Source: a virus
DNA: 39,334 nt
Direction: 5' to 3' (one strand)
Virus record (IMG/VR): IMGVR_UViG_3300022744_000059
Span: 1 to 39,334 of that record
This document shows, piece after piece, positions 1 through 39,334 of the stretch (positions are counted from its first letter, which is position 1; every line of letters starts with the position of its first letter). The notes below the pieces were generated by a model. That model was given only the letters and a program-made list of their open reading frames with translations, was not told the DNA's origin and searched no databases. A program made the translations under genes and the position numbers.

Positions 1-549
1 CCCATGAATGAGGCTATGGCTATCATCTATAGCCAGTGCTCAGGAGAGAACTTCTCCGGCATCAGTGTCTCTTACGGGTCCGGAATGTGTAACGTAGCCT
101 TGGCATACCAGACCATTAGTGGGATGGAATTCTCTTTGATTCGGGGTGGGGACTGGATCGATACCCATGCGGCTAAGGCGGTAGGCAGCACCGCGACTCG
201 TATGTGTGCTCTCAAAGAAAAGGGAGTCGACCTTAGAACCCCTAAGACGCGAGAAGAAGAAGCGATCGCGATGTACATTCGTGCCCTGATTAAGTACACG
301 CTGGACAATATTTCTGCTCAGTTCCGCCGTGCTCAATCGACCCTAGAGCTACCCGACCCTATCCCGTTCATCGTATCGGGAGGCACCACTAAGGCCCCAG
401 GATTCATGGACCTCTTCAATGAAGAATTTGAGGAAGTCAAAAAGCGAGGCTTCCCTATTCAGATCTCAGAAGTACGTCAGGCTTCTAACCCCATGACCGC
501 CGTAGCGGAAGGTCTATTGGTGCTAGCGTCAGAAGAGCACGCAGAATAG
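1..549 (+). CDS. Actin-like ATPase (ASKHA fold), C-terminal part; 5' end outside window
   Basis: The reading frame is open to the first base, so the gene starts upstream and only about 182 codons are visible. Two features fit the second half of an actin/ParM/MreB-type ATPase: a phosphate-2-like loop (VSYGSGM, about codon 23) followed by a GGDWID segment, and an adenosine-binding-like motif (VSGGTTKAPGF, about codon 125) near the C-terminus, followed by an alanine-rich helix (AVAEGLLVLA). The N-terminal phosphate-1 motif would lie outside the window. Actin-like proteins in large phages can form filaments that position or segregate phage DNA, but that role is inferred here. The gene sits 6 nt upstream of a putative neck protein, so it may be expressed late with structural genes. 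An FtsA/PilM-like scaffold role is the main alternative. Confidence 0.7.
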   Translation, partial: PMNEAMAIIYSQCSGENFSGISVSYGSGMCNVALAYQTISGMEFSLIRGGDWIDTHAAKAVGSTATRMCALKEKGVDLRTPKTREEEAIAMYIRALIKYTLDNISAQFRRAQSTLELPDPIPFIVSGGTTKAPGFMDLFNEEFEEVKKRGFPIQISEVRQASNPMTAVAEGLLVLASEEHAE

Positions 550-555
550 AGCTGA

Positions 556-1695
556 ATGTTTTTTCAACTGATCAACACCATGAAGCGTAGGCTCATACAT
601 GAGCTACAGGATAGCTTCGCCCGCCACCCGGTCTATTCAAAAATCGTAAACAACATTCAGTCGAAGTACGCCTTTACGGAAAGACCACAATTCGGGATTG
701 TTGTTAAGGGGTCGGGGGCCAACAAGATATCTCTTTCGGCGGACAACTACATAGGGCAAATCCACAGTTACGTGATGCTGGCCTATGTCGGGGCTCCAAC
801 CCACCCTTTGGAATGGGTCCGAGAGGATCAAGGGTGCATTGCCAAGAATGGTGGGGTTATAGCCACCCCACCAGGAATTTACTACCTGGAGATCTTGAGC
901 GCCCCAAGTACCGCTCAAGGTACTGGCACTTTTGTGATCGACCCCCTAATCACGGTTACTAACGAACAGGTTCTAAGGTTCGTTTCAGGGGTAGACCAAG
1001 ACGGGCAGCTTCAAAATAAGCCCATACCTGGCACCCTAAGGTTGTGGGAGTCTGGCAGATTCATGCTCAAAGAGGGGATCCACTATACAGTGGACTACCA
1101 GACAGGGGCCATATCCTTCCTTGAGTCAGGCAACCCTAACGCCAGAATCTCGGCCGACTATAGATATGAGTTGCCTACCATGGGACCCTTTGAGTGGCAG
1201 TGGAATAAGGCTGACTGGTCCACTCTACCGGGGGTAGTTCTAGCTTTTGGCAAGAGAGGTAAGGTTGGAGATAAGGTGGCGGTGGTGGTCTATGACGAAA
1301 GACAGGCCACCGCTAATGCCTACGGCGGGCTCTTTGACGTGAGCTTCGACTTTGACATTGTGGCCCGAGATCCTGTCCAAATGGAAGAGATCTCAGATCT
1401 GGCTTGGATGTATCTATTCGCTGAGAAGCGCCCAGCCCTATCCTCAGAGGGTATTGAAGTAACTGAAGTGTCCATTGGCGGTGAGTCGGAAGAGCCTATC
1501 GATGAGACGGCTCAGGAATATATGTACTCACGTAACATGAGCCTTCAAGTCCAGACTCGATGGGAGTTACATGTCCCCTTGCCGCTAGAAGTGTCCCGAG
1601 TAGAGGCTGTCAGCACAAAAATTGTGGATCAGCTCACCTTGTCTACCGACTTCATAATTCCAGACCGGTCTAGAGACTTCGAACGGATCATGTGA
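556..1695 (+). CDS. Putative neck / tail-completion structural protein
   Basis: 379 residues with no firmly recognised family. The middle has a beta-hairpin module (about residues 171-205, LKEGIHYTVDY then TGAISF, ending ADYRYE) that resembles modules in the sheath and in the 1699-residue baseplate protein of this window. The C-terminal half (about 206-379) contains a DERQATANAYGGLFDV stretch followed by an acidic helix and beta strands, in the manner of tail-terminator or neck proteins. Position directly upstream of the sheath fits a head-tail joining role, which is inference. The start at 556 lacks a clear Shine-Dalgarno site; an alternative ATG at 589 (MKRRLIHELQ) is equally possible. The stop TGA overlaps the next ATG by one base (TGATG). 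Confidence 0.6.
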   Translation: MFFQLINTMKRRLIHELQDSFARHPVYSKIVNNIQSKYAFTERPQFGIVVKGSGANKISLSADNYIGQIHSYVMLAYVGAPTHPLEWVREDQGCIAKNGGVIATPPGIYYLEILSAPSTAQGTGTFVIDPLITVTNEQVLRFVSGVDQDGQLQNKPIPGTLRLWESGRFMLKEGIHYTVDYQTGAISFLESGNPNARISADYRYELPTMGPFEWQWNKADWSTLPGVVLAFGKRGKVGDKVAVVVYDERQATANAYGGLFDVSFDFDIVARDPVQMEEISDLAWMYLFAEKRPALSSEGIEVTEVSIGGESEEPIDETAQEYMYSRNMSLQVQTRWELHVPLPLEVSRVEAVSTKIVDQLTLSTDFIIPDRSRDFERIM

Positions 1696-2105
1696 TGCCT
1701 AAGTATCAATATGAATGTGGGGGGTGCTCTATAAGATTCGAGCGCACCCATAAGAGACCGGAACCCACCCCCTGCCCAGAATGTGGCCAACCGGCCCCTC
1801 AAATCATGACGGGGTTCGGATTCCAATTTGCCGATTCACCCGGCACCGATAAAGCTAACACAGGGGTCACGAAGGTGGACTACCCGACTGCGGATCAAGC
1901 GGTGGGGCGGTCTGCTGATCTCAGGTGGAAAATGATGAAGGAGCGGGACGCCGTTAAGGCAGAAGCTCGAAAACAGGGTGGCACCAATGCTCTGATCCGT
2001 CGCCATTCCGGTCGCGCCATAGATTATGAGCCAATGTCCCAGGCTGGCAGGGAAGCCAGGAAGCAATTGGCTAAGACTGCCCTGAAGCCTTCCACTGAAA
2101 AGTGA
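1695..2105 (+). CDS. FmdB-like zinc-ribbon protein
   Basis: 136 residues from the ATG at 1695; a GTG at 1692 would add one residue. The N-terminus has a zinc ribbon with two CxxC pairs (C8/C11 and C27/C30) in the YxYxCxxC...CPxC arrangement of the FmdB putative regulatory family. The remaining residues (about 40-136) are charged and probably helical. The function in phages is not established; a small zinc-binding regulatory or structural accessory role is possible. It is translationally coupled to the preceding gene by a one-base overlap and followed by the 142-nt leader of the sheath gene. Confidence 0.7.
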   Translation: MPKYQYECGGCSIRFERTHKRPEPTPCPECGQPAPQIMTGFGFQFADSPGTDKANTGVTKVDYPTADQAVGRSADLRWKMMKERDAVKAEARKQGGTNALIRRHSGRAIDYEPMSQAGREARKQLAKTALKPSTEK

Positions 2106-2123
2106 CACACTTATCCACTTGTG

Positions 2124-2152
2124 TTGTCGGATATCTGAGATCGAAATAAGAT
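2124..2152 (+). promoter_or_regulatory. Candidate sigma70-like promoter for the tail sheath gene
   Basis: A TTGTCG box (2124-2129) and a TAAGAT box (2147-2152) are separated by exactly 17 nt. Each matches the consensus at 4 of 6 positions. It lies in the 142-nt non-coding leader, about 95 nt upstream of the sheath start, where extra transcription of an abundant protein would make sense. A phage late promoter of another type cannot be excluded. Confidence 0.3.
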
Positions 2153-2223
2153 CCAGATGCACTTTTCGGTCCTTCTCGAAGGCCGCAGATCCACACCCAC
2201 ACCCAGATTCCCTAAACCTTTTA

Positions 2224-2241
2224 GCGATCGAAATCGCGGAG
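2224..2241 (+). promoter_or_regulatory. Leader hairpin and strong Shine-Dalgarno of the sheath gene
   Basis: A perfect 5-bp hairpin (GCGAT, loop CGAA, ATCGC; 2224-2237) is followed directly by GGAG (2238-2241) six nt before the ATG at 2248. This Shine-Dalgarno decides the start: the open frame extends in-frame back to 2119, but that extension reads low-complexity sequence and lacks a ribosome site. The hairpin could keep the site open or protect the mRNA 5' end. Confidence 0.55.
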
Positions 2242-2247
2242 TACCCC

Positions 2248-5200
2248 ATGAGCCAAGGACCATTTCAAGCGTACGCACCCCCGGGAGTTTATACCCGCAC
2301 CCTCAATGATACGGCAGCCGCCAACCAAGTGGCCGGGCTTCGTATCCCAGCCATAATTGGCGTTGGCCAAGAAGAGCTTGAACAGCTCGAGGTAGAGCTG
2401 GTCAGAGGATCTAGCGCCGCTATCGATCAGGAAATCTTCGGGGAAGACGTTTCGGCCAGCTGGATCGTCAACGGCACCAATCCAAACAACCTGGTACTGG
2501 GTACACAGGACGGCACCATCGCGGCTTTCCGCGTACGCAACTTCCCCATCGTTGACGGTGAGGGTAACGGGCGTATCACGAACGACGTTCGCACGGTTTC
2601 CGTGACGGTAAACGGGGTTCCGGCGGCAGTGGGTTCCATTGTTGGGGCTTCTGGCGTGGTGACTCTACAGGTTCCGACGCAGCCCGGTGATATCGTTCGA
2701 GTCACGTATTTTTTCCACCGCGGCGATACCGCGTTTACGGATAACGTGAGCGCTCAGGTTACGGCGGCCAATGCCACCCTAGTCAGCCCTTCGGCTGGTC
2801 CCTTCACCTTCACCGCTACCTCAAACGTTCTGAATCTGATGGTTGGCGGCTCGAACGCGTCCGTAACTTTCCCTGTCGGGGCTTTGTCGGCCTCCACGGT
2901 CGCCACCACGATTTCCGCAGCTTTGATTCCAAACCTTCTGTCCTCGGTTTTCGTGGACAACGCTGGCGCAGAGCATTTGCATCTCACGTCTCCGGTGAGC
3001 CTCCGTATCTCGGAAGGCACCGCTAACCTAGTGATGGGTTGGTCGGCCGGTACCGCAACCGCCCGCAACGCCACCTTCCGAGTGTTTCAACGTCCGATCG
3101 TTGATGGTTCGGACGGCGGTATCACGACCACCGATCCTAGCAAAGTGGTAGTTAAGGTCAACGGGTCTCAAGTTTTGGCGAGTTCGGTGGATGGTGCCAA
3201 CGGTACCGTGACCCTAGCGTCCGCGCCCGCCCCCGGGGCGGTAGTGACGATTCAGTATTGGGCCAACACTTGGCAGGACACGTTTGACTATCTGCCTAAC
3301 AGCCTAGTCTCGACAGTTCTCCGTTGTGGTGTGGCTTCTAACCGCAGCGATTATATCCAGGGCGTGGACTTCATTGTGTCCAACCCTTCGACCGACGTGT
3401 CGGTGCTTCATTGGGGCGCTGGCAGCGAGGTTGTTGCCGGGGTGACGTCAATTGGTGCAAAAACCTTTGACGGATCGGTTGGAGGTCAAGTGGTGTCGAC
3501 CCTTGTGGACGACAAAATGTGGCTCGGCCTATGTTCTCGCGTGACTGATACTTCCACTATCCCGGCCGCGGTTAGCAAGACTGAGTTCCTGCTTCCTGAA
3601 GTACCCACCTTGGGTAACGGTCGAAACACCACCTTGGGCAGCGATGTCTTTGGTAGCGTGGCTAACAGCCGTCAGGGTCTAGTCAGCAATCGTCCAGACC
3701 TAGTCACCGTGTACACGGGGCGCAATCTGACCGACGCTCTCAGTCGTCCAGCGGTTGCGGTAAAGGAAGTGGTGGGGGCGGATCGTAAGATCACCCTCGC
3801 GGCTCCTCAGCATCCAGACTATAACGCTTACGCGACGTTCTACTACAGCCGTCTTACGGACGACACCTTCACGATCACCAATACGGTGGCGGGTCCGGTC
3901 GGGGTCGGTCAATACACCATTGATTCTTCGACTCGCAACGCGCCTCTCTATGCGGTTCGTTGGGTCAGCAAGAGTGGCTTGAGTGAGACGGTACAATGGC
4001 CCCGTGGCTCGGAATTGATTCCGGACGCGTATCATGCGGGCAGCGGTACTCCGGTTTCTGAGAACGTGACGGTAACGTTCACGCAGTCACTGGCCACTAA
4101 TGCGGCGTTCACTACTCCGGGTGCGGCCCCCTACTCGATTTACTCGGCGGGAAGCAACAACTTCTACATTGATGTGAACAATGTGATCGGTTCCGCTACG
4201 AATCTGAATGCAGCGGCGCCAGCAACTCTGATGGGCTCACCCATCGCGCTTTCTGCTGGTAATGTGATTCTCGCTACAGCGGTCACTCTGAATGTAGAGG
4301 TTGACGGGGTATCCTTCCCGGTAACCCTATCTTCCGGGCCAACTGCTCCCGCGGCAATCGTACTGGCCATCAATACGGCTATCGGTGCGGCAGGCGTGGC
4401 GGCAGCACAACTGATCGGAACATCTCAAGTGGTGTTCAGTGTCCAGTCGGCCACTGTCCCTAGCGTGGTGGATAGCGTATCGACTGTCCAGATCCTTGGC
4501 AGCACCGGTGAGGAGCAGCTTGGGTTCTCAGAGTACAAGAAGTTTTTCGGTACTCTGGGTGCGGTCAATAAGGCTCCTTCGATGTTGGGTTCCGTTGCGG
4601 GTCCTTTCAACATTACGGCTGGCCTAAACGACACTCTCAAGGTGCGAGTCGATGGCGTGGATCGAGTGATCACTCTGACGGCCGGTGCAAGCCGGACGGC
4701 GGCGAACGTGGTTGCCGATATCAACGCGGTAGTATCGAGCTTGGCTTCGGTCGGCACAGCGGCCGCCGCGAACAAGGTTAGACTCACGGGTCCGACCAAT
4801 ACGGCGGGTTCTGCTCTGTTGATGCAGGACGGCACAGCTAACGATGTACTCGGATTCACTCAGGGCTCGGTGGCCAATCAGGTGCTAGCGACTGCGGAAG
4901 AGATCGCAGCGGTACTAAATGCTTCACCGACCTTCTTTGCGCAAGGTTTTGCGTACGTCCAAGAGATCAGCGGCCAGAAGTATCTGACCATTGAGTCTTT
5001 GGTGGTGGGTACCGGTTCATCGATTGTTGCTAAGACATCGGTTCAATCGGCATTCAACCCAACCACTGGGTTGGGGATCGCAATCGGTGACGGGGATCTT
5101 GGCGAAGCGGCCAAGGACATGTTCACCGTCACTTCTAGCCATGCTTCAGGCTCGGCTGGTACTGGCGCCCCAGGCCAAACATACACGGACTCAAGAACCG

Positions 5201-6459
5201 GTCTCCGATTCACGGTCCTCCCAAGCACCACGGGTTCCTATACCTCTTCCGGGTCTTTCGTTCTGGAGGTTAGCCCGACCCATAAGGTCAACCCTTCGAT
5301 CCCAACGTATGCGGTCGGTGGCGTTGAGTTGTTGGTTACCAACACGGTGGATGTTGGGGTCAATGATACTTCGATTCTGACAACCTTTGACCCTAAGGGT
5401 GTTGAGCCTTCGGTCGGAGACTTCTACTACGTGAGTTACCTGTATGGAAAGCAGGACTACAGCCCAGCGGTGTTCCAGCAGATCAAGAACGTGGAAGCGA
5501 ATTTCGGCCGTATCTCGGCAGAGAATCGTCTGTCTCTTGGTTGCAGCCTAGCTAGCCAAAATGGCGCCGTGCTAATGGTAGCCAAGCAGGTCAAGAAGGT
5601 ACCCAACACCAACCAAGCCAACGTGCAGGATTTCCAAGCCGCGATCCAAGAACTTGCTTCCCCGCTGCGCGGCAATATCCGCCCCAACATTGTTGTACCA
5701 CTAGCTACGAATGCAGCGGTGTACAGCTATTTGACCAACCATTGCGAAGTTCAGAGCGGGATCCGCTACCAGAACGAGCGTATGGGCTTCATCGGATTCG
5801 CTTCCGGTACCTCACCCACGACGGCACAACAAGTGGCGCGCGGGTTGAACTCAAGCCGCATTGTGGCGTTCTATCCTGATTCGGCGGTCATCACCATCAC
5901 CGATTCAGTGGGTCGCAACTTTGAATCCCTGGTTGACGGCAGCTTCTTTGCTGCTGCGATGGCTGGTGCTGCGGTTAGCCCCGCGGTTGATGTCGCTACC
6001 CCTTATACACGTCGCCGTATTGTTGGTTTCACTCGGATCCCGCGTCTGCTGGATTCGGTGGAAGCCAATCAAACCGCGGTCGCTGGTGTCACCCTTTTGG
6101 AGGACTTGGATCCCATTATCCGGATCCGCCACGGTCTGACAACCAACATGACGAACGTGCTAACCCGCACCCCGTCTATCACTCAGATCCAGGATCACGT
6201 GCATCAACAGGCGCGCGCGGTTCTAGACAGCTTTGTTGGCGCTAAGTTCCTTGCCAACCGAGCCAACGAAGTGACAGTAGCCTTGACCGGCCTCTTCCGG
6301 TCTTTGGTGCAGGATGAGATCGTGAAGAGCTTCGGTAGTATCTCGGCTGAACCGGATCCAAACGACGTGAGCGTGCTGAACGTTGAGATGGCATACGTGC
6401 CCATCAACGAGCTGACCCACATCGTGCTGACCTTCAGCCTTCGGTCAAGATCCGCTTAG
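2248..6459 (+). CDS. Tail sheath protein, very large, with inserted beta modules
   Basis: 1403 residues, two to three times the usual phage sheath. The N-terminus (SQGPFQAYAPPGVYTR) is typical of sheath proteins. The C-terminal third (about 1070-1403) has the conserved sheath core: a helical region around LRGNIRPNIVVPLATN, then PDSAVITI, TPYTRRRIVGFTRIPRLLD and a final beta region. Between them lie insertions. Two related units (about 94-157 and 277-342) share FRV...PIVDG...VNG...GxVTL and end in a VxVTY/VTIQY strand. Several segments (about 184-275, 679-762, 784-873) resemble flagellar-hook IN motifs, with GPF, VDG, an INxxI/L helix and a closing LGF. Insertions in sheaths normally decorate the outside. 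It polymerises around the tail tube and contracts to drive it through the envelope. Arginine codons are mostly CGT/CGC. Confidence 0.9.
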   Translation: MSQGPFQAYAPPGVYTRTLNDTAAANQVAGLRIPAIIGVGQEELEQLEVELVRGSSAAIDQEIFGEDVSASWIVNGTNPNNLVLGTQDGTIAAFRVRNFPIVDGEGNGRITNDVRTVSVTVNGVPAAVGSIVGASGVVTLQVPTQPGDIVRVTYFFHRGDTAFTDNVSAQVTAANATLVSPSAGPFTFTATSNVLNLMVGGSNASVTFPVGALSASTVATTISAALIPNLLSSVFVDNAGAEHLHLTSPVSLRISEGTANLVMGWSAGTATARNATFRVFQRPIVDGSDGGITTTDPSKVVVKVNGSQVLASSVDGANGTVTLASAPAPGAVVTIQYWANTWQDTFDYLPNSLVSTVLRCGVASNRSDYIQGVDFIVSNPSTDVSVLHWGAGSEVVAGVTSIGAKTFDGSVGGQVVSTLVDDKMWLGLCSRVTDTSTIPAAVSKTEFLLPEVPTLGNGRNTTLGSDVFGSVANSRQGLVSNRPDLVTVYTGRNLTDALSRPAVAVKEVVGADRKITLAAPQHPDYNAYATFYYSRLTDDTFTITNTVAGPVGVGQYTIDSSTRNAPLYAVRWVSKSGLSETVQWPRGSELIPDAYHAGSGTPVSENVTVTFTQSLATNAAFTTPGAAPYSIYSAGSNNFYIDVNNVIGSATNLNAAAPATLMGSPIALSAGNVILATAVTLNVEVDGVSFPVTLSSGPTAPAAIVLAINTAIGAAGVAAAQLIGTSQVVFSVQSATVPSVVDSVSTVQILGSTGEEQLGFSEYKKFFGTLGAVNKAPSMLGSVAGPFNITAGLNDTLKVRVDGVDRVITLTAGASRTAANVVADINAVVSSLASVGTAAAANKVRLTGPTNTAGSALLMQDGTANDVLGFTQGSVANQVLATAEEIAAVLNASPTFFAQGFAYVQEISGQKYLTIESLVVGTGSSIVAKTSVQSAFNPTTGLGIAIGDGDLGEAAKDMFTVTSSHASGSAGTGAPGQTYTDSRTGLRFTVLPSTTGSYTSSGSFVLEVSPTHKVNPSIPTYAVGGVELLVTNTVDVGVNDTSILTTFDPKGVEPSVGDFYYVSYLYGKQDYSPAVFQQIKNVEANFGRISAENRLSLGCSLASQNGAVLMVAKQVKKVPNTNQANVQDFQAAIQELASPLRGNIRPNIVVPLATNAAVYSYLTNHCEVQSGIRYQNERMGFIGFASGTSPTTAQQVARGLNSSRIVAFYPDSAVITITDSVGRNFESLVDGSFFAAAMAGAAVSPAVDVATPYTRRRIVGFTRIPRLLDSVEANQTAVAGVTLLEDLDPIIRIRHGLTTNMTNVLTRTPSITQIQDHVHQQARAVLDSFVGAKFLANRANEVTVALTGLFRSLVQDEIVKSFGSISAEPDPNDVSVLNVEMAYVPINELTHIVLTFSLRSRSA

Positions 6460-6472
6460 TAATACAAACAAG

Positions 6473-6503
6473 TAGAGCCTAGGGCAGGTCGCCCTAGGCT
6501 CTA
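6473..6503. terminator. Bidirectional intrinsic terminator between sheath gene and minus-strand genes
   Basis: A perfect 13-bp inverted repeat (TAGAGCCTAGGGC, 5-nt loop, GCCCTAGGCTCTA) sits in the 47-nt gap between the sheath stop and the convergent minus-strand gene. On the plus strand it is followed by GCTTTAGTTCT; on the minus strand by a T-rich CTTGTTTGTATT. It probably stops transcription from both sides. Confidence 0.85.
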
Positions 6504-6506
6504 GCT

Positions 6507-6740
6507 TTAGTTCTCCAGACTCACCACTGGAGAGGTTACGGTGGCCTTCAAATCCTCTCGAAATATGTACACGCACCCTCCAATTTTTGGAAGTTCGGGG
6601 TACATAGCGATGTAATTCCACCACTCACCATCCGACATCTTAGTCTCGGAAGCTGTTTCCACTGATCTAAAGATTTGTCGGGCCTTGCGGCTATCGGGGT
6701 CTATTTCGTAGCAAGAACCTGATTGGGTGTAAAATTTCAT
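6507..6740 (-). CDS. Small hypothetical protein
   Basis: 77 residues, starting MKFYTQSGSCYEID, with two tryptophans in the middle and an alternation of short beta strands. No catalytic motif or membrane segment is visible and I do not recognise a family with certainty. The ATG lies 3 nt after the stop of the RNA-ligase part, with AGAGTGAAAG immediately upstream as a fair ribosome site, so it is probably the last gene of a short minus-strand operon ending at the shared terminator. Confidence 0.7.
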   Translation of the reverse strand: MKFYTQSGSCYEIDPDSRKARQIFRSVETASETKMSDGEWWNYIAMYPELPKIGGCVYIFREDLKATVTSPVVSLEN

Positions 6741-6743
6741 CTT

Positions 6744-7379
6744 TCACTCTGCTTTCAGTAGGTATCGATTGCTGATCACTTTGATGGACATTCTACCTCT
6801 AAGCTTAGAGCTAAACGTCCAGTTCTTGGGGCGAACCACAAGCCCTTCGCGCTCATTAGAAGTACCGTCATACTTGCCTTCCGCCAAAGCAAGCAAAGAC
6901 TCTAGGGTGTGGTTGAAACTTTCGCCTTCTTCGATCACCGGGGCTACCGGAATAGAGTACTTGAGGCAAAATTCTTCAAGTTCTGCTCGTGTGAGGTACT
7001 TCCGAGCGCTTTGATCGTAAAGGTCGAAAGCTCTCAGCTCGTGATGCTGTAATCCGAGTCGATTCTTTTGGATCCCGGGACCCACCACTTCGCCTTGCAG
7101 GGCGAGTGTTGAATTCTGTGCCATGATTTCCGGAAGCCCATATTTACGAGCCACACCCCAAAACACATTATCCTGATCTTCCTTGAGCATGTAATTGCGC
7201 GAGCAGGCCGAGAAGACACCCTCATGCATTAGGAAAGTCCCTGAGCTGCCATCGCATTTGAGTACTGCGTGATAGGGCAACCCACTCATTTCGTGGAGAA
7301 CCTTCAGTGCGCTTTGCACACGGGTCTCATCGGTTTTGGGGATCGAGATAGGGAAATTCCCCTGTCTTTGGCCGCCCAT
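6744..7379 (-). CDS. RNA ligase, catalytic (nucleotidyltransferase) part of a split gene
   Basis: 211 residues carrying the core motifs of a covalent nucleotidyltransferase. Motif I is KCDGSSG with the candidate adenylated lysine at residue 41. Then come a motif III-like segment (EGVFSACSRN), LQGEVVGPG (motif IIIa region), EGLVVRPK (motif IV) and SIKVISNRYLLK (motif V). The order and the last motif fit the DRB0094/Rnl5-type RNA ligases, which seal nicked RNA. In those enzymes an OB-like domain precedes the ligase domain; here it is encoded by the adjacent upstream frame (7388-7756). The ATG at 7379 may be a false start, since the frame upstream reads PPEVGVN, as expected of the linker. See the finding on the C5 run. 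Confidence 0.85.
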   Translation of the reverse strand: MGGQRQGNFPISIPKTDETRVQSALKVLHEMSGLPYHAVLKCDGSSGTFLMHEGVFSACSRNYMLKEDQDNVFWGVARKYGLPEIMAQNSTLALQGEVVGPGIQKNRLGLQHHELRAFDLYDQSARKYLTRAELEEFCLKYSIPVAPVIEEGESFNHTLESLLALAEGKYDGTSNEREGLVVRPKNWTFSSKLRGRMSIKVISNRYLLKAE

Positions 7380-7387
7380 ATTGACCC

Positions 7388-7756
7388 CTACTTCCGGGGG
7401 TCATATTTCACGACCCCAAGAAGCTCAGAAACGTCTGAACCTTCTTCCAACCCAGCCAACTCTGGGAATTTGTGGAGTGGGATCAGAAGACCTTGGCTCA
7501 AACAACCTCGCAGTTTTTTGGTTTTGATTCGAGCTTTGGACTCGGATGGGCGTGGACCACCACCCCACAAAAAGCAAAATTCCGATCGATCTGGCGCCAC
7601 TGAGTCAATTTCCAAGTAGAGAGCCAGATCACCAATCTGGAACTCTCCCTTTTTGACCACCATGATCCAACCCTCTACCGAGGCTGCTTCGATAGAGTCT
7701 GCCCCTTCAATGGGGCAGAGATTCACAACCTTTTGAATGCTGGCTAATTTCCGCAT
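7388..7756 (-). CDS. RNA ligase, N-terminal OB-like domain of a split gene
   Basis: 122 residues matching the N-terminal domain of DRB0094/Rnl5-type RNA ligases: start MRKLASIQKVVNLCPIEGAD, then a beta-barrel pattern with WIMVVKKGEF and ALYLEIDSVAP, then RIKTKKLRGCLSQGLLIPL, and a final GVVKYDPRK before the stop. In intact homologues this leads directly into the ligase domain. The stop is reached only because the frame changes within a run of five C (7396-7400, G on the plus strand). With one more C the two frames join into about 337 residues, close to the 342 of the Deinococcus enzyme. The start is well supported by the conserved N-terminus. Confidence 0.85.
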   Translation of the reverse strand: MRKLASIQKVVNLCPIEGADSIEAASVEGWIMVVKKGEFQIGDLALYLEIDSVAPDRSEFCFLWGGGPRPSESKARIKTKKLRGCLSQGLLIPLHKFPELAGLEEGSDVSELLGVVKYDPRK

Positions 7757-7764
7757 ACTTTGGG

Positions 7765-7793
7765 ATTTTAGCTCAAACGCATTTATACGTCAA
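7765..7793 (-). promoter_or_regulatory. Sigma70-type promoter of the RNA ligase operon
   Basis: On the minus strand a TTGACG box (plus 7788-7793) and a TAAAAT box (plus 7765-7770) are separated by exactly 17 nt, 5 of 6 matches each. Transcription would begin at about 7758, only a few bases before the ATG at 7756, so the mRNA would be almost leaderless. A weaker divergent plus-strand candidate (TTGGGA, 18 nt, TATACG; 7760-7789) overlaps it and could serve the gene at 7805. Confidence 0.6.
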
Positions 7794-7804
7794 GCTAATT
7801 GAGT

Positions 7805-8185
7805 ATGGGCGGGAACCTAACGAAATCGTTCTGGGAACAGCTTTCAGGTATTGTTGTTCCCGCCCTCTCCCTACAGATCCCCCCACAACCTCTAACTGAG
7901 GACGAATGGGGATTGTTCTGCGATCTCGCGTCTGTGTGGACCGAAGGCAACCCTACAGTCGAGCGCTGGATCGCGAAGCATGACCCCAACATAGTATCGA
8001 GCGTGGCAGAGGAAGTATTGGTTTCTCTCACTAATTCGGTGCTAGCTGAATGTGACGACTTCCCTGATCACCGAGCGCTTTTGCTGAGGGTTAAGGTTCT
8101 GGGACCTCTAGCGATGGTCGGTCAAGATCTGGAATATTTGAAACCCAGATTCTACCCCCAAAGGAAAAGTGGTCCCCTCTTTTAG
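7805..8185 (+). CDS. Hypothetical protein with its own terminator
   Basis: 126 residues from the ATG at 7805; an in-frame TTG at 7799 is less likely. Tryptophans and an amphipathic helical pattern (LTEDEWGLFCDLASVW, ALLLRVKVLG) look like a genuine soluble protein, but I recognise no family. It starts from a divergent intergenic region shared with the RNA ligase gene. Its last 78 nt overlap the 3' end of the minus-strand gene at 8108-8890. An intrinsic terminator begins at its stop codon, which supports it as a real transcription unit. Confidence 0.6.
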   Translation: MGGNLTKSFWEQLSGIVVPALSLQIPPQPLTEDEWGLFCDLASVWTEGNPTVERWIAKHDPNIVSSVAEEVLVSLTNSVLAECDDFPDHRALLLRVKVLGPLAMVGQDLEYLKPRFYPQRKSGPLF

Positions 8186-8890
8186 GTGTACGGAAAGAGG
8201 GGTTTTAGGCTCCCATACCCCGGTCCCCGTTTGATTCAATTGAGCGCATAAGACCTTGATTCTCCAAGGGACTTCTAAGGAGCGCCGGAATACCCCAACA
8301 CTCGTTGGAGTGGCCACTATCGCTTGCAGCGTACCGGCTCTAAGACCATATAGCCACCCACTCTGTAGGGTAGAGGCGGACAGAAAAGCGGTGGTCTCAT
8401 TCAAGGAGTAGGTGTAAATTTCGGGGTCCATTTGAAATCCCTCAAGAGACAGGATCCCCTCAAGGTATGCTCGAAGTTGGGTGGCCCCGCGGGTCAACAA
8501 TTCCCGCTTAGCCCCCACAGACAGCATGGGAGACATAGAGGACTGTTCGAGGCTTAGTAGGTACTCACCCAAACCTTGAGGCAACATAGACGCTCCCAGA
8601 ACCCCTTTGCGGACCACCAAATCCGCCCCATAGGCCAAGCGCGCCGCTTCTCCGGATATCGCTAGAGGTCTGTGCAAGAATAGGACCGCACTTACAATTG
8701 CGGACACATTCAGATTTTGAATCCCCATCATCGGCGGGAGCCTGCGCCCATCGATCAACGCCTCTAAAAATGTCTGCGCAGAATCGAATCGGTCTTTAGC
8801 TACAGGGTGGGTGAAATTGATGTCCACCCTGGAATCGGGGTCGGAGTCAAGAGTAGGGTCTAGCACTACGGTGAGGGTGACTGGCGCCAT
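8108..8890 (-). CDS. Hypothetical protein, 260 residues
   Basis: The N-terminus is beta-like (APVTLTVVLDPTLDSD, DINFTHPVA), the middle is helical and alanine/leucine rich (about 55-150), and the C-terminus is beta again. No motif, signal peptide or membrane helix stands out, and I do not recognise it. It is divergent from the HTH-like gene with only 28 nt between the two starts, so the pair may share a control region. Its 3' end overlaps the convergent gene at 7805-8185. Confidence 0.65.
   Translation of the reverse strand: MAPVTLTVVLDPTLDSDPDSRVDINFTHPVAKDRFDSAQTFLEALIDGRRLPPMMGIQNLNVSAIVSAVLFLHRPLAISGEAARLAYGADLVVRKGVLGASMLPQGLGEYLLSLEQSSMSPMLSVGAKRELLTRGATQLRAYLEGILSLEGFQMDPEIYTYSLNETTAFLSASTLQSGWLYGLRAGTLQAIVATPTSVGVFRRSLEVPWRIKVLCAQLNQTGTGVWEPKTPLSVHLKEGTTFPLGVESGFQIFQILTDHR
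8174..8206 (+). terminator. Intrinsic terminator inside the opposing gene
   Basis: A perfect 9-bp stem (CCCCTCTTT 8174-8182, AAAGAGGGG 8194-8202) with an 11-nt loop is followed by TTTT. It coincides with the stop codon (8183-8185) of the plus-strand gene and lies within the coding sequence of the minus-strand gene. On the minus strand the hairpin is followed by ACCACTTTT, so weak termination there is possible too. Confidence 0.75.
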
Positions 8891-8918
8891 TGTCTTGTTG
8901 TTTCTTCTCTAGGGTGAT

Positions 8919-9485
8919 ATGGCTGATGACATTGCAGATTTCCCCATAGTGGTACTGGAGGCAGACTTTCCAGAAAAAGTTGGAAAGACTGGACTTTTCG
9001 ACTTACTGATGCCGGTAGGAAATTCCGGGGTGGTGTTTACGGCTAACGTGCCGGGGGTTCTGCGGACCTATGGGTGTGAATTTACACCACAGGTCGAGCA
9101 TCTCTCGAGACTCAGAGCGGCCGCGGTATTAGTTCAAATGGGATTGATTCGTGGGGAAGCGTTCGAGTTTTTTAGACTCGCTTTAGGGGAAACTTCCGCT
9201 CAAACCGCTCTCCGATATGGTGTAACGGAGCCTATAGTTTTGGGTTGGGAGCAGAACGTCACCGAAATACCTTTTGAAGTGTGGCGCGACATGACGGTAT
9301 TGGTGTCAAAGGCAGCACAGGTAGCCTTCCCACACCAACCAATTCAGTCTCAAGACTGGAGACCTAGGCTAATACGGGTGTTCCCTATTTTACCTTTGCA
9401 ACACTCTCAAGAGAACACAGCAAGCTATCCCACTCTCTTAGACAACAGCGGTATCCCGGGCATAGAATGTTACCCGGGAACTTGA
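8919..9485 (+). CDS. Helix-turn-helix-like protein of unknown role
   Basis: 188 residues. Residues about 92-111 (TSAQTALRYGVTEPIVLGWE) match the pattern of an XRE-type helix-turn-helix, with a preceding helix at FFRLALGE. The regions before (acidic N-terminus, then a strand-rich part) and after (proline-rich C-terminus) are not recognised. It may be a transcription regulator, or a structural protein that borrowed the fold. AGGGTG lies just upstream of the ATG. The helicase gene follows 26 nt later, and the 260-residue unknown diverges 28 nt upstream, a site where such a regulator could act. The function is inference. Confidence 0.65.
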   Translation: MADDIADFPIVVLEADFPEKVGKTGLFDLLMPVGNSGVVFTANVPGVLRTYGCEFTPQVEHLSRLRAAAVLVQMGLIRGEAFEFFRLALGETSAQTALRYGVTEPIVLGWEQNVTEIPFEVWRDMTVLVSKAAQVAFPHQPIQSQDWRPRLIRVFPILPLQHSQENTASYPTLLDNSGIPGIECYPGT

Positions 9486-9511
9486 TCTGAACCGAAAAAG
9501 GATCTTACAGT

Positions 9512-12500
9512 ATGGCTTCTCCCGATCTCTCAGAGTTGGACCAAGAAATTGACATTGAAGACATTCAGGTGTCTGAATACATAGTGTTTTTGATGTCCTT
9601 GGACACTTACAAGAGATACTTGGAGGAAGCCCAACAGATCGAATCAGACCAAACTTTGGAGCGAGGTCTCAATCTGTTAAAGGCAGTGGATCGCAGACAG
9701 AAGGACGCTTTCGAAGCCTTTTTGAATGAAAAGTTGGAACTCCCAGCTCATAAGGCGATGTTGGCTCAAGCCATGCGGTTGCCCATGACGGCAAACAATA
9801 TGGCTCGCCGAGCCCTCAAGTTGAAGATGGTGCTCTCTCGCAATAAGGCGATGATCAAGCATGTGTTCGGGTCCAATCAGAAATCGATAAGGGCCGTGAG
9901 AGAGGCTTTTGACGCCGCCGGGATTCAGGACGCGGATGCCGCCCTGGAGAGACTAAGGGTAATTCCGTTTCTATCCAATAGGCGATTGGGCTCTTGGATC
10001 AAAGTGGCCGCCGAGACTGCCGGTCCCGGGTACGCCCAAAATCCAGTGAAAGCCAGCGCTCAGGCCGCCTCAGGATCTGAAGAGCTTCTAACCTCCAAGA
10101 TCGTAGCGCAGGGTGAGGCTCAAGAGGATTCGTCAGACTCATCCTTGGATCATGATATTGTGCTGGAACAAATCCAACACAACGCCACGAAGGCGGCTAA
10201 GGAAGCTCTAGAAGCATCAGGGGAGCCAGATGAGGCTCCTAAGAAGTCTGAAGTGGTAGGTATCGCGACTGCTGCGGTCATTGAAGCGATGACCGATCCT
10301 GAGAACCCGCGCAATATACCTGAGCCTCTCAAGACATTGGACCCGGAACAAAGATCGGCCGCACTTAGCGACGGCAGAGTATTGGTCGCGGCGGGCGCCG
10401 GAGCTGGAAAGTCCACCACCCTAGTATCGAGAGTGAAATATCTGATTCGAGAGAAGGGCGTCAACCCCTCCAAGATTTTGGTCACCAGCTTTAATGCAAA
10501 GGCTGCTGCGGAACTCAAACAGAAGATCGGCACATCTGCTGGCGCTGAAGCTCTAGAGCAAATGAGCGTAGGCACGATGCATGGTCTGTTCCGTAGATTC
10601 ATTACGGCGTACGGCACCAAATCCGAAAAGAAGGCGATGGGGGATTCTTTCGTCTCAGGCGGGGATTCCGTGGCTAGAGCCGTAAATCGTATTTGGGCTG
10701 AATGCTACCCCGAAGGCACCTCTGCAGAGAAAAAGGTGCCCAGTTTGAAAAAGGCTAAGCTGGCGGTATCTGGCTGGCGTGGTGACGACAAAACCCCAGA
10801 GCAGGCGAAGCTAGAGGCCAAAACCGAAGAAGAGATGGACTACGCTCTTTGGTATGAGATGTATGAAGGACTCAAAGGGGCTATCCCAGGATGGAAGCCT
10901 CCTTGTGGTACTTCACGCAGCTACGAATCCTTCATGTCACGTTGGCGCCCTAAGGGGGAACGATTGGGGGATTTCAGTGACATGGTCAGCTTCTTCTTAC
11001 AAATTTTGAAGCGGAAGCCATTGGTCAAGAAAGAGATCCAGAAGATGTACCAACACATCTTGGTGGATGAGTGTCAGGATTTAGATGGGGTCCAGAATCA
11101 AATCATAGAGTTGATCTCGGAGCACATCAAACCAGAATCCAGGGATAGCAGCATTTGGCTCGTGGGCGACGACAAACAGAGCCTGTACGAATTCCGTGGT
11201 GCTCGGCCTAAATTGTTCGTAGACCGTTCTAACAACCCTGACTGGAAAGTTCGGATTATACGAACCAATTACCGATGTGAGCCTGAGATAGTCGAAGCAG
11301 CCAACAAACTGATTGCCAACAACTCAGGGCAGATTCCTATGGAAGCTTCCCCATCCCCTTCTAAGTCACGGGGGGCTGGCTCGATCAAAGTGGAAAAACC
11401 TCTGGATGATGCGGATTCGGCTATAACTGCAGTACGACAGATTAAACAATCTATCGCAGACGGCAATGATGTATCTAGCCACGCGATCCTCACTAGAACC
11501 AACAAGGAACAGCACGCCTTTGAGACCGCATGCATCATCAGTGGTATTCCTTATGCCCGCAGTGGAGCCTCCAGCTTCCTCGGCAGCCCGGAGACCAAAG
11601 CATTTTTGAGCTATGTGCAGTTGGCTACTGGGGATGATTTCGTAAAGATGCAGAAGGCATTGGGGGAGGTGATCAACCAACCTAACCGGTTCTTTATGCG
11701 AGACCCTTCAGCAGCCGGTAAGGCAGTAGAACAGACCCTCATGCAATACGCTCGCCGTATCGGTAAGCAGCTCAAGGATGTAAGCCCCTTGGGGGCCCTA
11801 AACGATTCCAGATTTGTGCGAGAGCTGGCCAGTAATTTGACGGGGGGAGCCTCCGGGTTCAAGTTGGACAAGGCCATCGAATCCATCGAAGAGCTTCAGT
11901 ACGAGTTAGGACAAATGTCTGCTAACACTCAGAATGAAGGGTACAAGACAACAGATCTGTTCAATGATATCCTATCTCTGAAGGGGAAGGCATCCAAATA
12001 CAACCCTAGGACCGGTAAGTCAGATTTCGTAGACGTCTCTTTCAGAGATAGCCTCAAGACTGATCTCAAAGAAGCCCCAGAGGACCCGGATTCCGATGAA
12101 ACCCCAGGAGATGATATTGAAGACGATAAACATTCTGGATTGGGTAATGTGTCGTTTCTTTTTGAGCTGGCCAAAGTAGACCCAACGGATGAGGACGACG
12201 TGTCTTTTGACCCCGGGTCACCTCTAGGGTTTAGATCCAAGATGGAACGATACTCCAAAAAAGCACGAGATCTTCGGATTGACGTAGACAAATGGAACAA
12301 GGAACAAGAGGATCTACCTCCTGAGCAGAGAAAAGCCCCTCCTGGGGTATTTCTATCTACGATCCACAAGGTCAAAGGGTCTCAATGGCAGAACGTTTTT
12401 GTCAGCATGCCTAAGGGTGTGTTCCCAATGGAAGTACGGCCTAAACCGGGTGAGCTACCTGACTTTGAGAAGATAGAGGCTGAGAAGCTGGCTGAACGAC

Positions 12501-12751
12501 GCTTGGCCTATGTGGCGCTCACTCGAGCGGCAAAAAATCTCACCATCATGTGCCCCACCTCTGTTGGAGGACGTGCCGCGGGGGTCAGCCCGTTTGTGGA
12601 AGAAGCTGGTTTGGTAGCAGGGGAAAATATCATCAAACCAGGTCAAACTGAACCAGAGGAGGAAGAGACGGTGAAGATCGCATCATCTCCCGCGACTCCA
12701 AGTAGAGCCTTTGAGGATGCGTTTCTCTACAATATCTCGAGGAACAAATGA
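9512..12751 (+). CDS. Superfamily 1 (UvrD/Rep/PcrA-type) DNA helicase with N-terminal extension
   Basis: 1079 residues. The SF1A core begins after about 270 residues: Q-motif-like LDPEQRSAA, Walker A GAGAGKST (about 295-302), Walker B DECQD (519-523), motif III VGDDKQSLYEFRGA (from 551), motif IV TNYRCEPEIVEAA, motif V STIHKVKGSQW (from 949) and motif VI RRLAYVALTRA (from 996). It therefore should be an active ATP-driven 3'-5' DNA translocase. The first 270 residues are helical, then acidic, and not recognised; an acidic stretch also interrupts the 2B region (about 860-900). The start is preceded by AAGGAT. It is translationally coupled to the next gene by an ATGA overlap. A helicase is unusual among tail genes; it may act in late replication, recombination or repair, or be packaged. 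Confidence 0.92.
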   Translation: MASPDLSELDQEIDIEDIQVSEYIVFLMSLDTYKRYLEEAQQIESDQTLERGLNLLKAVDRRQKDAFEAFLNEKLELPAHKAMLAQAMRLPMTANNMARRALKLKMVLSRNKAMIKHVFGSNQKSIRAVREAFDAAGIQDADAALERLRVIPFLSNRRLGSWIKVAAETAGPGYAQNPVKASAQAASGSEELLTSKIVAQGEAQEDSSDSSLDHDIVLEQIQHNATKAAKEALEASGEPDEAPKKSEVVGIATAAVIEAMTDPENPRNIPEPLKTLDPEQRSAALSDGRVLVAAGAGAGKSTTLVSRVKYLIREKGVNPSKILVTSFNAKAAAELKQKIGTSAGAEALEQMSVGTMHGLFRRFITAYGTKSEKKAMGDSFVSGGDSVARAVNRIWAECYPEGTSAEKKVPSLKKAKLAVSGWRGDDKTPEQAKLEAKTEEEMDYALWYEMYEGLKGAIPGWKPPCGTSRSYESFMSRWRPKGERLGDFSDMVSFFLQILKRKPLVKKEIQKMYQHILVDECQDLDGVQNQIIELISEHIKPESRDSSIWLVGDDKQSLYEFRGARPKLFVDRSNNPDWKVRIIRTNYRCEPEIVEAANKLIANNSGQIPMEASPSPSKSRGAGSIKVEKPLDDADSAITAVRQIKQSIADGNDVSSHAILTRTNKEQHAFETACIISGIPYARSGASSFLGSPETKAFLSYVQLATGDDFVKMQKALGEVINQPNRFFMRDPSAAGKAVEQTLMQYARRIGKQLKDVSPLGALNDSRFVRELASNLTGGASGFKLDKAIESIEELQYELGQMSANTQNEGYKTTDLFNDILSLKGKASKYNPRTGKSDFVDVSFRDSLKTDLKEAPEDPDSDETPGDDIEDDKHSGLGNVSFLFELAKVDPTDEDDVSFDPGSPLGFRSKMERYSKKARDLRIDVDKWNKEQEDLPPEQRKAPPGVFLSTIHKVKGSQWQNVFVSMPKGVFPMEVRPKPGELPDFEKIEAEKLAERRLAYVALTRAAKNLTIMCPTSVGGRAAGVSPFVEEAGLVAGENIIKPGQTEPEEEETVKIASSPATPSRAFEDAFLYNISRNK

Positions 12752-13497
12752 CCAAAACTGCCGCAGCCGTCTATACCGAAGTTACGCTTGATGAGATGAA
12801 GAAACTGCTCATGCGCAACTTCCATGCCCTCAAGCCAAAGCAAGGAACCTTTAGGGGGGAAACAGTCTTCGTTCTCCATCTTAGTGAGAATGTGGGGATA
12901 CGGGTTTATACCTCTATAGGTACTAATTCCACTTGGAGTGCCGGTGCAGGACAGGACGCTATCAGAGTCCTACTCATATCACTGAGGGACGAAGGGCCCC
13001 TCAAGGGAGGTAAAGCCCCCATCGTAAAACGAACCCAAGGGTGGCGAAATACCTTGGTAGACAAGATTTCGGACGCCATAGAGGCTTATTACGAGAGCCA
13101 GTCTAGTTTGGATGGTTGGGCTGGAAGCCGAAGTAACAAAAAAGAGCAAGAACAGCATCATCAGACGTACCGGCAAACACAGGATGAAGAGGACTCTCAA
13201 GGAGAGATTGTTAGTGAGTCCGCCCCCCATGAACACCACCACACAACTCCGTCCAACCCCAAATTCGATCCAGATCGACTTAGAGGGGACATCTCTCCCG
13301 CACAATTCAACTATCTGAAGGTTTTGGTCCCTAAGGCTAGGGACTGGGCTGGTCTGGGCTTGGACAAAACGACTCAGTTCTCTGAGCAGCCCTCTAGAGA
13401 ACAGGTTCAGGCACTAAGTAAAGGTCAAGCTTCCAGATTAATCGACGCTCTAGTGAAGGTCTTCCCCAGAAACCGGTATGCCCACTACTTCGAATAA
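12748..13497 (+). CDS. Hypothetical protein coupled to the helicase
   Basis: 249 residues in three parts. The N-terminal domain (about 1-115) has mixed strands and helices with a conserved-looking core: IRVYTSIG, GAGQDAIRVLL and KRTQGWRNTLVDKI. The middle (about 120-185) is a polar, histidine- and glutamine-rich linker. The C-terminal domain (about 187-249) has SPAQFNYLKVL and LSKGQASRLIDALVKV, a pattern seen in small domains of phage nucleic-acid proteins. I cannot name a family. The ATG overlaps the helicase stop (ATGA) and has GAGGAA just upstream, so the two are probably made together and may work together. Confidence 0.75.
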   Translation: MTKTAAAVYTEVTLDEMKKLLMRNFHALKPKQGTFRGETVFVLHLSENVGIRVYTSIGTNSTWSAGAGQDAIRVLLISLRDEGPLKGGKAPIVKRTQGWRNTLVDKISDAIEAYYESQSSLDGWAGSRSNKKEQEQHHQTYRQTQDEEDSQGEIVSESAPHEHHHTTPSNPKFDPDRLRGDISPAQFNYLKVLVPKARDWAGLGLDKTTQFSEQPSREQVQALSKGQASRLIDALVKVFPRNRYAHYFE

Positions 13498-13774
13498 GTC
13501 CTTGGTGGTGGTGGGGTCTGACGATTCCACCAACTACTTTCAGACCGCAGAAGGTAAGAGGTATAACCTCGGAACCCTATCCATTCTGGAGCTACTTAGA
13601 CCCCAATTGAATGGCAGGGATCTGGTTCAAGCCTTGCAGGAAATTATGCAGACCGGGTCCTGTATGGTATCTTTGGACCTAAACAGGGTGTGGGACATGG
13701 TATCGCAGCAGCCCCAATTGAGGCTGGGATCGGTCGAGCGAGTGCTACAGAGATATTTGCAGCAAAACCATTGA
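13478..13774 (+). CDS. Small hypothetical protein
   Basis: 98 residues: a beta-like N-terminus (SLVVVGSDDSTNYFQTAEGKRYNL) followed by three helices (ILELLRPQL, DLVQALQEIM, SVERVLQRYL). No known motif. It overlaps the preceding gene by 20 nt in another frame, without a clear Shine-Dalgarno site, which suggests coupled translation. It is the last gene before the tail tube. An accessory role for the helicase pair or a small structural role are both possible. Confidence 0.65.
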   Translation: MPTTSNKSLVVVGSDDSTNYFQTAEGKRYNLGTLSILELLRPQLNGRDLVQALQEIMQTGSCMVSLDLNRVWDMVSQQPQLRLGSVERVLQRYLQQNH

Positions 13775-13834
13775 TAACTTGATGGGTTTGTAGGGCTCTG
13801 AACGCCCCTTGCCGTAAGAGGGAAACAACTAGCA

Positions 13835-14539
13835 ATGGCTGCCAACAATTCAAGTTACATCTACCGTCCTGGTACGGCCCCGAATACGCGGGCGGTCACC
13901 AGCCAAAAGAACAAGGTATTCGGTTACAACGTCGGGGCTCAAGGTTTTGCTCAATTGGGAGTCATCAGTGAGTTCGGCGTGGACCATAGCCGGAACGTTG
14001 AGACCGTGCGTGGGGTAGGATTCGGCGATCAGGTCGCTGAGTTGGTGCCCGGCAACACGGACATCACGCTCTCACTGAGCAAGACCCTCCTCTATACTGC
14101 CAACCTCTTCCAAATGCTTGGATACAAGGGTGGTGTGTCGGGTTTGGTTAGATCATTGAAGCATCATCGATGGCCCTTCGACATCAAGCAGGAGATCGTT
14201 ATCAGCGAGCTTTCCAGCCTCCAGGACAACACTGGGATCGCGGTCCAGGCATCGGTCACCACGGGACCCACGGCTGCGGACAATCCGATTGTCACTCCCA
14301 AGGCACTCCTGACCTTCTTTGAGGGTTGCTGGTTCACCAGTTACAACACCAGCTTCTCCGCTGATGCCGCACTTGTTACGGAGTCTGCATCCGTGATGGT
14401 TTCCGATATCATCGACGGTGTATCTCAGTATGGTGAGTACGTGGATACGGGGCTTGCCCCAACATCTTCGGTGGGCGGTCCTGGTAAGGGATTTAGCTTG
14501 CGGTTTGCGAACAACAGCAACACTGTCGTGGCTCTCTGA
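13835..14539 (+). CDS. Tail tube protein (probable)
   Basis: 234 residues, strand-rich, with FSADAALVTESASVMVSDI near the end and long beta stretches as in contractile-tail tube proteins. It precedes the chaperone pair and the tape measure, the usual place for the tube gene. The protein would stack as hexameric rings inside the sheath and form the DNA channel. A GAGGGAAA Shine-Dalgarno lies about 10 nt before the ATG. Its codon use resembles the sheath. The assignment rests on order, size and composition rather than a diagnostic motif. Confidence 0.7.
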   Translation: MAANNSSYIYRPGTAPNTRAVTSQKNKVFGYNVGAQGFAQLGVISEFGVDHSRNVETVRGVGFGDQVAELVPGNTDITLSLSKTLLYTANLFQMLGYKGGVSGLVRSLKHHRWPFDIKQEIVISELSSLQDNTGIAVQASVTTGPTAADNPIVTPKALLTFFEGCWFTSYNTSFSADAALVTESASVMVSDIIDGVSQYGEYVDTGLAPTSSVGGPGKGFSLRFANNSNTVVAL

Positions 14540-14784
14540 TCTCTCCCTTTCTCCTCCTAAAGCAGCCATCTGCTAACTAGATGGCATGATTGACGGCAGC
14601 CTAAAATTTGAATGAAAGCCCCCGACCCTAGGGGGCTAAAACCCAGATGAAAATGGCGAGCATTAGCCTCGCAAGATTAAGATGTAGGCTACACACCAAG
14701 CCTAACGAAAAAGATGGTGTGGCACTGGGGTCACTCTAGGTTGCCGTCTTCATTCTCCCTCAAAAATTGGAATGAAGACGTAAC
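14540..14784 (+). other. Structured non-coding region between tube and chaperone genes
   Basis: The longest gene-free stretch in the window (245 nt). It contains an AGCCCCC/GGGGGCT hairpin (14617-14637), a GCGAG/CTCGC hairpin (14656-14672), a TAGGCT/AGCCTA hairpin (14685-14704) and the 11-bp hairpin described separately. Sequences near 14602-14616 and 14762-14776 form an imperfect direct repeat (AAAATTTGAATGAA and AAAAATTGGAATGAA). No open frame of note and no convincing promoter are seen. Confidence 0.5.
14745..14780 (+). promoter_or_regulatory. Hairpin at the start codon of the first chaperone gene
   Basis: A perfect 11-bp inverted repeat (CGTCTTCATTC, 14-nt loop, GAATGAAGACG) ends four nt before the ATG at 14785. 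The purine-rich strand GAATGAAGACG is the only ribosome-site candidate and is held in the stem, so the structure probably lowers or controls translation. That would keep the chaperones scarce next to the abundant tube protein. Confidence 0.6.
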
Positions 14785-15672
14785 ATGGCACTATCGAGTC
14801 GCAGTCTCAAGAAATCTCTCCAGAAGGCTATCAACGTAGGTATCGTTGAGGAGTCCACCACTCTAGAAGAGGGGCTCACCATCACACTACGTAACTTGCG
14901 TCCAAGCGAGTTGACAGAGATCTTGAAAGAGGTCAAGGAGCTGGACTCCAATGTAGAGTACATGACGGCCTACCAGATCCTCCATGTTGCTCGGGCATTG
15001 GTTCAGATCAATGACACAGATCTGAGAGATCAGAAGTACGTCCTTCTAGACGAGGATACCACTAAGCCAGTCAAGGTAGAGCTGCATCGATACTTGGCCG
15101 ATCAAGTGTTGAGTACTTGGTCGCAGCAATCCTTGTTTGTGGCCTACAGAAAATTTGCTGATGTGTTGGAGCTTGCGGATCAAAGATCTAAGGCGGGGGT
15201 AACGTTCCTGGTGCCGGAAGAGACCCAAGAACAGAAGTACCGCCGCTTGATTCAAGAAGCTCAGGCGATAGAGAGTTCCATCCCGGATTCGTTGGTGGAG
15301 AGTACCTTACGTGAGTTTGGGATGCTGCGGATCACAGGGATAGACTTGGGGGAGCCCAAAGAAGAACCTGAAACTTCGATTGCACCCGAGCAACCCACCG
15401 CCCCAAAGATTGAAACACCGCCCGCACCGCCCCCTCCAACAGCCCCAGTACCTGTGATTGAGGTGAAGGACCCTCACGTGGAGTTCCAGAAAGCTTTGCG
15501 CAAGGCCGAGCCAGTGGTAGCCACTCCAATTGAGTTGCCAGATCTTCCTCCTATCACTGAAGAGCCTGAGTATTTGGAGATACAACCCAAGCCTCCTATA
15601 GACGCAACCCAAGTGATATTGGATCCACCGCCGGTATCCGGGGTTAACCCAAGATTTCGCCCACGACGCTAA
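14785..15672 (+). CDS. Tail assembly chaperone-like protein 1
   Basis: 295 residues. The N-terminal domain (about 1-185) has a strand pair (GLTITLRNLRPSELTEIL) followed by helices and a YRRLIQEAQAIE segment. The C-terminal 100 residues are rich in proline and glutamate and probably disordered. Position between tube and tape measure is that of the lambda G/GT type chaperones, which hold the tape measure during tail assembly and are absent from the finished virion. The next gene is in the same frame, with only TAA-TCC between the two. The start codon is fixed by the ATG after the leader hairpin. Confidence 0.6.
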   Translation: MALSSRSLKKSLQKAINVGIVEESTTLEEGLTITLRNLRPSELTEILKEVKELDSNVEYMTAYQILHVARALVQINDTDLRDQKYVLLDEDTTKPVKVELHRYLADQVLSTWSQQSLFVAYRKFADVLELADQRSKAGVTFLVPEETQEQKYRRLIQEAQAIESSIPDSLVESTLREFGMLRITGIDLGEPKEEPETSIAPEQPTAPKIETPPAPPPPTAPVPVIEVKDPHVEFQKALRKAEPVVATPIELPDLPPITEEPEYLEIQPKPPIDATQVILDPPPVSGVNPRFRPRR

Positions 15673-15675
15673 TCC

Positions 15676-16749
15676 ATGGAAGAGGACGTTTCGGATACAG
15701 AGGGGTCTGACTCAAGGGAGATCCATCTTCCTATGCCGGTAGAGCCGGAGGTGGATCCCTCTGTATATGTGGACGTGGAGTCCATACTGTTTACGGGATT
15801 CCTAACCCTAACAGCAGAGTTTCAAAGCGTCAGGTTCGTGTTCAAGACTTTGAACCACCATGAACTGAAGATGCTCAAGCTAACGGCCCCCGACCAGATG
15901 GAAGAGTTTTGGGGTTCGTTCTTTGCCTATTCCGTGTTTCTGGTAGACGGGCAAAATGTGCTCCCAGAGAGGGACAAATGGTTCGGACAATTCTCCGAGG
16001 CTTTCAAGGCCATGGGATCGGAGACTAAAGTAGAGGTGATTCGGAGACTGAGCGAGCTTAACCGCAGATCCAACATCGCGGTACCTCTAACTGAAGCCTA
16101 CTCATTGGAAAAACAGTCTCGCTACCGCTGGCTACAGCTTAAGGGGCTGGACCTAACTTCCACTCAAGTCACTGGTATAGACGGCACCAATCGGTTGGGG
16201 TTGAACTGGGGTCAACAACTGTGGAGGGCCATAAACCACGCTGAAGATAGAGCCGAGAAGATAGAGTCAGATTGGGAGTTGACCAAGTTCCTGGGCTCGT
16301 GTTTTGCGGGCAAGGGGATGAAGAAGGTATACGATAAGGATGTCCAGAGACGCCGCAAGGAAATCGAAGATCGCATAGCCAGGAAGGATGCCATTCTTAG
16401 AGAACACGTCTTGGGGGAGAGCCCGGCTATGTTCTCGAATGGGTCTTCGGGGATGATGGTCCATGCGAGAACCGAAAAGGAGCTGATGAGACAGTTGGAG
16501 AACGATCTTCGAGGGGAGAAGGATTGGCACGATCAGGTGGTAGCCGACCATGAAGCTAGGCTCAAAGCAGCATACCAAGAGCGTCTGGACGCTATGGAGA
16601 CCAACCAGAAGGCCTTCGATCAGAAATTTGAGGGTCGAAGAGTTATCACCAAGGAAGAGGCCCAAAATTTCTCAGCCGTCGAAGTACCGGCGATGGAAGA
16701 GAAGCATCAAGAAGTCATTCAGAAATGGTACAATCGGGATGACCGCTAA
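15676..16749 (+). CDS. Tail assembly chaperone-like protein 2
   Basis: 357 residues. After an acidic start it has a domain (about 35-160) arranged like that of the preceding protein: strands FQSVRFVFKTLNHHELKML, a helix, and a final QSRYRWLQLKGL segment, so the two are probable paralogues. The remainder is highly charged and helical, with long heptad-like stretches (RRRKEIEDRIARKDAIL, ELMRQLENDLRGEK). It begins 3 nt after the stop of the first chaperone and lies just before the tape measure. It most likely helps tape-measure folding; a scaffold or baseplate role is the alternative. Confidence 0.55.
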   Translation: MEEDVSDTEGSDSREIHLPMPVEPEVDPSVYVDVESILFTGFLTLTAEFQSVRFVFKTLNHHELKMLKLTAPDQMEEFWGSFFAYSVFLVDGQNVLPERDKWFGQFSEAFKAMGSETKVEVIRRLSELNRRSNIAVPLTEAYSLEKQSRYRWLQLKGLDLTSTQVTGIDGTNRLGLNWGQQLWRAINHAEDRAEKIESDWELTKFLGSCFAGKGMKKVYDKDVQRRRKEIEDRIARKDAILREHVLGESPAMFSNGSSGMMVHARTEKELMRQLENDLRGEKDWHDQVVADHEARLKAAYQERLDAMETNQKAFDQKFEGRRVITKEEAQNFSAVEVPAMEEKHQEVIQKWYNRDDR

Positions 16750-16778
16750 CCTATTGATCCAAGGCCCTAAGTATAGCC

Positions 16779-19613
16779 ATGAATGACATCGAAGAGGAAG
16801 TGTTGCGTTGGAACCTGGAAGTAGACCCCCGGAAGGCCGTTAGGGGCTTCTCGCAATTCCAGAAAAAGACCCTTGCCGACATTTCTAAGGTGGACAAAAA
16901 GTTCAAGGACATGAACCGCGGTATCGTGAAGTTCGGGTCCCAACTGTTCAGCGAGTCCGCCAAAATGGCTCGGAAAAGACTACCAGAGGTCAAAAAGGAA
17001 CTGGAGGGCCAATACAAGGAACTGAACTCTTTGGTTTCCAAGTACGAGATCCAGATGGAGAAAAAGTGGCGGGAAATCCAATCCCAGGGGGAGGGTTCGG
17101 ATTCCAAAACCACAGCCAAACTGAAGAAGGAACTAGAAGAGTTGACAGGGCTCAAAGAGTCCATGGAATCTCAACTGGAGAGCACGGGAGGACGGCTCGA
17201 AGGGCTCGAAGGGCTGAGCTTTGACACCGACGCTCTAGTGGAGTCTGCCAAAGAAGCAGGAGAAGAGTTGGCGGAGCCTTTGGAAGTCGCCTTGTCCAAG
17301 GATGCGATGTTGGTGTTCAGGAGAGGTTCTGAGCTATTGGCAGGAGGGCTGAAAAAAGGGCTTGGCAATGCGGGCACCTACTTCAAGAACATGTCCGCCA
17401 AGAAAATGGAATCTGGAAACCCAGTCCACAAAGCCATGGGCAAAATGTCCGGAGTGATTGGTGGGGCTATGGAGAAGCTAGCCGGCCTTGGACCCATCAT
17501 ACAGATGGCCAGTGGCTTCATGGCCAGCTTCATCAAAATTGCCCTAGACGCTGAAGCCGCCGTGAAGGGGTACAACAAAGAATTGTTAGCGGTGACCTCT
17601 ACCGGCGGGTATCTGGCCGACAACTTTTCGGACGTGTCCAAGTCTAGCAATGCTCTCCTAAAGGATCTGAACGACGCGAGGGCCGGTGCGCTAGCGTTCT
17701 CCAATGTTCAGTGGGGTATCTCTAAGGAAACCGCAGCTAGCTTTCAGACCGCTATGGCCCAAGAAGGGGTCAGCCTCCGGAATCTTGGCAAGGAGACCGA
17801 AAGAGCAACCGGGTATGCGACCGATCACGCCAAAGTGATTCAAATGGGCGTGGCCTATTCAAGAGCCTTTGGATCCAGCCTAAGTGAGGTGACGCAACTT
17901 CAAGGGGAGATGATGTCCGAGACTGGCGCTTCCCTCGATACGGTACAGGCTAGTTTCCAAAACATCACCCAATCCGCCCAGGAGTCTGGGTACGCGGCCA
18001 ACAAATTCTTCGGGATCGTCAAAAGCTTCTCGAGCGATCTCACACTCTTTACGTTGCGTATGGAGGAAGTAACCAAAGTGCTGAAGGTTATGGGGCAGTC
18101 TATGAGCCCTAGATCAGCACAAAAGTTCATGCAGACCTTGGCTCAAAGGTTTACTGGAGGGGTTCAAGACAACCTCAAGTTCACCATAATGGGCGGTGAG
18201 GGTACTACGCGTGATATTGCTCAGAAGGATCTGACTCAGAAGCTTGCTGGGTTGAGGCAAGACGTAGCTAACGCTATGGGCGCAGGGAACGAGGGCAAGG
18301 TTTCCGAGCTATTCAAGCTGCTAAGTGATCCCAAGAGAGACCCTAGAGCATTGGCGAAATGGCAAGCAGAAAATCTGTCTCCGGAGATGAGTGGTATTAA
18401 GGAATCAGTGCAAGACGCGGCACTCATGATCAAACGCTTGGCTGATAATACCGCGATCGACACTGCCTCGGTGTTGGATCAGCTATCCCCCCTAGCCAAG
18501 ATGCAAATCCTGCAACAGAACATCCTCAAACTGACGGGTAAGAAGTTTGACGAATTGACTGGGATCGATTTAGCGGCTGCCGAAAATAGTGGCATCGCCT
18601 CTGCTAAAGAGGTACGAGAGAATGTGAAATTCTACAACGCTATGTTGGCGGCGCAGGAGGAAATGGCCGTCAAGTTTGAGAAGGGACTAGACACCGAAGA
18701 GGATCGCCGCAAGGCGAGAGCTTTAGGATTGAACATCAACTCAGGTACTAGAGCCCAGACCGCGGAGGAACTGAGAACCTTGTTCAAGTCTAAGGGCGGA
18801 GAACAGAAGTTCTGGGACGTCCAATCAGCTACTCAGCAGGATCTGTTGGCAGCTTCAGTTAAACAAATTGACTACCAACGAGAGACTTCCAGTTTCCAGA
18901 CTTCCACCCTAGACAAGCTTTCGATGTTGTCAGACATCTTGCTAAACAAGATCTATGACATCCTGACTAGTATTTGGGATACCCTCAAGAGCTTCTGGCG
19001 CGACGTGACTTTCCAAGGTGGTTCCAGAGAGAGTAAGGTGGAGCACGCTGCAGAGGACACCGGAAACGAAGAAATCATCCGAGCCTTTAAATCTAAGGCA
19101 GATGTTTTCGAAGCCACCAAGGCCGTCATCCAAGGCCCAGCCCGCCAAATGCTCCACGACATAGAGAGCTTCAAACGAGAGTCCGAGGCACTGAAAGCCA
19201 GACTTGAATCGTCGAAAGACGATTATGAAATGGCTGCAATTCGAAAACGACTGGATGAGTTGGAGCCCTTGCTGTCGAGCGGGCTTAGTAATCTAAACGA
19301 AACCAACCTGTGGGATCGTGCCTCGCTACGCAAAGATCAGGGCACTGGGTTGATCTCTGTCATGAACACTTTAGGTCACATGAGTAAGCTGATGCCCAAG
19401 CAAATGGAGTCCCCGTTTAGTGGGTCTTTGACTCCTGCCCCAGTATCTCCGATAGTCACCACCGCCTCTACCAATACGGCGCCACAAGCAACCCCACAAG
19501 CCCAGCCACCCATTAGAGTGGAAGTAGCGCTTGCGCCAGGGGCAGAGAAAGTCATAGATGCCAAGGTGACTGACGGGATCGCTAACCACTACCGCAACCG
19601 GAATAATCGCTAA
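16779..19613 (+). CDS. Tail tape measure protein
   Basis: 944 residues, mostly helical. The N-terminus has coiled-coil segments (about 65-145, KKELEGQYKELNSLVSKYE and KLKKELEELTGLKESME). A hydrophobic glycine/alanine-rich stretch lies at about 226-259 (GLGPIIQMASGFMASFIKIAL), typical of tape measures that insert in the host membrane. The central part is alanine- and glutamine-rich helices; the C-terminus is a proline/threonine linker (about 885-915) and a short strand-helix end. Length times 0.15 nm per residue predicts a tail of about 140 nm, using the known rule for these proteins. The stop overlaps the next ATG (TAATG). Confidence 0.85.
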   Translation: MNDIEEEVLRWNLEVDPRKAVRGFSQFQKKTLADISKVDKKFKDMNRGIVKFGSQLFSESAKMARKRLPEVKKELEGQYKELNSLVSKYEIQMEKKWREIQSQGEGSDSKTTAKLKKELEELTGLKESMESQLESTGGRLEGLEGLSFDTDALVESAKEAGEELAEPLEVALSKDAMLVFRRGSELLAGGLKKGLGNAGTYFKNMSAKKMESGNPVHKAMGKMSGVIGGAMEKLAGLGPIIQMASGFMASFIKIALDAEAAVKGYNKELLAVTSTGGYLADNFSDVSKSSNALLKDLNDARAGALAFSNVQWGISKETAASFQTAMAQEGVSLRNLGKETERATGYATDHAKVIQMGVAYSRAFGSSLSEVTQLQGEMMSETGASLDTVQASFQNITQSAQESGYAANKFFGIVKSFSSDLTLFTLRMEEVTKVLKVMGQSMSPRSAQKFMQTLAQRFTGGVQDNLKFTIMGGEGTTRDIAQKDLTQKLAGLRQDVANAMGAGNEGKVSELFKLLSDPKRDPRALAKWQAENLSPEMSGIKESVQDAALMIKRLADNTAIDTASVLDQLSPLAKMQILQQNILKLTGKKFDELTGIDLAAAENSGIASAKEVRENVKFYNAMLAAQEEMAVKFEKGLDTEEDRRKARALGLNINSGTRAQTAEELRTLFKSKGGEQKFWDVQSATQQDLLAASVKQIDYQRETSSFQTSTLDKLSMLSDILLNKIYDILTSIWDTLKSFWRDVTFQGGSRESKVEHAAEDTGNEEIIRAFKSKADVFEATKAVIQGPARQMLHDIESFKRESEALKARLESSKDDYEMAAIRKRLDELEPLLSSGLSNLNETNLWDRASLRKDQGTGLISVMNTLGHMSKLMPKQMESPFSGSLTPAPVSPIVTTASTNTAPQATPQAQPPIRVEVALAPGAEKVIDAKVTDGIANHYRNRNNR

Positions 19614-20233
19614 TGCCTTCGATCAAATCCACCAACCCGGACGCTAGAGTCATTCAGGGTCCATCCCTGGATAATGGGTATCAACATGGAATTGATCGTG
19701 GGGCCTCAAATGTGCCAGTCGCATTCCAGGTGACCAGCCCATTCGATAGTAGGAAGTCTTTGCTGCCGCACGCTCTTGTGATGCATGTGAACCCCAATAA
19801 TCTGGGGATCAACTACAGCAAAAGGGTTGAGACCATCCAAACCTTAGGGGGCTTTGTTGAGCAGCATTGGCCTGAAAGCTTGTCAGACGTATCTGGCTCT
19901 GGGTCAACTGGCGCCTTCATGAATATCTATACGGGGCTCGCAACATCCACCAGGCAGCGAACCATTGCTTGGGATCGGTTCCAAGACTTGTATGACCTCT
20001 ATCGAAACAACGGGTGCATCTACAACCCCTCAGGGAGAATCGTGCTGAGAGGGAATGTGATGATGATGTTCGATCGAGGGGTATACTTGGGGTACTTTAC
20101 TTCCTTCAGTAAGGAAGAGACCGCAGAAACTCCTTACAGCTTTAACCTCACCTGGAACTTCAAGATAGAGCAAGAGTTGGTCAAGGTGCCGTTCCCAAGA
20201 AATCCTAACACCAATATCAACCCCTTCGGCTGA
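19613..20233 (+). CDS. Baseplate/tail hub protein, paralogue of the next gene's C-terminus
   Basis: 206 residues forming one domain: HVNPNNLGINYSKRVETIQT, a VSGSGSTGAFMN segment, then FQDLYDLYRNNG and the strand pair VYLGYFTSFS / YSFNLTWNFKIE. The same order of features occurs in residues 383-540 of the protein encoded downstream. Genes at this position, right after the tape measure, usually encode proteins that connect the tube to the baseplate hub. The function is inferred from position and paralogy. It starts on the stop codon of the tape measure gene. Confidence 0.7.
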   Translation: MPSIKSTNPDARVIQGPSLDNGYQHGIDRGASNVPVAFQVTSPFDSRKSLLPHALVMHVNPNNLGINYSKRVETIQTLGGFVEQHWPESLSDVSGSGSTGAFMNIYTGLATSTRQRTIAWDRFQDLYDLYRNNGCIYNPSGRIVLRGNVMMMFDRGVYLGYFTSFSKEETAETPYSFNLTWNFKIEQELVKVPFPRNPNTNINPFG

Positions 20234-20244
20234 AACCCTTCTCT

Positions 20245-21879
20245 ATGGCCCCTAGAAAACAGTATGTGTCGACTCAGATTGAGGCTGAATCAGACACCCA
20301 TGACCCTAGTGTGTATGAGCTGCTGAGCTTCCACCAAGCTCTTCAAACCTCATACGATGAGGCTAGCCTAAACTTCATACCACTATCAACCGCATTTAGG
20401 GGCAACACCAGAGACCACCGACTCTTTTCGGTTGGTATAATACCCCCCAGTGCAGCGATCACAGGAGTGCTGTTGGATCGTACTGCTTCAGTCAATGCTT
20501 TGACCCCGGACCTCACGTTAGAGCTGCAAAAACGGCCCGATGCTGGATCCTCTTCTACCGGAGATCTTCCGGGTCAAACCAGTGGGCTACCCACTAGTGT
20601 GGCCGCTCCGGCCGGACCCACAGAAGGTGAAGGGGATTTTTGGGTTCAATACGTGACCATGTGTAATCGTCTCGGATGCAATCCAGAAGATCTAGCGAAT
20701 GTGATCCAATCCGAAAGTGGATTTAGGTCGAATGCAGTGTCTAAGTCAAAGACCGGACAGCCTATCGCTAAGGGTCTATTCCAACTGGTTAGATCCACCG
20801 CTAAAGGGTTAGGGATGACTGATGAGGAGTTCGATCAGTTCGAACACACCCCACCAGAGAACCAATTGGTGTGGATGGAAAAGTTCTATAAGGGTAGAGC
20901 ACGTGGTAAGGACGCCGCCGCCCTGAAACTGATCACCTTTGGCGGGTACAACAACTCGGACGGGTCCATCTATAACTCTACGGCACTCCCCCCGGAATAC
21001 CGAAATCCGAAGGCTCAACGCAAAGCGTACGACAACAACAAAGCCCTGGATCAAGAAGGTAAGGGTTACATCACTCGACAGGATTTAGCCAAAGCGTTAG
21101 AGAAGCATCAACCTCCGGGGTGGGTGCTAGGGAACATTCAATCTGCGAAGGCCAAATTGGGTATGGAGCCTGTTCTCTCTGAAGCTGTTCCAGTAGAGCC
21201 CTCGGTCGAAACATCAGACAAGTGGGCCAAATCCGGGGAAGACAGTGCCAAAGATTCGGCCAGATCCTCTCAATTGGCGGAAAAGCGCAACCTGGATCGC
21301 ACCAACCTAGGAAAGAGTTTCCAACAAGCGCAGCGGGCCTATATACAGGAGTTGAAGATCAAGCTAGAGACCATAGCTTCCACCCCACCTTTGAGAATGT
21401 TGGTGAATCCATCGTCCTTATCTGTGGCCGACGAAAAGGTACACACAGACGGCTCTCAAGGAAGAAACGGTCCCATTCCTCAGTTGTGGGGAGACTCCAT
21501 GACCAAAGTGTCGGGATCTGGGAAAGTGGCCGCCTTCTTTTCTTTGGAAACCAGCACCGGAACCGGACCGGGGCTCACAAGAGCGGCCCGTCAATATTCG
21601 GAGAGCTACCAAAATCTTCTGGCCTTGACTCTAATCTACCGTAACAATGGAGGGGTCTGGCTGACCGATCCATTTGGATCCACCCCTGAGGCTATGAACT
21701 TAGCCTTAGTGGGGTCGGTGTATCTGTACTATGATTCAAATTTGTATATAGGGTCTTTCGAATCCCTATCCATCACGGAAGATGCCTCGGCCCCTTTCAC
21801 GTTGGATTACTCCTTTTCCTTCAATGCACGATACGTGTATCTGTTGGATCAGCCCCCTGAGACACAACGGACCCAATAG
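20245..21879 (+). CDS. Tail lytic transglycosylase fused to a hub domain
   Basis: 544 residues. Residues about 130-250 form an SLT-type transglycosylase domain: the catalytic glutamate is probably E157 in QSESGFRSNA, followed by KGLFQLVRSTAKGLGM and a C-terminal Y-rich part. An EF-hand-like loop (D269-D280, DQEGKGYITRQD) follows, as in several phage transglycosylases. After a polar linker, residues 383-540 repeat the domain of the preceding protein (MLVNPSSLSV, VSGSGKVAAFF, LIYRNNGGVW, YIGSFESLSI). The enzyme would cut peptidoglycan locally when the tail tube penetrates the wall, and the repeated domain would anchor it in the baseplate. The ATG has no visible Shine-Dalgarno site. Confidence 0.85.
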   Translation: MAPRKQYVSTQIEAESDTHDPSVYELLSFHQALQTSYDEASLNFIPLSTAFRGNTRDHRLFSVGIIPPSAAITGVLLDRTASVNALTPDLTLELQKRPDAGSSSTGDLPGQTSGLPTSVAAPAGPTEGEGDFWVQYVTMCNRLGCNPEDLANVIQSESGFRSNAVSKSKTGQPIAKGLFQLVRSTAKGLGMTDEEFDQFEHTPPENQLVWMEKFYKGRARGKDAAALKLITFGGYNNSDGSIYNSTALPPEYRNPKAQRKAYDNNKALDQEGKGYITRQDLAKALEKHQPPGWVLGNIQSAKAKLGMEPVLSEAVPVEPSVETSDKWAKSGEDSAKDSARSSQLAEKRNLDRTNLGKSFQQAQRAYIQELKIKLETIASTPPLRMLVNPSSLSVADEKVHTDGSQGRNGPIPQLWGDSMTKVSGSGKVAAFFSLETSTGTGPGLTRAARQYSESYQNLLALTLIYRNNGGVWLTDPFGSTPEAMNLALVGSVYLYYDSNLYIGSFESLSITEDASAPFTLDYSFSFNARYVYLLDQPPETQRTQ

Positions 21880-21882
21880 AAG

Positions 21883-24800
21883 ATGGCACGTTCACCTTTC
21901 CAAGGCACCTACCAGCACAACATTAACCCCACGGTAGTGACGGGTCCGGATTGCATTGTCTACCTCAATGGAGAGCAAGAGATCAAGGGGTGCCAGCAGT
22001 GCCACCGCTCCTTCAATCTGAACCAGTACATCACTAGCGTATCGGTTGACTTGAGCGTGGAAGGCTCTCCAGGAAGCGCATCCTTCCAGCTCAGCGTTCC
22101 GAGGCATTCCGTAGACGACTTCTATTTCGACGGGCGCCCTATTCTGACTCCCATGATGGAAGTCGAGATATTTGGTAAGGGGTACTACCTGGTTGAGGGG
22201 GTACCGCAGTACTACCCGATTTTTTGGGGCATCGTTACGGAAGTGTCAGACTCCTACTCCTCGGGAGAGTTTTCGGTCAGCGTTTCTTGCGCCGACATTT
22301 TGAAATGGTGGGATCTGTCTAGAGTCACCATCTCCCCCGCATATACTGCACCATCGGGAGCCCAAGGACGCAGCATTTACGGGAACGTGTTTGCGGGGCA
22401 GAACCCTTACGATATCATATTCACGCTCGCCCAACAATCCTTCGGGGATATCGTGGTGGGCGCGGGGTCAATGAACGCCTTGGTTCGAGAGATCTCAGAG
22501 AACAACGGCGGACCCAGCGTGTTTGATTCGGCCCTAGCCGACATGATGGCTTATTGGGAAACCCGATTCTCTAAGATCCGGTCTAGCTTAGTACTGTATG
22601 GGGCGTCCGGGAATTCGGTGCGTGGCGACTCACTCTTTCAAGCCTACAGTAGGGCTGGAGGAAAGAACCAACACATCGCTTCTACGGCGGTACGGGACGC
22701 CAACGGCAAAGCAGGCGGCACCTTCATTTTCGATCCAGCATCTCCAGACGTGGTGGCCTTCAAGGAAGTTCCGGCGTCTGCTGGACAGGTAGACCTCTTC
22801 CAGTCCGAGTATCAATCCAAACTTGAGGTAGCCAATACCGCAAAGGATGTGATCGGGTTCGAGTTCTACATGGACACCACCGGGGACATCGTATTCAAGC
22901 CTCCGTTCTACAACCTGGACGTGGTGGCTAACAAGCCGGTAAGCTGGATCCAGGACATTGACATCATAGACTGGAATTTCTCTCTGTCAGAGTCGGATAT
23001 CGTGACTCAGATTGTGATGTCCGGTAACTATGGTGGATCAGTAGACTATGGGCAGGACCAATCGTATACCCCTTACACAACCGTCACGGACTACCATCTA
23101 GTCAGAAAATACGGTTGGCGACCTCATTCGTATAGTGCTGAATTCATGTCATCCCCCCAGCTCATGTTCCTGCATGGGATGGATGTGATGGATCGGATCA
23201 ACTCAAAACAGTATCACGGATCAGTCACCATACCCTTTCGCCCTGAGATGCGACTCGGGTTCCCAGTGTACCTGCAGTCTAGAGATGAGATTTGGTACGT
23301 CACCGGTATCAGCCATAGCTTGTCATTTGGTGGCAGAGCCACCACATCGTTGACACTCACAGCCCGCAGAGGGAAGTTCATAGCCCCGGTCGGCACGGGT
23401 GATTTGAAGCTGACGAGTTTTGACGGCACCCCTGAGCAAGACAGCGATTCAGCTCCTAGAACCTTCAGATATGGGTCTAGAGAATTAGCCGCTAAGGGTC
23501 AATTCAGGTTGGACGTCACCAACGCCGCTACTTTGCCTACGGATGAGAACGATTCAGAGGCCTCCAAACCTCTGTTGTTGCGACACCCCAAGACTGGCAG
23601 AGTGGTGGGCCACCCTAATGTGGTGATGGCTTATACCCGACCCTTCGATGAACATGAGTTTGCAAACAAGGCTGGGCTCAAAACCAATTTCGATACGAAC
23701 CCCTACGTGGAACAGCGGTTTCGTCAAAAGTACGAAGACACGCTATCCAACACCAACCAATATCTGGCGCAACGATTTGCCTCTAACGTAGAGGATTACG
23801 TGACCGCCAAGTACCTGAATAACAGGTACCAGTATGGCTTGAACTCCGCGGGGGTATTTGTCTATGCTCGGGACAGCTCTTCCGGAGGCGGGGTCATCAG
23901 CGAGACAGTTCTTTTACCCTTGAAAAACATCCAAGTAACTCCTACCCAACCAGTCAGCAATTTTGGGGAGCAGACCGCGATGATTCGCCCCATCAGTGAT
24001 GAACGTGGGTTCGAATTGGTAGGTCATTACCAATATGGACGGCGGTTGTTCCTAAAGGACGGTAAGCTCAATGTTGGGGATCCTAACACGAGAGTGCAGG
24101 TAGAGGCTCAACTCACCCTAACTGGAGGTCTGCAAGAAACCCTCCAGGCTCAGTCACAGGGTATCACCACTGTGGTGACGGGATATCAAGATCCAGCATC
24201 AACCATTGCATCCCTGACTCCTGACGATCTGGAGACATCCGGAATTTTGGTTCAAGGCAAACCAGAATTCTCACCAATGGGGGACAACTTTGTCTCTACC
24301 GCTACCCTGGACTCTCCCGAACGAGCCGGCACTAGAAGCGTAGAGGCTTCCCAGTTGTCTAGGGCTCTAACCATAACGGAACTGTCAGTCAGAGACAAGG
24401 GATCGGTTCCTGACCCAAATTGCGTGTGCCTTATGGGTAGAGGTGACTTAGAGTTCATGGCTGAGGGGTACCAGATCAAGCCTCTATCCATGGGCGCCTC
24501 ACAGGATAGCTCAACACTGCCTTCCAACACTTTGTTGGACGCTATCACGGGTGTTGATGGCGGGGAGGAACAAACCCTGCAATCCGAAAGCCTTCGCTTG
24601 CAGGCTAAGAGAACCGAACTGAAAGCTCAGCTAGCCTCCTTCTCCGAGACGGTGCCGGGCGACCCTACGGAGGATCAGCAAGCCATCTACGACTCTTTTG
24701 AGATCAGCTTGAAATCCGAGCTGGAGCAAGTGGAGTTGGAGCTGTCCTTTGTAGACGATGCCATAGAGGAAACCAAGAGACGCCCATCTCTGAAGAGTCT

Positions 24801-25314
24801 GAATAAGGACCAGCTGGTAAGCCGAATCGAAACCTTCCTATCCAACCTGTACAAAGGTTTGGACGACCCCCATCAACAACACGAGAAAGAAATCCGAGGG
24901 GATCTGTTGCCAAGACAGGAAGCATCTACCTTTCTGGAAGGTCAATTCAACCCACCCTCGGAGCTGGCACCACCCTTTTCAGCACCCAATAGGTTTACTT
25001 TGGGGGACCCTAAAGCCACGGCAGGCAATGTGCAGACCAATGCTGACAACGTAGCGTCGGCAATGAAGGGTTTTAGCCAAAACTTGAGGCTATCTTCTCA
25101 GAAAGCTGAGTTGGCGTCACAGATATCCAAGGATCAGTCCAGCGTTTCTCGACTCACCAGTACACGCGCAAGGCTTCAAGAGCAGCTTAACAACACATCC
25201 ACCACTACGGTGGTGGGGGTGGATTTAGCCCAACAAGTGGCCTCGCTAGACAAGCAGATCCAAACCCTAAACCAGAACATATTGTCTAACCAAACCAAAT
25301 TGAGTACCCTATGA
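21883..25314 (+). CDS. Baseplate hub-like protein (gp27/late-control-D type), extended
   Basis: 1143 residues. The first 500 or so have the strand pattern of tail hub proteins: ITSVSVDLSVEGSPGSASFQLSV, FWGIVTEVSDSY with VSVSCADILKWWDLS, and later RPEMRLGFPVYLQSRDEIWYV with FGGRATTSLTLTARRG. That order fits hub proteins of the gp27/gpD type, which form the trimeric socket for the spike. The second half is an extension with strand-rich segments and, near 895-950 and at the C-terminus, coiled-coil helices (LKSELEQVELELSFVDDAIEE). The gene is followed by the spike gene with an ATGA overlap. The start at 21883 follows the previous stop by 3 nt. Confidence 0.75.
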   Translation: MARSPFQGTYQHNINPTVVTGPDCIVYLNGEQEIKGCQQCHRSFNLNQYITSVSVDLSVEGSPGSASFQLSVPRHSVDDFYFDGRPILTPMMEVEIFGKGYYLVEGVPQYYPIFWGIVTEVSDSYSSGEFSVSVSCADILKWWDLSRVTISPAYTAPSGAQGRSIYGNVFAGQNPYDIIFTLAQQSFGDIVVGAGSMNALVREISENNGGPSVFDSALADMMAYWETRFSKIRSSLVLYGASGNSVRGDSLFQAYSRAGGKNQHIASTAVRDANGKAGGTFIFDPASPDVVAFKEVPASAGQVDLFQSEYQSKLEVANTAKDVIGFEFYMDTTGDIVFKPPFYNLDVVANKPVSWIQDIDIIDWNFSLSESDIVTQIVMSGNYGGSVDYGQDQSYTPYTTVTDYHLVRKYGWRPHSYSAEFMSSPQLMFLHGMDVMDRINSKQYHGSVTIPFRPEMRLGFPVYLQSRDEIWYVTGISHSLSFGGRATTSLTLTARRGKFIAPVGTGDLKLTSFDGTPEQDSDSAPRTFRYGSRELAAKGQFRLDVTNAATLPTDENDSEASKPLLLRHPKTGRVVGHPNVVMAYTRPFDEHEFANKAGLKTNFDTNPYVEQRFRQKYEDTLSNTNQYLAQRFASNVEDYVTAKYLNNRYQYGLNSAGVFVYARDSSSGGGVISETVLLPLKNIQVTPTQPVSNFGEQTAMIRPISDERGFELVGHYQYGRRLFLKDGKLNVGDPNTRVQVEAQLTLTGGLQETLQAQSQGITTVVTGYQDPASTIASLTPDDLETSGILVQGKPEFSPMGDNFVSTATLDSPERAGTRSVEASQLSRALTITELSVRDKGSVPDPNCVCLMGRGDLEFMAEGYQIKPLSMGASQDSSTLPSNTLLDAITGVDGGEEQTLQSESLRLQAKRTELKAQLASFSETVPGDPTEDQQAIYDSFEISLKSELEQVELELSFVDDAIEETKRRPSLKSLNKDQLVSRIETFLSNLYKGLDDPHQQHEKEIRGDLLPRQEASTFLEGQFNPPSELAPPFSAPNRFTLGDPKATAGNVQTNADNVASAMKGFSQNLRLSSQKAELASQISKDQSSVSRLTSTRARLQEQLNNTSTTTVVGVDLAQQVASLDKQIQTLNQNILSNQTKLSTL

Positions 25315-27464
25315 AGCTGACCTCCAAATATCCTTCAGGGTATGTTCCTGGGAAAGAGTTCCAGGATGTAGATGAACCGTATGGCATCAAGTTGGCTTTG
25401 GTGACGAGGGTCGATGAGGTGGAGCTAAAATGCGACCTCAAGATCCTAACGGGCGGTGGGGAAAGATTCGAAGTAGATCTAACTCAGGCTATGTCGGGTC
25501 CTAGATCTTTTTGGGGCGGGATACCGGAAGTCAACAGCTTGGTAATCGTAGGATACCGAAGAAGACACAAGAACCTACGAGAGGCTGTCATTTTGGGGTA
25601 CATCGCGAACGGTAAACGATCTGCTGATCGGTTTGACCCATTAGCCCCATCAGACCCATCGGCTATCGACCCATCGGACGCAGAAATTTATAGCCGCCTA
25701 TTTACCCAGATCACTCGTTACAAGGCTTTGAGAATGCAGCCCGGTGATGTTGGCGGCATGTCTAGCTCAGGCAGTGAATTGGTCCTGTCTCGTGACATCA
25801 GAATGGTGAATCGGGCTGGAGACCTCCTAGAATTGAGGGACGCAGAGCGGACCCTAGTGTCTCAATCGATCCACAGTATCTCGAGTCAGTCCGGGGTGCT
25901 GAAAGTGTCGGGTCCAGCCAGACGATCCGCATTCTTCACCCCGCATGATATCGTGGATGGGAAAACCCCTAAGGGCAGTGGATCAGAGCCTCGATACATG
26001 GGGTCGAATCTGCTGAAAAGATTTCTAACGTCAAGTGGTGACCTACTCGATCAGATCAATAATGAAACCCTGTACCCATCTGTACTGTTACCCAACGGGA
26101 AGAGAACCCACTACCCATCCACCTTTCCCGGGGTGAACTTTGAGTCAGAGGATGCAGCTGGAGCGGAGCCTTATGTGGAGGACCGCACCGAGTTGTTCCA
26201 CACCACGGATGTTGTGCAAGAGGTTCGAGAGGAGATTGATGGGTTCCAGTTCGATCGCAGACCTATATTCATCGAAAGGGTGTTAGGGACCGTCATCGGC
26301 AGTGACACTTCTTCGGACACGGGGATGCAGCAGTATGGTAAGCTCTTGCGTCCCAGGTTGTTTGACGATTTCCAATCCACTGGTAAGACCAATTTCACCT
26401 TAGAGTCTCTAGCGAGATCTCCTTTAGACGACAGCGAGGCCTATACAACGGCGGGAGCGTACCTGTTTCGCATCAACCCTCCGGCCAATCCGGCTGGCCG
26501 CAACCAAACCCTCTCTAGTTTCGTGGTAGCGGTATCAAAACAAGGAAAACTGTTTGCCAACATACCTGGGTCTAGAGTTGAGAACTATGCTTCAGGTACC
26601 AAAAATGTGTCCGCCGAAATCAACATGGACGGCGCGCTCAAGATGCGTTTGGGGGCGTCTACTCCGGACAATGTTGCGATGCATCTCACCCTGGAAGGTG
26701 GGGCCATTTTCGACTTCCGTGGTAACTCAGCTGGGTCAGGCCTTCAATTTCGAACCCATTCGAGCTATACGGTAGAGTCCAAAGGGGTACCGGATAACAA
26801 CAACCTAGCCTACAGTGAGAATCTTCAAGGCAATCGAGAGTCCTTCACGTCCGCGGATTCAACCGAGCAGGTACACGGATCCAAAGTCAGCAACATTAGC
26901 GGAGGCTATATCATCATGGCGGATCGAATCTCGATCAACGCCTCGAATGGGTACGGCCTCAACGCCGGCTCAAAGGATGAGCTGATCTCCGGAAAGACAC
27001 AGCTCCGATACGCCCAAAAAGTATCCACTACCGTGGTGTCAGGGGGGATGGAAACCACGGTGTTGGAGGGAGGCGTGAGCGAAACTCTAGTGGTTGGCAG
27101 CAAATCCATAGACGTCCTGGGAGGATCCTTCGACACATCCGTGTTGGCGGGATCCTACAATGTGCAAGTGACAGCCGGCTCGATCTCCATGAGTACCGCC
27201 GCGGGCTCCCTATCGCTGTCTGCAGCCGCGGGCTCAGCTTCTATGACGGCAGGCCTATCGGTGTCTATTTCAGCTGGCACCACGATGTCTCTGACAGCTC
27301 CAACATCGATCACCCTTACGACCGCTCAAGTGAATATTGGTGGCCCGGCCGCAACTCTTGGTGTAGTGAGGGGTCTAGCCACGATGCCTCCCGGTTCTCC
27401 CAGCCTATGCCTGATCACCGGTCTGCCACTCTTGGGCTCGGTTTCGTTCCGCAGCTTACTGTGA
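25311..27464 (+). CDS. Baseplate central spike protein (gp5/VgrG-like)
   Basis: 717 residues. An OB-like N-terminal part (about 20-115: YGIKLALVTRVDEVELKCDLKI, then WGGIPEVNSLVIVGYRR) is typical of spike proteins that sit on the hub. The C-terminal part (about 535-690) consists of short repeated strands rich in G, S, T and V (VTAGSISMSTAAGSLSLSA, then further SxSxxAG repeats), as in the trimeric beta-helix needle of T4 gp5 and VgrG. No lysozyme domain is seen, in line with the separate transglycosylase gene. The start overlaps the hub stop (ATGA). The spike would pierce the outer surface of the host on contraction. Confidence 0.8.
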   Translation: MKLTSKYPSGYVPGKEFQDVDEPYGIKLALVTRVDEVELKCDLKILTGGGERFEVDLTQAMSGPRSFWGGIPEVNSLVIVGYRRRHKNLREAVILGYIANGKRSADRFDPLAPSDPSAIDPSDAEIYSRLFTQITRYKALRMQPGDVGGMSSSGSELVLSRDIRMVNRAGDLLELRDAERTLVSQSIHSISSQSGVLKVSGPARRSAFFTPHDIVDGKTPKGSGSEPRYMGSNLLKRFLTSSGDLLDQINNETLYPSVLLPNGKRTHYPSTFPGVNFESEDAAGAEPYVEDRTELFHTTDVVQEVREEIDGFQFDRRPIFIERVLGTVIGSDTSSDTGMQQYGKLLRPRLFDDFQSTGKTNFTLESLARSPLDDSEAYTTAGAYLFRINPPANPAGRNQTLSSFVVAVSKQGKLFANIPGSRVENYASGTKNVSAEINMDGALKMRLGASTPDNVAMHLTLEGGAIFDFRGNSAGSGLQFRTHSSYTVESKGVPDNNNLAYSENLQGNRESFTSADSTEQVHGSKVSNISGGYIIMADRISINASNGYGLNAGSKDELISGKTQLRYAQKVSTTVVSGGMETTVLEGGVSETLVVGSKSIDVLGGSFDTSVLAGSYNVQVTAGSISMSTAAGSLSLSAAAGSASMTAGLSVSISAGTTMSLTAPTSITLTTAQVNIGGPAATLGVVRGLATMPPGSPSLCLITGLPLLGSVSFRSLL

Positions 27465-27468
27465 TTTT

Positions 27469-28044
27469 ATGGCTCTCACCTCCCCAGCACTGTCTTCGGT
27501 AATTTCTGCAAACTTAGCAGCAACAGGAAACTCTGGAATTGCTGTACCACAATTTTCTCTGGGTATTGCTAGTGGTGTGGTGGGGGTGTTTTTGGCGTCG
27601 GTTGTCAATACGATTGACATCGGAGTGGCGGGGGCTGGAACATCTCTCACCCCCATAGTGATGTCCTCCGCCACATTGTTCGCCAATTTTCTAAATGGTT
27701 TCGCAGCATTTGGCCTTACCGGAACCTATGCACCACAAGTCCTTCTTGGGGTCTCTAATGGGATATCTCAAGGGCTTCTTTCTTTGGGGCTCATGCAGGT
27801 AACCCATATCGGAGTAGGGTCCGGCACCGGAGTCGCTAGAATCTCAAGCCCACCCTCTACCCCGTTCATGACGCTAGGGTTTGCATCCTCGGGGGTATCC
27901 GGGGTACATTCCGGTCTCATTGCATCAGCATTGGGGCTGGGATTGGATTTGACCATTGCCTCATTTTTACAGCCCGGTGTAGTGATTGTGGGTTCTGGAT
28001 CCCCTACTGCGTCTTCTGGTGTTGGGGTAGGATCGGTGATTTGA
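27469..28044 (+). CDS. Candidate spike-tip protein with internal repeats
   Basis: 191 residues, almost only small and hydrophobic residues (G, A, S, V, L), few charges, and no signal peptide pattern. It shows an internal repeat of about 60-62 residues: LGIASGVVGVFLAS...IDIGVAGAG (31-57), LGVSNGISQGLLSLG...HIGVGSG (93-119) and a shorter third copy LGLGLDLTIASFL...VIVGSG (155-177), with NGFAAFGLTG and LGFASSGVSG between them. It follows the spike gene by 4 nt, the position of the PAAR-like tip gene in other phages. A tip role is a hypothesis; no PAAR motif is present. Confidence 0.6.
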   Translation: MALTSPALSSVISANLAATGNSGIAVPQFSLGIASGVVGVFLASVVNTIDIGVAGAGTSLTPIVMSSATLFANFLNGFAAFGLTGTYAPQVLLGVSNGISQGLLSLGLMQVTHIGVGSGTGVARISSPPSTPFMTLGFASSGVSGVHSGLIASALGLGLDLTIASFLQPGVVIVGSGSPTASSGVGVGSVI

Positions 28045-28046
28045 AA

Positions 28047-31000
28047 ATGTTGCATTACATTAACGGTTTCGGACTAGAGGGCGTCAGGGTAGGTCAAACC
28101 AACAACCCAAGCACCAACGACGTTGATGTTCTGGTCACGAATCAGTCGGAGTTCGATGCGAATTTCCCCAACAATACGACAGGGAATACCTTCGAGTTTG
28201 AATATTTGGTGTGGGTCATATCTAGCGGTCCTCTGGAATATAGCGTTTTCGGTTGGAGCAAAAACGATCGCGCTTTGGATCGAATCTGGTACGACTCCAA
28301 AAACGGCCGCTTCGCCCCTCTTTACGGCTCCGCCCCCATCCATCTGGGGACCGTTAGGGCAGATCTCAACACCACCAACATAACCATTGATCCAAGACCT
28401 TCTAACCTGATCTCCAATAGGCTATCTGTTGGACCTCTGCCAGGCACAACTTTGGGGTTGGAGTACACCAATTCATTCACTGTTCCACCAGCTGGTACCG
28501 TTAGGGTACACAGCGCTACTGGTGAATTGATATGGAACCCTCAGGATCTGATAACCTATGAAGGGTTGAGCATTAACTATCAACCCGCATTCTTCTCTTT
28601 TCTGTCAGAACCTATCGGAAGCATCGGAGATAAGCTAGCTCTATGCCCCATCCCTCGGGGCACAGAAACACCCATCTTGAGGATTGGATACAAGGGTCAG
28701 ATCTACTCCGCTGTAGCGGTAGCAGACGATGCTTCATTCTCGGACAATCCAAGTGATGTTGAATGGTCTAGGACTTCTGGTTCCCTCAAATTCAATTCGG
28801 CACTACACGGTGACGTTTACTATGATGGGGTGATACTAGGGTTTCTAACTCCCCCCAAACACGTGATCCAGGCATCAGCTGCCCCGCAGACGATACCTTC
28901 TTTGCCTGGGGAGGGGGCAGATATTTACGTCGTATTCAACGCAACCTCTAGCACCACATCCATAGAGTACGTGGATACATTTACCTCCGGATCCCCTGGG
29001 GTACTTCAGATCTCTGGCAATCAGATTAAGGTATCGGATTCTGATGCCGCGGCCTTCTCTAGGAACGAAGAATGGCTGTTGTGCCATGGGGATTTGAACG
29101 TAGAGGCCGGCATCACCCTACGGCTCTCAAGGTCTGAGAACAAAGCATCTGGAATAGATGGCCGACGCCCCGATGTTTTCAAGGTCTATGAAAGTGTTTC
29201 GGGCACCATAGCGGATCCGATCATTGCCTCTTCTCAAGTACCTCTTCCCATAAGACCTCTGGAAGGGATCGAGGCGACTGCAAAGTTGGATCCGGAGCTT
29301 GATACGTTTTTTGATCTAGGTGGAGACCCTCAGACGTTGGCAGAGGGAATCGGGTACATAATCGACACACCGAATCAGAGTCTCTTTTTTGCCAAGAGGG
29401 TAAAGGACCTAACCCTCCCGGCTACCTCAATTTTGACGCTACCAGATCCCCTAATCCTAGAAAGCAATCTTGTGGTGGAGGCTGAAACCTCTCCCGGGTC
29501 CCTTAATTGGTATTCCCCTGAAAAACTGGTGGACCCATCGGCGGGCGTTGTGCACTTCATCGAGAGAGGTCTCCTAAAATCTGGGACAGCCACCCTTTCA
29601 GGTTCACTCCTCACGGATACCACTGCCGCGTTCACCTCCAACCTGGTTGGCATGTGGCTAAGGATTAAAACCGGACAGCATAAAGGGCTCTACCGGATCT
29701 CTGCTGTGACTGCAACGACCCTACAGGTTGACAGTAGCGCTGGGTTCACCGTCTCTAGTTCAGAGTACGAGATCTTAGCACCTTCAGTGGTGACGGATTT
29801 GAGCTACATACCTTTGACTTTCGTGGATCCCTCCATCTCTGTGTCGAAAAACTCTGTGGTACAGGATCAGGCACAATACTCAGTCAATGCTGAATCCGGC
29901 ACCATTCAGTTCAAGAATCGCTTGCTCGAAGGGGACACGATAGAGGTACGCTATACCCCTAAACTATCGGGGATACCACTCGTAGAACCAATTGGCTTCC
30001 GAGTCCGAAAAGAGGATGTTCAACCTCACCCTCAAATCACCAATACCTTGAGGTTCAACCCCAGCGGTAAAACCATAGATCCTACTCGGTCTGTGGAGGT
30101 ATTTAGAGGTGGGCGCCCTCAAACCCTAGGGGCCCAAGTATTGGTTGATCGAACCACCTCTACGATCACATTTTTGAAGGATAGTATCCTAACGGACGCC
30201 TTGCCTCACGGAGAAAAGGTAGGCCCCGAGGAACGGGTCTATGTGGACTATTGGGTCACCCAAGCACTGGGGGGAGAGAACACCGTCTCGACCAAGAACA
30301 AGATTCTGACGGTCCCTGTAACTGTTGTAGAGGGATCTAACTCCTTGTCTGTGAGTGGGGACTACACGCAGCAACTTTCCTCCGGAAGGGTGATCAAGGT
30401 AGACGGGCAAAGGCTGTATCGTATACAGGGCTCGGCGTTCTCTAATGGGGTTACCACTGTTTCCTTGGACCCCTCACAGGTATTCACCTCCGGAGTGATC
30501 GACCCTTCCATAGAGGTTACCAATAGGGGGATCCCTGATTCTTTGTTCCAGGTGGAAACCTCTCAGTTCGGCGCGCTGCCGAACTTGTCTAATGCGATGC
30601 GTCTCCCTGGGGATCGAACCGCTAACTATCAGCCTGGAACGATCGTGAAAGCGACCGGGGCAGACGGCGACGAAATGTTTGAGGTGACCGCTAGCGCGTT
30701 CGATGGTTCCAACACGAATGTGGTGCTATCCGCCAATGCCTCTCAACAATATCAAGAAGGGGAGATCTTGTTCTCTTCTGGGTTGGTGTTCTCTGGATCG
30801 GTTACCACCCAAATAGCCCCGCCTGTAGCAGGGGAGCCGTATGTGGTGTGGAGAGCTAATGGGGAGACGGGGGTTGAGGTTCCGGCTACCTTAGAAGCTT
30901 CAGGGAAGATCCAGATCCAAGGCACTCTTGGCTTCTCTGAGTCCTATTTGATTTCGTATACGAAACAGACCGCCTTCGCGGAGGGCACTCGGGTCAGAGT

Positions 31001-33146
31001 GTCCTACACAAGCAAGATTACCCCTTCTACAGAGAATAATCTGCTAGGTGGAACCCTCTCTCTAACCTATGGGCTCCATTCTCCGGACTCGTTCTATTTT
31101 AGGGTTGTTCCGTTGGATCTGTTGAAGAATGAGGCCTCAGAGTGGGTGGCAAATAATACCCCCTCGGGCAGCGGATCTGGCCCACGAATGTCAAATGCGG
31201 TGTCTCTTCCTCTATATAAACAAGGGCTTCCGACCTTACGGTATGAGGAAAAGAAACTCTCCAACTATGATGCTGTGGCTAGGAGTATCCTAACCCATTA
31301 CCACGCCATAGCGGACGGCTTCGACACCTTTAGAAGACGATTGGATGGGGTGATTCCGGGCAATAACTCCGGTACGTTCAAGTTTGATGGAACGTTGGGG
31401 CAGAATACTCCCAGCATTTCTTTGAACCACATCGACGATATCATCAAGGTATCTGACGCCCCCTTCAAGATCTCCGGCCCACCGTGGGTTAGAGAGTCGA
31501 TAGGGACCTACCAGAAAAGCTACCTGCCAGGACCGAAAAGCCGATTTTACCCTACCCAAAAGACTTTTCAGGGGGTGTCTTCAGCTCCTTCTGGCACGGA
31601 AGCCGGAGCAGAGGTATTGGATCTTGGGTCCAAGAACGTGCTCTCGATTACCTCTTTGGGGGTTCGAGCAGCATGGGCTGTGATTACGGAAGATTCTCTG
31701 TATCAAGACAACCTTCTAGTGGTTCAGGTAGACAACGCCTTGGGATCCAACCAAGACTTGAGACCGGGATTCGAAGTGGGGATGTCGGTGCTGGTTCTGA
31801 AACCTAACGGCACTTTAGTGGGCACTAGTTCAGTTGTGGGGGTTTCCCTAACATCATTGACTTTAAATGATGCCCTAATGGTGTCTTGTGGGGACACCAT
31901 TTGTCAGAATCCAAGTACCTTACAGAAGTTCTCAAGTGCGGATTACGGGCTGATCCCAGATTTGGGCGCGATCAGCTATGTCCCCGCTAACGGTACCAAT
32001 CACCCCATACCCGATCTAACCCCACTCTCAGGTACAATGAGAGTGTCCACTGCCGACACTTCTCCGAGAAAAATTCCAGCTCTGTTTGGTAGGGCCCAAG
32101 ATGATGATGGAGGGGTCTCACTTCCTGTTCAATCTGATCCAAACAACATCTCTCGTTATCTGAAGGTGGAGCAAGAGTCCTATGCCTTTTTGGCTGAGAA
32201 CACTACCCCCACCCTAAAGACGTCCGGATCTTTGGAGTCAGGTCTAGATGTTCTAACTGCCTCCGCTAATTTTCCGTCTCCTCAGCCCCAAATAGGAGAC
32301 CTCGTGAGGGTCGACGGGTCTAGCTACAGACCCGTTACAGCAGTAACCGCAAATTCAGTATCGGTGACCATACCCTTTAGTGATTTGGCTGCGGGACCAG
32401 TATCGTTTGAAGTTACTGTTAGCCCAAATTTAGCCACAGGAACGGTACTGTTTGGGTCTACCTCGACCACGATTGTGTCTTCTTTGGTTCTCCCCAGCAC
32501 GGTAAAACGCGGACACACCTTGGTGATTGGCACAGAGCGTAGACAAATCAAAGCTGTGTATGGGGACACGATGGAGGTGACCCTTGGATTCAGCTCCCCT
32601 CCAATAGGGTCAAGTTTCAGAGTCACCAATTCTCTAGCCACTTTCGGAGGTACAGAAGCGGACTGCATCTCGAAAGCCATAGCAGCGGTTCGAGGGCTAA
32701 CTCAGTTGGCCATAGAACAACATCAAGCGTTGGATGTCATCACAAATGACTTCGATCCAGTTTCGGATTGGGTCTATACCGCGATGAGCTTCTATGATGT
32801 CGCGGCGGAGGGGTGCTTGGAGTGGCTCTCAATCCTAAATGGGGAAGATGTAATCCATTCGTCCATTTCGGATACCTTTGCGAGAGGGTTGAGTATGGTG
32901 TCCGTGGCGAATCGCCTTTCACGGGTATCTGGGTGGGTCTCGGCTACGGAAGAGGACTTGCGAGAGGTGGAGTTCATCTTGGGGTCTGGGGAAAAGTATT
33001 ACGAGAATAGGTATCTATGGATAGACTTTCGAATCAACCTGGAGAAGGGCACTCTAGCCAAAATGGACGCGGCAAAACAGAATCGGCTCAAGATTCAAGA
33101 ACAGAGAAAGAAGAATTCCGCAACGAACCAGATCCTAGTCCTCTAG
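28047..33146 (+). CDS. Large baseplate/tail structural protein with repeated beta modules
   Basis: 1699 residues from the ATG at 28047; a TTG at 28041 in the same frame overlaps the previous stop. The first two thirds are made of repeated small beta modules of the pattern TGxIxF/W followed by GDxIxVxY (for example AESGTIQFKNRLLEGDTIEVRY near 620). Two other related units contain LTDTTAAF...GLYRISAVTATTLQVDSS and SLESGLDVLTASANF...YRPVTAVTANSVSVTI. The last 170 residues are helical (LEWLSILNGEDVIHS, EVEFILGSGEKYYENRYLWID) and end in a charged tail. It is probably a baseplate peripheral protein that links the wedge to fibres; this is inference from size and position. Confidence 0.65.
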   Translation: MLHYINGFGLEGVRVGQTNNPSTNDVDVLVTNQSEFDANFPNNTTGNTFEFEYLVWVISSGPLEYSVFGWSKNDRALDRIWYDSKNGRFAPLYGSAPIHLGTVRADLNTTNITIDPRPSNLISNRLSVGPLPGTTLGLEYTNSFTVPPAGTVRVHSATGELIWNPQDLITYEGLSINYQPAFFSFLSEPIGSIGDKLALCPIPRGTETPILRIGYKGQIYSAVAVADDASFSDNPSDVEWSRTSGSLKFNSALHGDVYYDGVILGFLTPPKHVIQASAAPQTIPSLPGEGADIYVVFNATSSTTSIEYVDTFTSGSPGVLQISGNQIKVSDSDAAAFSRNEEWLLCHGDLNVEAGITLRLSRSENKASGIDGRRPDVFKVYESVSGTIADPIIASSQVPLPIRPLEGIEATAKLDPELDTFFDLGGDPQTLAEGIGYIIDTPNQSLFFAKRVKDLTLPATSILTLPDPLILESNLVVEAETSPGSLNWYSPEKLVDPSAGVVHFIERGLLKSGTATLSGSLLTDTTAAFTSNLVGMWLRIKTGQHKGLYRISAVTATTLQVDSSAGFTVSSSEYEILAPSVVTDLSYIPLTFVDPSISVSKNSVVQDQAQYSVNAESGTIQFKNRLLEGDTIEVRYTPKLSGIPLVEPIGFRVRKEDVQPHPQITNTLRFNPSGKTIDPTRSVEVFRGGRPQTLGAQVLVDRTTSTITFLKDSILTDALPHGEKVGPEERVYVDYWVTQALGGENTVSTKNKILTVPVTVVEGSNSLSVSGDYTQQLSSGRVIKVDGQRLYRIQGSAFSNGVTTVSLDPSQVFTSGVIDPSIEVTNRGIPDSLFQVETSQFGALPNLSNAMRLPGDRTANYQPGTIVKATGADGDEMFEVTASAFDGSNTNVVLSANASQQYQEGEILFSSGLVFSGSVTTQIAPPVAGEPYVVWRANGETGVEVPATLEASGKIQIQGTLGFSESYLISYTKQTAFAEGTRVRVSYTSKITPSTENNLLGGTLSLTYGLHSPDSFYFRVVPLDLLKNEASEWVANNTPSGSGSGPRMSNAVSLPLYKQGLPTLRYEEKKLSNYDAVARSILTHYHAIADGFDTFRRRLDGVIPGNNSGTFKFDGTLGQNTPSISLNHIDDIIKVSDAPFKISGPPWVRESIGTYQKSYLPGPKSRFYPTQKTFQGVSSAPSGTEAGAEVLDLGSKNVLSITSLGVRAAWAVITEDSLYQDNLLVVQVDNALGSNQDLRPGFEVGMSVLVLKPNGTLVGTSSVVGVSLTSLTLNDALMVSCGDTICQNPSTLQKFSSADYGLIPDLGAISYVPANGTNHPIPDLTPLSGTMRVSTADTSPRKIPALFGRAQDDDGGVSLPVQSDPNNISRYLKVEQESYAFLAENTTPTLKTSGSLESGLDVLTASANFPSPQPQIGDLVRVDGSSYRPVTAVTANSVSVTIPFSDLAAGPVSFEVTVSPNLATGTVLFGSTSTTIVSSLVLPSTVKRGHTLVIGTERRQIKAVYGDTMEVTLGFSSPPIGSSFRVTNSLATFGGTEADCISKAIAAVRGLTQLAIEQHQALDVITNDFDPVSDWVYTAMSFYDVAAEGCLEWLSILNGEDVIHSSISDTFARGLSMVSVANRLSRVSGWVSATEEDLREVEFILGSGEKYYENRYLWIDFRINLEKGTLAKMDAAKQNRLKIQEQRKKNSATNQILVL

Positions 33147-33265
33147 AATGGGAGCATCGCCACCTTAAAGTGAACGGTAAGCTTAAGGATCTGCTCACGG
33201 CTGGAATAGCTGCCACCACGACTGAACTGGAAGCTCTCAGAAGAAAATTGCGAAAGCTTCGTTAG
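33017..33265 (+). CDS. Small overlapping protein, possibly starting later
   Basis: 82 residues from the ATG at 33017, overlapping the previous gene by 130 nt in a different frame. The overlapping part is polar and compositionally poor; the part after 33146 (KLKDLLTAGIAATTTELEALRRKLRKLR) is a good amphipathic helix with a heptad-like end. An alternative GTG start at 33170 would give only 32 residues. AATAGG lies upstream of the ATG. A small coiled-coil protein seems plausible, but the exact start is open. Confidence 0.45.
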   Translation: MDRLSNQPGEGHSSQNGRGKTESAQDSRTEKEEFRNEPDPSPLEWEHRHLKVNGKLKDLLTAGIAATTTELEALRRKLRKLR

Positions 33266-33318
33266 ACCTTTCCTATTGAGGGCCGCCCGAAACGTGTGGC
33301 CCCAAAACGAAACACTAA

Positions 33319-35496
33319 ATGGCATCAAATCCAAATTGGGAGTCTCTGTCAGTCCAAGTACCAGGGCAAGATTTGCTCGAGGGTGCTAGGACCACCATGG
33401 AAACCTTGACGATCTATCTGGACGTCTTGGAGGCCATACTGGACACTACCAAAATATTCTTGGTGGATGTGTCCAACCCCATCAAGCCTCTAGTGGAAGC
33501 TCTCTTACAGCTGATCCTAGACTTGTTCGCATCCCTCAAACAGACCGGGGGCTATGCCTGGTACGATGTACCTAACCCAGCTATAGACCCAAATTTCAAC
33601 CTCCATGTTGGGGGGTTCCCTAGCTTCGTATCCAGATTTAAAGCTGGGCTGAATGACCCAAGAGACCCCAACCGACCCCAACCGGTGGCAGGGATCCATC
33701 AAAGTGGGTTCGTCCTGATTGTCGCTGATGCAGAGTCACCGATGGCTTTGCTCAAGCTCCTGAAAGTGCTGATGAGGTTCTTCGGTAAGGAGTTCACCTC
33801 TCCTAGTTACCCGCCACCCGCTGACTTCAAGGTTCTTCCAGTGGGTCGTACCGGGGATCCGGTGCTATCCGTGGCTCGCCTATTTTCGGAGCAACCCGGA
33901 AGCATAGCGGTAGAGTGGTCAGTGCCTCCGATTTCGAACCCAGGAGATCCAGGGTTCTCAGATCTCATTCAGGCCATGTCCCAGACATTCGTACCACCTA
34001 AGTTTTTGGTGGAGAAGAGTTTGATCAACCCGGCCACCAACCTAGTGGACGGGGACAACCCCTCCAATTTATCTGATTCTGAAAAAGCCGGGCAGGTAAC
34101 TCGTTCTGTAGAGACAGAGGTTAGGGTGCGAGGTAAGGGGGAGCTGATTTCACGCACCCTTCATCTGAAGGATGAAAATGGAGACCCGTTCGTCAAGTTT
34201 CAGCGCTATTATGTGATCGATTCCTCTGTGAATTCGGCGACATTTCTTTTGGGTCAGTTAGGCACGTTCCGCTTCATCGATTCCGATGTAGAGCCTGAAC
34301 GTTCTTACTACTATCGAGTGAGAGCCTTCAGTGGTGATCTAGCTTTGTCCGGGGATCAGATTAGCTTTGAGGCGCCCAAAACAGATATCCTGGATAAGGA
34401 ACCCTATATGGTGTGGCCTGGAACGGATGTGGTGATGGGGAGACCTAGCCCGATCGGCACCATTTTCCTTCCGAAATACCCCGCTAGGTTCGACGTAATA
34501 GAGAATCTGAAGAGGTTGTTTCAGGTAGCCTTCTCTCTGAACTTCCATCTACCACTACCTTCAGGGGCCGCTTTCACTGTTGGCGGGTACCCTATCGATC
34601 CGACAGGGCCGGAAGAAGTGGGAAAAGGACTTTTGACTGAATTGGCCGGACCCCTCACGTCCTTCGAGGCTATCCCCCTAGTTGGTGACTCAATTTCTTC
34701 CGTGGCTTCTGTGAGTGGTGCGTTCGAGCCAGATCCCGCTACAGGAGAGCTACCTAAGGCTCCTTGGAATGAGACTGAAGTCCGAAGAAACTCGGCCCGA
34801 TTAGCTAATATCGTAGCGGGCGCTATGCTGTCTGCGAATTCAGCCCAAGCCTTCAAGGATCTCATGGAACAATTCCCTGAGGGTAATCCAGGACTAGACG
34901 GATCCTCCGCAAGCTCCCTGTCCGAATTGGTGATGGAGCTAACCAAAGTCCAAGACCCAAACATCTCAGGCCAAGGGGCGGTCCAAGAGTCTGGGATCCT
35001 ATACGGTAAGGCTTTCACCAACGTTTTGGTGCGGCTGAATGTATCCAATGCGGTCGAATTTTGCAAGTCCTTCACGTTGGTAGGATCTCCCCCCAATTGG
35101 GTACAGATCAGTTTGCTGCGTGACGTGGCCCCATGGAGTGGCCAAATGCTCTACGAGCTGTTGGCCAAAATGCAAACCTTGCTGGATGCATACAATGGGG
35201 TGGTGGCAGAACTCAAGGTATTCATCGATCAACTTAGTCAGAAAATCGACACCCTTGAGAAGTTTTTGCTGTACTTGACCTCCATACTAGACTTTGTGGA
35301 GTCCTTGTCTCTCGGGTACTACATATTGTCGGTGCCCTCTACCTCTGGTACCACTCAGGAATGGCAGCAGCTCATTGATAATGCGGGAGGGGTCAAACCC
35401 CCTAGCGGTCCTGGAGGCTACACGGGGGGAATGGCTATTGCGTACGTGGCCCCGGATGTCACTTCTTTCTCGACTGCCCTAAGTCTGCTGTTCTAG
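33319..35496 (+). CDS. Baseplate structural protein
   Basis: 725 residues. Helical N-terminus (about 15-80, TMETLTIYLDVLEAILD, LVEALLQLILDLFASL), then a strand-rich middle (about 170-360) with a fibronectin-III-like pattern (FKVLPVGRTGDPVLSVARL, SIAVEWSVPP, and later ERSYYYRVRAFSGDLALSG), and a C-terminal half with long helices (ELLAKMQTLLDAYNGVVAELKVFIDQL). I do not recognise a named family. It sits between large baseplate proteins, so a baseplate role is likely. No Shine-Dalgarno is seen; a 53-nt gap with a weak GGGCC/GGCCC inverted repeat precedes it. Confidence 0.6.
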   Translation: MASNPNWESLSVQVPGQDLLEGARTTMETLTIYLDVLEAILDTTKIFLVDVSNPIKPLVEALLQLILDLFASLKQTGGYAWYDVPNPAIDPNFNLHVGGFPSFVSRFKAGLNDPRDPNRPQPVAGIHQSGFVLIVADAESPMALLKLLKVLMRFFGKEFTSPSYPPPADFKVLPVGRTGDPVLSVARLFSEQPGSIAVEWSVPPISNPGDPGFSDLIQAMSQTFVPPKFLVEKSLINPATNLVDGDNPSNLSDSEKAGQVTRSVETEVRVRGKGELISRTLHLKDENGDPFVKFQRYYVIDSSVNSATFLLGQLGTFRFIDSDVEPERSYYYRVRAFSGDLALSGDQISFEAPKTDILDKEPYMVWPGTDVVMGRPSPIGTIFLPKYPARFDVIENLKRLFQVAFSLNFHLPLPSGAAFTVGGYPIDPTGPEEVGKGLLTELAGPLTSFEAIPLVGDSISSVASVSGAFEPDPATGELPKAPWNETEVRRNSARLANIVAGAMLSANSAQAFKDLMEQFPEGNPGLDGSSASSLSELVMELTKVQDPNISGQGAVQESGILYGKAFTNVLVRLNVSNAVEFCKSFTLVGSPPNWVQISLLRDVAPWSGQMLYELLAKMQTLLDAYNGVVAELKVFIDQLSQKIDTLEKFLLYLTSILDFVESLSLGYYILSVPSTSGTTQEWQQLIDNAGGVKPPSGPGGYTGGMAIAYVAPDVTSFSTALSLLF

Positions 35497-35510
35497 GATC
35501 TGGTGTTGAG

Positions 35511-36242
35511 ATGTCTTTCCGATTCAATGGCACATTCAATAGGTCTCAATACGAGAGGTTTAAGGCCTATGTTAGAGCCCAAATTCAGACCATTGAGGCT
35601 AGAATCCAACACCTGCAAGCTGAGAAGCTTAGGGTAGGCAATCTAGCCTTTGCTTATGATCAAGGTGGTGCTCCCGTAGCATTCACGCACGATCCTCCTT
35701 CCACTTACTGCGGTAAGCTGTTTGCGGCATATGAAGCTCTGGGAGGAGATCCTGAGTTTGACATCCAGGTGAGAAGCAAGACTCAAGCGGTCTTTCTGCT
35801 TCAGGGGAGCTATTCAAAAGCACCTGAAATGATGAGCAACGGAGAAGTGGTGGGGGTGAGAGGGTTGTCGGATGCTCAATCGGCAGTTCTAGTACAGAAG
35901 GCGCGCCGTTTTGTGTCCGAGGATCTAGACCGCCGCAGACATTCTCTGGAGCGCAAGATCATGCGCTGTATTGACTATGCGGAACAGCTCGAAAATGAAA
36001 TCAGTGAGCTGACCGCTCTAAGGGGTGCGGCAGAGGATGTAGGGTCCCTAGAGGGGTACCTCAAAGAGCTTGACGGTCTGATGCAAGACCCTAGCTATAT
36101 GGCTATCACTGACGATTCGGGGGAAGATCCTCACGGAAAGCTTACCAGGGCCCCCGTGGCAGGGTATACCCCCGGCCCAAAGGGTGCTGGGTCACAATCC
36201 TACCAAAGGACCGTGGATGGTCTTGTAAAACCAGACAAATGA
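35511..36242 (+). CDS. Coiled-coil baseplate-region protein
   Basis: 243 residues. The N-terminus (about 10-50) and a middle helix (about 125-190, VLVQKARRFVSEDLDRRRH and LENEISELTALRG) are coiled-coil-like and flank a compact part (50-120) with GGAPVAFTHDPPSTYCGKLF. The C-terminus is proline/glycine rich. Such proteins often bundle with their neighbours in the baseplate, but I cannot name it. GGATC and GGTGTTGAG precede the ATG. Confidence 0.6.
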   Translation: MSFRFNGTFNRSQYERFKAYVRAQIQTIEARIQHLQAEKLRVGNLAFAYDQGGAPVAFTHDPPSTYCGKLFAAYEALGGDPEFDIQVRSKTQAVFLLQGSYSKAPEMMSNGEVVGVRGLSDAQSAVLVQKARRFVSEDLDRRRHSLERKIMRCIDYAEQLENEISELTALRGAAEDVGSLEGYLKELDGLMQDPSYMAITDDSGEDPHGKLTRAPVAGYTPGPKGAGSQSYQRTVDGLVKPDK

Positions 36243-36250
36243 GTCCTTAA

Positions 36251-37330
36251 ATGTCATACGACTTCTCCCTAGACCAAACGTGTGCACATTACGTGTCCGA
36301 AGAGGCAGTTTATGTCTCTCCGGGCAGACGTATTATACGTCCGAAGCGCCCCATTGCGGCAGAGAACAGCGTGAAGGTCCGACTTGACGGGGCTATAGAT
36401 GTGCCCTCTTACGGGTCTCAGATCCCTGCCACTATGAAGGGGACGAAAAGGGGACCCTTCACGGTGACCTCTAGTGCCACGTCTTTGCTACGGGTAAAGG
36501 TGTCTCAGGGAGCCTGGCAAGATCTTGTGTTCCCCGTGTCTAATGCAATGGATCCTAGATATGCGGTCACCTTGTTCAACCAAGGGTTGTCTGGGATCAA
36601 GGCCGCCCTAGAAGATGGGACCATCAGAATTGAAACCCTGGACAAGGGCCGCCAAGCCTCTTTGTTCATAGCCCAAGAGAGCACTGCAGCCTCAATTTTT
36701 GGGTTCCCTGTGAACCGGGAATGGCGAGGGCAAGATCTGATCCCAGGATGGACCTTAGTCACAGACTTGGCTTCCGTGGTCGAAGATCGACCAACCCAGC
36801 GCAATATAGTGTTCGACTACCCGCTCAAGCAAGAACAGTCTGTGGCGGAAATTTCCTATACCACTGCACTACAGGAATGCCGCAGATGTGGCGGCATAGG
36901 GGTAGAGAACGATTGGAGATACGACGTCAAAGGTAATCCGATCACGGTTGAAAACGAAGATCTGTTGCTGCAAGAGCTACAGAAAATGGTGCTTACGGTC
37001 AGAGGGTCTAACCCCTTCCACAACTGGATTGGAACCTCTTTGGTGGATGCCATAGGACAGAAGTTGGGGCAGCAATCGGTGGTGCAAACTCTGACGCTCG
37101 CGGACATCACTCAAGCCTTTAAGCGATTCCAATCCATCAAAAAGGGTCAGGAAAAAGTGCAGGAGATCACCGATAGGGAGTTCCCTTATCGACTGCTAGG
37201 TGTAAATTTCACCCAACACCCAACCGACCCCTCTATCCTCTACATCGATCTGTCCGTCCAGAACCGATCGCAACAGGCAATCAAGCTCACCCGTGGGCTC
37301 CGATTGCCCCATAACCTAGAGATCAAATAA
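36251..37330 (+). CDS. Baseplate wedge-like protein with gp25-type C-terminus
   Basis: 359 residues. Residues about 67-152 carry the same hook-IN-like module seen in the sheath (GPFTVTSSATSLLRVKV, FPV, LFNQGL, closing IFGFP). A single CxxC (C210/C213, QECRRCGGIG) follows. The C-terminal region (about 225-359) has NEDLLLQELQKMVLTVRGSNPFHNW, then IGTSLVDAIGQKLGQ, helices, and a last strand pair, reminiscent of gp25/W wedge proteins, which nucleate sheath assembly at the baseplate. Its place next to the J-like gene agrees. The family link is my inference. Confidence 0.6.
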   Translation: MSYDFSLDQTCAHYVSEEAVYVSPGRRIIRPKRPIAAENSVKVRLDGAIDVPSYGSQIPATMKGTKRGPFTVTSSATSLLRVKVSQGAWQDLVFPVSNAMDPRYAVTLFNQGLSGIKAALEDGTIRIETLDKGRQASLFIAQESTAASIFGFPVNREWRGQDLIPGWTLVTDLASVVEDRPTQRNIVFDYPLKQEQSVAEISYTTALQECRRCGGIGVENDWRYDVKGNPITVENEDLLLQELQKMVLTVRGSNPFHNWIGTSLVDAIGQKLGQQSVVQTLTLADITQAFKRFQSIKKGQEKVQEITDREFPYRLLGVNFTQHPTDPSILYIDLSVQNRSQQAIKLTRGLRLPHNLEIK

Positions 37331-39334
37331 TGGCGACAGCTCCACAGATTTCGTTTCGAGACAACAGTGGGTATACCACGTCTCTAACCTTGACCACTAA
37401 CCAGGACAACATAGTCCTGAGGGGTACTGTAGAAGCCACCACTATCTCGGTTCAAGTGTCGATCAATGGTGGGGAGTTTGTCTCCGACCCTAACTTGATC
37501 CAAGTGGTGGACACCACATTCACCATCCCAAATCAGGACGTATACCCCTCTGGCCTCCCCCTGGAATTTGGGGTCAACACTATTCTGATACGAGCCGTGG
37601 ATCTAGTGGGCTCGGTGTCTTCAATTTCTACTGCGGTGATCACCCGATTGGAGAATGTTGATTTTTCGGGCACCCAAATACCCACCGGCATTAAGGTAGA
37701 GCGCCACAGGGACTTCGTGACCGTTTTGGCAGCCAAGCCTAAACCTCTACAGAATCTAAGCCAAGACGATCAGGGTAACCCGGTATTGGTTACTACCACT
37801 CTGTCAGATTTCCTAGGGTTCAATATTTACGGTTCCACATCTCCAGCTGGTGCTTCTGGATACCTGAAATTGAACTCTAAGCTTCTGAACGTGGCGACTC
37901 GGTTCGAGCAATCTGATGTGCAAACTATCAATGACATCGGACTATGGGATGCAGGGGTGTCCAAGGTATTGAGGGTGCGGGTCTCCGAAGAGAACGAATT
38001 TGGAACCGAGACTGACGTGCGTCTAGATATGGTGCACGACAACTCTCTGATGGACGGTAAACTTGAGTTCATAGGCTCCCTCCGAAATTACTCCATGAAC
38101 GAGTATGTGGTGTTCAACCACTACCGCACTGGAGCTGCGGGACAGTTGAACTCAGACCAGTTCTTTGGCATCCCCTCGAACGATCCAGTCTACTATGTGG
38201 TGACCGGGGTCTACTGGGATAAGGCAACCGGTACAGAGGTGGAAACCCCATACTCTCAGGAAGTGTTGGGCACTCCTCTATCGCTAGACACCACTATTCG
38301 AGATCTGCCAAGCAGAACCTCTCGCTCTATCGTTCAGAGCTATGTGGACGCCATTCAACGAGTAGACGCCAAAATATCTCTGATCCCGTTATCGGTCACC
38401 CGCGATGTGATGATTGACCCCTTCGCTTCGGAGGCGGCTCGATTGTGGTTCTTGCTGGATTTTGTGCACAGGAGTCAAAGTTTTCTGACCCTCTTGGCCA
38501 TAGACAATGTGAGTGGTAACGGGGTTTCTGACCCTGTAGTGTCCTCCGCCTACAAGACAGCTCTCAAGTCCGCTTTAGGTGCCACCACGGACTCTTCAGT
38601 GCAGGGTCTGATTGATCAACAATTTGACAAGTTGGCTGGAAACGTAAATGAGACCCGCCAAGCGGGCCGTCAGGCATTAGGGACTCTAACCCTCTACACG
38701 ACCACCCGACCCACCAAGAATTTGACGATCCCATCTGGATCTTACGCCCTATCGACGGCGGATTCGTCCTCGGGGATCACGTCTCAAAGATTCCGTATCG
38801 CGGGGTCTTACGTCCTGCCTAGCTCGAATGCAGAAGCCTATTACAACTTTGACACCAAGAGATACGAGATCAAGGTATCGATTTTGGCGGAGCAGGCCGG
38901 AAGCGCCGGAAATGTCGCCCCCGGAAATATCCAAACACTAGTTGGGGTGAGTGGGCTCAAGGCAATCAACGAGACCCCTACCGTATTCGGCAGAGACTTG
39001 GAGTCTAACGCTGAGTTGGCCTCTAGGGCTATGTTGAAGTTCGCCTCAGTGGACACTGGCACCGGAGCTGGGTATCTGGCAACTTCCGCAGATCAGATAG
39101 GGATAGTGCGCAGTAAGGTGGTCCAGAGCGGGGACGCTCTGATGATGCGTGACTATGATGACGTCAGAGGGAAGCACATAGGAGGCAAGGTTGATATCTG
39201 GGTCCAAGGCCTCCAAGAGAGACAGGTCAGCGACACTTTCTCATTCACTTTTGCGGTTGCCCAAAACGTCCAATGCCAGATTCTGGATAGTGTGAATTTG
39301 GTTTTTCAGGTAATTGACTCGAGAGTGTCTAATG
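37330..39334 (+). CDS. Baseplate J / gp6-like wedge protein; 3' end outside window
   Basis: The frame runs open from the ATG at 37330, which shares its A with the previous stop (TAATG), to the window end: 668 codons, incomplete. The N-terminus (about 1-220) has two fibronectin-like beta domains (SVQVSINGGEFVSD, TILIRAVDLVGSVSS and FLGFNIYGSTSPAGASGYL). The later part shows the baseplate-J pattern: AGSAGNVAPGNIQTLVGV (from about 523), then FGRDLESNAELASRA (from about 553) and GAGYLATSADQIG. J/gp6-like proteins dimerise to form the inner ring of the baseplate. The fibronectin-like start is an addition to the basic family. Confidence 0.75.
   Translation, partial: MATAPQISFRDNSGYTTSLTLTTNQDNIVLRGTVEATTISVQVSINGGEFVSDPNLIQVVDTTFTIPNQDVYPSGLPLEFGVNTILIRAVDLVGSVSSISTAVITRLENVDFSGTQIPTGIKVERHRDFVTVLAAKPKPLQNLSQDDQGNPVLVTTTLSDFLGFNIYGSTSPAGASGYLKLNSKLLNVATRFEQSDVQTINDIGLWDAGVSKVLRVRVSEENEFGTETDVRLDMVHDNSLMDGKLEFIGSLRNYSMNEYVVFNHYRTGAAGQLNSDQFFGIPSNDPVYYVVTGVYWDKATGTEVETPYSQEVLGTPLSLDTTIRDLPSRTSRSIVQSYVDAIQRVDAKISLIPLSVTRDVMIDPFASEAARLWFLLDFVHRSQSFLTLLAIDNVSGNGVSDPVVSSAYKTALKSALGATTDSSVQGLIDQQFDKLAGNVNETRQAGRQALGTLTLYTTTRPTKNLTIPSGSYALSTADSSSGITSQRFRIAGSYVLPSSNAEAYYNFDTKRYEIKVSILAEQAGSAGNVAPGNIQTLVGVSGLKAINETPTVFGRDLESNAELASRAMLKFASVDTGTGAGYLATSADQIGIVRSKVVQSGDALMMRDYDDVRGKHIGGKVDIWVQGLQERQVSDTFSFTFAVAQNVQCQILDSVNLVFQVIDSRVSN

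Follow-up and report, generated by a model that had tools for sequence, protein, structure and literature searches.

An RNA ligase gene in two frames

The stretch of DNA analysed here, called the window throughout, is a 39,334-base IMG/VR record, and on its minus strand it carries a two-gene cassette consisting of a ligase gene and a 77-aa open reading frame (Table 1). The ligase is spread over two frames, ORF1 and ORF2, which lie end to end on the minus strand and are one base out of register. ORF1 matches PF21189, the PHA02142 OB domain, above the cutoff (E 2.1e-28), and ORF2 matches the RNA_ligase domain PF09414 (E 1.1e-24). On the 398 positions of phrog_968, ORF1 covers 7-139 and ORF2 covers 154-393, which places both in one family with the domain order kept. 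Similarly, residues 4-125 of the single-chain NgrRnl (PDB 5cot) are matched by ORF1 (E about 5e-26), and residues 131-338 are matched by ORF2 in a profile match. Because each half lines up in order with single-chain relatives, NgrRnl among them, their pairing is far from chance, and ORF1 and ORF2 are the two halves of one RNA ligase of the DRB0094/Rnl5 type.

When the frame is restored for comparison, the read-through protein is 337 aa long, against 340 aa for NgrRnl/DRB0094. Residues K167, D169, G170, E222, E304, G305 and K326 (read-through numbering) fall in invariant or nearly invariant columns of a 167-row alignment, and codon bias, as well as the motifs, is retained in both halves. NgrRnl from Naegleria gruberi (PDB 5cot and the 6vt series) and DRB0094 of Deinococcus radiodurans (DraRnl) share with the window ligase the N-terminal OB domain, the nucleotidyltransferase domain, their order and length and the catalytic motifs; unlike in these enzymes, the two domains of the window ligase are in different frames as sequenced. 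The phage ligases of phrog_968 (PHA02142), for example those of Aeromonas phage 25, Sinorhizobium phiM12 and Synechococcus S-CREM1, belong to the same family, with about 35-38% full-length identity, yet each one sampled is a single uninterrupted gene. Thus, of the features of an Rnl5/DRB0094-type ligase, the OB domain and the catalytic domain with its motif residues are present, whereas the single polypeptide is missing, the frames differing by one base. Judged from these comparisons, the window gene is a member of the Rnl5 family by descent and, as sequenced, a broken copy.

Table 1. Features of the ligase cassette and of the junction between its two frames
Feature	Position	Strand	Description	Evidence or measure
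ORF1	7388..7756	minus	122 aa; N-terminal OB domain of Rnl5-type RNA ligase	PF21189, phrog_968 and NgrRnl matches
ORF2	6744..7379	minus	211 aa; catalytic (nucleotidyltransferase) domain belonging to the same ligase, with motif residues intact	PF09414, phrog_968, NgrRnl, motif columns
Junction CCCCCGGAAGTAG	7388..7400	minus	13 nt; only stretch permitting the frame change	all three minus-strand frames read
Strong hairpin GCTTCTTGGGGTCGTGAAATATGACCCCCGGAAGT	7390..7424	minus	C5 run in its 3' arm	-21.4 kcal/mol; z -2.5 in 71 nt
Candidate reinitiation site	7377..7389	minus	AGGGG Shine-Dalgarno-like run and ORF2 ATG, 8 nt past the ORF1 stop	anti-SD pairing -5.9 kcal/mol
77-aa ORF	6507..6740	minus	downstream of the ligase, same cassette	no family or relative found
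Terminator-like inverted repeat	6473..6503		13-14 pairs; cassette end, between convergent genes	
Sigma-70-like promoter match	7765..7793	minus	upstream of the ligase	10/12; regional match number at chance level

The junction between the OB and catalytic domains

From 7402 to 7388, the minus strand reads GAC CCC CGG AAG TAG, with the C5 run at 7400-7396. A TGA stands in the -1 frame just before the C run, and the TAG of the 0 frame lies at 7390-7388; the shift is therefore confined to the 13 nt of CCCCCGGAAGTAG. Read through, the linker is KYDPPE, and the nearest relatives have KWEPPA, KYEPPI, KYEPPA and KYAPPE at this place (a K-Y/W-E-P-P linker). The preliminary description had read the junction in the same way, with a one-base shift, had assigned the OB and catalytic domains to the two minus-strand frames, and had expected a product of about 337 residues with intact catalytic motifs; the family matches, the restored frame and the alignment bear out all of these points.

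The linker between the two domains is also crossed, at 7390-7424 of the minus strand, by a long imperfect inverted repeat, the arms of which are encoded by the conserved peptide LGVxKYxPP. In 37-nt folds, the window has only about three further sites of equal stability. The relatives do not form this hairpin despite the conservation of LGVxKYxPP, and the long C run is, as a rule, missing from their linkers. A C run placed inside a strong inverted repeat favours real slippage as well as sequence error.

Relatives of the ligase and the setting of the cassette

The set of related loci numbered 168, namely 80 viral and 80 genomic loci from a profile search plus eight phage loci. At 166 of them the two domains share one open frame, and a frameshift split of the Rnl5 gene was seen at none of the 168. 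The two exceptions are of other kinds, an insertion and a loss of the OB domain. In the first (IMGVR_UViG_3300000558_000434, about 365-1500), about 1.1 kb with a LAGLIDADG-like ORF separates the OB and catalytic domains, and the locus was accordingly rejected as a split ligase; the insertion is probably an intron with a homing endonuclease, but a comparison with Rfam recognised no intron family there. In the second (an Archangium MAG, JAUXRX010000023.1, 1339-2125), nearly the whole OB domain is gone in frame and the catalytic domain is intact; the locus may lack the OB domain naturally or result from a join made in assembly. Among 60 phage records sampled across 328, every match was a single unbroken piece. 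Records of Nankokuvirus with two features under the match seemed at first sight to be natural splits, a reading that was rejected, as the match there is to a single gene, which overlaps its neighbour by 8 nt. In the samples examined (168 loci and 60 of the 328 phage records), a split Rnl5 gene is therefore not a feature of the family.

Homologues of the 1446-aa and 181-aa proteins of the window are found in many contigs, and since several of these contigs are 200-529 kb long, the window is probably part of a huge-phage genome. The cassette is missing between the same neighbours in four related contigs (L178, L184, L188 and L232). In L178, no ligase lies between the 1446-aa gene and the helicase, and the whole of that 86.8-kb record gave no match. 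In L184, L188 and L232 the neighbours are ordered as in the window, and a plus-strand gene closely follows the 1446-aa gene, the gap being 99 nt in L188 as against 1345 nt in the window; in L188, this plus-strand gene and the first minus-strand gene after it have the window genes at 7805-8185 and 8108-8890 as their homologues. A full Rnl5 ligase is present in two of 44 related phage records, in both cases at another site and in a single frame. Because the cassette is missing at the same site in syntenic phages, the ligase is, on this comparison, accessory cargo.

Two further observations concern this region. The interval that separates the 1446-aa gene from the UvrD-like helicase (6459-9512 in the window, with counterparts in L178-L257) is variable, with 161 to 9784 nt between the homologues. 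The plus-strand gene at 2119-6459 aligns with its L178 homologue in a conserved manner only from Met44, and its true start is probably the ATG at Met44 (2248) and not the TTG at 2119.

How the ligase frame may have been lost

We consider it somewhat better than an even chance that the ligase frame was lost through a recent, real frameshift, and rank this ahead of an error in the sequence, which is possible but clearly less probable. An ordinary Rnl5 ligase gene would have been carried in an accessory minus-strand cassette of a probable huge phage, and a net one-base change at the C run of the linker that joins the OB domain to the catalytic domain would recently have broken its frame. The strong inverted repeat, one arm of which holds the C run, is a plausible hot spot for polymerase slippage, which may have caused the change. 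The change would then be present in the phage and not in the assembly alone; the gene as sequenced would give a free OB domain and, at most via reinitiation at 7379, a separate catalytic domain, and the full ligase would not be made.

A frame-break survey of five conserved genes, two of which had served to pick the contigs, in related IMG/VR contigs gave no breaks in 349 copies over 689 kb, with a sensitivity of about 80% for planted one-base deletions. A base-call error in the ligase is therefore a priori rare, the survey suggesting an upper bound of about 0.5-1% for the chance that a given 1-kb gene carries a consensus indel. As the whole window was scanned for oddities, the probability of an error anywhere in it matters as well, and a single error within the coding sequence, about 37 kb in all, would not be very unlikely (95% upper bound roughly 0.2, estimated from the same survey). 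Fresh inactivation is favoured because no frame breaks occur in the 689 kb, while the ligase belongs to an accessory cassette missing from syntenic relatives; the intact catalytic motifs also fit a recent event. It also counts against a recent mutation that the nearest ligase found is about 49-50% identical, a near-identical ligase or junction not having been found by exact-peptide and exact-DNA searches, and that the C run lies in a strong inverted repeat, where assembly and base-call errors gather.

A sequencing or assembly error would mean that the Rnl5 ligase of the phage is an ordinary one, intact and 337 aa long, and we rate this possibility as real, if distinctly below an even chance. 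The shift is a lone one at a homopolymer that lies within a strong inverted repeat, the catalytic residues are all intact and the close relatives are all in frame, as this explanation would predict. Yet no interruption is seen in the window's other large genes despite 77 C or G runs of at least five inside the scored genes, and the 689 kb of comparable contigs with no break put an error in the 1-kb ligase gene a priori under about 1%.

It appears improbable that the gene encodes a two-chain ligase, with ORF2 made by termination-reinitiation at the ATG at 7379 and acting either by itself or together with the free OB domain supplied in trans. The ORF1 stop and the ORF2 ATG are only 8 nt apart, the anti-SD pairing of the ORF2 start (-5.9 kcal/mol) ranks near the top of the 25 window starts scored, codon bias and motifs are kept in both halves, and the Archangium locus suggests that an OB-less copy may exist; however, no such split occurs in the 168 loci or the 60 sampled phage records, and the ATG at 7379 may be incidental, since the linker around it is coding sequence in every relative. 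In DraRnl, the N-terminal module plays an important part in nick sealing and adenylylation, and one would therefore expect ORF2 by itself to be a weak ligase. That the phage deliberately keeps the split, as a two-chain Rnl5 ligase obtained by coupled reinitiation at 7379 or by rare -1 slippage, seems to us slightly more doubtful still.

Programmed -1 frameshifting at C_CCC_CGG, giving a free OB domain and a full ligase, is the least probable explanation and most unlikely to hold. Programmed sites such as those of dnaX and the phage tail-assembly genes likewise have a short homopolymer where two frames overlap, and at the window junction the P-site tRNA on CCC can re-pair one base back and a strong hairpin overlaps the slip site. 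Unlike those sites, however, the junction lacks a tandem slippery heptamer (X_XXY_YYZ), since the A-site tRNA for CGG re-pairs poorly with CCG; the slip site lies within the hairpin rather than ahead of it, no significant stimulatory structure lies 5-9 nt downstream (z -1.35, with 22 of 200 shuffles folding as well), and neither the hairpin nor the C run is common to the relatives, none of which is frameshifted among the 168 loci and 60 phage records. In addition, the in-frame GAC CCC CGG AAG occurs in an uninterrupted 944-aa gene of the window at 16779 (identical 12-mer at 16824, codons 16-19, provided that the start of this gene is correctly called), where a -1 slip would lead to a stop after four codons; in-frame C_CCC_C sites number 12 in all in the window, and the site is not avoided in ordinary genes. 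With no slippery heptamer, no significant downstream structure and no comparable signal in relatives, canonical -1 frameshifting was rejected.

The preliminary description had left three options, of which error and fresh inactivation survive, with inactivation favoured, whereas -1 slippage yielding two products, which it thought would be new for the family, finds no support. It had also held that scattered stops in the ligases of relatives would mark the gene as a plain pseudogene; the relatives proved intact. The evidence most likely points to a recent inactivating mutation, less likely to a sequence error, and not to a new mode of making two proteins from one gene. As it stands, the finding matters little, being one more Rnl5 ligase gene that is apparently broken. 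Were a two-chain form indeed maintained, it would offer a natural split enzyme in which the role of the OB domain could be tested. What the locus does provide is the placing of an Rnl5 ligase as accessory cargo at a variable site in a poorly known group of huge phages.
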